Shown piece after piece: positions 1 through 64,000 of a stretch of DNA of 64,000 nucleotides. The position numbers and the translations under genes are program-made. Under the pieces are notes generated by a model. It ran no database searches. It had not been told where the DNA came from and saw nothing but the letters and a program-made list of their open reading frames with translations. The DNA is from Acaryochloris sp. CCMEE 5410 (GTDB taxonomy: Bacteria > Cyanobacteriota > Cyanobacteriia > Thermosynechococcales > Thermosynechococcaceae). The DNA lies in contig NZ_AFEJ02000002.1 of the NCBI RefSeq assembly GCF_000238775.2, positions 1,116,001 through 1,180,000 on the forward strand. Direction: 5' to 3'. Numbering within the stretch: position 1 is the stretch's first letter; each line of letters opens with the position of its first letter.

Positions 1-158
1 GTGGGACATGGTTTATCTCTCAGTACCAATGATTAACTCGGCAATCAGCCTGCACCCGATATCAAGATGGACTCAATCTCGTTGGGCGTTGTATAAAAAT
101 GGCGGATCAAAGCTGAATTAGGTGAGCCAAATCCAGCTTTGATCTATTGGACGTCTAA

Positions 159-2570
159 TTAGGCTTCGCTAATTTTGAAGGTACTCACGGAAGCTTGAAG
201 CTGCTTGGCAATTTCCACCGTTTCTTGCAGTGATCCGGCCACTTGGCGAGAAGAAGCGGAGGTATTCTCAGACACCTTCGCCACGTTTTGAACCAGCTTA
301 GACAGCATCTGGGCTTTCGCCGTTTGGGATGCGGTAGAACCCGAAATGGTTTGCACCAGGTCCGCAATCTGTTGGGACACAGACACAATCTGGCCAAGGC
401 TTTGTTTGGTATCTTGAACCATGCGCGTACCTTCGACCACCTGGGTTGTACCCACTTCCATCGCGTTGACCACTTCAGCAGTTTCTAGCTGAATATTTTC
501 CACAATCTGCTCAATTTCCTTGGTGGCTGTTGCCGACTGAGACGCTAGCGCCCCCACTTCTTCCGCAACCACCGCGAAGCCTCGACCTTCTTCTCCAGCT
601 CGAGCTGCCTCAATACTGGCGTTAATCGCCAGCAAGTTGGTCTGCAACGCAATTTGGTTAATCAAAGAAACCGCTTTAGAAATCTGCTGAGACGATTCTC
701 CCAACCGTTTCACCTTCTTCGCCGTTTCAGCAACGGTTTCACGCAGCTGGTCAATACTGGCCACTGTTTGATCCATGGTGGCTCCACCATTCACCGCCGT
801 TTCAGAGGCTGTTTTGGCAATTTCGGCAGCCTGCTGAGCGTTATCTGCAACTTCTTGGGCGGCTTGGGTCAAGTCTTCCACGAACTGTAGAGATTGTTCC
901 ACCTGCTCGGCCTGGGAACTCGCATCGTCGGCCAGGTCCACAATGGAAGAACTGCTGGTCGACACCGACTCGTTCACCTGGGTCGCAGCAACCTGTACCT
1001 GGGCCACAATGTCTCTCAAGTTCTCAATAATGGAGTTAAAGAAGTCACCCACAATTCCGATTTCGCTGGCGTCCACGTTGGCTCGGACAGTTAGGTCTCC
1101 ATCAGAAGCGGCTTCAACATCGGTTAGCAGGGTCAGCAAATCAGATTGCAATTGCTCGTTCTGTTTCCGCTGTTGTTCTGCAGTTTCAGTCTGCCGGTCT
1201 AGTTCCTGTTGAGCGGCATATTCTTGCTCCAAAATCAGCGTCTGAATTTGCTCCGCCATTTGGTTGATGTTGTTCCCCAGCTGGGCTAACTCATCCTCAC
1301 CCGCGACTTGTACCCGAGCGTCCAAGTCCCCTAGTCCAATCGCGTTCACCGCGTCAGCAGAGTCGATAATCGGACGAGTGGCTCGTTCCGCAATCACCGC
1401 CGCAATCGCACTAATGATAATCGCCGCTAGGACCGTACCTCCAAGGATGGTCCACAACAATTGTTGAGTGGCGTTAAACGCGATGCCTTCATCCGTTTCA
1501 ATAATGGTTTTCCAGCCCAAGTCCGGCAAATTTTTCAAGAAGGGATCGTCCGAGTTATTCAAAGACTCGAAAGGCACAATCGTTTCCAACTTGCCCGAAA
1601 CCCTTTTGTTTGTGGGTGTCTTGGAATCTTTAATGGTCTTGTACCAGGAGAACTGGTCATCTGCACCAAGAGGTTGACCCGATTGGTTCGCTTTCAGAAT
1701 GGTCGCTTGGGCTTCATTCGAACCCGCAAACAGTTTGCCGTTTTGGTCTACCAGGTAGCCATTTTCATGTTTTTCAATGCCCTTGAGCAAATCTTCCAAG
1801 AAGGTTACTGGCATTCGAGCTCGCACAACACCAATAGGTTTGCCTGTGGCTTTATCTTTCACCACATTAGCGGTATAGACCGAGATTATACCTGAAGATT
1901 TAGACAGCAGGGGCTGAGAAATATGGGGTTTGCCAGTTTTGACAGCAGCTTGGAAATAGCTTCGATCGCCGTGATTGCCTAAGGCTTTACCGGAAGACTG
2001 GGCGAGAACATTCCCCTGCAAATCAAAAAAGGCAATGCTGTTATAGATGGTGTAAGCTTCAATAAACTTGTCTAGGGCTGCTTGCTTCGCCTGTTTAGTG
2101 GTAGACCCTCGCAAGTTAGAGTCAATGAAAATATCCAAACTTGACATAATCTGAATATCACCATATCTCTCCCGCATATAGGAGGCAACTTTCGCTGCAA
2201 TTTGGGTTGTAGAAGTTTCCTTGTTGGCAATAATCTTTTGTGATACCGATTGGTTCGCAAAGAAATAAGCTGCAGTACCCACTACAGCCACAGGTACAAC
2301 CCCAATGATGACCGAAAGGACCGTGGCCTTTGCTTTGAGGCTCAACCGTTGAAGTAGCGGTTTTACAGTTGCGGCTTCTGGAACGGGTTCAGCACTAGGG
2401 GCAGGGCTAGTCGAAATGGCTGCAACTGCTTTAGACCCATCTGACCCCGCATCTTGGGGGAAAGCATCGTTTAAGCCAGTGGTCATCTGCTCTAGATCCA
2501 GGGGGACAATATTTTTGTCACCATGACCATTGTTGGTGGCTGTATCATCTGCATGATCTTTCATATGCAT
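159..2570 (-). CDS. Methyl-accepting chemotaxis protein with dCache sensor (PixJ/PilJ position)
   Basis: Transmembrane chemoreceptor of 803 residues that should signal to a CheA-CheW array controlling type IV pilus motility. About 80 Ala/Pro/Asp-rich cytoplasmic residues precede TM1 (about 83-105). A periplasmic dCache-like sensor follows (about 110-365), then TM2 (about 371-394), a HAMP domain (about 393-445), a coiled linker, a second HAMP-like segment (about 475-526) and the MA signalling domain. The MA tip contains the conserved stretch [20 protein letters not shown]. The gene is last of four minus-strand genes visible here (PatA-like, CheY, CheW, MCP), the order of pixG-H-I-J. A CheA gene would be expected beyond position 1. 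PixJ of Synechocystis senses light through GAF domains; none is visible here, so the stimulus is probably a small molecule. The family call is secure; the ligand is unknown. Confidence 0.93.
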
Positions 2571-2750
2571 GGGGAATCGTGCCTCTCTGAATACGGATAA
2601 TGTTGGATAGAAGATTTAAGTTCTTAAGAACTTTAAAAGAAATAAAATTGCTGTAGTGCTCTCTCCAGGGGGAGATTCCAGATCAATCAGTTTTAGTTAG
2701 TTTTGACATAAGGTCTTTCCGATATTTCAAAACCGTTCCCCCTGTTGGTA

Positions 2751-3245
2751 TTAACGCTGTAGTACGGATGAGTTAACAATTGCGTCAGGATCCAGAACCA
2801 ATAGAATTTCTTTCTCTTCTGGCAAACACCCCCGTAAATAGGGCGCAATATTGGGGGCAACCGTACCAATGGGGGACTGAATGGTATCTGAGGGAAACCG
2901 CGTTACACCTTGGATAATGGGTACAGCTAACCCTAGGGGCACCTGACCCACCTGGAGAATGGCAACGTTATATTGTCTGGCATTGGTCATTAAACCTGAA
3001 TAACCCAACATAATGGACAGGTCCACCACCCAAAACACCCGACTTCGCTGGTTCAAAAGACCCAGGACACAAGTGGGCATATTGGGAATGGGCGAAATTT
3101 GCTCAACAGGTACCACAATGACTTCCCGTGCTGCCTCCATGGGTAGTGCAACGGGCACACTATCACTCAGCCGCAACTTGAGGTAAGGATCACCTAATCC
3201 TTCTTGTAACGGCGAGGCTTGGAGGTCTAAGGTGGGCAGTTTCAT
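2751..3245 (-). CDS. CheW-like adaptor protein (PixI-type)
   Basis: Single CheW domain of 164 residues, the usual size for a stand-alone adaptor linking a chemoreceptor to CheA. The sequence has the expected alternating beta-strand pattern, including a segment LPMEAAREVIVVPVEQISPI that resembles the receptor-binding face of CheW. It starts three bases after the cheY stop and lies about 180 bp upstream of the receptor gene, so co-transcription is likely. By gene order it corresponds to pixI/pilI of cyanobacterial motility operons. That equivalence is inferred from position. Confidence 0.9.
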   Translation of the reverse strand: MKLPTLDLQASPLQEGLGDPYLKLRLSDSVPVALPMEAAREVIVVPVEQISPIPNMPTCVLGLLNQRSRVFWVVDLSIMLGYSGLMTNARQYNVAILQVGQVPLGLAVPIIQGVTRFPSDTIQSPIGTVAPNIAPYLRGCLPEEKEILLVLDPDAIVNSSVLQR

Positions 3246-3248
3246 TGC

Positions 3249-3608
3249 TTAAACAACAGATTGAACAGCTTGGAGCAAATCTTCGCGGGTGAAGGGCTTA
3301 GTAACGTAAGCATCTGCCCCTTGTTTTTTACCCCAGAGCTTGTCTAAGTCTTGATTCTTAGAGGTGCAAATCACGACAGGTAATTGTTGAGTTGCTTCAT
3401 TCTTTTTCAAGCTACGACAGAGCTCGAATCCACTCATGCCGGGCATCACCACATCAGTTACCACAAGATCGGGCTTTTGAGATTCTGCTTTGGCTAAGGC
3501 ATCCTTCGCATCAGTTGTGCTGATGACGGTATAACCGCCTTCTCGTAAATAACTACAAATTAGTTCTAGTTCGGCTGGACCGTCATCCACTACTAAAACA
3601 GTTCTCAT
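3249..3608 (-). CDS. CheY-like single-domain response regulator (PixH/PilH-type)
   Basis: 119-residue receiver domain with no output domain. The acidic pair DD lies near residue 8, the phospho-acceptor Asp is in VVTDVVMPGMSGFEL (about residue 51), Thr/Ser is in VVICTSKN, and the conserved Lys-Pro is in YVTKPF near residue 103. All catalytic positions are present, so it should be phosphorylated, presumably by the operon's CheA. It sits between the PatA-like regulator and CheW, the place of pixH. The final residues run straight to the start of the cheW gene with almost no gap. Confidence 0.93.
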   Translation of the reverse strand: MRTVLVVDDGPAELELICSYLREGGYTVISTTDAKDALAKAESQKPDLVVTDVVMPGMSGFELCRSLKKNEATQQLPVVICTSKNQDLDKLWGKKQGADAYVTKPFTREDLLQAVQSVV

Positions 3609-3711
3609 TTGTTATTGCTCCTAAAACTAATCAAAGTAAGCTCGTAAACATGGCCTTATCTGATACCTTCAGAGTGCCCCTTTCCCAGAAAAATACATCT
3701 GTAGGTATCGA

Positions 3712-4941
3712 TCAGGTCAAGTGGCGAAAGACCATTTTTTGTAAATCAGCTTGGGTAAATGGTTTAGTTAAATAGTCCGTAGCTCCAGCAACTTTAGCTT
3801 TGGCTCGGTCGATTAACCCAGTGTTTCCTGTGACCATCACTACCGGAATTTTCTTGAATTGAGAATTCTTGCGGATCAGGCGACAAAGCTCGTAACCATC
3901 CACCCACGGCATACCGACATCTAACAAAATCAAATCCGGCTTAGCTCGCATAATTTGGATTAAGGCTTTAACCGGATCGCTGATCATGACGACCGAAACG
4001 TTTTGATCTTGCAGATATCGATTGATGGTGTTGAGAATGGCGGGGCTATCATCCACACAGGCAATGGTGTAGCTCTTCTGGCCAATATCGCTGGAACCAA
4101 TATTTCCTAATGCAGCATCACTATCGGACTGGGTTCCGCTTGCCTGGGGAGTGCTGCTAACAGCCCCGACGGCCAATCGAGGTAACTGATTAAAGGGGGG
4201 CTGTGGATCTTGCAGCAAGATCACTTTGTCTACAATCAAAGAATTGAGGTTTTGAGCTAGTTGGAGTTCATCGAGGTTGAGCAGCACTCCAAGATGGCGG
4301 AAGCTAAATCCTCGCAGAATTTTCTGTAACTGCTGGACTTTGCTGGGGGATAATTTGGCAGCGCCCGGACTCTGCTCTGCAAAGTAGAGCCGCTGATGGG
4401 GCGACCAAACCATGGGACCTAAAGCCTGCCAGGCATTCAAACGTTTCTGGCATTTTTGCACTAAGGGAGGGATGGTTTGCTTAGCATATACAGGCAGGTG
4501 AGCCGATTTGGGTAAGAACTTAAAGGTTCCTTCGGACACCAGCAGGTAGGATTCTAGAATTTCGATGACAATGCCTTCTACCAAGGTTGCCGCTTCGGCA
4601 GGCTTTAGCTGGTTGGTTCTCACTAACCAAGAAATGGCTTGATAATCCGGGCAGATTTGCTCGGAAGAGTCGTCGTTGAAGTTAATTCTGACTTGAGTCC
4701 GCACCTCGCTATTGAGGGAAGGAACCTGACGACTGAGTCGTCGCAAATGGTTATCCAATAAGTCCAAGGGGTCAGCTGAGTAAGTTGCATAAACTAACTG
4801 GCTTTCTTCCAAATAAAAAAACCAATTGATAGCGCCGTTAGAAACGACTAAGCAACCATCTTTTTTGGCATTAGCGTGCTGGCTGAGCAAGTCCGCTACG
4901 TTCAGCTTATTTGAGATTTTGCCACTCATAGTTGCTGCCAT
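3712..4941 (-). CDS. PatA/PixG-type regulator: PATAN domain plus C-terminal receiver
   Basis: 409 residues. The N-terminal part (about 10-240) resembles the PATAN (DUF4388-like) region of cyanobacterial PatA/PixG proteins, with an opening of the type DGCLVVSNGAINWFFYLEESQ. A Ser/Gly-rich linker (about 255-285) leads to a complete receiver domain (about 292-409), with the acceptor Asp in LILLDVGMPWVDGYELC and the Lys in YLTKPF. Such proteins act with CheY-like partners in phototaxis, or in heterocyst patterning for PatA itself. It is the first gene of the visible operon. About 640 bp of non-coding DNA upstream presumably holds the operon promoter. Confidence 0.9.
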   Translation of the reverse strand: MAATMSGKISNKLNVADLLSQHANAKKDGCLVVSNGAINWFFYLEESQLVYATYSADPLDLLDNHLRRLSRQVPSLNSEVRTQVRINFNDDSSEQICPDYQAISWLVRTNQLKPAEAATLVEGIVIEILESYLLVSEGTFKFLPKSAHLPVYAKQTIPPLVQKCQKRLNAWQALGPMVWSPHQRLYFAEQSPGAAKLSPSKVQQLQKILRGFSFRHLGVLLNLDELQLAQNLNSLIVDKVILLQDPQPPFNQLPRLAVGAVSSTPQASGTQSDSDAALGNIGSSDIGQKSYTIACVDDSPAILNTINRYLQDQNVSVVMISDPVKALIQIMRAKPDLILLDVGMPWVDGYELCRLIRKNSQFKKIPVVMVTGNTGLIDRAKAKVAGATDYLTKPFTQADLQKMVFRHLT

Positions 4942-5583
4942 GGGTATTGTTTTTCCTTCTCAACACACAACGGTTTGGTGAACTCTGCATCACTGATACA
5001 GAGGAAATTGGGTCATAAGTGGGAGTTATTCAGTGGAGAGAATGCTAAGAAAAGTGTAGAAATCTACGTTAACTAAGATATGGATATGACACATTAAGTA
5101 ATAATCGGTTATTTCTGTTCATGCTTGAAGAAATCTCAACTTGAATGATCAGAGTTCCCTTATTATTCAGAGTGAGTAGAAGATCTTATCGTACTCTTCT
5201 CTTGGCTCTCTATGGGCCACGTTACCTGTAACTATCTCTATCCTTTGTCTGCTTTCAGTTATCCCTGCGATCAACTCTACAAACTTTATTTTTCCACTTA
5301 GGTTAACGGTCTTACTAAAGATCGTTACTATTTATAGTTCCCCGCGTGGGTCTTAACGGATCACCGTAAAATTAACTAGAAATATTTTTTTGTGGTTGCA
5401 AAGTATATATAAATTTAAAAGGCTCATGGCAAAATTGCCATGAGCCTTTTAGTCTGTAAAAAATTGTTCTCTTATTTTTATCTGTCTAGATAAAATAGCG
5501 AAGGGATTGAGCGATAATAGCTGGCAAGAATTAGAGCCCGACCTAATAGCAACCACAATTCAAGGGAATAGAGAGAAAGAGAC
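4942..5583. other. Intergenic region upstream of the motility operon
   Basis: About 640 bp without a convincing gene. It should contain the promoter and leader of the minus-strand chemotaxis operon. The only clear structure is the palindromic hairpin at 5417-5450. No tRNA-like cloverleaf or repeat array was seen. Confidence 0.5.
5417..5450. terminator. Strong intrinsic terminator hairpin
   Basis: A perfect 16-bp inverted repeat (AAAAGGCTCATGGCAA and its complement) with a two-base loop. Each side carries an A or T tract, so it can act on either strand. It lies about 134 bp past the end of the minus-strand comFB gene and most likely terminates that transcript before the motility operon promoter. 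Confidence 0.8.
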
Positions 5584-5976
5584 TTAACCGTCCAACTCAA
5601 GATCCGTCATGGAGTCAGCCAATTCCTCTAGGGCCATTCTGGCAATATGCATCTCTGCTTCGACTTCTTCTTGGGGAAGAAGGGGAGTCGTCACCCGTGT
5701 AGGCTGCTGAGCAACCACTTTTAAGGATTGATGGACAGCAGCCCGGAGGCGTTGACCAAATTGTTGTTGCCCTCGCTGTTTTTGCCGATAGACCCCTTCT
5801 TGGCTAGATGCATAAAGGGGAGGCAACCGATTGAGAGCGTAGGATACGACATCAATGCGGTTTAGAGCTTTGGCGGTTTCAGGTTTAAAGTTGCGAGTCT
5901 GTCTGTCGATTTCTTCTTCGACCAGCTCTTCCATCACGTTCTTATAGACCTGGGCTTTGTAGAATGCTTTTAACAT
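5584..5976 (-). CDS. ComFB family protein (late competence development protein domain)
   Basis: 130 residues. The N-terminal half (about 1-60) matches the ComFB domain pattern, with the segment KNVMEELVEEEIDRQ followed by the short helix LNRIDVVSYALNRLPPLY. Cyanobacterial ComFB-type proteins have been described as cyclic dinucleotide receptors connected to motility and natural competence. A gene next to a pilus-control operon fits that. The C-terminal half is Gln/Arg-rich, then acidic. It is transcribed alone and has a strong hairpin terminator downstream. The family call is good; ligand and partner are not visible from sequence. Confidence 0.8.
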   Translation of the reverse strand: MLKAFYKAQVYKNVMEELVEEEIDRQTRNFKPETAKALNRIDVVSYALNRLPPLYASSQEGVYRQKQRGQQQFGQRLRAAVHQSLKVVAQQPTRVTTPLLPQEEVEAEMHIARMALEELADSMTDLELDG

Positions 5977-6701
5977 GTGTTTAGCTAGTGTCCCTGCCTC
6001 ATAAAACTAGTGTTCCCCATATTTTTTCAAATTTAGTATGGGGTAGCCTCCGAATATTCTCGGTTAATCGTGACTTTGCTCAAATGCACATGCTTTTATC
6101 TTGATCCGTCACTATTTCAGTTTTATACGTATTTTCCCCCAAAAGTATAAATTTAATCTAAGAAAGTTCATGCTCTGCCTACATTTTCTTAACCCGAGAA
6201 CAAATTCATGCTTATAAATACGGTTGAAATATTGAGATTGAAAGATTCATATCCCTAAGGCTCTTCAATGACCCAAAAAGATCTACGTGCGAAAGACGAT
6301 GCTGGCTATATCCATGACTGGGCAGAATTTAGCTAACTCAACAACTGCATATTCCGATGCATTTACTACATCCACAGTTTACGGGTGACTCTCGCCCTTG
6401 ATGTCACGGATAACGGCGGAGTTTAGACCTTCTTTTCTCTAAAAACTTGAAGATTTACGGGCTATTCTTCTCTTAGAGGTTGGTGAAATATAGGTTTAGC
6501 TAAGACACTCAATTGTCACACCTGGCGGGCCAATGTTTGAGGATAAAGTCTGACGTAGACAACTTTTTCTGATGGGGCTGGTCTTCAATACCCATCAGCA
6601 TAAAACCCACGTCCCCCAGGCTGACCGGTTGATTTCTTTGACGTCATCGGTAGAAATGATGTCAGAATAAAGACCGACCTCATCTGTCATTACCCCAAAT
6701 C
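5977..6701. other. Intergenic region between comFB and leuD, possibly with decayed coding sequence
   Basis: About 720 bp with no full gene. On the minus strand around 6540-6690 there are short protein-like stretches in more than one frame, including a 31-codon frame starting at 6690. This could be a decayed gene. On the plus strand a 22-codon frame starts at 6268. Neither can be identified. The leuD promoter should lie in the last 200 bp. Confidence 0.3.
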
Positions 6702-7292
6702 ATGAGCCAAATTCATTCCCATACTGGCGCTGGTATTCCCTTGACTGGCAACGATATCGATACGGATCGGATTATTCCTGCCCGATTCTTGCGATGCGTT
6801 ACCTTTGACAGCTTGGGACAACAGGTCTTTGCAGATGATCGCCAACAAACGGGTGGACAGCATCCGTTTGATTTACCCCAATTTCAAGGGGCAACGGTAT
6901 TAGTTGTTAATGGTAATTTCGGCTGTGGCTCGTCTAGGGAACATGCCCCCCAAGCGATTTCAAAATGGGGGATTCAGGCGATTATTGGCGAGAGTTTTGC
7001 CGAAATCTTTTTTGGGAATTGTGTGGCAATTGGTATTCCCTGCGTTACGGCTGCTGCTGATGTGGTGCAACAACTGCAATCCCATCTGAATGAGCATCCT
7101 GGGACGTCGGTGCAAATTAATCTAGACCAAATGACTGTGACCTGGGGGGATGTGTCCCATCCCATCCATATGGGCGAAGGCCCTCGACAGATGATGCTGT
7201 CTGGTACTTGGGATGCCTGCGGTCAATTGTTGGGGCAGGTCAAACAGATTGAAGCAACGACGAAACGGCTCCCTTATTTGGCTTGGAGTTGA
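6702..7292 (+). CDS. leuD: 3-isopropylmalate dehydratase small subunit
   Basis: 196 residues, standard for LeuD. With LeuC it forms isopropylmalate isomerase, which converts 2- to 3-isopropylmalate in leucine synthesis. Diagnostic segments are TGNDIDTDRIIPARFL at 15-30 and NFGCGSSREHAPQAI near 72-86, the aconitase swivel-domain motif. A later stretch GESFAEIFFGNC is also typical. leuC is not in the window; leuB lies 4.3 kb downstream on the same strand, so the leu genes are dispersed. Its 3' end overlaps the convergent gene at 7274-7699 by 19 bp. Confidence 0.97.
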   Translation: MSQIHSHTGAGIPLTGNDIDTDRIIPARFLRCVTFDSLGQQVFADDRQQTGGQHPFDLPQFQGATVLVVNGNFGCGSSREHAPQAISKWGIQAIIGESFAEIFFGNCVAIGIPCVTAAADVVQQLQSHLNEHPGTSVQINLDQMTVTWGDVSHPIHMGEGPRQMMLSGTWDACGQLLGQVKQIEATTKRLPYLAWS

Positions 7293-7699
7293 GGTTGCGA
7301 TCGCATCATGGTTTCCAGTTTCTGCCAATCTTTAGCGTGAATGATCCACGGAGACAGTCTCACTTTCTTCAAGGCGTCTCCTTGCTGAACATACAGTTGC
7401 CGCCCCTGGAGCTGCAAATCGCTAAAGGTTTCAAGGGAATAGGATCTAACCTCTCTTCCTAACATGTTGTACAACACCACGTGGTCCGGATGAATGGCCG
7501 CAATGGGTTTGGTGAAATAGCCAAAACCAATGTAACCGATGAGACATCCTAAGATCAGGGGGAATTGAAACTCGCCTAAAAATAAAAGCCACATCCCCAA
7601 ACCGACGTTCAGCCCCCCTAACAACATAAAGACCACTGCAACCTCTCTTTTATATCGGAGAATGCAGGGGAGTTGAGGAAGAGACTGATCGGTACTCAT
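7274..7699 (-). CDS. Small membrane protein with two TM helices and a PH-like C-terminal half
   Basis: 141 residues, not assigned to a named family. Two hydrophobic segments (about 20-38 and 44-60) form a hairpin after a short cytoplasmic N-terminus. The rest (about 65-140) alternates strands in the manner of bacterial PH-like membrane-associated domains: DHVVLYNMLGREVRSYSLE, then QLYVQQGDALKKVRL. It is convergent with leuD and overlaps the last 19 bp of it. No operon partner is evident. Function unknown. Confidence 0.65.
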   Translation of the reverse strand: MSTDQSLPQLPCILRYKREVAVVFMLLGGLNVGLGMWLLFLGEFQFPLILGCLIGYIGFGYFTKPIAAIHPDHVVLYNMLGREVRSYSLETFSDLQLQGRQLYVQQGDALKKVRLSPWIIHAKDWQKLETMMRSQPQLQAK

Positions 7700-7790
7700 G
7701 GCCGGACGCTAGTGAAAGGGTTCATGTCTATGATTACCATATTGAAATTTGTCTGGAGTGACGACCATAGGGGCTATGAGGGGATCAGGC

Positions 7791-8756
7791 TTAGGATGCA
7801 TGGACGGCTAACCGCGCTGGTAGACAGGCTTTACAGATGGCTTCAATATGCCGATGGTCGGTGCCACAACATCCACCGAGGACATTTAGGTTAGGCAAAG
7901 CATCACTTAAATTTAAATATTGCTGACCCAGCTCTTGGGGATTGCCATCATCCAAATCGACCGCTTCATCCAGTTCTGCATGACTTTTGGTGGAGGCATT
8001 GGCCCGGAGCCCATGAATGCGAGTCAGCCAAGGTTCGTTGGTTGCGAATATCTGCTCGAAATGGGACGGATGGGCACAGTTGATCATGTAATAAATCGGT
8101 CCATTGCCTGTGGCTGCATCAACTTGTGCGATCGCATCTTTCAAACTCTGTCCGGTTGGTAGCTTGCCGTCGGTTTCCACGGTAAAGGAGATAACCACGG
8201 GCATACCAACTAGGTGGGCCGCCCGGGTAATGCCAATGGCTTCCTCGGTATAGGTCATGGTGACGGCACTAACCATATCGGCTTCGGCCTCTTTAAACGC
8301 TGCAATTTGGGGCAGATGATATACCTGAGCTTCAGCAGGAGTCATGGCCGTATCGACTTGATACCCGTCTCTCCGAGGACCGATACAGCCACTAATGACC
8401 ATGCGGCTAGCTTCGGTTTCGTATTGTTGGCGGATGGTATGGAGAAGTGCGATCGCATTTCGATTCACAGCAGCTAACTCGGCGGCATCATACCCAAGCT
8501 TGGTTCCCCAGTCTGGATTGGCCCGCCAGGTTGCACTTTCTAGAATTAGGCCCACTTCATAGGTCTGAGCAAGCTGAGCATATTGTTGAAAATATTCGTA
8601 AAGGGCTTCATAACCTTGGTTATCTTTCAATAAATCGAAGGCAGCAAAGTCAGGTAAATCGATGCCCTCATGAAAGATCAGAGTGGTTTCCAGCCCTCCA
8701 TCCGTCAAAAAAACGTCGCTCGATAATTGGGGTAAATTCTGTCGATATTGAGGCAT
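7791..8756 (-). CDS. Homocysteine S-methyltransferase (MmuM-like)
   Basis: Zinc-dependent methyltransferase that makes methionine from homocysteine, usually with S-methylmethionine or SAM as donor. It opens with LTDGGLETTLIFHEGIDLP, typical of the family. Zinc ligands are the Cys of YMINCAHPSHF and the Cys pair of LGGCCGTDHRHI near the C-terminus. I placed the start at 8756 because AGGGGAG lies seven bases upstream. The frame stays open to 8831, which would add 25 residues with no family similarity that I can see. Since metH is also present at 41.8 kb, this enzyme probably serves methyl recycling and not bulk methionine synthesis. Confidence 0.9.
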   Translation of the reverse strand: MPQYRQNLPQLSSDVFLTDGGLETTLIFHEGIDLPDFAAFDLLKDNQGYEALYEYFQQYAQLAQTYEVGLILESATWRANPDWGTKLGYDAAELAAVNRNAIALLHTIRQQYETEASRMVISGCIGPRRDGYQVDTAMTPAEAQVYHLPQIAAFKEAEADMVSAVTMTYTEEAIGITRAAHLVGMPVVISFTVETDGKLPTGQSLKDAIAQVDAATGNGPIYYMINCAHPSHFEQIFATNEPWLTRIHGLRANASTKSHAELDEAVDLDDGNPQELGQQYLNLSDALPNLNVLGGCCGTDHRHIEAICKACLPARLAVHAS

Positions 8757-8870
8757 GGGCTGCTCCCCTGTCAGATGCATATACCTTTCAGGGTGTGGGA
8801 TTTCAATAAACGGAACAATGATCACTATCACCCCAGGTCCTAGTCCTCATCACAGCCCCTACGCTGGATC

Positions 8871-10004
8871 TCACTGCCATTGATTTTTCTGTCGCTGCCG
8901 CATGGATTTAGTGATCTTTTTCCAGCGAGCTTTGGTGTTGATCTGCGCTTTTTGATTTTGCTTGCGGTGCAGATAGGCTTCTTCCTTGCGGAGTTTTTGG
9001 TAGCTTTGCAAGCGCTGAGCCTCGAGCTGACCACTCGCTAAAGCCGCCTGCACGGCGCAGCCTGGTTCTTGCTGATGTTGACAATCTCGAAACCGACAGT
9101 GCTCTGCTAGGGCTTCAATCTCGTTAAACGCATTGGCAACCCCCGTTTGCGTCGTCCACAGCTGAAGTTCTCTCAACCCCGGAGTATCGATTAAAATGGA
9201 CCCGGAGGGTAAGCAGATCAGTTGACGGCTGGTGGTAGTATGGCGTCCACGACTATCATCTGCCCGCACTGCTTGCACCGCCTGGATTTGTTCCCCCATA
9301 AGTTGATTGGTTATTGTGGATTTCCCCACCCCAGAGGAACCCACTAGGGCAATGGTTTTTCCCGGCTGCAGCCAAGGGCTTAATTCATCCAGACCTTGAT
9401 TATGCAAAGCACTGATTTGAACCATGGGAATGCCCAAGGCAATGGTTTCTAAGTCAAAGAGGCGCTGTTCAATCTGCTCACCAATATCGACCTTATTTAA
9501 GATAATGATCGGACGGGCACCGCTCTCCCAAATCATCACCAGGTAGCGCTCAATCCGCCGCACATTAAAATCATGGTCTAATCCACAGACTAGAAAAACG
9601 CTATCCAGATTAGCGGCAATCAGTTGAACCTCCGTCGTCCCTCCGGCCACCTTACGAGAAAATAAGGTACGCCGAGGCAACAGATGCTGAATCGTGGCAG
9701 TCTGGCCTGCAGCAGAAATTACGACCCAGTCTCCGACGCAGGGCAGATCTTCTGTGCTCTGGATTTGATAGCGAAACTTACCGCTGATTTCAGCTGCCAA
9801 TTCTCCTACTTCGGTATAAAGGGTGTAAAGCTGCTTATGCTGACGGGCGACTCGACCCACCTGGAATTGTTGGGCTGCAAACGGAGCAAAGCTGAGAGCA
9901 AGATCGTCGCTCCAGCCCAGTAAATCTAAATTCATGGGAATGCCTAAAGTGTCTATGGGTATAAGCCAGACACCCAGAGGCATAAAAATCTTATCCACCT
10001 CCAT
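8871..10004 (-). CDS. rsgA: Ribosome small subunit-dependent GTPase A
   Basis: Circularly permuted GTPase that assists late 30S maturation. Order: N-terminal OB-fold (about 25-100), GTPase domain with G4 (IILNKVD) before G1 (LVGSSGVGKSTITNQL), then RHTTTSRQLICL and DTPGLREL, and a C-terminal zinc knuckle (CRFRDCQHQQEPGCAV). The last 60 residues are rich in Lys, Arg and Gln. The longest frame gives 377 residues. The Met at 9935 (NLDLLGWSDDLALSF) would remove 23 residues and matches family length better, but neither site has a clear Shine-Dalgarno sequence. The downstream homocysteine methyltransferase gene is on the same strand. Confidence 0.95.
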   Translation of the reverse strand: MEVDKIFMPLGVWLIPIDTLGIPMNLDLLGWSDDLALSFAPFAAQQFQVGRVARQHKQLYTLYTEVGELAAEISGKFRYQIQSTEDLPCVGDWVVISAAGQTATIQHLLPRRTLFSRKVAGGTTEVQLIAANLDSVFLVCGLDHDFNVRRIERYLVMIWESGARPIIILNKVDIGEQIEQRLFDLETIALGIPMVQISALHNQGLDELSPWLQPGKTIALVGSSGVGKSTITNQLMGEQIQAVQAVRADDSRGRHTTTSRQLICLPSGSILIDTPGLRELQLWTTQTGVANAFNEIEALAEHCRFRDCQHQQEPGCAVQAALASGQLEAQRLQSYQKLRKEEAYLHRKQNQKAQINTKARWKKITKSMRQRQKNQWQ

Positions 10005-10160
10005 TTTTCAGGTGGACGATGGAAGGTAACAAATACCTCTAAGGGTCAAGCCAGATCAGTTGTAGAGATAAAATCAATGACCGACATAGGTGCACCTCCG
10101 TTGATGAAGTGAGGGATATTTCTACAGTAATTGTTTTGAACAAAAGTGGCCATTGTAATT

Positions 10161-10742
10161 TCAGTCTGCAAACCGTTCAACGGATAACTGGAACCCAGGT
10201 AAAATATCTTCTCCAGAAAGGGTTGTGGGCAAGGATCTAACTTCAGCAGAGTGACCTTGGCGATAAATTTCCACCTGTTGTTCTTGCGGGTTGAAGAGCC
10301 ATCCTAACTGGACCCCGCAGGCGAGATATTCCTCCATTTTTTCCCTTAAGGGAGCTATGGCATCAGAACGAGATCTCAATTCGAAGACAAAATCTGGAGC
10401 GATCGGTGGAAACTTTTGCTGTTGCTCAAGGGTGAGGGCATGCCATCGGTCTTGTTGAACCCAGGCTGCATCTGGCGAACGGTCTCCGCCACCAGGAAGC
10501 TTAAAAATGGTAGAAGAGCTAAACACTTTGCCAAGCTGGGTTTGACGATTCCAAATACCTAGATCAATGCCGAACTCTAGTTCACGATTACCGCTTTCGC
10601 CGCCTACAGGTGGCATGAGTACGAGTCTCCCTGCTTTAGTCCGTTCTACTCTCAGGTCGCGGTTTGCGATACAAAACTGATAAAACTGCTCATCGCTAAG
10701 GTGAACCGTTTCAACATTGAGAATAAGGGGTTCAGATAACAT
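10161..10742 (-). CDS. Uma2 family (DUF820) putative endonuclease
   Basis: 193 residues with the PD-(D/E)xK-like fold of the Uma2 family, which is strongly expanded in cyanobacteria. Visible core: GGDRSPDAAWVQQDRW near residues 80-95, followed by PDFVFELRSRSDAIAPLREKMEEYLACG, where Asp, Glu and the downstream Lys/Glu form the likely metal site. The ending LPGFQLSVERFAD is typical. It is divergent from the Uma2 gene starting at 10867. Biological role and substrate are unknown for the family. Confidence 0.88.
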   Translation of the reverse strand: MLSEPLILNVETVHLSDEQFYQFCIANRDLRVERTKAGRLVLMPPVGGESGNRELEFGIDLGIWNRQTQLGKVFSSSTIFKLPGGGDRSPDAAWVQQDRWHALTLEQQQKFPPIAPDFVFELRSRSDAIAPLREKMEEYLACGVQLGWLFNPQEQQVEIYRQGHSAEVRSLPTTLSGEDILPGFQLSVERFAD

Positions 10743-10866
10743 CTATAAATCACTTCCGTTGATGGAGAGCAATAAGGAACCAACTCTTTTCTATTCTAGA
10801 AGTTGTGATGTAGTCTCTGTCTTTTGTTAATTCTGATTGTCGCCAGAAGATAGCACGTTATTCTAA

Positions 10867-11496
10867 ATGGGAGATCTAACTTGCTTGACCCAACTTGAAA
10901 ACATGGTTGCCTCCCCAGAACAAGTCCATCTCTCCCCAGAACAATACCTCTCTTATGAGGAAGCCAGTCCGATTAAGCATGAGTATCGGGATGGTGCAGT
11001 CTATGCAATGGCAGGTGCATCAGATGCCCATGTCACCATTGCAGGCAATCTATTTGCCATCTTACGCAATTACTTGCGAGGTTCTGGATGCCGAGTCTAT
11101 ATCTCAGATATGAAAGCGCGCATCAACGAGAACAACCGTTTTTTCTATCCTGATGTCATGGTGACCTGTGACAACCGAGATCAGGAAACGGCGACCTACA
11201 AGCAATTTCCTTGCCTGATTGTAGAAGTCCTCTCGGCCTCAACTGAAGCCTTTGATCGGGGAGATAAGTTTGCCGATTATCAGACTCTTGAGAGTTTGCA
11301 AGAATACGTATTGATTAATCCCAGACGACAGCGAATCGAATGCTTTCGACGGAGTGAAGGCCAATGGGTTTTGGAGACTTACACTGCTACCAGTGAAACC
11401 TTCACATTGAGTAGCGTTAACTACGAAGGTGAAATGGCGGCGATCTACGAAGATGTGATCTTTGATCCGCCCATGGTTGAACCGCCTGATCGCTAA
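10867..11496 (+). CDS. Uma2 family (DUF820) putative endonuclease
   Basis: 209 residues. The N-terminal signature EQYLSYEEASPIKHEYRDG, the segment YAMAGASDAHVTIAGNL and the core FFYPDVMVTCDNRDQ then CLIVEVLSASTEAFDRGDKF are classic Uma2. A start at 10903 (MVASPEQ) would drop 12 residues and may be the real one. It belongs to a different Uma2 subgroup from the divergent neighbour at 10161-10742, but resembles the truncated copy at 12866. It probably came by duplication or transfer rather than belonging to the leu locus. Confidence 0.88.
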   Translation: MGDLTCLTQLENMVASPEQVHLSPEQYLSYEEASPIKHEYRDGAVYAMAGASDAHVTIAGNLFAILRNYLRGSGCRVYISDMKARINENNRFFYPDVMVTCDNRDQETATYKQFPCLIVEVLSASTEAFDRGDKFADYQTLESLQEYVLINPRRQRIECFRRSEGQWVLETYTATSETFTLSSVNYEGEMAAIYEDVIFDPPMVEPPDR

Positions 11497-11625
11497 GTCA
11501 ACAGAGCCAGCTAATCCTCTTCCTCAATTGCTAGGAACGGAGTCATGAAGATTTTCAAGTTCTGTGGTGTTGGGGATTGCTGCGTCATATGATAGATAGC
11601 CTGTGCGCTTTTGATCGAAACAATC

Positions 11626-12714
11626 ATGACTCAGTCCTATCGAATTACGCTGTTGCCAGGAGACGGTATTGGCCCGGAAATTATGGCCGTAGCCGTCGAT
11701 GTGCTCAAGGTTGTGGGGCAGCAGCAAAATTTGACTTTTGAATTTAATGAGGCATTGATTGGAGGGGCAGCGATTGATGCGGTAGAGAACCCGCTACCCA
11801 AACAAACTTTAGATGCCTGCAAGCAGAGTGATGCCGTGCTTTTGGCTGCGATTGGGGGCTATAAATGGGATACGATGCCCCGTCACCTCCGACCTGAAAC
11901 TGGACTTTTGGGATTACGGGCAGGACTGGAACTGTTTGCTAACCTTAGGCCTGCTCAAATTTTGCCCCAGCTGATTGATGCATCCAGTCTCAAACCAGAG
12001 GTGGTTGAAGGCGTTGACATTATGGTGGTGCGGGAGCTGACAGGCGGCGTCTATTTCGGCTCACCCAAAGGGGTATTTAGCACCGAAACAGGTGAGCAAC
12101 GCGGCGTCAATACAATGGCCTACACGGTGGCTGAGATTGATAGGATTGGTCGAGTCGCTTTTGAAACCGCCCAAAAACGGGGTGGCAAGCTCTGTTCAGT
12201 GGATAAAGCCAATGTATTAGAAGTGTCGCAACTGTGGCGCGATCGCATCACTGATCTCTCCTCTGAATATCCTGATGTAGAACTCTCTCATCTGTATGTA
12301 GATAACGCCGCCATGCAGCTGGTCCGCTGGCCCAAACAGTTTGACACTATCGTTACCAGTAATCTCTTTGGCGATATTCTCTCGGATATTGCCGCAATGC
12401 TTACCGGCAGTATTGGCATGTTGCCCTCGGCCAGTTTAGGTGCAGATGGCCCAGGAGTGTTTGAACCCGTCCATGGGTCTGCCCCAGATATTGCGGGTCA
12501 GGATAAGGCAAATCCTTTGGCTCAAGTGCTGAGTGTGGCGATGATGTTGCGCTACGGATTAGATCAGCCTTCAGCGGCGGATAAAGTTGAGTCTGCGGTG
12601 CTGACTTTGTTGGCTCAAGGCTATCGGACGGGGGATATTCAATCGCCAGGTACAACGGTCTTAGGTTGTAAGGCTATTGGAGAAACTCTGATCCAGATTT
12701 TGAATCAGAGTTAA
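11626..12714 (+). CDS. leuB: 3-isopropylmalate dehydrogenase
   Basis: 362 residues from the ATG at 11626 ([20 protein letters not shown]). The frame is open five codons further upstream. It oxidises and decarboxylates 3-isopropylmalate with NAD in leucine synthesis. Diagnostic parts: the GDGIGPE opening, [12 protein letters not shown] with substrate-binding Arg, the conserved Lys/Asp of [15 protein letters not shown], and the signature [20 protein letters not shown] with catalytic Asp residues. The NAD-binding end [17 protein letters not shown] is also present. No frame damage. It is transcribed alone, in the same direction as leuD. Confidence 0.97.
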
Positions 12715-12865
12715 ACCCTCTTAACGGGCTTTCCTCAAGCGATCGCAACCCCAATACACAAAGATCGTCCATCTCCCATCATCAACTACAGTCAGCTGAA
12801 CTCTCGCTATTATGGGTGAATAAACCAACGGGTAAGCGCACCCCAAGGATATTTAAGCGAGAACG

Positions 12866-12988
12866 ATGCCCCTTGCTAAAAGTTATGCCTACTTCACCCC
12901 CGAAGACTATTTAGAAATTGAACGGGTGAGTCCCATTAAGCATGCATATTTGCAAGGGCAAATTGTGGCCATGGCAGGTGCGAGTTAA
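12866..12988 (+). pseudogene. N-terminal remnant of a Uma2 gene cut by the IS200-type element
   Basis: Forty codons that read as a Uma2 N-terminus: the segments YFTPEDYLEIERVSPIKHAY and IVAMAGAS align by eye with the start of the intact gene at 10867. The frame then ends at a TAA formed at the insertion edge. The rest of the gene is not found intact on the far side of the element. A stretch after 14750 reading YLVNPIQQ faintly resembles the YVLINPRRQ region of Uma2, so part of the middle may have been deleted. Non-functional. Confidence 0.8.
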
Positions 12989-13353
12989 ATTACCTCCGGC
13001 AGAGCCGGAGGCTTATCATTGTTAGCCCCTGAAAGGGGCCAGTGGATTAGCCCCAAAGGGGCACTCCTGTATCATCAACTCATCGGTAGGTTTAACTGCT
13101 CTATTCGCTCATCCTCTATCTCTTGGTTCCGAATGTAGGCACGAACTACTCCTTCATCCAAACCAACTGGCGACACATAATAACCACGCGCCCAAAAGCT
13201 CTCGCCTGAATAATTCCGACGCTTTCCCATAAATTGACGCGCTATTGCTATGGCACTCTTACCTTTCATAAAACCCACCACCCCTGAGACTGGATGCTTT
13301 GGTGGAATACTCATACCAAATCCGACTCATTAACCCCCGAAATATCTTATCTG

Positions 13354-13950
13354 TCAAGCTGGCCACCAATGGTAGTGAGTGAGAGCTTGAATGTCTGATT
13401 GCATTGTCATTAAAGTTCGACAGCGCTGCTCGAGCACATCTTCCAACTCATCCAGGGTCTCAAAGCATCGATTGGCCAGTGGTTCATCCGCTAGCCGCCA
13501 CAACCGTTCAGCGGGCTGTAGCTCTGGAGAATAGGGGGGTAAAACCTTCAGATGAATGCCAGGTGGCACCACCCGATTCTTACAGGTATGCCATCCGGCT
13601 CCATCCAGAACGAGAAGAATCTGTTTGTGCTTTCCCGCTCCAACTTGCTGAGCAAAGCTTTGTAGGGCTTGATTAAACCATTCTCCATTGACCCGAGGCA
13701 GAATGAACCATTCGGTATTGCCAGTTGCGGGATGAACGAATCCATACAGATAGGTCCATTCATAGCGATGGTCCACCTCAGCAATTGGACGCTGACCCAC
13801 AGGCGCCCAAATCTTTCGAATAATGGGTTTAAGGCCTAAACGATGTTCATCAAAGGACCAAACTTCGACCTGAGCATTAGGGTAGCGTCGCTCCAATTCT
13901 GCTTTGTACTTAGGCAGTTTTTTTAAAAGCGGCTTGGGCCTCTGGTTCAC
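13354..13950 (-). CDS. IS630-type transposase, catalytic DDE frame
   Basis: 198 residues carrying the DDE_3 catalytic core: first Asp in VEVWSFDEHRLGLKP, second in ILLVLDGAGWHTCK, and Glu in PPYSPELQPAERLWR. It lies in a different frame from the preceding DNA-binding part, offset by +1 (or -2). All three acidic residues are present, so a frame-shifted fusion product could be active. Confidence 0.88.
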   Translation of the reverse strand: MNQRPKPLLKKLPKYKAELERRYPNAQVEVWSFDEHRLGLKPIIRKIWAPVGQRPIAEVDHRYEWTYLYGFVHPATGNTEWFILPRVNGEWFNQALQSFAQQVGAGKHKQILLVLDGAGWHTCKNRVVPPGIHLKVLPPYSPELQPAERLWRLADEPLANRCFETLDELEDVLEQRCRTLMTMQSDIQALTHYHWWPA

Positions 13951-14413
13951 CTTTACGGTGGTGAGGACGTGGGCATTGCAGGGACTGCTCCAATCGCTTG
14001 AGATAGTCCCAACCGCGTTGGGGCCAAACCTTATCGACTCCTGTCATCTGAGCGATGACCTGGGCTACTTTGGGGCCGTTCCATAGACCACCGTCGGCGG
14101 GTGGGGTTTGTAGACGAGTCAACAATTGTGCACATTGGTCTTGAGTCAGAAGACTGCGAGATTGATGAGGTCGCTTATCTTTGCGTCGGTTGCGTAACCC
14201 ATGGGCGCCATTGTGGTTATACTCCCTGACGATTTCTCGAGCGTAATCGTAGTTGAGACCGACCACTTGGGCTGCTTGAGTTAGCGTTGTTTGCTCACTG
14301 ACGAGCCACAGCAGATGCCAGCGGCGCGATTCTACTGGGTCTTGGCTGGCTCGATAATGAGACTTCAGCTCGTCAGGCGAAAAATGAGGTTCTAGATACA
14401 GTTTTCTTGGCAT
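13910..14413 (-). CDS. IS630-type transposase, N-terminal frame
   Basis: 167 residues with the helix-turn-helix DNA-binding region (TTLTQAAQVVGLNYDYAREI) and the winged-helix region before the catalytic domain (WNGPKVAQVIAQMTGVDKVW). It overlaps the downstream catalytic frame by about 40 bases. A run of seven A residues on the coding strand (13918-13924) lies in the overlap at the place where the two protein parts should join. That is compatible with slippage making a full transposase, or with a single-base indel. Confidence 0.85.
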   Translation of the reverse strand: MPRKLYLEPHFSPDELKSHYRASQDPVESRRWHLLWLVSEQTTLTQAAQVVGLNYDYAREIVREYNHNGAHGLRNRRKDKRPHQSRSLLTQDQCAQLLTRLQTPPADGGLWNGPKVAQVIAQMTGVDKVWPQRGWDYLKRLEQSLQCPRPHHRKGEPEAQAAFKKTA

Positions 14414-14852
14414 TCTTTAATTATGCATTATATCGGAGTTATATAAATCGGATTTGGTATCATACACATGTGAACATGATCTGGTAACAAATGACCTTCC
14501 AAAATTTCAACACCACGTTGTTCCGCCAGCTCCCGAAATAAAACGCCTAAACGACTGCGAAGACTACCATATATAACTTTCCGACGACGCTTAGGAATGA
14601 ATACAATGTGATATTTGCAATCCCAAGTCGTATGATTTAGCTTCTTAGGTGACATTTCTTTCGCCTTGCGAGAAAACTGCAAGGAGAATTTTCTACCGTT
14701 GCACCCGGTAAAACCTACCAGAGTCTCCCCGGCAGAGCCGGGGGCTTACCAATATTTAGTTAATCCTATTCAGCAAACCCTGCTGACCCGGAGGAACTTT
14801 GATTTGCTAAATCTGAACGAGGGCAACCATAAACGCTACAGCTCACTTGCAC

Positions 14853-16115
14853 TTATCCAAAGATACTGCCGAAAAACTCTACAGCTTCTTTAAGTGAGTT
14901 GATAAACGTATCTATTTCTTCGCGAGTATTGTAAAAATAGAGACTTGCTCTGGCCGTAGACGACACCTTCAGATGCCGATGCAACGGCTGAGTACAGTGA
15001 TGTCCAGCCCGAATAGCTACACCTGCTTGATCCAGAATCGTCGACAAATCATGGGGATGTACATCCCCTGCCGTAAAGGAAGCCAATGCCGCTCGACCTG
15101 TCCCGTCTGCATGAGGCTGAGGACCATAAACCTGCACCTCAGAAATCTCCCGCAGCCGCTTAAACAGATAAGCCGTTAACTCCGCTTCATAGGCATGAAT
15201 CTTGTCCATACCAATTTGGCTCAAGTAATCAACCGCTGCCCCTAGGCCCACTGCCTCACCGATGGCAGGGGTGCCCGCTTCAAACTTATGGGGTAAATCC
15301 GCATAAGTGGCATGGTCTAGGAATACATCGGCAATCATTTCACCGCCGCCTAAGAACGGAGGCATACTGCGGAGCAAATCCAGCTTGCCGTAGAGAAAGC
15401 CAATGCCTGTGGGGGCGCACATTTTATGGCCAGAAGCCACCAGCCAATCGCAGTCCATCTTCTGGACATCGATGGGCATATGGGGGACGCTTTGGCAGGC
15501 GTCGATCAGCACTTTGGCATTGTATTGGTGTGCGATCGCAACAATCTCTTCCACCGGATTCACACAGCCCAAAGTATTGGAGACATGCACCACCCCCACT
15601 AGTTTGGTGCGGTCATTTACCAGAGTTTTGAACTGCTCTAAATCAAAGGCTTGATTCTCATCCAGCTCCACAAACTTGAGCACCGCTCCAGTTTTCTGAG
15701 CCACCCACTGCCAGGGAATCAAATTACTGTGATGCTCCATCACCGTCAGGATGACTTCATCCCCAGCCTTGAGATTATTCATTCCCCAGCTATAGGCCAC
15801 CAGGTTAATCCCTTCACTGGCATTGCGGGTATAGACAATCTCCTGCCGAGACGCCGCATTGACAAAGGCAGCCACCTTGTCTCGTGCCCCCTCATAGGCA
15901 TCCGTGGCCCGACTGCTGAGGGTATGGACCCCGCGGTGTACATTGGCATTATCCCGCTCGTAATAATCCTGCAGTGCCGCCAAGACAGAGGTCGGTTTCT
16001 GAGAGGTCGCCGCACTATCCAAATAGACCAAGGGACTCTCCTGAATTTGCTGATGCAAAATGGGAAAGTCAGGACGGACCTGAAGGGCTAGGGACTTTTC
16101 TTGGATGGCAATCAT
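14853..16115 (-). CDS. sufS: Cysteine desulfurase SufS
   Basis: 420-residue class V PLP enzyme that takes sulfur from cysteine for Fe-S cluster assembly. The PLP lysine is in [19 protein letters not shown] and the sulfur-carrying cysteine in [18 protein letters not shown], with the short group II loop of SufS enzymes. It is last in the minus-strand operon sufB-C-D-S and starts 18 bp after sufD. No sufE is in the window. A few dozen bp separate its 3' end from the IS200-type element, so the mobile DNA stopped just short of an essential operon. Confidence 0.97.
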
Positions 16116-16133
16116 AGGTGCAGAATCACGAAT

Positions 16134-17438
16134 CTAACGTATTTGGGACAACACAGCGTTCAGCAAAGTCTGGCGCTGTTCAGCAATGGGCAATTGATCA
16201 ATAATTTCCGCCGCAAACCCTTCCACCAGCAAATCGCAAGCGCTATTGCGGTCTAACCCCCGGCTCTGTAGATAAAAGACTTCTTCATCGTCCAGCTGAC
16301 TAACTGTGGCTCCGTGGGCGCACTTAACGTCATCGGCAATAATTTCTAGCTGCGGTTTGGTGTCCACCCGCGCCTTGGCCGACAGCAACAAATTGCGGCT
16401 GAGCTGGCTGGCATTAGTCTGTTGAGCCAGTTTGGGCACAAACACTCGGCCATTAAACACCGCCCGGGCAAGATTATCGACGATGCACTTATGCAACTGC
16501 TGAGCTGTACAGTGGGGACTTGTAAAGGATAGATCAGAATGGGTGTCGGCCACCTGCTGATCCACCGCTAAGGTCAATCCATTGAGAGTAGTATCCGTCT
16601 GTTCCGCTGTAGGCACCACCACGGGGTTATGGCGAGACATCTGTCCCCCTAGGCTGAGGCTAGTTAATGCATAGCGACTATCGCGATCCTGAGACACCGC
16701 CGTTGTACCGATATGAAAAGCTGTTTTTGCCTCTCGCTGAATCCGATAGTGGTGAAGCTGCGCATTTTGCCCCAGGCTCACTTCCGTCACCGCATTCGTA
16801 AAGTAGGACGCTGTTTTGACCGCCGTATATTCTTCTATTAAAGTGGCTGCGCTATTGGCTTCAGCTACCACCAGCCCCCGAGGCGAGGTGACGATCGGTG
16901 TATCCCCTGTGGTCAAATACAGCAGATGGATGGGCGCTTCAATCACCTGATTTTTAGCAATGCGTAATACGGCAACATCGGCAAAGCTAGCGGTATTGAG
17001 AGCCGTAAAGACTTCCGTCATGCCCGGTTGCTGACCCAGCTCAGGTAGATTGCCTGCATCGGCTAAGGTACTGACGCTTAATCCAGCAGGTAAGTTGTCG
17101 ATCTCAGATAAATCAGGAGCAAACCAGCCATTCACAAACACCAGCCGTACCGGGGCTTCTGCCAAGATAAAGGGGGCAATCTCTTCTAGGGAGAGCGACG
17201 CAGCAGTAGGAGCAGTAAAAGCAGTTTTGTACAGACCCGATAGATCTGTAAATCGCCAGTCCTCATCCCGGTTACTGGGCAGGCCTCGCTCTTGAATGAT
17301 GCTGAGGGCACTTGCTCGCACTTTTTCTAGTCCCTTCGGGTTGGGCCGCTGAGCGAGAAGATGGGTCAAATAGGCTTGCCGATCCTGGGCTGCCGCGGAA
17401 AGGGTTGCGACGGCTTCGGGGTTTACTTCTACGGTCAT
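16134..17438 (-). CDS. sufD: Fe-S cluster assembly protein SufD
   Basis: 434 residues with the right-handed beta-helix core shared with SufB. The C-terminal part has CAHGATVSQLDDEEVFYLQSRG, including the conserved Cys and His of the SufB-SufD interface, and RNSACDLLVEGFAAEII. The N-terminal region carries RDEDWRFTDLSGLYK. It forms the SufBC2D scaffold. Its ATG overlaps the sufC stop by one base (TAATG), indicating translational coupling. Confidence 0.96.
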   Translation of the reverse strand: MTVEVNPEAVATLSAAAQDRQAYLTHLLAQRPNPKGLEKVRASALSIIQERGLPSNRDEDWRFTDLSGLYKTAFTAPTAASLSLEEIAPFILAEAPVRLVFVNGWFAPDLSEIDNLPAGLSVSTLADAGNLPELGQQPGMTEVFTALNTASFADVAVLRIAKNQVIEAPIHLLYLTTGDTPIVTSPRGLVVAEANSAATLIEEYTAVKTASYFTNAVTEVSLGQNAQLHHYRIQREAKTAFHIGTTAVSQDRDSRYALTSLSLGGQMSRHNPVVVPTAEQTDTTLNGLTLAVDQQVADTHSDLSFTSPHCTAQQLHKCIVDNLARAVFNGRVFVPKLAQQTNASQLSRNLLLSAKARVDTKPQLEIIADDVKCAHGATVSQLDDEEVFYLQSRGLDRNSACDLLVEGFAAEIIDQLPIAEQRQTLLNAVLSQIR

Positions 17439-18226
17439 TAGACTGCCACCTCAGCCACATCTTCTGCTTTCACCCAGTCGTAGCCTTTGGCTTCCAACTC
17501 TTGGGCCAGTTCCTTACCACCCGTGGTCAAAATTTTGCCCTCGGCCATCACATGCACAAAGTCAGGAACAATATAGTCCAGCAAGCGCTGATAATGGGTA
17601 ATCATTAAGGTGGCGTTTTCAGGTTTAGCCAGTTGGTTAACGCCATTGGCGACAATCTTCAGGGCATCAATATCTAGGCCAGAATCCGTTTCATCCAGGA
17701 TCGCCAAAGTCGGTTCTAGGAGGGCCATCTGCAAAATTTCGTTGCGCTTCTTTTCACCACCAGAGAAGCCTTCATTGACACTGCGATCCAGGAAGGCCGG
17801 GTCCATTTTGACCACGTCTAAGCGCTCCCGCACCAAATCATCAAAATCAAAGGCATCTAGCTCTTCTAGACCTTCATGCTGACGCTTGGAATTAAAGGAC
17901 ACCCGCAGGAAGTCCAGATTACTCACCCCAGGAATTTCTAAGGGATATTGAAAGGCGAGAAATACACCGGAGCGGGACCGTTCTTCTGGTTCTAGTTCCA
18001 GTAGATTCTGCCCTTTGTAAATGACCTCGCCGCCAGTGACCGTATAGGCGGGATGCCCGGCCAATACCTTTGAGAAGGTACTTTTTCCCGATCCATTCGG
18101 ACCCATAATGGCATGGATTTCTCCCGCCTTAATTTCCAGATTTAACCCCTTCAGAATCGGAGTTCCATCCACATCGGCCGTCAAATTACGGACCGACAGA
18201 ATCACGTCGCTATTGTCAATAATCAC
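17438..18226 (-). CDS. sufC: Fe-S assembly ATPase SufC
   Basis: 262-residue ABC-type ATPase of the SufBC2D complex. Walker [16 protein letters not shown]-loop in [11 protein letters not shown], signature [22 protein letters not shown] and Walker [17 protein letters not shown] are all intact. It lies between sufB (52 bp gap) and sufD (one-base overlap). Confidence 0.97.
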
Positions 18227-18277
18227 GCCTGAACCTCTAACTGCGTCTAACGTCTAGTACTGCTTAGGTGGGAAACC

Positions 18278-19714
18278 TTATCCCACACTTCCTTCTAGCT
18301 TCAGGCTTAAGAGCCGATCGGCTTCCACGGCAAATTCCATCGGCAGTTGATTAAACACATCCTGACAGAAGCCGCTAATCATCATCGATACCGCATCTTC
18401 TACGGAAATTCCCCGCTGGGCAAAGTAGAAGAGTTGGTCTTCTCCAATCTTGGAGGTGGAGGCTTCATGCTCCACTTTTGTATTGTTGTTTTGCACCTGG
18501 ATGTAGGGAAAAGTATTGGCCTCGGCATCACTGCCAATCAGCATGGAATCACACTGGGAGTAATTGCGGGAGCCATCGGCCTTCGGCCCCATCCGCACCA
18601 AACCGCGATAGCTATTTTGAGAGCGACCTGCAGAAATGCCCTTGGAAATAATCGTGCTGCGGGTATTTTTGCCCACATGGATCATTTTGGTGCCCGTATC
18701 GGCCTGCTGTTTATTGTTAGTCAGGGCTACAGAGTAAAACTCACCCACTGAGTTGTCACCCACCAACACACAGCTGGGATATTTCCAGGTAATTGCTGAC
18801 CCCGTCTCTACCTGGGTCCAGGAAATCTTGGAGTTCTTACCCGCGCATAGGCCCCGTTTGGTCACAAAGTTATAGATACCGCCTTTGCCGTTCTCGTCAC
18901 CTGCATACCAGTTCTGGACTGTGGAGTATTTGATATCGGCGTCATCCAAGGCCACCAGCTCTACCACCGCTGCGTGGAGCTGATTGGTATCGAACATGGG
19001 TGCGGTACAACCTTCTAAATAGCTGACCTGGCTGCCTTCTTCAGCAATAATCAGGGTGCGCTCAAACTGTCCCGCCCCTTCGGTATTAATGCGGAAATAA
19101 GTGGACAGTTCCATGGGGCATTTCACACCCTTAGGAATGTACACAAAAGAGCCATCACTAAAGACTGCCGAGTTGAGGGCAGAGAAGAAATTGTCGTTAA
19201 TGGGTACTACGCTTCCCAAATATTTCTCCACCAAATCGGGAAAATCCTTGAGGGCTTCAGAAATGGAGCAGAAGATCACCCCTTCTTTGGCTAGCTGCTC
19301 TCTAAAGGTGGTGGCCACAGAGACGCTATCAAAGACCGCATCTACAGCCACATTACTGAGTCGCTTTTGCTCTGATAAGGGAATGCCAAGTTTATCGAAG
19401 GTTTCTAGCAGCGCCGGATCCACATCATCCAAACTCTTTTTCTTTTCCTGCTCTTTAGGAGCAGAGTAGTAGGTGATGTCTTGGTAATCGATGGCCGGAT
19501 AGTTGACGTGGGGCCAAGTGGGCTCCTTCATTTTTAGCCATTGGCGATAGGCCTTGAGCCGAAACTCCAGCATAAAAGCCGGTTCTTCCTTTTTGGCAGA
19601 GATCAAGCGAATCACATCTTCGCTCAGTCCCTTGGGAATAGTTTCAACTTCAATATCCGTGACAAAGCCGTATTTGTAGGGTTGATTAACCAGATTCTCA
19701 ACGGATGCGGTCAT
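18278..19714 (-). CDS. sufB: Fe-S cluster assembly protein SufB
   Basis: 478 residues, full length for SufB. It is the first gene of the suf operon and provides the scaffold on which clusters form. Recognisable segments include [40 protein letters not shown] and [19 protein letters not shown], with the conserved C-terminal Glu and His. It is transcribed away from sufR with two SufR-type operators in between. Confidence 0.97.
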
Positions 19715-19761
19715 GGGGTGTGTTCTCTCAGAGCAAGTGGCGCGCGTGTATAATCATAAAA

Positions 19762-19775
19762 CAACATTTTTGTTG
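19762..19775. promoter_or_regulatory. SufR operator, proximal to sufB
   Basis: Palindrome CAAC-ATTTTT-GTTG. It matches the CAAC-N6-GTTG element recognised by SufR in cyanobacteria and lies 48 bp upstream of the sufB start. With the second copy 40 bp away, it should let [4Fe-4S]-SufR repress sufBCDS and its own gene. Confidence 0.82.
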
Positions 19776-19801
19776 TTCAACACCATCATAGAGTACTTTA
19801 G

Positions 19802-19815
19802 CAACATTTATGTTG
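19802..19815. promoter_or_regulatory. SufR operator, central copy
   Basis: Palindrome CAAC-ATTTAT-GTTG, the same CAAC-N6-GTTG form as the copy at 19762. The centre-to-centre spacing is exactly 40 bp, about four helical turns, so two bound dimers would face the same side of the DNA. It is the copy nearer to sufR. Confidence 0.82.
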
Positions 19816-19894
19816 TCAAAGTCGAGAGAAATTGTTGTAATAGGTTAAACCGCTTCTTGGGATTGGCCCTTCAAAAACCAATGTTGATTGCTGC

Positions 19895-20557
19895 TTGGAC
19901 ATCTCAATTGTGAACACCGCCTCTTCCACAAAACAAGATATCCTTCAGCATTTGCTCAAGCAGGGGCAAGCCAATACCCATGAACTAGCAGAGCAGCTAC
20001 AGGTGACGCCCCAAGCCATTCGCCGTCATCTCAAAGACCTAGAATCAGAAGGACTTATTCTATTTGAGAGCGTCCATGCAGGTACTGGACGCCCCAAACA
20101 TATGTATCAGTTGAGTCGAGCGGGGCGCGATCGCTTCCCAGATCACCACGATACCTTTGCGATCGATTTACTCGATACCCTCTCAGAAACCGTTGGTAAA
20201 GACCAAATGCGGGTGATTCTCCGCAAACAGTGGGAGCGCAAAGCCCTGGAATATCAACAAAAATTAGGCCCTGGTACCTTAGCAGAACGGGTAGCCAAGC
20301 TAGTGAAGCTGCGGGAAGCCGAGGGTTATATGGCTGAATACTACCCGATTCCCGAAGATGCTGACCCTATGAAAGCGACGCGGTTTATCCTCACGGAATA
20401 TAATTGCGCGATTTCTCAGGTGGCTGAGACCTTTCCAAGCGTGTGTGACAATGAGCTGGAAATGTTTGCCATTGCCCTGAAAGACTGCCAGGTGGAACGC
20501 ACCCACTGGCTAGTTAACGGTGAGCATCGCTGTGGGTATTTGATTGAAGCAGATTAG
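19895..20557 (+). CDS. sufR: Fe-S sensing repressor SufR
   Basis: DeoR/ArsR-like regulator of the suf operon. Winged helix-turn-helix at about 17-70 (ANTHELAEQLQVTPQAIRRH). The C-terminus holds four cysteines in the exact spacing C-X12-C-X13-C-X14-C (YNC, SVC, KDC, HRC), the cluster-binding arrangement of cyanobacterial SufR. It starts with TTG at 19895; GTG at 19910 (VNTASSTKQDI) is equally plausible and closer to family length. It is divergent from sufB. Confidence 0.95.
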   Translation: MDISIVNTASSTKQDILQHLLKQGQANTHELAEQLQVTPQAIRRHLKDLESEGLILFESVHAGTGRPKHMYQLSRAGRDRFPDHHDTFAIDLLDTLSETVGKDQMRVILRKQWERKALEYQQKLGPGTLAERVAKLVKLREAEGYMAEYYPIPEDADPMKATRFILTEYNCAISQVAETFPSVCDNELEMFAIALKDCQVERTHWLVNGEHRCGYLIEAD

Positions 20558-20953
20558 TGCCAGGTTGCCCTTAATTGCACCTAAAATTTGTTTTCACACT
20601 ATTAAAATCACTAATGTCTTCAACCGCGAAGTAAGGGTAATGCCCGTGCAGAGAAGATCCATTGTAATATTTGACGATCCAAGCGCTTCTGGGGTCGGGC
20701 AGTCACACAACCGAATTATGCCCGCGTTGATCTTCAAGCAAGTAACTCTTCAAGGCGTTTATGTTTACGTGAAGGAACATGGTTTCAAAATATACAAGCC
20801 CTTCTCAACGAGTCATTACTGAAAAGTGCAGTCATAAAATTCCTGCAACTGTAAGACTGTCCATCGACCAACCTCACTATCCATAGAGACAGACCTACAG
20901 ATCGGCATGATTAACTCATTTTTCCAAAAAAACGATCCTGGGAAAAAACACAG
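20558..20953. other. Intergenic region between sufR and a convergent methyltransferase gene
   Basis: About 395 bp between convergent genes. A plus-strand frame of about 92 codons overlaps the sufR end, but it has a TTG start, no ribosome site and no family likeness. I see no RNA gene or clear terminator. Confidence 0.4.
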
Positions 20954-21685
20954 TTAAACATTAACCAGATTTGTGGCCCTATAGTTAGCGGTCTGGGTAT
21001 AAGCAACAAACGACTTATTTAACCCCAGATACTTCTCTTGATAGATATTAGACTCAGGGAAAAGATTTTGAAATTCATTCTGAGACAATAGACGAATACT
21101 ACTTACTTCATCTACAGCAGCTTGATAGTCCTCAATGGGATTTGTGCGCCAACCCATCGCAAAATTATGGGCAAGCCATGCTCGCATTGAAACCGGCAGA
21201 AATTGAAATAGTGGAAAAGCAAAATGAGGTTCAATCGGGAAGAATTTATTGGGAGTTTGAATAAAGTATCGCTTTCCTAAGCGCTTAACTTCCTGTGCCA
21301 TACGGTGTTGATCATCATAATCTCCAACATGTTCGATGGTGGAATTGGAGAAAACAATATCGAATTGTTGGTCAGCAAACTGAGATAAGTCCCTAGCATC
21401 ACCCGTTACTGATTGAATATTGGTTGATGAAATATTGTGTTTCTCAATATTAACTAAAGTGATAAACAGATCATCCTTGATATCGAACTCAGAGAACATC
21501 ATTTCCCAAAATCCTGGCCTACCACCTATATCAAGGACTTGAATGGGGCGATCAAGTCCCTCAATCATATCCATGAAAATCTGGAATCTTTGGCGACGCA
21601 GCTTATTCGCTACCGAGATTTCATTTTTATTATCTACGAATGTTTTATAGAACATGTCATACCCTTGCACAGGCATAAGCAGCAT
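20954..21685 (-). CDS. Class I SAM-dependent methyltransferase
   Basis: 243 residues. Motif I is IQVLDIGGRPGFWEMMF, the acidic second strand is LVNIEKHN, then SVTGDARDLSQF and the FDIVFSNSTIEHVGD motif of the Methyltransf_11 group. The tail HFAFPLFQFLPVSMRAWLAHNF is seen in methyltransferases of surface polysaccharide or secondary metabolite clusters, but no such cluster is here. Start could be the third Met (MFYKTFVDNK) as well as the first. Substrate unknown. Confidence 0.8.
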   Translation of the reverse strand: MLLMPVQGYDMFYKTFVDNKNEISVANKLRRQRFQIFMDMIEGLDRPIQVLDIGGRPGFWEMMFSEFDIKDDLFITLVNIEKHNISSTNIQSVTGDARDLSQFADQQFDIVFSNSTIEHVGDYDDQHRMAQEVKRLGKRYFIQTPNKFFPIEPHFAFPLFQFLPVSMRAWLAHNFAMGWRTNPIEDYQAAVDEVSSIRLLSQNEFQNLFPESNIYQEKYLGLNKSFVAYTQTANYRATNLVNV

Positions 21686-22043
21686 CTCTAAATTGGTCTA
21701 CATGTGAGTTTTATACCTAATATTTCGGAAGACTCACATATGGATTACAAGAATACTGCAGATACTTATGGCGAAAATTTTCTCGACCATTCTATGCCAT
21801 CACTGACTATTTATTCGTATTTTTCGCAACATCTGAGGTATTAAAAATGTAATATAAATCACATTATTGATTTGAATTTATTTTACTACCTTAAAAAATT
21901 AATACTGGGAAATAATTATTCGTTAGCTATTCATTGCTTCACTAAATTCTAGGCGGATTTTTTCTAGTCTTATCAATAAATACAAATCTTGCTTCTTTTT
22001 CACTAACTCATTAATCGCCTTGACAGATGACTTGAAATATCAA
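21686..22043. other. AT-rich intergenic region
   Basis: About 360 bp of AT-rich DNA upstream of the methyltransferase gene and downstream of the tetR-type gene. No gene, repeat or hairpin stands out. Confidence 0.4.
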
Positions 22044-22625
22044 TTAGCTCCCATCACTATTCAGCAATAGAGTCGCTGCACTTTTAGCTTCAGCGGCTGC
22101 TTGGGGACGATCTTGCATCATGGCAATCACGATGGCACCTTGGACGAGCAACAACAGCTGCCGAGCAACAGGTTCGGCGGGTTCCAGACCTTCTGCCTTC
22201 ACTAAATCAAAAATATATTGATAGACCGCGAGTTGATGGTCTAAAGCCGCTTGGCAACCAGGATGATGGGGATTTGCTAGTTCAACTGTGGCATTAATAA
22301 AGGCACAGCCCCGGAAATTGGGGCTTTCAAACCATTCTTGCAAGACATCAAACAAGCTCAAGAGTCGCTGTTTGGGGTCAGCACTGTGTTCTTCAACACG
22401 AGTGACAAACCAGTCTCGCCATTGCTGATCTCGCTGACGCAGAAATGCTTCGATTAAGGCATCTTTGGACTTGAAATGGTTGTAGAGAGACATCTTCGCC
22501 ACACCAGATTCAGCAATAATCCGGTCGATGCCAACATTCTGAATACCCTCACGGTAAAACAGTTCGCAAGCAGTATCTAGGATGCGCTCACGAACAGGTT
22601 TCCGAGGTGTTTTTGACACGGACAT
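22044..22625 (-). CDS. TetR/AcrR family transcriptional regulator
   Basis: 193 residues. The N-terminal helix-turn-helix (about 12-58) reads RILDTACELFYREGIQNVGI then DRIIAESGVAKMSLYNHFKS. The C-terminal ligand domain resembles the TetR_C group with NFRGCAFINATVELANPHHP, a region shared with regulators that sense reactive electrophiles. It is the last gene of a probable four-gene operon (VOC, PPOX, GST, TetR). It probably represses the operon through the palindrome in the promoter at 24904-24923. Confidence 0.88.
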   Translation of the reverse strand: MSVSKTPRKPVRERILDTACELFYREGIQNVGIDRIIAESGVAKMSLYNHFKSKDALIEAFLRQRDQQWRDWFVTRVEEHSADPKQRLLSLFDVLQEWFESPNFRGCAFINATVELANPHHPGCQAALDHQLAVYQYIFDLVKAEGLEPAEPVARQLLLLVQGAIVIAMMQDRPQAAAEAKSAATLLLNSDGS

Positions 22626-22717
22626 AGATGAGTAGGAAAGTGTAGTCGGCTTCAGCTTATCATTTGGTTAACAGAACAGCGTTTGTGGGTTCTTTGGAGG
22701 AAGGGTTTTCAAATAGA

Positions 22718-23350
22718 TCACTGAGCCAAATCGCTCTTAAACTCAGGGGTTAAGATGGCCATTCCGGTTTGCACTGCTGGTCTTTGCCCCACTCGCTGTA
22801 GCCAAGCTTGAACATGGGGAAAGAGGTCTAAACTGAGTCCCACATACTCATAGGCAGCCACCCAGGGATAGGTAGCAATATCTGCAATGGAATAATCGCC
22901 AGCAATAAAGTCCCTCTCCTGTAATTGTCGATCTAGAACCTTCACTAGGCGTAACGCTTCTTGTTCATAGCGGTTAATCGCATATTCAATCGACTCTGGA
23001 GCGGATCGGCGAAAATGCCCCAGTTGGCCAAACATCGGGCCGACGCCTGCCATTTGGAACATCAGCCATGCCATCACTTGAGCCCGACTCGCAGCATCAG
23101 TGGGTAATAATTTTCCAGTTTTTTCCGCCAGGTAAATGAGGATGGCACCGGACTCAAAAACGGTCACACCTGTATCTTCATCTTTGATGGCTGGAATTTT
23201 ACTATTGGGATTGAGGGCCACAAATTCGGGACTAAACTGTTCTCCCTTTCCCAAGTCAACTTTGTGTAGGGTGTAGGGCAGCCCTAGCTCTTCCAAGAGA
23301 ATGGCGGGCTTGCGTCCATTGGGGGTTGTATACGTGTAGAGGTGGATCAT
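22718..23350 (-). CDS. Glutathione S-transferase
   Basis: 210 residues with an N-terminal thioredoxin-like domain (IHLYTYTTPNGRKPAILLEE, the cis-Pro of NSKIPAI, and FESGAILIYLAEK for the gamma-glutamyl site) and an all-helical C-terminal domain. The TTPNG opening is typical of YfcG/Ure2p-like bacterial GSTs. Likely role: glutathione conjugation or reduction of electrophiles or peroxides. It sits between PPOX (55 bp) and tetR (92 bp) in a detoxification operon. Confidence 0.92.
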   Translation of the reverse strand: MIHLYTYTTPNGRKPAILLEELGLPYTLHKVDLGKGEQFSPEFVALNPNSKIPAIKDEDTGVTVFESGAILIYLAEKTGKLLPTDAASRAQVMAWLMFQMAGVGPMFGQLGHFRRSAPESIEYAINRYEQEALRLVKVLDRQLQERDFIAGDYSIADIATYPWVAAYEYVGLSLDLFPHVQAWLQRVGQRPAVQTGMAILTPEFKSDLAQ

Positions 23351-23405
23351 GGTAGGCGCTAGGTTATGGGTGGGGGTTGATCGAGAGTCATCGCTGTTCA
23401 GGCTG

Positions 23406-24371
23406 CTAGACCGTCTTTGGCCAGCTACCTGTCTTTTGCAAGAAGGGAGAATACTCTTGAAAGTCAGCCTGAAAAGGTAAGGCTGATTGAAGTAAGAAGC
23501 CTGCTTCCAGTTTGATTTGAATCAGTCGTTCTGCGCCTGCAAAAGACTGCAGATCGTCGCCGTCCCAAATCACGTCGGCCTTGCCCGTCAAGGTCAGCAA
23601 ATCCCCCGTTTGAAAGTTGGGGAACAGGAGTCCGACCCGTGGATCGAGGATCAGGTTACCGATGGTATTGAAAGCCAGATTGCCAGCAAAATCTGGGAAG
23701 GTCAGGGTTTGGGCATCATCCACCCGGATAAACCCAGGCTTACCGCCTCGATGGGAGACATCGACACCATGGGCTAGGTTAGATGTGCTATCGGCATAGC
23801 GAGTGGCAATAAAGAAGGTATCAGCCGATTCAACGACCGCTTGAAGATCTGAATCCAAGGCGTCAACAGCCGTCAATGCCGCCGGGTTCGCTTGTTCAGG
23901 TATAAACTGCACGTCGCGGGTCTGAATATATTGGGGACAGTTGCCAAAGGTTTGTTTTACCTCCACAACAAATCCTGCAGGGGTGATCTGCTGGATCACC
24001 CCATTCATCCGATTGCGGCGTCGGGTGGGGAGTTCGATCCCTAACAGCCCCACATCAGCGCCGACCTTTAGGTTCTGCTGAAGCGGATCCCCTGCGATGG
24101 GTTGAGTTTGAATGCTCAGGGTTTGCGGATCTGGGGAGGAGATAAAACCGGGCTGTCCAGCCACAATTGAGGCCCAAGGACATCCCTTCTGATCAACGCT
24201 ACCCACGAGAAGGAACGGCAGCTGCGGATAAAAGGTCCGATGCTGTTCTGGCAGGAAGTCACGGATAATGCGACGCCCTTGTTTTTCCATGCGATCGCGA
24301 ATCCCATACCGTTCTTGAACCGCCTGTTCTCCCGCATGAAAGGGAGATGTTTCTCTTGTCCAACCTGACAT
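23406..24371 (-). CDS. Pyridoxamine 5'-phosphate oxidase-like flavin-binding protein
   Basis: 321 residues with two split-barrel halves, both of PNPOx-like type: PQLPFLLVGSVDQKGCPWAS near 50-70 and ADTFFIATRYADSTSNLAHG then DVSHRGGKPGFIRVDD near 185-215. Proteins of this size are generally annotated as FAD- or FMN-binding oxidoreductases next to GST genes. They are not vitamin B6 oxidases proper. Substrate unknown. It is the second gene of the VOC-PPOX-GST-TetR operon. Confidence 0.82.
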   Translation of the reverse strand: MSGWTRETSPFHAGEQAVQERYGIRDRMEKQGRRIIRDFLPEQHRTFYPQLPFLLVGSVDQKGCPWASIVAGQPGFISSPDPQTLSIQTQPIAGDPLQQNLKVGADVGLLGIELPTRRRNRMNGVIQQITPAGFVVEVKQTFGNCPQYIQTRDVQFIPEQANPAALTAVDALDSDLQAVVESADTFFIATRYADSTSNLAHGVDVSHRGGKPGFIRVDDAQTLTFPDFAGNLAFNTIGNLILDPRVGLLFPNFQTGDLLTLTGKADVIWDGDDLQSFAGAERLIQIKLEAGFLLQSALPFQADFQEYSPFLQKTGSWPKTV

Positions 24372-24405
24372 AGGGATGACCTCTTCAATTCACTCTAAAA
24401 ACCCA

Positions 24406-24813
24406 TTAACCCGCCGCAATAAATTCCATCCGAATGCCGCCAGGGATGTAGCACATCATGTGGTGCATAGGAGAACCGCCTAGGGACTCGGGGGCAAACT
24501 CAATTTCAACACCTGGGGTCTGAATCAGGGTTTGGTGCAATTCATTTAAGACAGTCAGGCTTTCCATCTTGAGGGCAAAGTGATGCAAGCCAATCACATT
24601 TTTGCGATCAAAAGGGGTGGCCTGTTCTGGATTCATGGCTTGCCACAGAGTAATCATAATCGTGCCGTCGGAAACAAATACAGCAGGGTAATCCGGTTTT
24701 TCACCGACTTGCTTGAAGCCTAGGGTGTCAATAAAGAAGGCCCGAGCCTGTTGGAGATCGGGAACGGTTAATCCGATGTGGTGAGCACCTTGAGTTGCTG
24801 CGGAGTTAGTCAT
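24406..24813 (-). CDS. VOC family (glyoxalase/dioxygenase-like) protein
   Basis: 135-residue vicinal oxygen chelate protein made of two beta-alpha-beta-beta-beta units. Metal-binding candidates are His in GAHHIGLTVPDLQQARAFF, His in VIGLHHFALKM and Glu in GGIRMEFIAAG. It is first in the operon; its start lies 80 bp downstream of the estimated transcription start. Probably isomerises or conjugates a reactive aldehyde, in keeping with the GST and PPOX genes behind it. Confidence 0.85.
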   Translation of the reverse strand: MTNSAATQGAHHIGLTVPDLQQARAFFIDTLGFKQVGEKPDYPAVFVSDGTIMITLWQAMNPEQATPFDRKNVIGLHHFALKMESLTVLNELHQTLIQTPGVEIEFAPESLGGSPMHHMMCYIPGGIRMEFIAAG

Positions 24814-24901
24814 GATGGATTTCCTTAAATTTCAATGAGAGGGATGCCGATACGTATAGAAGATGCTGCTAATGACATATAGTATTGCTTTCGTTAATCT
24901 A

Positions 24902-24930
24902 TTTATACAGACAGGTCTGTCTATTGTCAA
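24902..24930 (-). promoter_or_regulatory. Sigma-70 promoter with palindromic operator in its spacer
   Basis: Read on the minus strand, TTGACA (24925-24930) and TATAAA (24902-24907) are separated by exactly 17 bp. The spacer and edges contain the palindrome TAtACAGAC-AG-GTCTGTcTA (24904-24923). A repressor bound there would block RNA polymerase. The TetR-family gene at the end of the same operon is the natural candidate. The operator half-site ACAGAC resembles those of other TetR-family repressors. Confidence 0.8.
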
Positions 24931-25000
24931 GACAAAAGATGCCACACACCTCCCAAAATGATCATTACCACGGGATGAATGGGTTAAAAATCTACTTATT

Positions 25001-25669
25001 TCAAAATAAATGAGATTGCTTTATGGGGCTTTTGTCAGATTTCTGGAAAAGAGTATTATCAATCCAATCTAGATCTTTTAAACGATGAATAAGGTTCGAG
25101 ATAGTCACTCCCATCTCATCTTTCATTCCATAAAGATCCTTCAATGAATTTAAATTATACTTTGAGCGAATCTTCTCCAAAACATATCGAGGCATAAGTA
25201 AGCAGCTAGAGAAGTATTGGGCTTGCCATTCACGCCAATCTCCATTCTCATCTAAGCTTCTACATAGAAAAGATTCTTCAATTTGTGTAATTCCTGAAAA
25301 ATTTAGTTCTTGTTGCTTAGCATTTCCTTCAACTTCGTCAATATTGATATGAAGGATCCAATGGCCAATTTCATGCCCAATTGTAGATTCACGAAATCCA
25401 TTTTGCCCTGGATCAGACATACTTTCTAAATCTTGGTTTATGATAATAAGCTTCTTAGTCGGAAATATCATAGCGGCAACCACTCCTTCAGAATCAGAAG
25501 GAATGCTTTCAAAATCAAAATCTAATCCTAGATACTCAGCAACATCCATAGTATCTAAAGGCCAAGTTAAAGAAGAATCTCGAGAACTCTCAATTTTCTT
25601 AATAACTTCATTCGCCTTAAACTCAATTTCTGACTTACTTAGGAATGTATAAGGCTTTATGATGCTCAT
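25001..25669 (-). CDS. ImmA/IrrE-type metallopeptidase
   Basis: 222 residues. Zinc-peptidase motif HEIGH at 99-103 in the context STIGHEIGHWILHI, with a downstream segment WQAQYFSSCLLMPRYVLEKI that is typical of DUF955/ImmA proteins. Family members cleave a partner XRE-type repressor after a stress signal. The gene starts two bases after the stop of the XRE gene, so they form a regulator/antirepressor pair. The region is much more AT-rich than its surroundings. Confidence 0.88.
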   Translation of the reverse strand: MSIIKPYTFLSKSEIEFKANEVIKKIESSRDSSLTWPLDTMDVAEYLGLDFDFESIPSDSEGVVAAMIFPTKKLIIINQDLESMSDPGQNGFRESTIGHEIGHWILHINIDEVEGNAKQQELNFSGITQIEESFLCRSLDENGDWREWQAQYFSSCLLMPRYVLEKIRSKYNLNSLKDLYGMKDEMGVTISNLIHRLKDLDWIDNTLFQKSDKSPIKQSHLF

Positions 25670-25671
25670 TG

Positions 25672-26031
25672 CTAATCTATTGAATTAGATTTTCCAATTT
25701 TCCGAATAAAACTATTGGCAAAATTAGGATTTTCTTTCATTTTCCTGAATAAAATACAAGCTTCTTCAGGATTATTCTTTACCAGATCCTCGATCATCTT
25801 TGCATCACTTTGTGTAATTCGGCCAGCTAGATATATTAATTTATCTTGATCTAACTCTAAAGTTTTGGCAATCTGCCTAATAAGTTCTTCAGAAGGAGGA
25901 TGATCAGCTCGATCATTTTCAAGCTTCGATAGGTATGCAAAGTTAATACCCAGCAATGGAGCTAACTGGCGCAAAGTATAGCCACGTTCCTTACGTCTTT
26001 CTCTAATTTGACTGCCAAAGCTGTGTGCCAC
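25672..26031 (-). CDS. XRE-family repressor (ImmR-like)
   Basis: 119 residues. Helix-turn-helix at about 7-61 (SQIRERRKERGYTLRQLAPL then NFAYLSKLENDRADHPPSEE). The C-terminal part is a short helical tail without a sensor domain. It is followed at once by the HEXXH peptidase gene, the usual layout of ImmR-ImmA switches on mobile elements. Probable binding sites are the twin palindromes at 26186 and 26223 in the divergent promoter region, and it may also bind the long palindrome at 26087. Confidence 0.87.
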   Translation of the reverse strand: MAHSFGSQIRERRKERGYTLRQLAPLLGINFAYLSKLENDRADHPPSEELIRQIAKTLELDQDKLIYLAGRITQSDAKMIEDLVKNNPEEACILFRKMKENPNFANSFIRKIGKSNSID

Positions 26032-26086
26032 GTTTACCTCTTTTCCAAAAATATTAGCTTTTAAATATTTCTATAGGGGGCCGAAA

Positions 26087-26127
26087 GAAAGCTTTTAATG
26101 CAGTCAGTGACTACATTAAAAGCTTTC
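26087..26127. repeat. 41-bp near-perfect palindrome
   Basis: Arms GAAAGCTTTTAATG and CATTAAAAGCTTTC (14 of 14 paired) surround a second inner repeat AGTCA-G-TGACT. Only one pair, C-A, fails to match across all 41 bases. It lies 56 bp upstream of the XRE start in the divergent control region. It may be an operator, a recombination site or a cruciform. It lacks a U-tract typical of a terminator. Confidence 0.75.
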
Positions 26128-26185
26128 ACCGTTTTGTTCAAGGATTGAGATTACTCGGTGTGTTGAATAACCATAATACCCAGCA

Positions 26186-26243
26186 TGTTGCCATCTGAAG
26201 GCAACATGCGTTAGGATGCCCGTGTTGCCATCTGAAGGCAACA
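26186..26243. promoter_or_regulatory. Twin operators, TGTTGCC-N7-GGCAACA
   Basis: Two identical 21-bp palindromes (26186-26206 and 26223-26243), each with perfect 7-bp arms and the same 7-base centre ATCTGAA. Start-to-start distance is 37 bp. They lie between the XRE gene (minus) and the first gene of the divergent pair (plus). Identity of the non-palindromic centre suggests recent duplication or selection for the full site. The XRE protein is the natural ligand. Confidence 0.75.
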
Positions 26244-26327
26244 ATATATCTACTATATATAGCGTTTAATTTGCTCAAAAACAAAAAAATACACTTTATG
26301 TAGAATAATAAAGGATCATTAAGCATA

Positions 26328-26651
26328 ATGGGCAGTAGAACAACTAGACCGCAAAAGGGACAAGCAGATCGTGCTTATTCAAGTGGTGTGGCCATAGATA
26401 GTATTACCTCCACTAGCTTTGGAGAAGGTAGAGATGACGGAATTGAAATTCCTTTAGTCAACGTCAATAAAATTGTTTTGAGTGAAACACAAATTGGTGA
26501 ATGTGTTGTTCTGAAAAGATTTGAAGCGAATACTCCTTTTGGGCGACTTGGAGATATCCCTCACAATTACCAAAAGCTAGTTAAAGAAAGAGATTTTAAA
26601 AACGGTGTAGTTTCAAACATCAACATCCCAGCTGTATACTTTCATGGATAA
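26328..26651 (+). CDS. Uncharacterised 107-residue protein of the XRE/ImmA island
   Basis: No family recognised. The N-terminus is polar and basic (GSRTTRPQKGQADRAYSSG), probably disordered. The rest looks like a small compact beta-rich domain (EIPLVNVNKIVLSETQIGEC onward). A weak ribosome site (AAAGGA) precedes the start. The next gene begins immediately after the stop, so both are one transcript. It could be an antitoxin, a substrate or an adaptor for the larger protein; nothing in the sequence decides this. Confidence 0.6.
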   Translation: MGSRTTRPQKGQADRAYSSGVAIDSITSTSFGEGRDDGIEIPLVNVNKIVLSETQIGECVVLKRFEANTPFGRLGDIPHNYQKLVKERDFKNGVVSNINIPAVYFHG

Positions 26652-27806
26652 ATGAGTAACTTCAACAGTTTCTATCAGCCTACTATTTGGGAATCAAAAT
26701 GTTCTATCTGTGAAATTTATGATTCATGTGGAGGTTCGAATAGTGCTCCATGCGGATGTATCAAGACTGGAGATGATCGTTACCATTGCTCTAAATGCAC
26801 TATTTTATGTAAAGAAAGGTGTTCAAGCATAGATAAAAGAGATATTTTTTCTGCGCATGTACGTGATGTCTTAAAGCTGAATGATTTATGTATTAAACAA
26901 GATTTTAATGGCACGAAATATTTCCCATTATTTATACCAACACAAACCCGTCAACTCCCCGAAAACGTATGTCTTTCATGGGCAGGTGTCAGCATAACTG
27001 ATCTAGTTAACAAGAGAAGAAAGCCTCCTGTTAGTACCAAAAAATATCTAAATTCAGATTCTAGTTTTCGTAAAAATTTAAGGATAAATGAACAAAGCAA
27101 TCTAATAGTTATAATGAATAGTCAAGATGATTTATTAGAGCATTTTTGGGCTTCAGATAGAAATGATTTTTACAATTCAATTACTAATAGAATCTTTGCT
27201 GCTTCCGGCCCTACTTTTTCTATTTATAAAGAAACGAAGAATAAGGAAAGAGAGCCTGATTCGCATAAAGTCTTAATGAATATGCGTCAGAATCAAGTTC
27301 TTCAAGAAATGAATAACAAAGGGATAAATGCTATACCTAATATTTATTGGCGGAACAAAAAAGATCGTATGCTTTGGGCCGAATGGTTAAATAAAAACAC
27401 TTCAGTCTGGGCAATATCACGTGATTTTTCTTCAACAAGATCGAGGGATGGAGTTGATTATAAAAATGGGCTTAATTACTTAATAGACATTGTTCGCGCA
27501 GTGAATAGGAGAATGCATATATTTGTAAATGGTATAAGTTATAAAAAAGCTGCTTCAGTCATAGAGAAATTTGCAGAAATAGGATGTACATGTTCTTGCA
27601 TAACTTCAAACCCTATTATTTTAGGTAGAAAAGGTATAAAACTAGAATACCGAGGATCTGACATTCCTGATACTTCTCATCAAGGTAGAGAGATTTTAGC
27701 TAAAGACATAGCTTTTAGCAATATTTGCGTAATGCAAGATTATTTAAATAAATTTTCATCATCATTTAGCATATATTCAGATTCACCTATAATTAGTATT
27801 ATCTAG
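26652..27806 (+). CDS. Cys-rich DUF4417-like protein of unknown function
   Basis: 384 residues. Nine cysteines lie between residues 17 and 57 (CSIC, C26, CGC at 34-36, CSKC at 46-49, C53, C57), suggesting a zinc or iron-sulfur module. The rest alternates strand and helix in a TIM-barrel-like rhythm: IFAASGPTFSIYKE, GINAIPNIYW, VWAISRDF, MHIFVNGISYKKAA, GCTCSCITSNPIILGRKGIK. That layout reminds me of DUF4417-type phage and plasmid proteins, but the link is weak. AT-rich codon use differs from the flanking genes and suggests transfer. Confidence 0.6.
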   Translation: MSNFNSFYQPTIWESKCSICEIYDSCGGSNSAPCGCIKTGDDRYHCSKCTILCKERCSSIDKRDIFSAHVRDVLKLNDLCIKQDFNGTKYFPLFIPTQTRQLPENVCLSWAGVSITDLVNKRRKPPVSTKKYLNSDSSFRKNLRINEQSNLIVIMNSQDDLLEHFWASDRNDFYNSITNRIFAASGPTFSIYKETKNKEREPDSHKVLMNMRQNQVLQEMNNKGINAIPNIYWRNKKDRMLWAEWLNKNTSVWAISRDFSSTRSRDGVDYKNGLNYLIDIVRAVNRRMHIFVNGISYKKAASVIEKFAEIGCTCSCITSNPIILGRKGIKLEYRGSDIPDTSHQGREILAKDIAFSNICVMQDYLNKFSSSFSIYSDSPIISII

Positions 27807-28059
27807 ATAATAGATTTATAATGAGCCCCTTATAGCTAAAATTTAGATAATCTCAATCATTTTTAACACACCTAGATTCTCTTAGTCTTATTGCTGGAAA
27901 CCTAATAAATCTAACAATATAGAAATATCAACCTTAGTAGTTATTATATAAAAATCAATTACCTGCAAAAAATCTACTTAAAAAGTAAAGGATTATATTT
28001 ATTTTATTCAACAATTTATTTATCAGATTGCTTGATTTTAACTATTTTTATTTGATTAA

Positions 28060-28546
28060 CTATTTTTTAGACTTTCGAGCTAATAAAAACTCACTGATCA
28101 AGGTAGATGAATCGGTTTGGACATTCGTCATGCAAATACCTTGCATAGAGCCCAGAACCGCCTCTACTTCTGGCGTACTAAACTCACTATTCGCCATATC
28201 GGGATAACGAAATAAAAGGCGATTCACCTCTTCCTTATTGACGTAGAAATAACCCGAGTTTTGGGGTAAAGATTTCGTCACAGATTGGAACTTATCGCTC
28301 TGATCTAGAGTTTTTTGGGGGCGATTCGCCATAAGTTGAGTAATGGGTTGACCAACGGTCACAAATACCGTGTTGTCATCCAACCACCCCCGCCCAATCA
28401 TGTTTTGGCCTAGGGGGGGAAATTGCCAATGGGTCACCTGCACGTTACCAATCTTACTATTGGCGATCTTGATCTTATTTTGCTGGACAAAGGTATCCAG
28501 TTTGGCAAACGTGGCGGTAGCTTTTTTGCGATCGCATGTCCTATCT
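28060..28546 (-). pseudogene. C-terminal fragment of a DUF3352 protein gene
   Basis: The frame reads DRKKATATFAKLDTFVQQNK near 28440-28535 and continues through VTHWQFPPLGQNMIGRGWLD to the stop at 28060. This is the C-terminal half of a DUF3352 protein, a cyanobacterial family of unknown function often with a signal peptide. Upstream coding sequence stops at about 28546, where foreign DNA begins. The preceding residues are found in the fragment at 30640-30736. Confidence 0.75.
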
Positions 28547-28595
28547 CCTACATGAGACTACCTTTATGATTTTCGAGAGATAAGTAAGCAATGCA

Positions 28596-28638
28596 TATAA
28601 TGTAGGTACATCTCTACATTGGGTGAAGCAGGTGAATA
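28596..28638 (+). promoter_or_regulatory. Displaced promoter, operator and start of the Phd/PIN toxin-antitoxin operon
   Basis: TATAAT (28596-28601) overlaps an inverted repeat AATGTAG-N8-CTACATT (28599-28620), the usual layout of an autoregulated toxin-antitoxin promoter. The GTG at 28623 starts V-K-Q-V-N, the codons that would lead into the antitoxin sequence now at 29951. The IS4-type element inserted at 28639 and separates this leader from its gene. Confidence 0.72.
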
Positions 28639-29950
28639 CCTGACTGCCTGACAGAAGTATCTCAAAGCCTTTATTTTCATAGTCTTTGAGAAAAGAGTGG
28701 AGCGACATGTGAAGCTAGATTTAAGCACAAATCAGCGTTACTCAAATGTCAGGCTCCACCCAAATTTATCGTCAACTGTTCTCCTTTTTACGTCAACACA
28801 GCCATTATCGAGATTTGCGTCATCTCATGACCCTGGGATGGATGGTGAGCGCCTTAATCTGCAGTGAACGATTATGCTTATCTGCTTGGGAATCCTATGT
28901 CCCCTGCCGAGCAAAAAAGCCCAAAGTGTCGAGCGTCGCTGGCAACGCTTTCTGTGCAATCCGCTCATTGATGTCCACAAACTGTATGTCCCTTTGGTCC
29001 TTCTAGCGCTTAAGAACTGGCGAACCCATCGCCTTTACCTAGCGATGGATACCACGGTTTTATGGAATGAATACTGCATGATTCATGTATCCGTTGTCTG
29101 CTGTGGCAGAGCAGTACCGTTGTTATGGAAAGTATTAGAGCACAAGAGTGCGGCGGTTGCTTTGAGGAATATCAACCGCTATTGCGTCAGGCCCGTTGGT
29201 TATTACGGCAGCATCCAGATGTCATGTTGTTAGCAGATCGTGGGTTCGCGAACCATCAACTGATGAGCTGGTTACAGCAGAGCCGTTGGCATTACTGTCT
29301 GCGTATCCCATGTGATGTCCTTCTCCATGGCCCCCGTCAATGTCCAAGAGAAGTCCGTAGGTTATGGCCATCCAAAGGAGAAGCTCTCCTCTACCGTAAT
29401 GTCGGGCTTTGGGATGATGGCCTCTATCGGTGCAATTTGGTACTGGCGAATATCCGAGGCGTAAAAGAACCATGGGCAGTGATTACAGATGAATCACCCT
29501 CGTTACAAACCTTGTGGCAATACGCCTTGAGGTTTCGGGTGGAAGAATTATTCCTCGATAGTAAATCTGGTGTGTTTGAGCTTGAAGAGTCGAAAATTCG
29601 CTGTGCTGATGCTCTGGAGAGGCTGTACCTGATTGCTGCTGTGGCACTGCTATACAGCACGGCTCAGGGGATGGCTGTTCATATTAAAGGGCTACGCCAA
29701 CAGGTTGATCCCCATTGGCACAGAGGCATTAGCTATCTCAAGATTGGATTGCGGTGGCTCAAGGGGGTGGTCCATAAAGGACGGGAGTTGTTGATGCCAG
29801 TCCCCTTATTCACCAAGGATCCGCAACCGTGTTTTGCCTCTAAAAAAGCTCAAAAGAAACACTACAACAAAATCTGGTTCTCTCGTATCCGCTCTCTACA
29901 GTGCAAAGCTTTATGAGCTATGGAATACAAAGATCTGTCAGGCAGTCAGG
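28639..29950 (+). mobile_element. IS4-type insertion sequence
   Basis: 1312 bp bounded by 17-bp perfect inverted repeats (CCTGACTGCCTGACAGA at 28639-28655 and its complement at 29934-29950). Flanking direct repeats GTGAATA lie at 28632-28638 and 29951-29957. The duplication retains the antitoxin GTG-AAT-A on the right side. The single transposase gene is frameshifted, so this copy is probably immobile on its own. Confidence 0.88.
28746..29916 (+). pseudogene. IS4-family transposase with two frameshifts
   Basis: Three consecutive frames make one DDE_Tnp_1 transposase: an N-terminal part from 28746, a middle part (RRWQRFLCNPLIDVHKLYVP, with DTTVLWNEY), and the C-terminal part from about 29150 (LLADRGFANHQLMSWLQQ). 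The IS4 Y-R-E region LWQYALRFRVEELFLDSKSG is intact in the third frame. Shifts fall near 28910 and 29160. I read it as decayed and not as programmed frameshifting, because there are two shifts and no slippery run is obvious. Confidence 0.8.
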
Positions 29951-30202
29951 GTGAATACCTTTTCTAGTCGCGAATTTAATCAAGATGTGAGCAAGGCTAA
30001 ACGGGCAGCGGAGGATGGACCTGTCTTTATCACGGATCGGGGGACGCTAGCCCATGTGTTGTTAACGGTAGAGCAGTATTACAGCCTTGTGCAATCTGCT
30101 GACTCTGTGGCCGATTTGCTGGCAATGCCTGATACTGCTGAAGTTGAGTTTGAGACGGCTCGGAATAAGGATACAACGCTCAGACAAGTGGATCTGGCTT
30201 AA
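29951..30202 (+). CDS. Phd/YefM-type antitoxin, start altered by the IS insertion
   Basis: 83 residues from GTG at 29951 (VNTFSSREFNQDVSKAKRAA). Phd/YefM proteins have this N-terminal TFSSREFNQDVSKAK pattern, a DNA-binding segment and an acidic C-terminal tail that neutralises the toxin. The stop overlaps the toxin ATG by one base (TAATG). The IS4-type element directly upstream removed the native leader; transcription now depends on the element or on readthrough. Translation could also begin further upstream inside the element. Confidence 0.82.
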   Translation: MNTFSSREFNQDVSKAKRAAEDGPVFITDRGTLAHVLLTVEQYYSLVQSADSVADLLAMPDTAEVEFETARNKDTTLRQVDLA

Positions 30203-30630
30203 TGTTTTTGCTCGATACGAATGTTGTATCGGAACTGCGAAAGGTCGGTTCAAAGAATGCTCATCCCCAGGTAGAACTATGGGCCAGGGGGACACCGGGG
30301 GAGCAATCCTATATTTCAGTCATCTCAATCTTTGAGATTGAACGGGGAGTGTTGCTGACAGAACGGCGTGATGCTGCGCAGGGAGCACTACTCCGACAGT
30401 GGTTTGATCATCATGTGCTCGATAACTATGCAGAGCATATCTTGCCCGTTCATTCCCAAGTCGCGCTGCGTTGCGCGAGGCTCCATGTCCCGGATCCGAT
30501 GCCTGCTTACGATGCACTGATTGCGGCTACAACACTGGTGCATGGTTTGACGCTGGTAACTCGAAATGTCAGTGACTTTGAGCGGACTGGGGTAGAGATT
30601 ATTAATCCTTGGGAGTTTGGTCGTGGGTAG
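30202..30630 (+). CDS. VapC-type PIN domain ribonuclease toxin
   Basis: 142 residues with all PIN acidic positions: Asp in MFLLDTNVVSELRK, Glu in ISIFEIERGVLL, Asp in PAYDALIAATTLVHG and the final Asp in LVTRNVSDFERTG. VapC toxins cut specific tRNAs or rRNA. It is paired with a Phd/YefM antitoxin and not with VapB, a common hybrid arrangement. If the displaced promoter silences the antitoxin, both genes should be silenced together. Confidence 0.88.
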   Translation: MFLLDTNVVSELRKVGSKNAHPQVELWARGTPGEQSYISVISIFEIERGVLLTERRDAAQGALLRQWFDHHVLDNYAEHILPVHSQVALRCARLHVPDPMPAYDALIAATTLVHGLTLVTRNVSDFERTGVEIINPWEFGRG

Positions 30631-30639
30631 AGCCATTCG

Positions 30640-30736
30640 GCTTGGCACAAGTATTCAGCTTGGTAAACGTGGCGGTCGCTTTTTTGCGATCGCTCGTATC
30701 AAACACCAACGCGCCTCCAAAGCCAACGGATTCTAG
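30640..30736 (-). pseudogene. Internal fragment of the DUF3352 gene
   Basis: Reads LESVGFGGALVFDTSDRKKA then TATFTKLNT on the minus strand before the frame ends in unrelated sequence; an upstream TAG lies at 30737-30739. Its last part repeats the start of the 28060-28546 fragment. If the repeated 29 bp are collapsed, the two pieces form a continuous DUF3352 sequence. The N-terminal half of the gene is missing. Confidence 0.65.
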
Positions 30737-30793
30737 CTAAAGTCTTCCTGTTTGCCTCAAAGCACTGAACAAATTTGCCGAGAGATAAAACCA

Positions 30794-32302
30794 TCACAAG
30801 GCTTTGCGGTTTAACTTACCCAAGGACGTGTAGGGAAGGGCTTGGCGAAACTCAATCACAGCAGGCATTTGATAGCGAGCCACCCGTGGCTTTAGCCATG
30901 CTAAGACCGTGGATTGCTCTAAATTCTCAGCAGGCTTGGGGATAATAATCGCTTTCAGTCGCTGACCAAACTCTGGATCAGGAATCCCCAGAACCACTGC
31001 TGCCTCAATCCCTGGATGTTGGAGCAGCACATTTTCCAGTTCCAGGGGATAAACATTCTCCCCCCCAGACACAATCATGTCATCCACCCGACCACCCAAA
31101 AAGATATTCCCTTCCCCATCTCGATAAGCCAAATCTCCCGTTTCTATCCACCCTTTTCCTCCCGCAGACCAGGCACTGCGGATACAAAGCTGCCCTTTTC
31201 CCGAGGGTCCATCCGGCTGAATCTGGACCTGAACCCCGGTAATCGGTTGGCCAATGGACTCTGGCTGCTTTTGCAACAGCTCTGGATCCGCCAAGATACA
31301 AAACCCCGCTTCAGACGTGCCGTAGAGGTTAAACAACACTGGCCCGAGCTGCTCTAGGGTGGCTTGGGCCAACGCGGGTCGCAGGGCTGCCCCTCCCGTG
31401 AGGATGCGCTGGAGGGAAGACAAAGCCTGGGCATTATGGTTGAGCATCCGCCGCAGCATCAACGGCACCAGGGTAATCACCTCAATGTTGTCTTGGGCAA
31501 TCAGGTCACAGGCCCGACTAGCATCAAATCGGCGAGTGAAATACTGTTGCGCCCCCAAAGTCACCCCAATTAACAGGGCCGCTAACCCAAAGCCGTGATA
31601 AATCGGGGTGGCGATATACACCGTGCGATACCGATCCAAATGAACCTGCGAGAGTAGGGCAATAAAGGGAGGCAGGAAATCAAAAACGGAGGGCTTACGA
31701 CTGGCGGGTTTCGGTTGCCCCGTCGTGCCTCCCGTCATCACCACCACTTTCCCCGTCTTCACTTTACGCAGCGGTGTGGGGGTGGAGGGAGGCGTCACCG
31801 CCATCCGATCCACAGAATTGCTGGAAGGATCATAGGTGGGCATCGCTTTATGGCTTAGGGAAAGGTCATCAACTACCGAAGCAAGTTCTGGATCATAGAT
31901 GTAGTAGTCAAACTGAATCTGATGTTCCATGGCCCGAATTTGATCTGCACTCATCTCGGGATTGACCAGAAACACATCAGCCCCTAATCGGGAGACGGCA
32001 AAAATGGCTTTGATGGCTGCGGCATGGTTCCGAGCTGCGATCGCAACCCTCTGTCGAGGCTGAATTCCACACTCTTTAGACAATCCAACTGCAACCGCCT
32101 CTGCCTGTTGCCATAGCCTGGAATAGGTTAATTCTTCCTGGTCATCAATCACAGCAATCCGCTCTGGATGCAGCTTGGCCGCAATCCGCAACAAAGCCAT
32201 CAAGTTGACTCCCGTCGTCCAGATCGCTTCCAGCAAACGATATAGACCAACAAAGGTTAGCAGACGCGTCCGATGCAGTTTTTTCAGCAGGGAAAAAATC
32301 AT
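30794..32302 (-). CDS. AMP-dependent acyl-CoA synthetase/ligase
   Basis: 502 residues of the ANL superfamily. P-loop VVMTGGTTGQPKPAS, the A5 motif LYGTSEAG, TGDLAYRDGEGNIFLGGRVDD, then MIVSGGENVYPLELE and the catalytic Lys in the C-terminal PYTSLGKLNRKAL. It probably activates a fatty or other carboxylic acid to its CoA thioester; the exact acid is not predictable. A ribosome site GGAGAC precedes the start. It lies 4 bp after the SDR gene, so the two are one operon, perhaps for lipid or wax metabolism. Confidence 0.9.
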   Translation of the reverse strand: MIFSLLKKLHRTRLLTFVGLYRLLEAIWTTGVNLMALLRIAAKLHPERIAVIDDQEELTYSRLWQQAEAVAVGLSKECGIQPRQRVAIAARNHAAAIKAIFAVSRLGADVFLVNPEMSADQIRAMEHQIQFDYYIYDPELASVVDDLSLSHKAMPTYDPSSNSVDRMAVTPPSTPTPLRKVKTGKVVVMTGGTTGQPKPASRKPSVFDFLPPFIALLSQVHLDRYRTVYIATPIYHGFGLAALLIGVTLGAQQYFTRRFDASRACDLIAQDNIEVITLVPLMLRRMLNHNAQALSSLQRILTGGAALRPALAQATLEQLGPVLFNLYGTSEAGFCILADPELLQKQPESIGQPITGVQVQIQPDGPSGKGQLCIRSAWSAGGKGWIETGDLAYRDGEGNIFLGGRVDDMIVSGGENVYPLELENVLLQHPGIEAAVVLGIPDPEFGQRLKAIIIPKPAENLEQSTVLAWLKPRVARYQMPAVIEFRQALPYTSLGKLNRKAL

Positions 32303-32306
32303 GGCT

Positions 32307-33122
32307 CTATCGTCTCCACCTCATCACCCCACTCCAAATCACTTCTCCCGGCCACCGCAGCAAGATAGATGCCAACTCCCCCATCATCAACCACCAAGGG
32401 GCAATGATACGAGGGCGGGTAACCATTGCTTTGCAAATCAGTTTAGCCACCTGATCTGGACTCAGCGCCGGCATATTCTGATAGGCTTTCGTCGGCGCAA
32501 TCATCCGAGTGCGGACCAAAGGCAAATAAATAGATGTGGTCTTGACCCCTTGGGCATTGAGTTCAGGGGCGGCACAGCGAAACCATTGGTCAAAGGCCGT
32601 TTTCGAAGCCTGATAGGCCGCCCATTGAGGGGCTGGCAGAAGCAACACATTGATTGCCGAGATATTAATCATATGACCCTGCTGAGCCACCAAGGTGGGG
32701 GTCAAGGCCAACATCAACTGAACAGGACCAAAGTAGTTGATATTCATGGTCCGGGTAAAGTCATGGAACCGATCCAGGGAATCAAACAGGGATCGCCGAA
32801 TCGACTTCCCCGCATTGCTCACCAAAATATCAATGCGATGAGGAAGCTGCTCTAGCAACGCTTCAACTGCGGCGGGCTGTCTCAGATCGCAGGGAAAAAT
32901 ATCTGCCTGCCCACCACGGGCCTTTACCTGAGCTTGAACGGCCAATAGTTTCTCTTCAGTCCGCGCCACTAGGATTAACCGAGTCGTGGGCAAAGCTAGG
33001 CGTAAGGCCAAGCATTCTCCGATTCCGTAGCTCGCTCCGGTAATCAGAACCGTTTTTCTTGCCAACAACCGTTCGAGTCTACGCTGATTAACCCTGATAC
33101 AGGGAAAGAACAATAAATCCAT
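32307..33122 (-). CDS. Short-chain dehydrogenase/reductase
   Basis: 271 residues from the ATG at 33122, chosen because GAGGGGTGG lies about 5-13 bases upstream; the frame extends to 33143. Cofactor motif VLITGASYGIGECLALRLA, NAG-type motif LVSNAGKSIRRSL, catalytic Ser in INISAINVLLL and YQASK. The pattern TRMIAPTKAYQNMPALSPDQ near the C-terminus fits the SDR group that includes fatty acyl-related reductases. It is co-transcribed with the acyl-CoA ligase. Confidence 0.9.
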   Translation of the reverse strand: MDLLFFPCIRVNQRRLERLLARKTVLITGASYGIGECLALRLALPTTRLILVARTEEKLLAVQAQVKARGGQADIFPCDLRQPAAVEALLEQLPHRIDILVSNAGKSIRRSLFDSLDRFHDFTRTMNINYFGPVQLMLALTPTLVAQQGHMINISAINVLLLPAPQWAAYQASKTAFDQWFRCAAPELNAQGVKTTSIYLPLVRTRMIAPTKAYQNMPALSPDQVAKLICKAMVTRPRIIAPWWLMMGELASILLRWPGEVIWSGVMRWRR

Positions 33123-33143
33123 TAGGCCACCCCTCGTTCGCAC

Positions 33144-33511
33144 AAGGGCGCATCTGCCAACGGAAGTCTACTGGATGGAGCTGGGTTAGTTTGAGCTGAC
33201 CTAGCAAGACATATGGTTGCAGCAGACATAATCTTTAACGCTTTCTCAAGTCACCCACGATACAGGGGCATACTACCTTAAGTCATTGTCCCAGCAGCCA
33301 TATCAGGGTCACGAATACCCCTACTTAAGAGCAAGTGATCAATGGATTTTCCACAAACTGGCCAATGACCTTCTGCACACTAATCGACGCCAAAGACATT
33401 AATTTAAGGGTTTGGCCCTGTCTAATGACCCCATTTTCTAGGGTTGTTGAATTGAACCCACAGAGAAACAGCAGTCCATAGCCTTCCAATACAGCTATAA
33501 AATAATCTCAA
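33144..33511. other. Divergent intergenic region upstream of thrC and the SDR gene
   Basis: About 370 bp that should hold promoters for both directions. No riboswitch fold or palindrome was recognised by eye. Confidence 0.4.
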
Positions 33512-34897
33512 GTGATGAATCCATCTCCAGGAACCCCCATGTCCCTAGCTCTAGACTCCAAACCCGATACCGATAAACTGACGACTTATTTTCGCTGCAT
33601 TGCCGGGTGTCCTGGCAAGCACTCCATCTATGACGTGATTTACACCTGTCCCATCTGTGGCAGTTTGCTAGAGGTACATCATGAGCGGGAACCGCTGAAA
33701 AAGCGCAATGCCCTCCAATGGCAGCAATTGCTTAGCTCCAGAGCCAGCACCTCCATCTGGCCCTACGGGAGTGGTGTTTGGGGCATGCGGGAGTGGGTGG
33801 TTCCATCCCTAGCCGATGAAAACGTCGTCAGCATGTTCGAAGGCAATACCAACTTATTTTGGGCAGAACGCTTAGGCAAACAGCTTGGCGTCCCCGACTT
33901 ATGGATTAAGCTTTGCGGCAATAGCCATACGGGTAGCTTCAAAGACCTAGGCATGACCGTCTTGGTCAGCGTCGTCAAACAAATGATGGCCCAAGGCAGT
34001 TCCGTCAAAGCCGTGGCCTGCGCCAGTACAGGAGACACCAGCGCCGCCCTCGCCGCCTATGCCGCCTATGCGGGCATACCGGCCATTATTTTCTTGCCTG
34101 CCGGTAAAGTCAGTACGGCTCAGCTTATTCAGCCCGTCTGCAACGGTGCCCATGTCTTAGCCCTCGACACTGACTTCGATGGCTGCATGAACATTGTCAA
34201 AGAGGTCACGCAAGACAATTCAATTTACCTTGCTAACTCGATGAACAGTCTGCGCATCGAAGGGCAAAAAACCGTTGGCATCGAAATTATTCGTCAGTTT
34301 AATTGGCAAGTCCCCGACTGGATCATCATTCCTGTGGGCAATTTGGGCAATATCAGTGCCCTCTATAAAGGCTTCAAGTTAATGATGGATCTGGGGCTAA
34401 TCACTCGAATGCCCAGACTCGTCGCCGCCCAAACGCAGAAAGCCAATCCCTTTTACGAGTCCTTTAAAAACGGATTCAAAGAAAAAATTAGCGTGACGGC
34501 CCAAGACACCTTAGCCAACGCCATCCGGATTGGTGATCCGGTCAGTTATGACAAAGCCGTCACTGCGATCACCGAAACAAATGGCATTGTCGAACAGGCC
34601 AGCGAAGACGAATTAGCTGCCGCAGCCGCCAAAGCAGATCTAACAGGCATGTTTACCTGTCCCCATACGGGCGTTGCCTTAGCCGTACTCACTAAGCTGA
34701 TCGAACGGGGCGAGATCAAATCCAGCGATAAAACCGTGGTAATTAGCACCGCCCACGGTTTGAAGTTCACCGACTTCAAAGTGGGCTACCACGAATCAAC
34801 CCTGGCAGATGTCAACAGTCAGCATGCGAATCCTGCCGTTCACCTGCCCGCCAATGCAGATGCCGTCAAAGCTGAAATCGAAAAACGGCTGGGCTAA
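33512..34897 (+). CDS. thrC: Threonine synthase
   Basis: 461 residues of the fold II PLP family, converting O-phosphohomoserine to threonine. The N-terminus has a Cys pattern ([20 protein letters not shown] with a following CG) that may bind zinc. The PLP lysine is in [19 protein letters not shown], and the phosphate loop is [15 protein letters not shown]. The ATG at 33539 (MSLALDSKP) is an alternative start. A GC-rich hairpin lies just after the stop. Confidence 0.95.
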
Positions 34898-34906
34898 AAC
34901 AGCACA

Positions 34907-34931
34907 AACCCTGCCTATAGAGGGCAGGGTT
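34907..34931. terminator. Hairpin between thrC and the convergent L,D-transpeptidase gene
   Basis: AACCCTGCC-TATAGAG-GGCAGGGTT, a 9-bp stem ten bases after the thrC stop. It has no long U-tract on either strand, so termination strength is uncertain, but its position between convergent genes fits a shared terminator. Confidence 0.6.
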
Positions 34932-34956
34932 AATGTTCAGAAGATTAATTGTCTCG

Positions 34957-35499
34957 TTAGCGAATCACCTTTACAGGCGTCCCCACAGCGACGAGTTCAT
35001 ACATTTCTTCAATATCCTCGTCATACATACGGACGCAGCCATGAGAGGCAGAGCGACCCACGGAATCGCGATTGGGCGTACCGTGAAAGCCAATCCAGTT
35101 ATTACCATCGGTCCAGAATCCCATCCACCGGCGACCGAGGGGATTTTCTGGATCACCCCCTGGAATCACATAGCCCTTAAAAGGATGAAGCCAGGGTGGA
35201 TTGCGGTATTTTGTTTTAACTTCAAAATCTCCTGCTGGGGTTGCCCAACCGGCTCGTCCGATCGCAACGGGATACGACTTAACGGCTTGGTCATGCTGAT
35301 ACACCGTCACCCGCCGCTTGGACAAATTTAGTTCCAACCGCATCGGGTCAACAGCGGGAGGTAAATGATCCGTCACATTGTCGAGGCCCGGCAACGGCGG
35401 TGCGATCGCAATTTCTTCTACAGCTCGTACCGGCTGGCCCAGGGCTAAAGCACCTGCCACCACGCTCAGGGCAATCAGTTTTATCGAAGAATGACGCAT
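34957..35499 (-). CDS. L,D-transpeptidase (YkuD domain), exported
   Basis: 180 residues with a signal peptide (RHSSIKLIALSVVAGALALG, likely cut after AVRA near residue 26). The YkuD domain ends in the catalytic motif IGFHGTPNRDSVGRSASHGCVRM, with His and Cys intact. Such enzymes make 3-3 cross-links in peptidoglycan or attach proteins to it, in the periplasm. It is the first of a run of minus-strand genes but is separated from prfA by 125 bp. Confidence 0.93.
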   Translation of the reverse strand: MRHSSIKLIALSVVAGALALGQPVRAVEEIAIAPPLPGLDNVTDHLPPAVDPMRLELNLSKRRVTVYQHDQAVKSYPVAIGRAGWATPAGDFEVKTKYRNPPWLHPFKGYVIPGGDPENPLGRRWMGFWTDGNNWIGFHGTPNRDSVGRSASHGCVRMYDEDIEEMYELVAVGTPVKVIR

Positions 35500-35624
35500 G
35501 ATCTAGATCGATTATCTTCAGCAAGCCAAGTTTTAGAATGGCTATTCTATTCTAGCGAATAGAAAAAGACCGATTCTGTTCCCAACCTTTAGATTTCCCC
35601 AAAGGAATGGCGCATCGAGCAGGC

Positions 35625-36716
35625 TTAAACCGCTGCTGCCAGGTCTGCTAGCTGAGCCTGCTGATCTTGAGCGATACAGGTTTCTAAAATCAGCTCAATA
35701 TCCCCTACCAATACCTTTTCTAGGGGAAAGTTTTGGTTAAGACGATGATCCGTGGCGCGATTATCTTTGTAATTATAGGTGCGTATTTTCTCAGATCTGG
35801 CCCCCGTTCCCACCTGGGATCGACGCATAGAGGTCACTGATGCTTGCTGCTCTTGCAGTTCCATTTCATAGAGCTTGGCTCGCAGAATTTGCATGGCCCG
35901 CTCTTTGTTTTGCAGTTGTGATCGCTCTTCCGTACAGAAGATCCGAATCCCCGTCGGTTTGTGGACCAAATCAACCGCCGTCTCCACCTTGTTCACATTT
36001 TGTCCACCCGCACCACCAGACCGGGCCGTGGACATTTCAATATCTTTGGGGTCAATCTCAATCTCAACGTCATCCACTTCTGGCATGACGGCCACCGTCG
36101 CCGTGGACGTATGGACCCGACCCGAGGCCTCCGTTGCCGGCACCCGCTGCACCCGATGCACACCCGCCTCATATTTAAGCTTGCTATAGACCCGCTCGCC
36201 CTGGATTTCGAGGATGGCTTCCTTAAAGCCCCCCATCTCTCCACCGGACTCACTCAGCAGCTTCACCCGCCACTTTTGGCTTTCCGCATACTTAGAGTAA
36301 ATGCGAACTAAATCTCCAGCCCAAATACTGGCCTCATCACCACCAGCCCCAGCTCTGATCTCCAACATAATGTTTTTCTCATCGTTGGGATCGCGAGGCA
36401 GCAGCAGGACTTTCAGCTTCGTTTCTAGCCCTTCCAGCTTTTCACCCAGCTCGGCCGCTTCCATCGCCGCCATCTCTTTTAGCTCTGGATCTTCATCACC
36501 ATCTTTGGCCATCTGTTGAGCATCGGCTAACTCCTGTTGAGTGACTTTCCAATCCTCAAACGTATTGACCGTCTCTTCTAAAGACGCTCTTGCCTTTGCA
36601 ACTTCCTGAAATTCAGTCGGATTCGTCGCCACCTCCGGGTCACCGAGGCGACGAGTCAACTCATGGAACGTTTGCTCAACGGATTTCAGCTTTTCAAGCA
36701 GATAGGCTTCGGCCAT
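35625..36716 (-). CDS. prfA: Peptide chain release factor 1
   Basis: 363 residues. The catalytic GGQ loop is in [20 protein letters not shown], and the codon recognition region includes [20 protein letters not shown]. It terminates translation at UAA and UAG. It follows rpmE in the minus-strand ribosomal cluster, an arrangement shared with other cyanobacteria. Confidence 0.97.
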
Positions 36717-36770
36717 GGATCGGTACTAGGGGAAAGGACAAGAAGACAAGGTAGCTTAGATTTAGCTGTC

Positions 36771-37028
36771 CTACTTCTCGTCTTTCTTTTTAGCGTTACC
36801 TTTACCGCCTGCGCCTTGGCTTTCGCTCATACCGTATTTACGCATAAAGCGTTCCACCCGACCTTCGGTGTCAATAATCTTCTGAGTGCCCGTAAAGAAG
36901 GGGTGATTCCCAGACCAAACATCAACATGAAGCTCTTCTTGGGTTGAGCCTACGGTCATCACGACTTCTCCATCGCAATAGACTTTGGCTTCGGGGTACC
37001 ACTTGGGATGAATATCAGGTTTTGCCAT
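36771..37028 (-). CDS. rpmE: Ribosomal protein bL31
   Basis: 85 residues with the bL31 opening KPDIHPKWYPEAKVYCDGEV and VDVWSGNHPFFTGTQKIIDT. It lacks the four-Cys zinc motif, so it is the Cys-minus type. A basic Gly/Lys tail extends the C-terminus. Confidence 0.97.
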   Translation of the reverse strand: MAKPDIHPKWYPEAKVYCDGEVVMTVGSTQEELHVDVWSGNHPFFTGTQKIIDTEGRVERFMRKYGMSESQGAGGKGNAKKKDEK

Positions 37029-37074
37029 CGGTATCTCTCTAAATCTAAATATCTATATCGGGTGATCCAGCCCA

Positions 37075-37488
37075 TTAACGCTTGGAGTATTGAGGGGCCT
37101 TACGAGCCTTCCGTAAGCCATACTTCTTCCGCTCTTTTGCTCTTGGATCGCGGGTTAAATAGCCTTCTAGCTTCAAGGGCTTCCGGTTCTCAGGATCGAG
37201 TTCACACAAAGCTCGAGCAACGCCCAACTTAATGGCATCTGCTTGCCCGGTCAAACCACCACCCCGTGCATTCACCAGCACATCGTAATCGTTCTCTAGT
37301 CCTAAGGATTCTAGAGGTGCCTTAGCATTGGCAACATAGCTGGGGTTAAACTGCAAGTACAAATCCCCAGGCTTACCGTTAATGGTCATCACACCACTGC
37401 CGGGAACCAGTCTGACCCGAACAATAGAGGATTTACGGCGGCCTGTGCCTCGGTAAGCGACGGCGTTAGATTGATCAGTGGCTTGCAT
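37075..37488 (-). CDS. rpsI: Ribosomal protein uS9
   Basis: 137 residues. It begins [19 protein letters not shown] and ends [18 protein letters not shown], the universal S9 tail whose last Lys-Arg touches P-site tRNA. Its start overlaps the rplM stop by one base, as usual for this pair. Confidence 0.98.
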
Positions 37489-37943
37489 TATGATTTAGCT
37501 CCTGGAATGGTCTGAATAGATAGAACTTCGGGTTTTTGAGCCGCATGGGGATGATCAGGACCCGCATACACTTTGAGACTTCTGAACAACTGACGGCCTA
37601 GGGCATTTTTGGGCAACATCCCTTTCACAGCTTTCTCGATAATGCGCTCGGGAATCCGCTCTTGTAGATGGTTAAACGTTTCAGTCTTCATTCCACCAGG
37701 GCGACCCGAATGGCGGCGATAGAGCTTTTGTTCGCCCTTATTGCCGGTGACGGTCACTTTTTCAGCGTTGATGACAATCACAAAGTCACCGGTATTCATA
37801 AAGGGGGTGTAAGTGGGCTTATTCTTGCCCCGCAGAATCATTGCAATCTGGGTTGCCAGACGCCCTAGTCGCTGATTTTCGGCATCAACGACGTACCACT
37901 TCTTGTCAGCGGTCGATACGGTGGGTAAGTAGGTTTTTTCCAT
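37488..37943 (-). CDS. rplM: Ribosomal protein uL13
   Basis: 151 residues. Signatures: [40 protein letters not shown] and [20 protein letters not shown]. Located between truA and rpsI, as in other bacteria. Confidence 0.98.
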
Positions 37944-37975
37944 GAGAGTTATCTATTTCAAAACAGGAAGAGGGG

Positions 37976-38854
37976 TTAGGACGCTGGATTCCAGCAATAT
38001 TCAGAGGGCACACTCGACATCATCAGATGGGGAAAGGTATCAAACCAAACATCAGGGGAAAAGGGAAAGTCAGGATATCCTACCCGCAACAGGCAGAGAC
38101 CCTTGGCTGGGGCAGAATATTTCACCTGATCCCGCCGCTCCGCTTGCCACAGCTCCGTAAAGCTATCGGGAGAGCGTAATCCCCGTCCCACCTGAACCAA
38201 TAAGCCGACGAGCAGACGCATCATCCCGTACAGGAAACCGCTCGCCTGGACTTCAATCTGAATCAAAGGGCTACTGTCTTTCGCTTCGACTGTTGGCCGC
38301 TGCACACAAGTCGCTTCATGCACGTCTACCCAGGAGTGGGGACGACTGGAGCCAGCCCGGTGAAAGGCAGCCAGGTGATGACGACCAATCAGCGGGTCAA
38401 GAGCCGCCTGCATTCGCTGCACATCTAAGGGCTGATAATAATAATGCCAGCTATAGGGGCGCAAAAACAGATTGGGGCAAGGATCAGTATACAAAGTGTA
38501 CCGATATCGTCGCCAGGTTGCAGAAAAGCGAGCATGCCAGTCCGAAGGGACTAAGGCTGATCCACGAATCAAAATATCCTGGGGCAACCGAGCATTGAGA
38601 ACACTTGCCCACCGATGGGCTGGAATCGGAGACTCTACATCAAAATGGGCCACTTGGGCCGCTGCATGGACGCCCGAATCTGTCCTGCCTGCACCATGAA
38701 GGGTGACCGGATGCTGAACAATTTCCGCTAAGGTATCCTCGATATCCGCCTGCACACTCCGATGCTGAGGTTGCCGCTGCCAGCCATGAAAATGAGTGCC
38801 CAGGTACTGAATAACCAGGGCAACTCGTTGGGATGTTGGGGATGGCAATGGCAT
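37976..38854 (-). CDS. truA: tRNA pseudouridine synthase A
   Basis: 292 residues. It isomerises uridines 38-40 in tRNA anticodon arms. Catalytic Asp is in LHGAGRTDSGVHAAAQVAHF; other motifs are QYLGTHFHGWQRQPQHRSVQ and QASGFLYGMMRLLVGLLVQV. It lies within the ribosomal protein cluster between rplQ and rplM. Confidence 0.96.
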   Translation of the reverse strand: MPLPSPTSQRVALVIQYLGTHFHGWQRQPQHRSVQADIEDTLAEIVQHPVTLHGAGRTDSGVHAAAQVAHFDVESPIPAHRWASVLNARLPQDILIRGSALVPSDWHARFSATWRRYRYTLYTDPCPNLFLRPYSWHYYYQPLDVQRMQAALDPLIGRHHLAAFHRAGSSRPHSWVDVHEATCVQRPTVEAKDSSPLIQIEVQASGFLYGMMRLLVGLLVQVGRGLRSPDSFTELWQAERRDQVKYSAPAKGLCLLRVGYPDFPFSPDVWFDTFPHLMMSSVPSEYCWNPAS

Positions 38855-38873
38855 GACCGAGGCGGTTTAGTCC

Positions 38874-39224
38874 TTAAGTGAGTTCGATAATCGCCATTTC
38901 AGCATTATCACCGCGCCGACGGATCGTGCGAATGATGCGGGTGTAGCCACCGTTGCGATCGCCATAGCGGTCTGCCACCTGGTCAAACAGGGCATGAACC
39001 AACTGCTTGTCATAGATGTATCCCAAAGCCTGACGACGAGAGGCCAATGACCCATCCTTAGCTAAGGTGATCATTTTTTCAACTTGAGACCGTACGGCTT
39101 TGGCCCGCGCCTTAGTGGTCGTCACTCGACCATGGCGAATCAGCTGAGTAGACAAGGATCTGAGGAGAGCCTTACGCTGGTCGGCAGGTTTGCCTAACTT
39201 ATGAACTCGACAACGATGACGCAT
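38874..39224 (-). CDS. rplQ: Ribosomal protein bL17
   Basis: 116 residues, starting [20 protein letters not shown] and ending with [20 protein letters not shown], both diagnostic. It starts 11 bp after the rpoA stop. Confidence 0.98.
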
Positions 39225-39235
39225 GGAAATTAACC

Positions 39236-40177
39236 TTAACTTTTCGATTTTTCAGTCGGCATAGTAATACCAAGATGATCTTGGAGCGCTGCGATCACTT
39301 CATCCGCAGACTTGGCTCCAAAATTCTTGATTTCGAGGAGATCTTCTTGGGAATATTCCAGAAGATCCGCAACGCTATTGATTTGAGCCCGTTTGAGGCA
39401 GTTATAAGCCCGGACAGAGAGGTTTAGACCTTCAATGGGGATTTGATTGGTCTCGTCCTCTTCTTCCAGTTCAATATCCTCAACCACGTTAAAGGTGGCA
39501 TCTTTGAGAGGGTTGAACAGATCAACCAAAATGGTAGCAGCCTGGCTTAAGGATTCCTGAGGCGTCAGATTGCCATTGGTCCAGATATCCAGAATCAGGC
39601 GATCCTTTTCTAAGGCACCACCGACTCGAGCGTCTTCTACTTCGTAGTTGACCCGTCGGACGGGCATATAAATCGCATCAATCTCTAAAAAGTCGAGGGC
39701 TGCGGCTTCATCTCGGTTTTTACCGACCGCATGGTATCCCTTACCCTGCTCGATTCTAAACTCCATCTCTAGGGTGGCATCCGAAGACAGAGTGGCGACG
39801 TACTGGGTTGGATTTACAATCTCAACTTCAGTGGGTAATTCAAAGTCATCGGTCGTGACCGTCGCTGGACCTTGGACAAATAAGCGACCAATCTGCGGAT
39901 CGTTGGTATGGCTTCTCAAGACAACCTGCTTCATATTCAGCAGAATGTCGAGAACATCCTCACGAACCCCAGGAATGGTAGCAAATTCATGGTTCACACC
40001 AGCAATACGAACAGCCGTGACCGCAGTTCCTCTCAGATTTGCAAGTAAAACGCGTCTAAGAGCATTTCCAACTGTCGTGCCTTGCCCCCGATCTAAGGGC
40101 TCCAGAATAAACCTGCTATACTGGCTAAAATCCTCTTCAACTGTAGTTTCAAGACATTCAACCTGAAATTGCGCCAC
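39236..40177 (-). CDS. rpoA: RNA polymerase alpha subunit
   Basis: 313 residues. The N-terminal dimerisation domain has [20 protein letters not shown] and the C-terminal domain has [20 protein letters not shown] then [15 protein letters not shown], the contact surface for UP elements. About 230 bp separate it from rpsK, which is longer than other gaps in the cluster and may hold an extra promoter. Confidence 0.98.
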
Positions 40178-40407
40178 GAAAATCCCTCCCTTGTTGCTGT
40201 GCTCGAAATGTAGGTCGGTTCTTTGGAACCTGTGGAGTGAGAAAAAAGGTTTTAAAAGTTAGCTTTAGCTTGAGGTCTGCAAAAGCAAAGTTTTTAACTT
40301 CGTTGATGGATGAGGTATGCCATCAAATTCCAGGAGTTTCCATCAGCGCATGACTTGCTTTAACCCAGCAGAATGCTGCTAGCCAGCCAGCCTGATGAAT
40401 CTTCGCC

Positions 40408-40800
40408 CTAGACGCGACGTCGTTTTGGAGGACGACAACCGTTGTGAGGAATGGGGGTAACATCTCGGATTAAAGTGATTTCAAGTCCTGCACCTTGAAG
40501 CGCACGAATCGCTGTCTCACGACCGGCCCCCGGGCCACTCACCATCACTTCGATTTGGCGCATGCCTTGATCCATGGCCCGACGAGCTGCGCTTTCTGAA
40601 GCAGTTTGAGCGGCAAAGGGAGTCCCTTTTTTAGCGCCTTTGAAACCGCTTGAGCCTGCAGAGGCCCAGGATACGACATCACCACTGGCATCGCTAATGG
40701 TGACAATTGTGTTATTGAATGTGGACTGGATGTGAGCCACCCCATTGGGGACATGCTTTTTTTGCTTCCGTCCACCGGAGCGTTTAGATTGTGGAGCCAT
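40408..40800 (-). CDS. rpsK: Ribosomal protein uS11
   Basis: 130 residues; [20 protein letters not shown] near the start and [16 protein letters not shown] at the end are diagnostic of S11. Confidence 0.98.
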
Positions 40801-40859
40801 ACCTGATATTCTTTTGAACCAACTAAATCAGCGATAAAAAACAGAAGAATTTGAAAGGG

Positions 40860-41240
40860 TTACTTCTTGCTGGGAGCCTTCTTCTTACCAGCCACCGTCC
40901 GCTTAGCACTCCGCCTTGTTCGACTATTTGTCCGAGTCCGCTGGCCTCGAACGGGTAAGCCAGCCCGATGACGACGTCCTCGATAGGAACCAATATCCAT
41001 CAGTCTCTTGACATTCATGGATTCCCATCGGCGTAAGTCACCCTCTACCTGATAGCCAGCCACAGCATTACGAAGAGCAGCGACATCCTGATCGCCCAAT
41101 TCTCTCACTCGGGTATCAGGGTTAACGCCCGTCGCTGCCAAGATCTCTTGGGATCTGGTCAAGCCAATTCCATATATATAGGTCAGACCAATCTCGATCC
41201 GCTTATCGCGGGGCAGGTCTACTCCGGCAATCCGTGCCAC
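40860..41240 (-). CDS. rpsM: Ribosomal protein uS13
   Basis: 126 residues. Starts [20 protein letters not shown] and ends in the basic tail [20 protein letters not shown] followed by Lys-rich residues. Confidence 0.98.
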
Positions 41241-41329
41241 TCTTTTATTACTCCCTAGGCTGTTTAATCAAAAATTTGTGTGGTTGCTAACGCGATGGGT
41301 TTAGAGACCAATCGGTTGATAGAAGATGG

Positions 41330-41443
41330 TTAACCTTGGCGTTGTTTATGCTTGGGGTTAGAACAAATCACCATCACGCGACCTCGCCGACGAATGACTC
41401 GGCATTTGTCACACATTCTCCGAACGGATGAACGAACTTTCAT
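41330..41443 (-). CDS. rpmJ: Ribosomal protein bL36
   Basis: 37 residues, [20 protein letters not shown] and then [17 protein letters not shown]. Cysteines and His form the C-C-C-H zinc site (C11, C14, C27, H32). It is the first gene of this cluster. In many cyanobacteria infA, adk and secY lie directly upstream, but here non-coding DNA and the divergent metH follow. Confidence 0.97.
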
Positions 41444-41790
41444 ACTAGATTAGAGGACTACAAAACTATTACCATATCACTTCTATTGAAGTCCTACAAG
41501 CTTAATTTAGAGAAACTTGAATAGATGGGATCACGGCTCTGCCGGCATCCTGTGTAAAGCCCCGACAGTCATAACTTATAGCCGATTCAATATATTAGAC
41601 TGAGTATAAAAATAATTTAGTCAGGCTCCTTATATTATCGGTCTTTCGGGGCAAATTTACAGGATTTTCCAGGGCAACTCCCCAAAAAATCTGGCTAAAT
41701 GGATTTAAAGTGTATATCTAACCGCCATATGTATTGCGTCAGAAAACCGCAGCACAGCGGGAAACAGTAGTTTCTAACTTTATCTGGATC
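41444..41790. other. Divergent intergenic region between rpmJ and metH
   Basis: About 350 bp that should carry the promoter of the ribosomal cluster (minus) and of metH (plus). I looked for a cobalamin or SAM riboswitch and did not recognise one. Confidence 0.4.
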
Positions 41791-44700
41791 ATGAAGAGTG
41801 TTTTCCTCGATCGGCTCCATAGTCCCGAACGCCCTGTCATTGTTTTTGACGGTGCCATGGGAACCTCTCTACAGATGCAAAATCTGACAGCAGAAGATTT
41901 TGGTGGTCCAGAGTATGAAGGGTGTAATGAATACCTAATCCAGACGAAACCAGATGCTGTAGCTACGGTTCATCGCAACTTCTTGAAGGCCGGGGCAGAC
42001 GTTATCGAGACAGATACCTTTGGGGCGACTTCGATTGTCTTGGCTGAATATGATTTAGCAGATCGCGCCTATGAATTGAATAAAGCTGCTGCTGAACTTG
42101 CCAAGCAGGTCACTGCTGAATTCTCAACTCCTGAAAAACCTCGGTTTGTAGCTGGCTCGATGGGTCCAGGTACAAAGCTTCCCACACTCGGACATATTGA
42201 TTTCGATACGCTGAAGGCGGCTTATGTCGAGCAAGCTAAAGGACTGTTCGACGGAGGTGCCGATCTCCTTTTGGTCGAGACCTGCCAGGATGTCTTACAA
42301 ATCAAGGCAGCTTTGAACGCGATTGAAGTCGTCTTTGCCGAAAAAGGGGCCAGACTCCCCTTAATGGTGTCTGTGACGGTGGAAAATTTCGGCACCATGC
42401 TGGTGGGATCTGAGATTGGTGCAGCACTGACTGTTCTGGAACCCTATCCCATCGATATTCTGGGGCTAAACTGTGCCACTGGCCCCGATTTGATGAAGGA
42501 GCATATCAAATATTTATCCGAGCAATCGCCGTTTATTGTCTCCTGTATTCCCAATGCTGGGTTACCTGAAAATGTGGGGGGGCAAGCCCATTACCGCTTA
42601 ACGCCAATGGAGCTGCGGATGGCGTTAATGCATTTTATTGAAGACTTAGGAGTTCAGGTGATTGGGGGGTGCTGTGGCACTCGCCCGGACCATATTCAAC
42701 AGCTAGCGGAGATGTCCCAGGATCTCAAACCTAAGTCACGAGAGATTGGCTCACGGCAAAGTTTACCGCCCTATGCCCCATTGCCCTTTGTGCCTGCGGC
42801 AGCCTCAATTATGACAACCCAGTCCTACGATCAGGACAATTCCTTTTTGATTGTGGGGGAACGGCTGAATGCCAGTGGGTCTAAAAAATGTCGCGAAACC
42901 CTGAATGCAGAAGATTGGGATGGGTTGGTATCCTTGGCGCGATCGCAAGTCAAAGAGGGTGCCCACGTCCTCGATGTCAATGTGGACTACGTGGGTCGCG
43001 ATGGCGAGCGGGATATGCGAGAACTGGCCTCCCGCCTCGTGAATACCGTCTCACTGCCCCTGATGCTCGACTCCACCGAGTGGACGAAGATGGAGGCGGG
43101 CCTAAAAGTGGCCGGGGGGAAATGCATCCTTAACTCCACGAACTATGAAGATGGGGAAGAACGGTTCTACAAGGTTTTAGAGCTGGCCAAAACCTATGGT
43201 GCTGGCGTGGTGGTGGGCACCATCGACGAAGATGGTATGGCTCGAACGGCAGAGAAAAAGTTTGAAATTGCCAAGCGGGCCTATGATGACGCCATTAACT
43301 ATGGCATCCCTGCCTATGAAATCTTTTTTGATCCACTAGCCTTACCCGCCTCGACGGGGATTGAAGAGGATCGAAACAATGCCAATGCCACCATCAATGC
43401 CATTCGGCAGATTCGAGATGAGCTGCCGGGTTGTCATATTATCTTGGGCGTCTCCAATGTTTCCTTTGGCTTAAATCCGGCAGCCCGCGTCACCCTCAAC
43501 TCAGTGTTTCTGCATGAAGCGATGGCGGTGGGGATGGATGCAGCGATTGTCAGTGCCAGTAAGATTCTGCCCCTGGCCAAAATTGAGGAGGAGCATAAAG
43601 CGGTCTGTTTAGATCTGATCTATGACCGCCGCCAGTTTGATGGGGAGGTTTGTACCTATGACCCCCTGACCAAGCTGACGACGCTGTTTGAAGGCAAGAC
43701 GACGAAGCGCGATCGCAGTGTCGATACCTCTCTTCCCGTAGAAGAACGCCTCAAAAACCACATCATTGATGGGGAGCGCATTGGTTTAGAAGAACAGCTT
43801 GATATTGCCCTTAAGGACCACGCACCCTTGGCCATCATCAATACCTTCCTATTGGATGGCATGAAAGTGGTGGGGGAACTGTTCGGCTCAGGGCAAATGC
43901 AGCTTCCCTTTGTGTTGCAGTCTGCCCAAACCATGAAAGCGGCAGTCGCCTATCTGGAACCGATGATGGATAAGGAAGAAGCCGACGATAGTGGCAAAGG
44001 CACCGTTGTCATTGCCACCGTCAAAGGTGATGTCCATGATATTGGCAAAAACCTAGTGGACATTATCCTGTCCAATAACGGCTATCAGGTAATCAATCTG
44101 GGTATCAAGCAGCCCGTGGATACGATTATTGCCGCCTATCGAGAGCATAATGCTGACTGCATTGCCATGAGTGGATTGCTGGTGAAGTCCACCGCCTTTA
44201 TGAAGGACAATCTGGAAACCTTTAACCAAGAAGGCATCACTGTTCCCGTGATTCTGGGAGGTGCTGCCCTCACGCCCAAGTTTGTCAATCAAGACTGCCA
44301 AAACACCTACAACGGCCAAGTGATTTACGGCAAAGACGCCTTTGCCGACCTGCACTTTATGGATAAACTGATGCCCGCCAAAACCGACGGGCAATGGGAT
44401 AACCTCAAAGGCTTCTTAAATGAGCAGGCTCAGGCTTCTGAGTCAGTCTCGATAAATGGCTCTCAGCCCCAGGAGAACGAAGCAGAAGCTACCACTGCAA
44501 CAACGCCTGTGGATACCCGACGTTCAGAAGCGGTGGATATCGATATCGATCGGCCTACCCCACCCTTCTGGGGAACCACCATCTTGCAGCCCGAAGATCT
44601 GCCTTTTGATGAACTCTTCTGGCATTTAGATCTGCAAGCCCTAATTGCTGGACAATGGCAATTCCGCAAGCCCAAGGATCAGTCCCGAGAAGACTACGAT

Positions 44701-45387
44701 GCTTTCCTAGATCAGAAGGTCTACCCCATCTTGAACCAGTGGAAACAGCGCATCGTTGCCGAAAAGCTGCTGCATCCCCAGGCAATTTATGGTTACTTCC
44801 CCTGCTTAGCCGAAGAGAACTCCCTCCACATTTATGATCCAACAGTGGCGGAGAACCCTGGCGATACCTTACCTGAACCCGTCACCACCTTTACCTTCCC
44901 TCGTCAGAAGTCCATGCGGCGGCTGTGTATTGCCGACTTCTTTTTGCCTAAGGATAAAGGCATCGCTGAAAAGAGGTTTGACGTTTTTCCCATGCAGGCG
45001 GTCACAGTGGGAGACATTGCCACGGAGTTTGCTCAAAAGCTCTTCGCAGGTGACGAATACACTGAATATCTCTACTTCCACGGTTTAGCCGTCCAAACGG
45101 CGGAGGCCATCGCGGAATGGACTCATGCTCGCATTCGGCGGGAGTTGGGTTATAGCGAGAGTGAGCCGGACAATATCCGAGATATGCTGGCCCAGCGATA
45201 TCAAGGCTCTCGGTACAGTTTTGGCTATCCGGCTTGTCCAAATATGCAAGATCAGTACAAGCAGCTTGACCTGCTGCAAACGGACCGGATTAAGTTGCAT
45301 ATGGATGAAAGTGAACAGCTCTATCCTGAGCAATCCACCACGGCGATTATGGTTTATCACCCCGTCGCTAAATACTTCAGCGCTTAA
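41791..45387 (+). CDS. metH: Cobalamin-dependent methionine synthase
   Basis: About 1198 residues from ATG at 41791 ([11 protein letters not shown]); the frame opens with TTG at 41734. Four modules: homocysteine-binding barrel with zinc Cys in LGLNCATGP and [12 protein letters not shown]; pterin-binding barrel (about 350-630, [20 protein letters not shown]); cobalamin-binding cap and Rossmann domain with the base-off His in [11 protein letters not shown] (about His 749) and MSGLLVKS; and the C-terminal SAM-dependent reactivation domain (about 910-1198). An acidic Ser/Thr/Glu-rich linker of about 45 residues joins the last two. All catalytic parts are present. Confidence 0.97.
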
Positions 45388-45482
45388 TCTAGAACAAACG
45401 TCAAAAATCGACAGATCCAAGCTTCAATACACCGAAGAGAATAAGTTATAACATATGTATGACTTAATGAGCGTGTATTGAT

Positions 45483-45707
45483 ATGACGACGCTGAAAATT
45501 CGCAAAGTTGGTAATTCCCTAGGGGCAACATTCCCGAAAGAGGTATTGCAGAAACTAAAACTTCAGGAAGGCGATACTGTATACGTTACTGAAACCCCCG
45601 ATGGTGTTCAATTGACACCCTATGATCCAAATTTCGATCAGGCCATGGAGGCTTATCGAAAAGTCAGCAACAAATATAGGAATGCCTTACGGCAACTCGC
45701 AGAGTAA
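45483..45707 (+). CDS. AbrB/MazE-type antitoxin
   Basis: 74 residues with a swapped-hairpin DNA-binding domain (TLKIRKVGNSLGATFPKEVL followed by LKLQEGDTVYVTE). The C-terminal helix (ALRQLAE end) should block the toxin. It is followed 38 bp later by a Doc-type gene on the same strand, so it is its antitoxin. AbrB-Doc pairs are known alongside the classical Phd-Doc. Confidence 0.88.
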   Translation: MTTLKIRKVGNSLGATFPKEVLQKLKLQEGDTVYVTETPDGVQLTPYDPNFDQAMEAYRKVSNKYRNALRQLAE

Positions 45708-45745
45708 GCCAGTCTGTTTCCAAAATCCTGATCAAGTTTGGCATT

Positions 45746-46135
45746 GTGGATGACCTATTTTGGCTGGACGAAAGAATTATTCGAGTGATCCATGAGGATC
45801 AGCTGAGCCAGCATGGTGGAAGTTCTGGTATCCGAGATGAGAATTTGCTGTTGGCCAGTCTGGCTCGACCTCAAAACTTATATACCTACGGCAACACGGT
45901 CACTCTATTTGATTTGGCCACAGCCTATGGTTTTGGTCTGATTAAAAATCACCCGTTTGTCGATGGCAATAAACGAACTGCTTTCTTAGCAATGGCGATC
46001 TTTCTTGAAGTAAATGGTTATTCTCTGGAGGTTTCAGAAACAGAAGTGGTTGTCAAAATGGAAGGGCTAGCAACGGATCTAGAGACTCAAAAGACTATCT
46101 CAAAATGGCTTAGGGAGAATTCTCTAACGCAGTAG
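45746..46135 (+). CDS. Doc-type Fic toxin (death-on-curing)
   Basis: 129 residues, starting at GTG. The Fic motif HPFVDGNKRTAFLAMAIFLE is complete for Doc proteins, which phosphorylate EF-Tu and so arrest translation. Segment SQHGGSSGIRDENLLLASLA is also typical of Doc. Its partner is the AbrB-type antitoxin upstream. Confidence 0.9.
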   Translation: MDDLFWLDERIIRVIHEDQLSQHGGSSGIRDENLLLASLARPQNLYTYGNTVTLFDLATAYGFGLIKNHPFVDGNKRTAFLAMAIFLEVNGYSLEVSETEVVVKMEGLATDLETQKTISKWLRENSLTQ

Positions 46136-46159
46136 CTGAAACGAATCATTTTTCGCCTG

Positions 46160-46400
46160 CCTAAGAGGCTATACTTCTAAGATTTTGACCTGGCTCAAAG
46201 GCCAAAGTCTACATAAAGCATCACTGAGGCTTTCGTGAGTTTCCAAGGGGACTACAAGCTCTGGGAATCTTTCGTTTCACCATAGTGAAATCGTACCGAT
46301 CAATACTTGTTCTAAGTCCACCAGAAAGGTATTCCAGAAAAAGTTATTCAAAGTGATGTGCTGGCTAGCAGGCAAGGTTTTTACAGTACGTTCTGCTGTT
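46160..46400 (-). pseudogene. Decayed Uma2 N-terminal region
   Basis: Read on the minus strand, the segments KTLPASQHITLNNFFWNTF, PELVVPLETHESLSDAL and LWPLSQ align by eye with KTLPAEQRLTLNNIDWKTY, LELMVPLEAHENPSDVI and LAFESGQ of the intact Uma2 at 48730-49389. There is an in-frame stop in the middle and no C-terminal half. It is a decayed paralogue lying near the intact copy. Confidence 0.72.
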
Positions 46401-46455
46401 GTGTCAATTTTTGATTTACTCTAGCCTAGCGATAAGGTCTATCAAGGAATAAGGT

Positions 46456-46750
46456 TTGACTGAGTTAGAGGAAGCAGCCTGGTTTTATCATGACTGGTCT
46501 GCAGGGGATTTACCTTGGGACCAAGGCAAGCAGATGAGCTTCGATCAATTTCATTCGAAGTACATTTTGCATGACTCTATCTGGCTTGGACTGTTTTATG
46601 ACATTGCATTTGAACAAACTTTATCCCTAGCCATTCATTGGGATGCCATCTGGATTCCTGATGAGATTTACCAAAGTTCAAACACAGTCAGTGATTGGCC
46701 TTATTTATTCATTCGCATCGAACAAGCTCATTCAGTCACAACAGATAATT
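46456..46750 (+). pseudogene. N-terminal piece of a gene split by an IS5/IS1182-type element
   Basis: 98 codons from a TTG with a good ribosome site (AAGGAATAAGG), reading TELEEAAWFYHDWSAGDLPW and ending at the insertion. The C-terminal piece is at 48453-48625. Joining them across one AATT copy restores the frame as TTDN-YGDLKD for a protein of about 155 residues. Family not recognised. Confidence 0.75.
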
Positions 46751-48448
46751 AGGGTTTGCTGAAAAAGTAAATTGAGCTAATTCCTGGCATCAAATCGTAC
46801 AATCAACCCAGTTGTGACGGCCAGGGCCATATTCCTTCACTGGCCCTAGAAAAGCCCCAAGGCAGCCCTGGCAGCTCCATAACGCTTTCCAACACCAGCA
46901 ATCCCACCCAAAAATGAATGATAAAAGGTGGCGGAGCCACCGCTCTAGATTCATCACCAAGAACGTGATAGCAATCGCACTAGCAGCCGTATCCGCTAAC
47001 TTCGCCATCACTCGATTCAAGCCAAATCTTCGCTTGGCCTGCCCAAACTTGCCCTCAATTTGGACTCTCACCTTTTCGTCCTCCCGTGCTTGTTGCTTGA
47101 GTTGGCCCTGCACCTGGGGGTCTTGTTGAGGTCTTCCTAACGGTGGTCCACTCAATCGGATACCTCGAGCTTTACACCATCGTCGATTAGCTCGGGTTCG
47201 ATAGATTTGGTCGGCATGGACTGAGAGAGGATAATGGCCAAAGCGACGATGAAAAGCTTCCACTTGATATTGAAGATGCTGGGATTCATTGAACGCATCC
47301 CAGCTTAAACGTTCCAGAAACACACATCCGTTGACACAACTGAGGGATAGCTTGGCCCCAAACTCAACAGGTACTCCAGCTTTGCCTCGGACCATCGGTC
47401 GGACATGAGGCTGAGTGAGGCTGACAATACGGTCATCTACTCGACGCACGTGCTGTTGATACATCCACTCTTGCTGTCGAAAGACTTCATGAATCACCAG
47501 CAACAGACGGTACTGTCGCCGGGACAGTCGGGACAGAGACGCTCCTAAAGCTATCAATCCATCAATGTGGGCTAGATTCCGACGCACATAGCCCAACTGC
47601 TGACGAATCCCTTTACGAATCAGCTTGCGACTCGGTTGACGTTTCTTGGCAATGGCCAGATAAGCTTTGCGGGCCTTTTGGCGGTAGGTGCGAGGTTTGC
47701 CCTTGAGAGACAGCATGACTTGAGCATATAAAGCATCAAGGATGGCTTCACTCGCTTTGCGGGCATCATTGAGCAGATCTAAGTCTGTCGGATAGCGAAT
47801 ATCGGCTGGCGCACAGGTCGCGTCTATCAACAATTGGCCCTGGTTGGGAGGGGCAGGAGGCTCATCTTCGTCATCTTCAGGAGAAGGAGATGACTCAGGG
47901 GACATCACAACAGGAGAACCCTCAGATGCGAGCACTGATTCCACGACTGCGTCGTTGACTTGAGTCAGTAGCTCTAGATTCAACCGTTGGCGAAAGTGAA
48001 CCAGCATGGAGGCATCAAACGGAGCACTCTCTCGATATTCACTAAAACCCAGAAAGTACTGCAAGTAGGGGTTCTCTCGAATCTGTTCTACGGTCTCTGC
48101 ATCGGATACACCCAGTTTCTCTTTGATGATTAAGGTCCCTAAGGCCACACGAAAGGGTTTGGCAGGTGCCCCCATGGTCTGACTGAATTGCTCTGCATAC
48201 TCTGACTCAAAGCTCTCCCAAGGAATCAGCTCGGCGAGTTTGACCCAGCGATTCTCTTCTGATAGTTTGCCTCCGAAGGGCAAGTAGAAGTTCTTAAAGG
48301 ACAGTTGACCGGGGGATGGGCGACGATACATTGGGGTGCATGTGCAAAGGTTTTGAGTATTTTGAACGATTTTCCTTGCACTTCTCAAGGGCGCTCAACA
48401 CTTGGATACACTGCAAATATTCAACCTTAGACTTTCGAAGCAAGCCCT
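46751..48448 (-). mobile_element. IS5/IS1182-type insertion sequence
   Basis: 1698 bp. Imperfect terminal inverted repeats, AGGGTTTGCTGAAAAAGT on the left and AGGGCTTGCTTCGAAAGT on the right. The 4-bp duplication AATT lies at 46747-46750 and 48449-48452. It carries one intact transposase gene. Removal of the element restores a host gene, so insertion is recent. Confidence 0.88.
46790..48331 (-). CDS. IS5/IS1182-type transposase
   Basis: 513 residues from the ATG at 48331 (MYRRPSPGQLSFKNFYLPFG); the frame runs to 48388. It has the DUF772 N-terminal domain (MGAPAKPFRVALGTLIIKEK and ETVEQIRENPYLQYFLGF) and a DDE catalytic core: Asp in LLIDATCAPADIRYP, Asp in YPLSVHADQIYRT, and Glu in KVRVQIEGKFGQAKRRFGL. 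No frame damage; likely active. Confidence 0.88.
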   Translation of the reverse strand: MYRRPSPGQLSFKNFYLPFGGKLSEENRWVKLAELIPWESFESEYAEQFSQTMGAPAKPFRVALGTLIIKEKLGVSDAETVEQIRENPYLQYFLGFSEYRESAPFDASMLVHFRQRLNLELLTQVNDAVVESVLASEGSPVVMSPESSPSPEDDEDEPPAPPNQGQLLIDATCAPADIRYPTDLDLLNDARKASEAILDALYAQVMLSLKGKPRTYRQKARKAYLAIAKKRQPSRKLIRKGIRQQLGYVRRNLAHIDGLIALGASLSRLSRRQYRLLLVIHEVFRQQEWMYQQHVRRVDDRIVSLTQPHVRPMVRGKAGVPVEFGAKLSLSCVNGCVFLERLSWDAFNESQHLQYQVEAFHRRFGHYPLSVHADQIYRTRANRRWCKARGIRLSGPPLGRPQQDPQVQGQLKQQAREDEKVRVQIEGKFGQAKRRFGLNRVMAKLADTAASAIAITFLVMNLERWLRHLLSFIFGWDCWCWKALWSCQGCLGAFLGPVKEYGPGRHNWVDCTI

Positions 48449-48452
48449 AATT

Positions 48453-48625
48453 ATGGCGATTTGAAAGATATGCAAAGGTCCATCTTCACATCTGAAAACA
48501 TTGTGATTTCTGATCAGAATTTGCTAGCCATTGATGATGTTTATGGTGGAAAGCTCAGTATCACCTATAAAGGACCTGTGACTTTTCTGGCAATCGACCC
48601 AGCCAAAAGAGTTGTATCGATTTAG
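48453..48625 (+). pseudogene. C-terminal piece of the split gene
   Basis: 57 codons reading GDLKDMQRSIFTSENIVISD and ending KGPVTFLAIDPAKRVVSI. It follows the right AATT duplication. The product is not recognisable on its own and has no start codon of its own. It belongs with 46456-46750. Confidence 0.72.
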
Positions 48626-48729
48626 CGCCACCTCGCTTTTATCGTTTATTCAACAATTCTTTTAGTACCAAGGGTTGAAAAGACTTCCCCTCAAACTTTT
48701 CAGACGGTGTAAGAAAATCACTGAGATCA

Positions 48730-49389
48730 TTACAGTTTAGGTGCATGGTCCTGAACCCAAGTTTTTAACTCCCTATAAGCGGGTGTCTCTCCTACCGTTT
48801 TGCATTGCTGAAGAAAATGATAGAACCGTTCCAGCGGCACCCAGGGAAAGGTGGGACTGACGGGAGCATCCTGATATTGTCCTTGCTCCAACTGATAAAT
48901 TCTCAATATTTGGCCATCAAAGCGCCACAGTTCAGGGACTCCCATTTGGGCATAGAGGTCGTTTTTGTTGATATCCGTATGACTAATGTCTACTTCCACC
49001 ACTAGGTCAGGGGGTGGGTCAACATCGAGATCGACCGTTCGCCCTCGGACCACCGATTCATTCTGGATGTAATAGCCTCGATCCGGCTCAGCCCCTTTAA
49101 GAAGCTCCTTTCGTCTGAGGGTGGTGGAGGCCATGCCCTTAATGTTTTGGCCAGATTCAAAAGCCAAGGTGCGAATAAAAACCCCAATTACATCACTGGG
49201 GTTTTCGTGAGCTTCTAGGGGGACCATAAGCTCTAGAACTCCAGCACTATAGTGAAGCCGCACCGCTCGATGTTCACCAAAGGCAGCCAGAATGTTCTCA
49301 TAGGTTTTCCAGTCAATATTATTTAAGGTGAGGCGCTGCTCAGCGGGCAAGGTTTTTGGAATTTTGACAACAGGCTGCTGAGTTTGCAT
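48730..49389 (-). CDS. Uma2 family (DUF820) putative endonuclease
   Basis: 219 residues from ATG at 49389, chosen because AGGTGA lies nine bases upstream; the frame reaches 49410. Core motifs: VDLDVDPPPDLVVEVDISHT near residues 120-140 and the following PELWRFDGQILRIYQ. It is the presumed parent-type paralogue of the decayed copy at 46160-46400. Role unknown. Confidence 0.88.
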   Translation of the reverse strand: MQTQQPVVKIPKTLPAEQRLTLNNIDWKTYENILAAFGEHRAVRLHYSAGVLELMVPLEAHENPSDVIGVFIRTLAFESGQNIKGMASTTLRRKELLKGAEPDRGYYIQNESVVRGRTVDLDVDPPPDLVVEVDISHTDINKNDLYAQMGVPELWRFDGQILRIYQLEQGQYQDAPVSPTFPWVPLERFYHFLQQCKTVGETPAYRELKTWVQDHAPKL

Positions 49390-49522
49390 AATCTTCACCT
49401 GAACGCTCACCCTCCCAGCATAGGCGTTGCAACACTGGAAATGGCATAGATATCACGGATCTTATCTGTACAATAGTTGAGAAAAGGTGATCGGTGTTCA
49501 GATAGAAAATTTAATAGCAACC

Positions 49523-50233
49523 CTATTTCAGTGCATTTAGATCCTGAAATACTGCAGATTGATCGGTGATGATATTGTCTACCCCATGTTCAATCATGCG
49601 CTGCATATCATCAGGCTGATTAACCGTCCAGGCATGAATGGCTTTTCCTTCTGCATGGGCTCGTTTGACTCGTTCTGGTGTAGCGAGGGTGAAGTGAAGT
49701 GAATAAAAATCGACCTCAAAATCAGGATACTCAGGTCGAGCAGGGGGAATGACTGGGCCAATCGTCAACCCAGGATCTAGCGTTCGTACCTGCCGCAAAA
49801 TATCAAAATCGAGCGAGGACACCACGCAGTTTTGCTGCCAATTTTTTTCGTGAATCAGTTCAACCACCTGACTGACGAGTTTTTGTTCATGACCGTGAAT
49901 TTTTAGCTCCAGGTTTAAATTGACGCGGTCCTTAGCTAAATCCATCACTGAGGCTAGAGAAGGGATTCGAGTATGCTTAAACGCCTCCCCAAACCACTGA
50001 CCGACATCTAGGTTTGCCAGCTCAGAGGTAGTTAGGTTCCAGAGGTTGCGATCGCACCCTGCAAGACGCAACAAATGACTATCATGAATCACCACCAACC
50101 CATGATCTTTAGTCTCTTGGACATCCAGTTCAATAAAATCAGCCTGGTGTTCAATCGCTAGCTCAAAAGCAGGAATCGTATTCTCTGGGGCTAACTGAGA
50201 ATAGCCTCGGTGAGCCGTAATTTGGGGCACCAT
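49523..50233 (-). CDS. Glycerophosphodiester phosphodiesterase
   Basis: 236 residues of the GDPD TIM-barrel family. The opening ITAHRGYSQLAPENTIPAFE carries the catalytic His and Arg, followed by Glu/Asp in FIELDVQETKDHGLVVIHDS with the second His. NLNLELKIHG and IHAWTVNQPDD are also conserved. It releases glycerol-3-phosphate from glycerophosphodiesters. There is no signal peptide, so it acts in the cytoplasm. Confidence 0.95.
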   Translation of the reverse strand: MVPQITAHRGYSQLAPENTIPAFELAIEHQADFIELDVQETKDHGLVVIHDSHLLRLAGCDRNLWNLTTSELANLDVGQWFGEAFKHTRIPSLASVMDLAKDRVNLNLELKIHGHEQKLVSQVVELIHEKNWQQNCVVSSLDFDILRQVRTLDPGLTIGPVIPPARPEYPDFEVDFYSLHFTLATPERVKRAHAEGKAIHAWTVNQPDDMQRMIEHGVDNIITDQSAVFQDLNALK

Positions 50234-50265
50234 TCTTATACTGTAGGTAATTTCTGAGTCTGAAT

Positions 50266-52941
50266 TTACCTCAAATGCAAAGGGTTAGCATCTAAATGTG
50301 CTAGATGAGTCAAACGATTAAGCTTCAGAATTTTCGAGATGGAATCTGGGCTAACCGGTTTGCTCAGCAAATATCCCTGAGCTGTTTCACAGCCAAACTG
50401 TTGCAGCATTTGATACTGCTCTACGGTCTCCACACCTTCGGCAATAATTTCATGATCTAGATTGTGGCCCATATCAATCATGGCAGCAATTAAAGTCTGT
50501 GATTTCAGATCAACCAACATATCATCAATAAAATATTTATCGATTTTTAGACAATCCACCGTCAAGTGTTTAAGAGAAGCAAACGAAGAATAGCCTTTGC
50601 CAAAATCGTCGATGGCTAGCAAGACACCCAGATTTTTTAATTCTCGGAAGATCGAGAGATTTTGCTGATCGGTTTGCACCACACTCTCCGTTACTTCCAG
50701 CTTTAATTCCGTCGGCACCATACCTGTTTCCTCTAGAACATGCTGAATCAAGGACACAAAATCCTTATCCAAGAATTGGGCAGGAGAAATATTCACAGCC
50801 ATCCGAATCGTTGGCAACCCCGCCTTCTTCCAAGCAACGGCCTGATTACAGGCTGTTTTCAACACCCATTCTGTCAGGGGCTTCATCATTCCTATTCTTT
50901 CGGCTGTGGCAATAAATTCCGTCGGTAACACCTCCCCCAGTTGGGAATGATGCCAACGGGACAATGCCTCAACCCCAATAATATTGCCGGAAAAGAGCTC
51001 AACCTGAGGTTGGTACACCAAGGACAATTGCTGTTTTTCGACCGCCTCCCTTAAATTTTGCTCCACGCGGAACCGATATTCTGCTTGCTCAGTCAGCTGT
51101 GGTTGATAGAAAGCATACCGATTTTTTCCGCGCTCTTTTGCCGCATACAGGGACGTATCAGCCGCTTTAATTAAGGTGGACAGCTCCCGGCCATCATCAG
51201 GATAGTGGGCAATCCCAATACTGCACGCTGGCGTAAACTTCCGCGCCGATAGTTCAATGGGCTGGGATACCTCTTCAAGGCAACGTTGGGCGACCTTAGA
51301 AGCCGCATAGTCATCATCAACCTCTGTCACCAAAATACAGAATTCATCTCCACTCAGGCGAGCGACAAAATCAATATCACGCGCAACTCGCTGCAACCGG
51401 TGCCCAATTTCTCTGAGCAGCAAGTCACCAGCATCATGCCCCAGACTGTCATTCACGCCCTTGAAGTTATCTAAATCAATATAGAGCAGGCCTAAACGAG
51501 ATGCATTGCGCTCAGAGCGCTTAATGGCAACCTCAAGATTCTGATAAAAGTGAGCACGACTGGCCAACCCCGTTAAGGTATCGATAAAAGCTAATTCTCG
51601 AATCCTTTTCTGGGCCTGGTCCCGCTCCATCACAATCCCAGCCAGCCTTGCTGCCGATTTCAGATCATTGGACTCCGCTTCATTAGGCAAAGCAGGGTGG
51701 TTATAGTACATGCCAAATGCGCCCAAGACGATACCTGACGAATTTTTAATTGGCTCAGACCAGCAGCAACGCATGCCATGGGGAAGGGCGACATGTTTGA
51801 TCTTGGCCCATTTGGGATCCGTTTCAATATTCTCAACCAACACCCGCTTGCCGGTATAGGTGGATGTGCCACAGGAGCCCACATTAGGGCCGTTTTGCAA
51901 CCCATGAACCGCATCACAGTATTCCTTCGGCAGACTGGGAGCTCCACCATGCATCAGTCGACCATCTTGTAGCTCCAGCATTGAACAACGCATGCCAGGA
52001 TGACGAGATTCATACATTAAGGCAATTTCATCATAGATTTTTGCGGCTGGTTTTCCTGTCGCAATCATCTCCAAAATTTCAGCATTTTTATCGTCAAAGG
52101 CTTCAGCTTTTTTCCGAGCTGTGATGTCAACATGGGTCCCCACTAGACGAACAGCCTTACCATCTGTCGCCCGATGAGCCAAGAATGCCCGAGAGAGTAC
52201 ATATATCTCATGGCCCGCTTTGTGCTGCATCCGCATTTCTACATCAAATGCATCAGATTTGCCATCTAGATAATCTTCAACCAGTGCCAGGACCTTCTTT
52301 TTATCCTCTGGGTGAACTAGGTTTTCCCAAGTGCTTAAATCATGGGCAAGTTCATCATTCTCATAACCCAGCATGCTTTTCCAGCGAGGTGAGTAATAAA
52401 CTTCATCTGTTTCCAAATTCCAATCCCACAGGCCATCATTAGCTCCGCGCATCGCTAACGAAAACCGTTCCTCACTCTGTTGTAATTTCTCTTCTGACTC
52501 TCTATGAGACGTAATATTGTGGCCAATGCCGAGTAACCCAATCAGTTCTCCCTGAGCATCTTGAATGGGAACCCTGCTGACTTCCAGAAGTTCACCGTGT
52601 CCATCACTAGCAAAAGTTGTCCATTCCTCGATTACGGATGGGTATCCTTGGAGTATGACCTCCGTATCGTGCCTCCGAGACAAATCGGCCAACCGAGCAT
52701 CCACTAATTCGTGGTCGGTTTTACCTACGATTTCTTGTTCAGGAAATCCAACAAAATCCTCGAAACGATTATTGCAGGCTAGATATACTCCATCGATATC
52801 CTTTAACCAGACAAGATCAGGCAAGTTGCGAATAATTGTTTTGTAAAAGCCAATCCCTTTTTCGAGATCTTTTGGAATTTTTTCTTGACTAAAAGTCTCT
52901 GTAAAGCCTACAGCTATAGACGATTGAATCTCGCATTGCAT
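50266..52941 (-). CDS. PAS-PAS-GAF-GGDEF-EAL cyclic di-GMP signalling protein
   Basis: 891 residues, no TM segment. PAS1 (about 30-145), PAS2 (about 150-275), GAF (about 290-440), GGDEF (about 455-610), EAL (about 630-880). The cyclase motif is SGDEF in place of GGDEF; the I-site Arg-x-x-Asp (RDID) sits five residues before it. The EAL domain has EALSRWHH, DDFGKGYSSF and AEGVET, so phosphodiesterase activity is likely. The GAF has a short Cys/His context (GPNVGSCGTSTYTG) typical of that subfamily. The cyclase activity may be weak or regulatory. The gene stands alone. Confidence 0.93.
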   Translation of the reverse strand: MQCEIQSSIAVGFTETFSQEKIPKDLEKGIGFYKTIIRNLPDLVWLKDIDGVYLACNNRFEDFVGFPEQEIVGKTDHELVDARLADLSRRHDTEVILQGYPSVIEEWTTFASDGHGELLEVSRVPIQDAQGELIGLLGIGHNITSHRESEEKLQQSEERFSLAMRGANDGLWDWNLETDEVYYSPRWKSMLGYENDELAHDLSTWENLVHPEDKKKVLALVEDYLDGKSDAFDVEMRMQHKAGHEIYVLSRAFLAHRATDGKAVRLVGTHVDITARKKAEAFDDKNAEILEMIATGKPAAKIYDEIALMYESRHPGMRCSMLELQDGRLMHGGAPSLPKEYCDAVHGLQNGPNVGSCGTSTYTGKRVLVENIETDPKWAKIKHVALPHGMRCCWSEPIKNSSGIVLGAFGMYYNHPALPNEAESNDLKSAARLAGIVMERDQAQKRIRELAFIDTLTGLASRAHFYQNLEVAIKRSERNASRLGLLYIDLDNFKGVNDSLGHDAGDLLLREIGHRLQRVARDIDFVARLSGDEFCILVTEVDDDYAASKVAQRCLEEVSQPIELSARKFTPACSIGIAHYPDDGRELSTLIKAADTSLYAAKERGKNRYAFYQPQLTEQAEYRFRVEQNLREAVEKQQLSLVYQPQVELFSGNIIGVEALSRWHHSQLGEVLPTEFIATAERIGMMKPLTEWVLKTACNQAVAWKKAGLPTIRMAVNISPAQFLDKDFVSLIQHVLEETGMVPTELKLEVTESVVQTDQQNLSIFRELKNLGVLLAIDDFGKGYSSFASLKHLTVDCLKIDKYFIDDMLVDLKSQTLIAAMIDMGHNLDHEIIAEGVETVEQYQMLQQFGCETAQGYLLSKPVSPDSISKILKLNRLTHLAHLDANPLHLR

Positions 52942-53021
52942 GACAAGTTGTTATGAGGCTAGGGTAAACACAATTTTTCTATTTCTATATTAAATTTTGA
53001 AATACGGATCAGAATCCGTAT

Positions 53022-53300
53022 TTAGACTGAACTGTAGTTCTTAGAGCGTCTAGTAACCAGATGCTTTTTCATAAACCAAACATCGCCATTAGCAAGATCA
53101 AGCTCGGAATAATTATTATCATCACACAGACTTAGGCAGCATGTAATCGTCATCACTCGCCATGCTCCATCAAAATCCTTCATGTTCGGAGAATTGGTGT
53201 AACCCTTATGGAAACCGGGCAAAGCCCCAATATGGTTACAGCTTTTGCTTTTCCCAATACCACCGTTCTTCAACAGAACCTTGTTTACGGAAGCGAGCAA
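53022..53300 (-). CDS. Possible small protein of 92 residues
   Basis: Starts at TTG with an AGGGGG just upstream. Composition is protein-like (Cys pairs in TCCLSLCDDNNYSELDLANG) but it resembles no family I know. It lies alone in a 550-bp intergenic region upstream of the GGDEF-EAL gene and could be spurious. Confidence 0.3.
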   Translation of the reverse strand: MLASVNKVLLKNGGIGKSKSCNHIGALPGFHKGYTNSPNMKDFDGAWRVMTITCCLSLCDDNNYSELDLANGDVWFMKKHLVTRRSKNYSSV

Positions 53301-53498
53301 GCCCCCTGAATAAACTCAGAAATCGGCCATAAGAGCTATTTTTTATCCATATTTCGAACATTTTTTATCTAAACAAGAAATTTTCCTGAATTAAACCTCA
53401 CTCAATACCCCTAAACGGCAGCAGATCGATTTCATTCCAGTCTTTTTTGCGATAGCTATGATGGTGGAGATAAAGTTTAATATCTCACCGCCACATTT

Positions 53499-55574
53499 AT
53501 GAGCACTTTTCTTGATCTCACGCAGTTGTCCGCCGCGTCCTTAGCTCAGTTAGATCAAGCCCAACATTCACGCCAGAAAGCTACCAATCACCTGGAAGCC
53601 ATGGCAGAGACCCTATCCGCTGCAGAAAAGGAAGGGTCTACCGCTTCGGGAGAACTCAGCCTAGTCACACAAGTGGAAACCCTTCGGAGCGTGGCAGGCA
53701 ACCTGAAGCAAGGGATCTTTCGGTTGGTGGTGTTGGGCGATCTGAAGCGGGGGAAAAGTACGCTCCTCAATTCCCTATTGGGCGAGCGATTATTGCCCAG
53801 TGATGTCAACCCCTGTACGGCTGTATTGACGGTGCTCAAATATGGTCCCCAAAAGCAAGTCACTATCCACCATCTTGACGAAACGCCCCCTGAAAAAATT
53901 GCTTTAGAGGACTTTAAGCAGATTTACACCATTGATCCGGAGGAGGCTAAAGCGTTGGCCTCCAAAGACCAAGCGGCCTTTCCCAATGTCAGCCATGCCG
54001 AGATTGAATATCCTATTCCCTTGTTGCAACAAGGCCTAGAGCTGATTGATACCCCAGGATTGAATGATACGGAAGCCCGAAATCAGCTGGTCTTTAATTT
54101 TTTGCAGGACTGCCATGCCGTGCTATTTGTGATGGATGCGACCCAGCCCTGCACCTTAGATGAGCGTCGATACCTGCAAAACACCCTGAAGGATCGGGGT
54201 ATCCCCATCTTTTTCTTGATTAATGCCTGGGATAAAGTTCAAAGCAATTTGATTAATCCAGATGATCGGGAGGCCCTTACCGCAGCAGAGGTTAGACTGC
54301 GAGAGGTCTTTCGCACCCATTTGACAGACTATTGCCCCGATCAATATGAACATCGAGTGTTTGAAGTCTCGGGTTTGAAGGCATTGCGATCGCAACTCCA
54401 AAACGACCCGGAAGCCCTCGCCCATTCAGGTGTGCCCGTCTTTCTAGACAGTTTGTTCGACTTTCTGGCCAACGATCGCATTCAGGCCGAACTAGACTAT
54501 GCTCTCCAAAAAGCCCAGATGACCCACAAGCAGGTGTGGGCAGCCGTTTCTCGGCGGTTACCGTTACTGGATGAAGATCTGGATCAACTCAAAGAAAAGT
54601 TGGCCTCCGTCCAGACGGATTTTGAGCAACTGCAGTCCATTCGGGATGACTTTCAAACGAAAATTCGCCAAACCCGCGATCAAGAATCTCAAGCCATTGC
54701 GGATTCCTTTAAGACCTATATTCTCAAACTAGAAACTACCTTTGACGAGGATTTCGTCGCAGCCCAACCGGATTTGGATTTTCTAGAGTTTCTAGATAAA
54801 AACAATCGGGCCATGTTCTACACCTCCTTTAAGCGAGCCTTTGAACGCTATATGAATGACCGTTTGGCAGCTTGGGAATTTATCGCTAAACAGGATATTA
54901 GCCGGGCCTTTTCTGAACTCAATGAAGCGGCAGATGAATATCGAGTGGCCTATGAACAAGTGGTCGAGGTAATGAACGACAAGCTTTTGGGCAATCGCTT
55001 CTATGCAGCAGGGCATCGTTATAACCCCAAAGAAGTCGAAATTTGGACCGACATCCTCAAGGATGCGTTTGAGGCCATACCTGGCAATATGAATGGGGCG
55101 GTTGGACAATTCAATATGTTTTGGCAGGGTGTGATGCAGACAGCTGTAGCCTATGTATTGATTGTGATTGCCTTACAGGTAATCGGCTTGGTCTTTTCAT
55201 CCCTCTTTTTGAATGTCTTTGCAGTGTTGTTGGTGGGAACTGGCGTTTTTGTGGGTCAAGCGGAATATGTGCGCCAAGAGTTCTTAAACGCAACCCGCAA
55301 GGAATTTGCCAAATATCTTCCCCAAATTGCCGAAGAGCAATGGCAACCCATTCATCAAGCCGTACAACGGTGCTTTGACACCTATGAAATCGAAGTGATT
55401 GAGCGGATTAATCAGGATATTGCCAGTCGGCAAGGGGAACTGAATAACCTTATCGCCCAAAAAGAATCCCATTCAATCCAGGTAGAACAAGAAAGTAAGC
55501 GACTTCAAACCTTAGAAAAGTCTCTAGGAGAGATGGTTCAGAAAATGGAAGAGGACTGTCAGCTAAAAGATTGA
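53499..55574 (+). CDS. Bacterial dynamin-like GTPase
   Basis: 691 residues. GTPase motifs: G1 LGDLKRGKSTLLNSLLGE, G2 Thr in PCTAVLTVLKYG, G3 LIDTPGLNDTEARNQ, G4 INAWDKV. A long helical stalk follows (about 330-520, predicted coiled coil) and a pair of hydrophobic helices (about 545-590, VAYVLIVIALQVIGLVFSSL) for membrane insertion, then a C-terminal coiled-coil. It belongs with bacterial dynamin-like proteins that remodel or protect membranes, possibly thylakoids. It is a single gene with no second dynamin-like gene beside it. Confidence 0.9.
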   Translation: MSTFLDLTQLSAASLAQLDQAQHSRQKATNHLEAMAETLSAAEKEGSTASGELSLVTQVETLRSVAGNLKQGIFRLVVLGDLKRGKSTLLNSLLGERLLPSDVNPCTAVLTVLKYGPQKQVTIHHLDETPPEKIALEDFKQIYTIDPEEAKALASKDQAAFPNVSHAEIEYPIPLLQQGLELIDTPGLNDTEARNQLVFNFLQDCHAVLFVMDATQPCTLDERRYLQNTLKDRGIPIFFLINAWDKVQSNLINPDDREALTAAEVRLREVFRTHLTDYCPDQYEHRVFEVSGLKALRSQLQNDPEALAHSGVPVFLDSLFDFLANDRIQAELDYALQKAQMTHKQVWAAVSRRLPLLDEDLDQLKEKLASVQTDFEQLQSIRDDFQTKIRQTRDQESQAIADSFKTYILKLETTFDEDFVAAQPDLDFLEFLDKNNRAMFYTSFKRAFERYMNDRLAAWEFIAKQDISRAFSELNEAADEYRVAYEQVVEVMNDKLLGNRFYAAGHRYNPKEVEIWTDILKDAFEAIPGNMNGAVGQFNMFWQGVMQTAVAYVLIVIALQVIGLVFSSLFLNVFAVLLVGTGVFVGQAEYVRQEFLNATRKEFAKYLPQIAEEQWQPIHQAVQRCFDTYEIEVIERINQDIASRQGELNNLIAQKESHSIQVEQESKRLQTLEKSLGEMVQKMEEDCQLKD

Positions 55575-55662
55575 TGCGCTCTATTGAAGGGAAACTGGAC
55601 TGATGTCGAAAGCCTGTTATCCCTGACCGCTATAAATCAGGGAGATGGGCGAGCGCCTTGGA

Positions 55663-56784
55663 TTATTCCATCTGCTCCAAGACATCGGCTAGGGTAGCAA
55701 CGGTGCGATCGATATTTTGCAGTTTATCCAAGCCAAAGAGGCCAATCCGAAAGGTTTGAAAATTCTCAGGTTCATCACATCGCAGCGGAACACCCGCCGC
55801 AATCTGCATCCCAAGAGCCTTAAATCTCTGTCCAATTGCTGGATCGTCTGTGTAGCTCACCACCACGCTAGGGGACTGAAACCCTTCAGCTGCAACACTT
55901 TTAACACCTTTGCCGGTCAGCAGTGCTCTGACCTGATCACCGAGCTGTTGTTGCTGAGCACAGACGGTATCAAATCCATATCCAGCAGCTTCCTGCATCA
56001 CATCCCGGAATACTCTTAGGCTGTCCGTGGGCATGGTGGCGTGGTAGGCATGTCCACCTTGCTCATAGACCTCCATAATCTGCAGCCATTTCAATAGGTC
56101 ACAGGCAAAGCTGCTACTTGTCGTCGATTCGATCCGCTCTCGCCCTAAAGCACTCAGCATCACTAATCCACTACAGGGGGAACTACTCCAGCCTTTTTGA
56201 GGTGCACTGATCAAAACATCTACACCACAGGCGTCCATATCCACCCAGATGGTGCCCGAGGCAATGCAATCTAAGACGAATAAGCCACCTACTGCATGGA
56301 CGGCTTTGGAAATGGCCTGGAGGTAGTCCATGGGCAAAATCATGCCCGAGGAGGTTTCCACATGGGGCGCAAAGACGAGGTCCGGTTTTTCGGACTGGAT
56401 TCTGGCAACCACTTCTTCAATGGGGGCCGGGGCATAGGCGGCATGTTCACTGTCATCGACGGGACGAGCCTTGAGCACCGTTAATTGAGCCGGTATCTTC
56501 CCCTTCTCTAAAATTTGACTCCAGCGATAACTAAACCAGCCATTGCGAATCACCAGGCAGGATTGGTCGGTGGCAAACTGTCGAGCCACGGCTTCCATAG
56601 CAAAGGTGCCACCCCCTGGAACGATGGCCACGGCTTTGGCGTTGTACACCTGTTTAAGGGCCTGGGAGATATCCTTCATCACCGTTTGGAAGGCCCCTGA
56701 CATATGGTTGAGGGAGCGGTCTGTGTAGACCACTGAATATTCCAAAAGTCCGTCTGGATCAATATTGGGCAGTAGTCCTGGCAT
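55663..56784 (-). CDS. Class V aminotransferase (alanine-glyoxylate type)
   Basis: 373 residues. PLP Lys in VLISAPQKGWSSSPCSGLVM; the Asp of LFVLDCIASG binds the cofactor pyridine. Early segment AIVPGGGTFAMEAVARQF is typical of this group. Family members transfer amino groups from alanine or serine to glyoxylate in photorespiration, or use 2-aminoethylphosphonate. No phosphonate gene is near, so a photorespiratory role is the better guess. 878 residues of DNA context show no operon partner. Confidence 0.85.
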   Translation of the reverse strand: MPGLLPNIDPDGLLEYSVVYTDRSLNHMSGAFQTVMKDISQALKQVYNAKAVAIVPGGGTFAMEAVARQFATDQSCLVIRNGWFSYRWSQILEKGKIPAQLTVLKARPVDDSEHAAYAPAPIEEVVARIQSEKPDLVFAPHVETSSGMILPMDYLQAISKAVHAVGGLFVLDCIASGTIWVDMDACGVDVLISAPQKGWSSSPCSGLVMLSALGRERIESTTSSSFACDLLKWLQIMEVYEQGGHAYHATMPTDSLRVFRDVMQEAAGYGFDTVCAQQQQLGDQVRALLTGKGVKSVAAEGFQSPSVVVSYTDDPAIGQRFKALGMQIAAGVPLRCDEPENFQTFRIGLFGLDKLQNIDRTVATLADVLEQME

Positions 56785-56818
56785 GATGTCCTCTGTGCAG
56801 TTAGGTTTGAGTTAATGA

Positions 56819-57244
56819 TTAAGCGTCCAGTGAAGGTTTGATATTACCCCTCAGCTTCTTCAATTTTCCGCGTTTGCTTTTGCTATCCAGCCGCCGTTGC
56901 TTGGCACCATAGGAACGTTTGGTAGGTTTCCGCTTTTTGGGGGTTGTAGTCACGCTTTGCAACAACGTTTGCAGGCGGTTTAAGGCATCTTCCCGGTTTT
57001 GCTGTTGGGTGCGATGTTGCTGGGCTTTGATAATAATGATGCCTTCTTTGGTGATACGTCTATCGCCCAGGTTGAGAAGCCGCTCTTTATACAAAGGAGA
57101 TAGGGAGGAGGCGTTGATATCAAATCGGAGATGGATCGCAGAGGCCACTTTGTTGACGTTTTGTCCTCCAGCCCCCTGAGAACGGATGGAACTCAACTCA
57201 ATCTCGTTGAGGGGAATAGAGGTACGTTGGGTAATCTTCAACAT
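56819..57244 (-). CDS. arfB: Alternative ribosome-rescue factor B (peptidyl-tRNA hydrolase)
   Basis: 141 residues from the ATG at 57244 (MLKITQRTSIPLNEIELSSI), chosen because it matches the family N-terminus; the frame reaches 57271. The catalytic loop is [20 protein letters not shown], and the C-terminal tail is highly basic (KRKPTKRSYGAKQRRLDSKS). ArfB enters the empty mRNA channel of stalled ribosomes and hydrolyses peptidyl-tRNA with GGQ. Confidence 0.93.
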   Translation of the reverse strand: MLKITQRTSIPLNEIELSSIRSQGAGGQNVNKVASAIHLRFDINASSLSPLYKERLLNLGDRRITKEGIIIIKAQQHRTQQQNREDALNRLQTLLQSVTTTPKKRKPTKRSYGAKQRRLDSKSKRGKLKKLRGNIKPSLDA

Positions 57245-57300
57245 AAGTGAGTCGGCATCATCTGGGGACAATACATATCAGCGGTCTTTCCCCAGTGTAA

Positions 57301-57558
57301 TCAAGAGCTGTGAGTGGCGATGAACGTCTCTTTTTGTTGCTTCGACAGTTGTTTAATTTGGTATTCCAATCGCTGAGCTTCGGAGCGACTGCCGACGGGT
57401 TGTTGATAGACCAACTGCAATGGGCCTTTGGAACGCAAAAACTTGGCCCCTTTTTTACTGTGGGTATGCTCCTCCAATCGACGCGCTACGTCTGTCGTCA
57501 CGCCTGTATACAAGGCCCCGTCTCGGGTACGAAGGATATAGAGATGCCATTCAGACAT
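57301..57558 (-). CDS. GIY-YIG nuclease family protein
   Basis: 85 residues. [20 protein letters not shown] followed by VARRLEEH gives the GIY-YIG-type core (here LYIL-10-LYTGVT), with the conserved Arg. Glu/Gln of the later helix [12 protein letters not shown] are present. This is a UPF0213-type small protein; its DNA or RNA target is unknown. It lies about 50 bp upstream of arfB on the same strand. Confidence 0.9.
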
Positions 57559-57631
57559 AGGGGTTCTCTAGTGCGTCGATCAACAAGGGATTTCTATCAT
57601 TTTGAAAGAGGAGAGATGCGATAGCTTCCGA

Positions 57632-57776
57632 CCGATCATTGACCATCGCAACGATGATACGCATTCAACCACAATACTCCTGATGGCTTCACTTGTTTAC
57701 TGATGATTGACACACCGCTCAAAGTCGAAATCTCCGTTTTTAACTTCTGCATCAAGTTGCGATGGTCAATGACCGG
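57632..57776. repeat. 21-bp inverted repeats, possible MITE
   Basis: CCGATCATTGACCATCGCAA-C (57632-57652) and its complement (57756-57776) match at 20 of 21 positions and are 103 bp apart. The 145-bp unit contains no gene. No flanking duplication was seen. Either a miniature inverted-repeat element or a structured transcript. Confidence 0.45.
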
Positions 57777-57852
57777 CCAGAGGCCATCGCAACCGAAGTG
57801 AAAATTTTGGCTTCGGAGCGTGCTGCTATCAAATGCAGATCCATATGGCTTA

Positions 57853-58446
57853 TCACTGAATACTTTGCTGCCAAGTTCTCACAGCATCTACATGATTGGT
57901 AAGACTGATACAACGCAATAGCAATGCTAGGTCAATGCCTGGGATGGCCTCGCTTTGATCAATCTGCTCATATTCAGGCTGATCACCATCGTTCCGCAAA
58001 TGGTAAATTTCCAGGACGCCATCTTCCCAAAACCAGACTTCTGATATGTTCAGCCGTCTATAAGCCTCTAATTTGTTAATGCCACCACTGGAGAAGACCA
58101 CTTCAATGGCTAAATCTGGACGTAATTTCCCTGCTGTCAACTTGTAAGATTTATCCGCTTCGCGCTTTACTTGGCCAGTTTCGCTTTCCAGGGTCATGGA
58201 TCCAGTGGGTGTAAAATCAACCCCCGCCATCAACAAGTAAAGCTCTAAAAGGGCTGCGATGCGCTCTTTTACCGTTTCATGGGCTTCACTTGGTATCGGC
58301 ACAATCTCCAATACACCGTCTAAAAAGGAAAGTCGATATCCTGGTCGATCTAGTAATTGCTCTACGGCCTTAAACTCGCGCCAAGTTAGCCCCTCAAATA
58401 GTAAAGGGATTGTTTTCTGGGGATTACTCAGTGTTCCTGTTGTCAT
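57853..58446 (-). CDS. Uma2 family (DUF820) putative endonuclease
   Basis: 197 residues. Core SYKLTAGKLRPDLAIEVVFS near 105-120 and ISEVWFWEDGVLEIYHLRN; ISEVW with Glu and Trp is the Uma2 C-terminal pattern. N-terminal FEGLTWREFKAVEQLLDR is typical of another subgroup. The role is unknown, as with the other paralogues. Confidence 0.88.
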   Translation of the reverse strand: MTTGTLSNPQKTIPLLFEGLTWREFKAVEQLLDRPGYRLSFLDGVLEIVPIPSEAHETVKERIAALLELYLLMAGVDFTPTGSMTLESETGQVKREADKSYKLTAGKLRPDLAIEVVFSSGGINKLEAYRRLNISEVWFWEDGVLEIYHLRNDGDQPEYEQIDQSEAIPGIDLALLLRCISLTNHVDAVRTWQQSIQ

Positions 58447-58532
58447 GGTAAATGGGTGATCAACACACCTCTACTGCTCTAAATAGCAGAATATGAAAGT
58501 GTTCTCTTTTATCCCGCCGCTCATCGCTCCCG

Positions 58533-58940
58533 TTAGCTTGTCTTGAAGAGTTTGATTGGTAAATGTTTGGCGTAGTGACTAAAGTCTTTATCGGTAGTGA
58601 AAATTTCGAATTTAGCGCGTATGGCACCAGCACAAATTAAGAAATCTGTGTGGGAGCCTTGAATTCCTTTTGAGCGGCAGAAATTTGAATATTCTGCAGC
58701 AGCTTCATAATCAGAGTCCACCAATGGTTCGTTTGGGAAATATTTTAGTTTCTGGCGCAGTTTTTCATATCGGCTTTTATCTGTGTAGCCGGACAACAAT
58801 TCTTGTCTGATGGCACCAATGATTTTTACTTGATTCTCATCAATCAGTCGGGTGAGTTGCTTAACGATTGAGGTTTCGGCTGCAGAACTACCTCGTAGAG
58901 CTATGGACCAAACACACGTGTCAACCAGTATGCCGCTCAT
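58533..58940 (-). CDS. vapC: VapC-type PIN domain toxin
   Basis: 135 residues. PIN acidic residues: Asp in GILVDTCVWSIALRG, Glu in GAIRQELLSG, Asp in GSHTDFLICAGAI and the final Asp in FTTDKDFSHYAKH. It shares one base with its antitoxin gene (58940), so they are translationally coupled. Confidence 0.9.
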   Translation of the reverse strand: MSGILVDTCVWSIALRGSSAAETSIVKQLTRLIDENQVKIIGAIRQELLSGYTDKSRYEKLRQKLKYFPNEPLVDSDYEAAAEYSNFCRSKGIQGSHTDFLICAGAIRAKFEIFTTDKDFSHYAKHLPIKLFKTS

Positions 58941-59131
58941 TATCGTCTTTGTTTATAGTCGTAATCGGTATCTTGAGGTAACTGGCCAAATAGAGAGATA
59001 ATTTCATGCTGTTTTCGACGTTGCACAAACTCAGTCAGTGCTTGATTAACGGTCTCTTTTTTTGTAGAAAATCCTCCAATTCGCAGGGCCTCTTCCAGCA
59101 AGTCAGCATCGATAGAAAGGTTGGTAGCCAT
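58940..59131 (-). CDS. vapB: VapB-type antitoxin
   Basis: 63 residues of the DUF2191/VapB type: the N-terminal ribbon TNLSIDADLLEEALRIGGF, the helix KKETVNQALTEFVQRRKQ, then a short acidic tail (LPQDTDYDYKQRR) to bind the toxin. It lies directly upstream of the PIN toxin gene. Confidence 0.88.
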   Translation of the reverse strand: MATNLSIDADLLEEALRIGGFSTKKETVNQALTEFVQRRKQHEIISLFGQLPQDTDYDYKQRR

Positions 59132-59293
59132 GGTCAGACTCTAGTTACACATTTATCCACACATTCTATTACACAAGCTAATTAACAAGGCAAGAGACTT
59201 TGAACTTACGCCGCTAGTAGAAGATTAAAAATTCCAATCAAATTGCGGCATAAAATTATCGTTCACTCCCTTGTTTGGCTCTCGTTAGAGTTA

Positions 59294-59794
59294 TCAGCTT
59301 TTTTTGCGGTGGCACTGTTTAAACTTTTTGCCACTTCCACACCAACAGGGTTCATTCTTTTTCGGTTGGAAAGGCGATAACCTATCTCCATCGGTATAAA
59401 ACCATTTGCCATTTTCTCTGATAAAACGCGATCTCTCATGGAGTTGGGCCGCAGAGTTCCCTTCTTGGTACACCGCGAAGAACTCCACCACCCCAGTTTT
59501 ATCTTCAGGTTGTCCAGCTTGAGTGGCGAGTACCGTTAACCCCAACCAAGTCAGATGATTGGCAGTGGCAGTGATCAATTGTCGGCTATTGGGTTGGCGG
59601 TGACTGGGATGTTCGGTATTGAATAGGTAATCGATATTTTTGAGGCAATAGGCAGCGTAACGCGATCGCATCAGTGTTTCAGCAGTGGGAGCAGAGCGAG
59701 ACCCTTGTAGATAAACCCCGCAGCACTGGTTTAATAACTTTTGACTGCCACAGGGGCAAGGCATCAAGGCGTTGCGATCACCAGAGATCAGCAT
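59294..59794 (-). CDS. SEC-C motif protein (YchJ-like)
   Basis: 166 residues. Two SEC-C type metal-binding motifs, CPCGSQKLLNQCC near the start and CWCGSGKKFKQCHRKK at the end, frame a YchJ-like domain with YLKNIDYLFNTEHPS-type sequence. YchJ proteins are broadly conserved; function is not established. It is a single gene. Confidence 0.9.
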   Translation of the reverse strand: MLISGDRNALMPCPCGSQKLLNQCCGVYLQGSRSAPTAETLMRSRYAAYCLKNIDYLFNTEHPSHRQPNSRQLITATANHLTWLGLTVLATQAGQPEDKTGVVEFFAVYQEGNSAAQLHERSRFIRENGKWFYTDGDRLSPFQPKKNEPCWCGSGKKFKQCHRKKS

Positions 59795-59910
59795 GATTAA
59801 ATTTCGACAGATAACACTAGATCTTCAATCTCATAGGGTCTGTTAGGCCAAAGCAACGCACCATCACTCATCATAGAAGCCATTTGCTCACAAGCCTCTT
59901 GCCAAACTGG

Positions 59911-60102
59911 TTACAAATCGAGGTATCGAGGTGATGTTTCCAGCATAGGAAATTCTTCTAAATATAGTCTTGTAGCCTCTTTTAAGCCTGCAAATGCTTC
60001 TTTTATCGTTGCCTCTTGATCCACCGTTCCTACTTCGGTGCATTCAGCGATAAACATATCGTCTTCTCTATGTAGAAAAGCGGTTAGATGGCGAGTTTTC
60101 AT
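59911..60102 (-). CDS. HicB-like antitoxin, orphan
   Basis: 63 residues of the short HicB-type fold: HLTAFLHREDDMFIAECTEV followed by VGTVDQEATIKEAFAGLKEA. No HicA toxin is adjacent. Beyond the stop the frame stays open for about 37 more codons (WQEACEQMASMMSDGALLWP), a protein-like stretch. The antitoxin may be a survivor of a lost pair. Confidence 0.7.
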   Translation of the reverse strand: MKTRHLTAFLHREDDMFIAECTEVGTVDQEATIKEAFAGLKEATRLYLEEFPMLETSPRYLDL

Positions 60103-60375
60103 AGAAATACGCTTTTTATCAATGCACGCATAACTGCTGACTTTAGAGAATTTTCGGACCTATTTGTCAATCATAGGTGATAGATGAGAAGTATCCTACC
60201 TGGCTAAATTGTCTCAGGAAACTGAGGTCGACCAACCAGAACGTCCAAAAGTAAGAGCTGAGATTTAGGCTTAAAGTCTTACCATTAAAGCGATCGCAAC
60301 CACCTAATTCTTTAGCCATCGACCTATACTTTCCAGATCTGCTACTCTGATAACAGAATCAAAAAAACTGTTATC

Positions 60376-60600
60376 ATGCTGCGAACTCAAATCAGCTTAT
60401 CTGAAGCAGAATATGAGGCTGCCAAGCAAGAAGCACAACGGTTAGGAATTTCCCTAGCAGAACTTCTTCGCCGCTCCTTGCGTAATGCTCTGCCAGTAGA
60501 TCAATCCAAGCCTTGGATGCAATACGCTGGAATGGTGGAGTCAGGGAATCCCCAGAGTAGCCAGTCTATTGATGAGCTGGTCTATGGCCACAAAGACTAA
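60376..60600 (+). CDS. vapB: Ribbon-helix-helix antitoxin
   Basis: 74 residues with the CopG-like pattern LRTQISLSEAEYEAAKQEAQ and RLGISLAELLRRSLRN; the tail is acidic and polar. It precedes and slightly overlaps the PIN toxin gene that starts at 60584. Confidence 0.85.
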   Translation: MLRTQISLSEAEYEAAKQEAQRLGISLAELLRRSLRNALPVDQSKPWMQYAGMVESGNPQSSQSIDELVYGHKD

Positions 60601-60907
60601 GGCATACGTTGATACTTCCGCGTTTATTGCTTTTCTGGACCGTTCCGATACGTACCACCCTTTATTTCGACGGCTGTTTGCTGACCCACCGCCACTGATT
60701 ACTACGCCTCTTGTGATTGCGGAAGGACATGGTTGGTTTCTTAAGCGATATGATCGGACGCGAGCTTTGCAGTTTATGGCAATGGTGGAAGTTTTGTCGC
60801 CTCTTCAAATTATCGATGTGGGTCTTCAGGAGCAAAAGGGTGCTGTAGAACTCCTGCGCAAATTTTCAGATCAGGATTTAGGGATCTACAAATAAATAAG
60901 GTACCCA

Positions 60908-61640
60908 TCAATTGGGCACAATCTTGATATCCCATTTGGGTAACGCTTCAGAACATAGCCATTGTTGTTTGTAGGCTTCTAGCTCATCTGAGGGCACAGT
61001 AATGTTCTTTTCATAGGTGCCCTCAATCAAATGAACCAAAGGCTTCAATCCATTCCAGGTCATATTCGATGCCCACTGGACAGCCGTATCAATGGAGTTG
61101 AGGATAGTGCCATTCCAATATTGTTCCAAGGCTGCCCAACATCGCTCAATCGGATTGTATTTGCTGTGATAGGGCGGATAGTAAATCAGATGAACCGATA
61201 ATCGTGTCATTTGGACAAACTCAACCATACGCTTGATAAATTGTGTGCGGTTACTGCGCACTGCAGAGCCGCCATCAAGGTTAATTTCTAATCCCTCTAT
61301 CTGAGGATAGTTATCGTGATGTTCGCGCCACCAAGCCTCTAAACAATCAACAATAAAATCAGTAGTTTCAGCAGACTGACCAAAGTAAATTGACAGTTGC
61401 CCTGCGAGCACATCGAGAATCCCGAAGGGTACCAAAATAGCGTCCCAATGGTCATCATGGTCATTGGCTTTTGTCGCGTCTAGGGTACGAGCTTTGCCGC
61501 CACGAGAGAGGTTGCCAATTTTAACTTTGGCTTTGCTATCAATCGAGATGCGCAATAGGTTGGGGGCCGCATCGGCAGCATAATTGGCTTGAGCGACATT
61601 TGCGAAAATCGCATCGGTTTGCGGCAGTTTTTTCAGGGGT
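60908..61640 (-). CDS. ISAzo13-type transposase, catalytic frame
   Basis: The coding region extends from about 61640 to the stop at 60908; the first Met in this frame is at 61555. DDE core: Asp in RISIDSKAKVKIGNL, Asp in LEINLDGGSAVRSNR, and Glu in YYPPYHSKYNPIERCW. The lack of its own start and the joining point with the preceding frame indicate either programmed -1 frameshifting or a single-base mutation. Confidence 0.85.
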
Positions 61641-62100
61641 TTAACTTTTGGGTTTTTAAGCGATAACCCATTCGATTCAATAGATTGCCGATGGTTTGAC
61701 GGGTTGGTAATGCCTCATCGCTGTAGCCTTTCTCCTCAATCAATGCCTCACGCACGGCCCTGGCACTGATACGGGTGTAGTACAACGTTGATTTGAACTT
61801 CGGATCAGCTTGGGCTTCACCATCAACTAAATCCCGAATGTCAGTTGCTAAATGGGGTAGTTTCGTTTCGCTAAGCTGACGACCTCGGGCTTGATAGTTG
61901 TCAACGCATCTAATGCCAGTCCGTCGTTCATCAAGGCCCAGTTGAACACTGGTACGTCTCCAACCTAAATGACGCTCAGCTTTGCGGGCAGAGCCGTCCA
62001 GGTAGTCTTCAGCCACTTTTGCCATGAATGCTCGCTTGTGTGGGCCTGTCAGTTTCTTGGCGGCATCTCGAAACGTCTCTTTTATAGGGGCATCTAGCAT
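61633..62100 (-). CDS. ISAzo13-type transposase, N-terminal frame
   Basis: 155 residues with the ISAzo13 N-terminal region KAERHLGWRRTSVQLGLDER and LATDIRDLVDGEAQADPKFK, ending at about YRLKTQKLNP. The protein continues in the -1 frame, as KVKPLKKLPQTDAIFANVAQ, from A-AAG near 61645-61650. Confidence 0.85.
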   Translation of the reverse strand: MLDAPIKETFRDAAKKLTGPHKRAFMAKVAEDYLDGSARKAERHLGWRRTSVQLGLDERRTGIRCVDNYQARGRQLSETKLPHLATDIRDLVDGEAQADPKFKSTLYYTRISARAVREALIEEKGYSDEALPTRQTIGNLLNRMGYRLKTQKLNP

Positions 62101-62301
62101 CAGATATCCTCAAAACAATCGGTCAATCATGTATTGACTTGTTTCTTAGATTCGCAGGTACTTTATTTCTTGGCAAGTCCCTTAACGCTGGCGGATGCGA
62201 TGGGACTTCACATCATGGAGAGTTATTCCATTCAAACTTGCTGGTCAACTGATTTCCATCTGGGGCTGACCCGCGTACCACTTGTTATTCATCAGTATTA
62301 G

Positions 62302-62695
62302 TCTCTTTTCTTTGTGAAGGAGGATGTTCAGATCTACTCTTTAGCTTCTGAATTTATAACAGCAATTCTGAATTTTGAATCAACAGCGCAATATGAGTAT
62401 TAACAACTGATTTTGAGATTTAAACGGGTAGTTTGCCTATTAATACTCTTCAAAAGCTCAAGAAAAGTCTCTAGAAATTCTTTACCCGTCTAGCTGATAG
62501 GCAATCAACTGTAAGTTTACATATAGGCAAATTTCTGTAAGATATCGTCTTTATTAGAGATGCTAATATAGAGGCAGAAAGGCTTTAAGAGGTAGCGAAA
62601 TTATTCGCCCATTTCATGTTAACAGAAAATTTACCTTCTAATTATAGTTAAGTGCCCGAGCAAGCATATTCAAGTTAACTAAATAAGGAAAGCAT
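62302..62695. promoter_or_regulatory. Upstream region of the TM/TIR gene pair with repeats ATAGGCAA
   Basis: AT-rich, 394 bp. ATAGGCAA-N4-CTGTAAG appears twice in direct orientation (62497-62515 and 62523-62541, start spacing 26 bp). The inverse TTGCCTAT lies at 62433-62440. They lie about 155-265 bp before the first gene and may be binding sites of a regulator outside this window. Confidence 0.5.
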
Positions 62696-63352
62696 ATGAA
62701 AGAAGATAGTACAGGAATCCTAGTTAAAATATTGCTGGATTCAAATTTCAAACTATCTCTAGAAGTATCTCCTTTTATTATCGGTCCGCTTGGGATTGCG
62801 CTGGTAATATATCTGCTATATAAAACCTTTTCGTCTGGATGGAAGTTGCGAGACTTCGAAATTGATGAAGCTGAATTTGGTATTGGAGACCATAAGGTTA
62901 AGCTAAAACCAAATGATACAGACAAGCAGATCGCTTATCGTATCTGGGTCGAGCTAAGCACAAGAAAAATCGGCTTACCAATAGACCTAGAAGATGATGT
63001 GATTTCAGATATATATGACTCTTGGTACAGCTTTTTTTCAGTGACAAGAGATTTGATTAAAGACGTGCCCGTTTCAAGATTTCAAAGAAAAGATACGGAG
63101 AAAATAATACGTCTTTCCATCGATGTGCTAAATATTGGATTGCGACCGCATTTGACAAAATGGCAGGCGAGATACCGTAGATGGTACGAGGCAGAATTGG
63201 CCAAATCTGAAAGCGTAGAATTAGAGCCACAACAAATACAAAAGGCATACCCTCATATTGAAAAATTGGAGGCTGATCTGTTGTTAGTTAACAAGCGTTT
63301 GATTGGATATCGAACCAAAATGTATGAGCTTATTTCTAGCGTAGAAACATAG
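62696..63352 (+). CDS. One-TM protein of unknown family upstream of a TIR-like gene
   Basis: 218 residues with ribosome site AAGGAA. One hydrophobic helix (about 25-45, PFIIGPLGIALVIYLLYKTF), with the bulk on the C-terminal side, probably cytoplasmic. Then a helical domain: IAYRIWVELSTRKIGLPIDL, YDSWYSFFSVTRDLIKDVPV, and LRPHLTKWQARYRRWYEAEL. It resembles proteins I recall beside TIR-like genes, but I cannot name a family. It starts 22 bp before the TIR-like gene and likely forms a membrane-bound partner or effector. Confidence 0.7.
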   Translation: MKEDSTGILVKILLDSNFKLSLEVSPFIIGPLGIALVIYLLYKTFSSGWKLRDFEIDEAEFGIGDHKVKLKPNDTDKQIAYRIWVELSTRKIGLPIDLEDDVISDIYDSWYSFFSVTRDLIKDVPVSRFQRKDTEKIIRLSIDVLNIGLRPHLTKWQARYRRWYEAELAKSESVELEPQQIQKAYPHIEKLEADLLLVNKRLIGYRTKMYELISSVET

Positions 63353-63374
63353 GAACTATTTCAATGGGGGTAAA

Positions 63375-63989
63375 ATGAGAAGAGTATTTATTAGTTATCA
63401 CCATAGGAATGAGCAGTATCTCAAGGAGCACCTTCTTCAATTGAATGGTAGTCATGAAATCTTTGTGGACTGCTCTGTCGATACAGGCGATATAGACGAT
63501 GATTTAGAGCCGCAAGTAATTAGGCAGACAATCAGGCGAAACTACCTCAGTGAGTCAACAGTTCTAATGTTAATAGTTGGTAGGGAAACCAAATATAGAA
63601 AACATGTTGACTGGGAGCTGTATTCTAGCATGTATAATGGGACTAATTTCGGAAGGTCAGGGGTTGTGGTTTTGCTGGCACCTAACTGTGAATCTGAATA
63701 TTTTTCGGCGCCTTTTGATGAGATAAAATCTACTTTCTATCCAGATGTTTCTAATTGGATAAGTATAGACAGCAGGGAGGAATATGAGCGCCGTTATCCG
63801 CATTTGCCTCCGCGTATCATTGATAATCTACTAAAGCGAGACAGTAAGATATCAGTCACCAACTGGAGTAAGGTTGCCAACGATCCAGAAAAATTGAGAC
63901 TCTTGATTGAGTGTGCTCACAACGCAAGGACGACTTGCGAATATGATATGAGTCGAGCAATGAGAATGAGAGATCACAATCCAAATTGA
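63375..63989 (+). CDS. TIR-like (DUF1863/ThsB-type) protein
   Basis: 204 residues. The first strand and loop are RRVFISYHHRNEQYLKE; the central segment RRNYLSESTVLMLIVGRETK leads to YRKHVDWELYSSM with a candidate catalytic Glu at 81. The C-terminal end, SKISVTNWSKVANDPEKLRL with CEYDMSRAMRMRDHNPN, matches TIR-like DUF1863 proteins, among them ThsB of the Thoeris defence system. In ThsB the TIR domain makes a cyclic ADP-ribose signal from NAD. No ThsA (SIR2/SLOG) gene is visible in the 11 bases to the window end or upstream. Confidence 0.85.
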   Translation: MRRVFISYHHRNEQYLKEHLLQLNGSHEIFVDCSVDTGDIDDDLEPQVIRQTIRRNYLSESTVLMLIVGRETKYRKHVDWELYSSMYNGTNFGRSGVVVLLAPNCESEYFSAPFDEIKSTFYPDVSNWISIDSREEYERRYPHLPPRIIDNLLKRDSKISVTNWSKVANDPEKLRLLIECAHNARTTCEYDMSRAMRMRDHNPN

Positions 63990-64000
63990 TACGCTTGAAA

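What the first reader, a model, noticed from the sequence alone, without database searches (positions are those of the whole stretch)
25001..27806. AT-rich XRE/ImmA island driving an unfamiliar two-gene unit
An ImmR/ImmA-type switch is divergent from a 107-residue orphan protein and a 384-residue Cys-rich protein. Nine cysteines within 41 residues, a TIM-barrel-like rhythm and distinct base composition make the larger gene stand out. ImmA/ImmR pairs usually control mobile element or defence genes, so the cargo may be a defence or DNA-modifying system. No integrase, phage structural gene or att site was seen.
Basis: partly seen in the sequence, partly recalled or inferred. Interest (0 to 1): 0.68.

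Follow-up and report, generated by a model that had tools for sequence, protein, structure and literature searches.

The report
Inducible DUF4417 gene pair, likely defence
A small foreign island in a cyanobacterium carries two uncharacterised genes next to a known type of damage-sensing gene switch; a similar gene pair occurs in distant bacteria, often beside known virus-defence systems, so it is a good candidate for an unrecognised defence module.

Summary
In detail: an XRE + ImmA (M78 peptidase) pair at 25001-26031 diverges from a gapless two-gene unit, a 107-aa orphan and a 384-aa protein with nine Cys in 41 residues. The 384-aa protein is a divergent relative of DUF4417 with a predicted TIM barrel. 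A small gene followed by a Cys-DUF4417 gene recurs in 8 of 8 opened non-actinobacterial loci, though the small proteins are only weakly alike. The controller changes: XRE/ImmA in 2 loci, STAS plus GHKL-ATPase genes, like the published DNA-damage controllers CapS/CapK, in 6. In 4 of 5 Rhizobiales loci PADLOC finds defence genes nearby (Gabija; Kiwa+Shos; Mokosh; Hma). Two identical 21-bp palindromes between the divergent genes, unique in the 8.1-Mb genome, look like operators. Two congeners lack the island. I read it as a damage-inducible, probably anti-phage, two-gene effector. The barrel looks most like tRNA-guanine transglycosylases and the DNA preQ0 insertase DpdA, suggesting DNA-base chemistry, but sequence tests do not confirm this and the window copy lacks the expected catalytic acid. 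Function is untested.

The parts
25001..25669 (-). ImmA/IrrE-type M78 metallopeptidase (222 aa), CapP-like sensor protease
   Evidence: Pfam PF06114 E 4e-07; PADLOC capP E 1.8e-15; HExxH motif
25672..26031 (-). XRE/Cro-CI type repressor (119 aa), CapH-like
   Evidence: Pfam HTH_3 E 3.1e-11; PADLOC capH E 3.3e-12
26087..26127 (.). 41-bp near-perfect inverted repeat in the divergent region, candidate second operator or regulatory hairpin near the XRE start
   Evidence: only match in the window; 0 in 100 shuffles
26186..26206 (.). 21-bp palindromic repeat TGTTGCC-N7-GGCAACA, candidate operator copy 1 (overlaps the only promoter-like match, which is no more than chance)
26223..26243 (.). identical 21-bp palindromic repeat, candidate operator copy 2; exact matches to the pattern occur only at these two sites in the held 8.1-Mb genome
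26328..26651 (+). 107-aa orphan; a small gene (107-121 aa) stands at this place in 8 loci, with weak sequence similarity
   Evidence: no Pfam, PADLOC, NCBIfam or PHROG match; no plasmid match at E up to 1
26652..27806 (+). 384-aa Cys-rich protein: N-terminal 8-9 Cys module plus DUF4417-like predicted TIM barrel (about residues 110-318)
24938..28408 (.). stretch absent from congener G005 (257 unaligned bases there instead), i.e. the likely acquired island
   Evidence: congener G003 lacks 24932-30793

Best explanation
The island is a probably horizontally acquired, inducible two-gene effector module of immune type. Shown by sequence: an XRE repressor and an ImmA protease face the effector pair across 296 bp with two identical palindromes unique in the genome, and the same arrangement of a small gene plus a Cys-DUF4417 gene is kept in other bacteria while its controller is swapped. 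Inferred: the XRE protein binds the palindromes and silences the pair; DNA damage or infection activates ImmA, which cuts the XRE protein; the pair is then expressed. Inferred, weaker: the Cys-rich protein is a metal-binding (zinc or Fe-S) TIM-barrel enzyme acting on nucleic acid, most likely exchanging or removing bases in DNA as TGT/DpdA enzymes do, with the small orphan as its partner (adaptor, inhibitor or specificity subunit), and the outcome is damage to invader DNA or shutdown of the infected cell.
For: Small gene plus Cys-DUF4417 gene, overlapping or at most 12 bp apart by the ORF starts used, in 8 of 8 opened non-actinobacterial loci. Two unrelated damage-sensing controllers: XRE+M78 in 2, STAS-like plus GHKL ATPase in 6, the latter like CapS/CapK, which derepress immune operons on ssDNA (PMC13373217: abstract, sections 7 and 14 and passages read). 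PADLOC defence genes nearby in 4 of 5 Rhizobiales loci: GajA/GajB; KwaA/KwaB with ShosT/ShosA; MkoA/MkoB; HmaC/HmaB; annotated NACHT in the fifth. Palindromes. Island absent in the 2 informative congeners of 3 fetched. TIM-barrel model; the 50 rows listed by VIA-align are all TGT or DpdA (Z 9.4-10.6). ParB is the nearest annotated upstream plus-strand gene in 5 of 6 actinobacterial relatives opened, and ParB-DUF4417 fusions occur in phages (PMC12704722, passages), resembling ParB near DpdA in two phages and DpdB (ParB-like) with DpdA in Dpd systems (PMC12839542, passages).
Against: No phage assay. No background rate of defence genes beside random plasmid genes was computed. The orphan's homology is weak: BLASTP E 5e-4 between window and Salinibacter; tblastn in plasmids finds nothing with the window orphan at E up to 1 and, with the R. 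etli orphan at E up to 0.1, only R. etli and S. alkalisoli, not the other three Rhizobiales. GHKL matches pass the Pfam cut-off in 1 of 5 scanned, STAS in 1 of 5. Salinibacter and Planctomyces show no defence neighbour by annotation; PADLOC was run on one Salinibacter neighbour only, on none in Planctomyces, and not on the window's other neighbours. Chemistry is weak: Foldseek alone puts other barrels first (best E 4.9e-03), TGT first at rank 27; TGT entries are very many in the PDB (recalled), so 50 rows are not 50 independent hits; the phage DUF4417 model ties TGT (Z 8.5) with PdxJ/TrpA (7.8-7.9); 9 of 60 shuffles reach the DpdA score of the Cys family and 2 of 60 that of phage DUF4417, against 0 of 60 for the DpdA-TGT control. 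At the column I match to the TGT nucleophile the 6 STAS-controlled members have Asp (4) or Glu (2), but window, Salinibacter and actinobacteria have Ser/Thr and SAR324 has Ala (my reading). The Cys module has pLDDT of about 50 or less.
Confidence: 0.47

Rival explanations
1. Self-marking: the Cys-DUF4417 enzyme modifies the DNA of the mobile element that carries it, so as to escape host restriction, as DpdA does in phages. The XRE/ImmA switch then times transfer or replication, not defence.
For: DUF4417 relatives are common in phages (490 phage records) and are fused to ParB there (PMC12704722 suggests anti-defence or phage-host roles, passages). Actinobacterial members sit on plasmids, in 3 of 6 opened loci downstream of ATP/GTP-binding and replication-relaxation family genes.
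Against: No preQ0-synthesis or conjugation gene is among the annotated or Pfam-scanned genes beside the window island or between the genes of the STAS/GHKL units (the Aminobacter unit does lie next to a trb conjugation cluster). Rhizobiales loci are in defence neighbourhoods.
Confidence: 0.2
2. Toxin-antitoxin-like module: the Cys-rich protein is a toxin, the orphan its antitoxin, with XRE/ImmA or STAS/GHKL as transcriptional or direct controllers (compare VapK-VapS-VapC in PMC13373217).
For: The small gene is first and overlaps or nearly touches the large one in all 8 opened loci; damage-type controllers; a PIN gene with an antitoxin-like ORF (by eye) lies nearby in the window and, by eye, beside the SAR324 relative.
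Against: The orphan is poorly conserved and three orphans scanned have no DNA-binding domain by Pfam. The six actinobacterial loci opened have no such gene upstream.
Confidence: 0.2
3. Remnant of an ICE or prophage: the XRE/ImmA pair is the element's immunity switch and the two genes are incidental cargo or decaying accessory genes.
For: AT-rich block absent from two congeners, with an IS-like transposase next to it; ImmR/ImmA pairs control ICEs such as ICEBs1 (recalled).
Against: No integrase or structural gene among the 10 window proteins scanned; frames are intact and the arrangement recurs across phyla with other controllers.
Confidence: 0.1

Closest known systems
CapH + CapP and CapK + CapS controllers of immune operons (CBASS, Bub and others; PMC13373217)
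   Same: XRE + M78 peptidase here; STAS-like plus GHKL ATPase in six relatives, whose STAS proteins share an invariant Ser and a TAWNNRL motif in a C-terminal wHTH-like part in 6 of 6 (not aligned to CapS itself). Controllers lie directly beside the effector genes.
   Different: The effectors are not CBASS or Bub. The GHKL gene follows the effector genes in 5 of 6 loci, whereas capK is immediately followed by capS; Pfam finds no N-terminal HTH in the 5 scanned GHKL proteins. DUF4417 is not among the operons listed in the sections read.
DUF4417 (PF14386) phage proteins, incl. ParB-DUF4417 fusions
   Same: Colinear barrel motifs (D159, W166, F189, S190, P202, P229, W233 invariant in 38 sequences).
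   Different: Below the Pfam cut-off; adds an 8-Cys N-terminal module and a C-terminal extension; lacks the HFFLDD strand motif; preceded by a small partner gene.
DpdA / tRNA-guanine transglycosylase
   Same: Best structural matches of the model; ParB partner parallel.
   Different: No significant sequence-profile match; no acid at the presumed nucleophile column in the window copy; Cys cluster N-terminal, whereas the TGT zinc site is C-terminal (recalled).
TGT-containing BREX-related capture systems and Dpd systems (PMC12839542, passages)
   Same: They already place TGT-type enzymes in predicted or known defence loci.
   Different: Those are large multi-gene systems (PglZ, HerA/FtsK and others, or the Dpd cluster); here two genes plus a controller.

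Membership tests
CapH/CapP-type XRE-ImmA controller | XRE-type HTH protein | tested here: met
   HTH_3 E 3.1e-11, PADLOC capH E 3.3e-12; other XRE models also match
CapH/CapP-type XRE-ImmA controller | M78 metallopeptidase with HExxH | tested here: met
   PF06114 above cut-off, capP E 1.8e-15, GHEIGHW
CapH/CapP-type XRE-ImmA controller | palindromic operator beside the controlled genes | tested here: inconclusive
   two identical 21-bp palindromes, unique in the genome, but binding not tested
CapH/CapP-type XRE-ImmA controller | cleavage of the repressor on DNA damage | not testable with these tools
   needs experiment
DUF4417 (PF14386) | Pfam gathering score 28.9 bits | tested here: not met
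   19 bits, E 0.0011
DUF4417 (PF14386) | significant profile-profile similarity over the core (kinship, not membership) | tested here: met
   hhalign Prob 97.5, E 7.6e-12, 126 columns; E 3.6e-09
TGT/DpdA superfamily | TIM barrel resembling TGT/DpdA | tested here: inconclusive
   Z 9.4-10.6 for the 50 listed rows, but only a second look at Foldseek's hits and mean pLDDT 63
TGT/DpdA superfamily | sequence-profile similarity | tested here: not met
   9 of 60 shuffles reach the score (Cys family), 2 of 60 (phage DUF4417); control 0 of 60; profiles shallow
TGT/DpdA superfamily | catalytic Asp at the end of strand 7 (recalled) | tested here: not met
   Thr in window; Asp in 4 and Glu in 2 of the 6 STAS-controlled members (my reading)
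CapS (for the relatives) | STAS domain | tested here: inconclusive
   of 5 scanned, DUF4325 above cut-off in R. etli, below it in Aminobacter and Planctomyces, absent in R. phaseoli and CB3090; all 6 align with each other
CapS (for the relatives) | conserved Ser and C-terminal wHTH | tested here: inconclusive
   an invariant Ser and TAWNNRL in 6 of 6, wHTH by my reading, not aligned to CapS; CB3090 has a weak Penicillinase_R match (E 0.019) in that part
Known defence systems in PADLOC | match of orphan or Cys-DUF4417 to a PADLOC model | tested here: not met
   no match for the window orphan and Cys-DUF4417, the Salinibacter orphan, or the R. etli orphan and Cys-DUF4417

The most novel reading that the evidence does not exclude
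Cys-DUF4417 proteins are TGT/DpdA-fold enzymes that act as inducible immune effectors, exchanging or excising guanine-type bases in invader (or host) DNA, with a dedicated small partner, plugged behind interchangeable DNA-damage controllers (XRE/ImmA, STAS/GHKL).
Probability: 0.22. Interest if true: 0.85.

Novelty: new variant of a known kind. Interest (0 to 1): 0.62.

Why it matters
If right, this adds an effector pair, for which I found no description, to the set of immune modules that share exchangeable DNA-damage controllers, and gives a functional handle on DUF4417, a domain common in phages and fused there to ParB. A base-exchange or base-excision effector in a two-gene inducible unit would differ from the nucleases, NADases and pore formers that dominate known systems (recalled).

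Tried and rejected
Radical SAM: the Cys spacing does not contain the CX3CX2C signature (recalled), and radical SAM rows in BFVD are weak; rejected. Phage morphogenesis or housekeeping: nothing convincing for the 384-aa protein in Pfam, NCBIfam or PHROGs (a head maturation protease PHROG at E 0.06 is chance level). ParB-like fold for the orphan: no support; PDB profile hits of the orphan alignment are chance-like. Direct sequence proof of TGT/DpdA kinship failed; my profiles are shallow (25 TGT; 6 DpdA sequences, two nearly identical; one four-residue fragment was still in the profile and dropped). Viral and phage homologues of the Cys form: none found (the IMG/VR scans look only for short peptide patterns). 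BFVD search: mostly unnamed or unrelated; a phage DpdA (Sonali) at rank 16, E 0.072.

Not opened or dropped: SAR324 locus L006 is left out of the arrangement count because its contig starts inside or just before the gene. Two of three Aminobacter plasmids, and all but three of the Streptomyces records, were not opened. Congener G004 gave no alignment on the island side. The S. alkalisoli STAS and GHKL proteins were not scanned with Pfam; the STAS name there is the record's.
Full report
What is there. At 25001-26031 on the minus strand sit ImmA and XRE, at 26328-27806 on the plus strand the 107-aa orphan and the 384-aa Cys-rich protein, with zero bases between the last two. GC falls to 0.30-0.37 over 25001-28000. 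XRE and ImmA match HTH_3 and Peptidase_M78 and, in PADLOC, capH and capP (the same proteins also match other XRE/M78 models).

Island and promoter. Of the six congeners searched, three have the neighbouring glyoxalase gene; I fetched all three and two are informative: G005 aligns to 23377-24937 and resumes at 28409, with 257 bases between; G003 aligns to 22942-24931 and resumes at 30794, with 84 bases between. So the four-gene block was gained here or lost there. The protein was found in 1 of 29 genomes of the family, 1 of 386 of the phylum and, with a profile, 1 of 388 of the class, in each case only the window's own genome. The 296-bp divergent region holds two identical 21-bp palindromes with starts 37 bp apart and a 41-bp near-perfect inverted repeat. 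Exact matches to the palindrome pattern occur only at those two places in the held genome, control pattern 0; the 41-bp repeat matches once in the window and never in 100 shuffles. The one promoter-like match there is not above chance (1 found, 1.4 expected). The Salinibacter divergent region shows only one short inverted repeat.

The Cys-rich protein. Pfam gives only a sub-threshold DUF4417 match. Plasmid tblastn found 36 records, best Salinibacter ruber pSR56 at 35% over 92%; a Rhizobium query found 38. Profile-profile comparison of 15 Cys-type proteins with 38 phage DUF4417 proteins gives E 7.6e-12 over 126 columns. Aligned with phage DUF4417, D159, W166, F189, S190, P202, P229 and W233 are invariant. 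An AlphaFold2 model from 38 sequences has mean pLDDT 63, with residues 131-320 mostly at 69-91 (one dip to 56) and the Cys module at about 50 or less. It shows the alternating strands and helices of a TIM barrel. The 50 rows that VIA-align lists are all TGT or DpdA, Z 9.4-10.6; DpdA 7ui4 has Z 10.4, 195 residues, 4.4 A. Foldseek itself is non-committal: best E 4.9e-03 to other barrels, TGT first at rank 27. A confident model of a phage DUF4417 protein (pLDDT 90.6) also has TGT first (Z 8.5), but PdxJ and tryptophan synthase are tied, and TGT appears only from rank 22 in Foldseek. Sequence profiles do not prove the kinship (9 of 60 shuffles reach the score for the Cys family and 2 of 60 for phage DUF4417; DpdA-TGT control 0 of 60). 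In the phage DUF4417 case the best local alignment puts HFFLDDYQF on DpdA's IFLDSGAF, a lead, not a test.

The pair and its controllers. In Salinibacter a fused XRE-M78 protein is divergent from DUF2188, a 117-aa orphan and the Cys-DUF4417 protein. The RefSeq gene there starts late; the frame is open from 5935 of L002. In Rhizobium etli, Sinorhizobium alkalisoli, R. phaseoli, R. sp. CB3090, Aminobacter and Planctomyces SH-PL62 the order is STAS-like protein, small gene, Cys-DUF4417, with a GHKL ATPase gene alongside: same strand and next in R. phaseoli, CB3090 and Aminobacter, convergent in R. etli and S. alkalisoli, upstream in Planctomyces. Of five STAS proteins scanned one passes the DUF4325 cut-off, two match below it, two do not match; of five GHKL proteins scanned one passes the HATPase cut-off and four match below it at E 1e-4 or better. 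The STAS proteins align throughout and share an invariant Ser and a TAWNNRL motif in a C-terminal wHTH-like part in 6 of 6 (not aligned to CapS). The small proteins are the weak point: the eight share an MG start and little else that is firm; window against Salinibacter gives BLASTP E 5e-4, R. etli and S. alkalisoli are 80% identical, but the R. etli query did not find the other three Rhizobiales at E up to 0.1 and the window query found nothing at E up to 1. The STAS/GHKL layout resembles CapS and CapK, published as DNA-damage controllers of immune operons, with CapH+CapP as an alternative pair (PMC13373217: abstract, sections 7 and 14 and passages read). That paper's held text does not contain the word DUF4417.

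Neighbours. PADLOC finds GajA and GajB near the R. etli unit, KwaA, KwaB, ShosT and ShosA near that of S. alkalisoli, MkoA and MkoB near CB3090's, HmaC and HmaB near Aminobacter's. R. phaseoli has an annotated NACHT protein with only a partial PADLOC match. Planctomyces and Salinibacter show none by annotation; one Salinibacter neighbour was scanned, without a match. I did not compute how often random genes on such plasmids have defence neighbours.

Actinobacterial relatives. Six loci were opened. ParB is the nearest annotated upstream plus-strand gene in five of six (in one with a minus-strand IS110 between); Euzebya has none. None has a like-placed small gene upstream; the small downstream genes of four of them look unrelated to the orphan by eye. 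ParB also lies next to, or one small gene from, phage DpdA in Sonali and Hilltopfarm, and DpdB is described as a ParB-like ATPase whose activity serves DpdA insertion, dispensable in some clusters (PMC12839542, passages read). The same paper predicts TGT enzymes in BREX-related capture systems, so a TGT in defence is not new as such. Phages carry ParB-DUF4417 fusions (PMC12704722, passages read).

Reading. The facts favour an inducible effector pair of immune type whose damage sensors are interchangeable. That it defends against phage is inferred from neighbours and controllers. That it works on DNA bases is inferred from fold and the ParB parallel and is weak: the column that I match to the TGT nucleophile has Asp in four and Glu in two of the STAS-controlled members, but Thr in the window, Ser or Thr in Salinibacter and actinobacteria, and Ala in SAR324 (my reading). 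Searches behind the statement that I found no description of this system: DUF4417: 3 papers; DUF4325: 2 papers; 0 papers; 280 papers hold two of the terms, 12 listed; listing only. The held library lacks most subscription papers.

Noticed in passing
window 29834-30630: PIN-domain (VapC-like) gene with an antitoxin-like ORF (by eye) beyond the island; the stretch 29950-30640 is 94% conserved in congener G005, which lacks the island. By eye the SAR324 relative also has a PIN/antitoxin-like pair beside its DUF4417 gene (L006 1150-1768).
   Followed up: partly
window 28060-28443: C-terminal fragment of a DUF3352 protein (profile positions 415-535 of 536), probably a broken gene at the island edge.
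   Followed up: partly
window 28746-29916: IS-like DDE transposase in overlapping frames; absent from G005 at that site.
   Followed up: partly
window 20954-21685: Class I methyltransferase gene near a second AT-rich dip (GC 0.36 at 21001-22000).
   Followed up: no
L030 and L031 9198-10097: The database annotates a sense ORF that lies antisense to a GHKL ATPase gene on the other strand; the annotation is probably wrong. The same place downstream carries Kiwa in one plasmid and Gabija in the other, a likely defence hotspot.
   Followed up: partly
G036:C69:1567-2457 and G055:C1:3451566-3452126: Second, divergent TGT-like matches in long open frames (620 and 728 codons) in two cyanobacteria, possible DpdA-type or other TGT homologues.
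   Followed up: no
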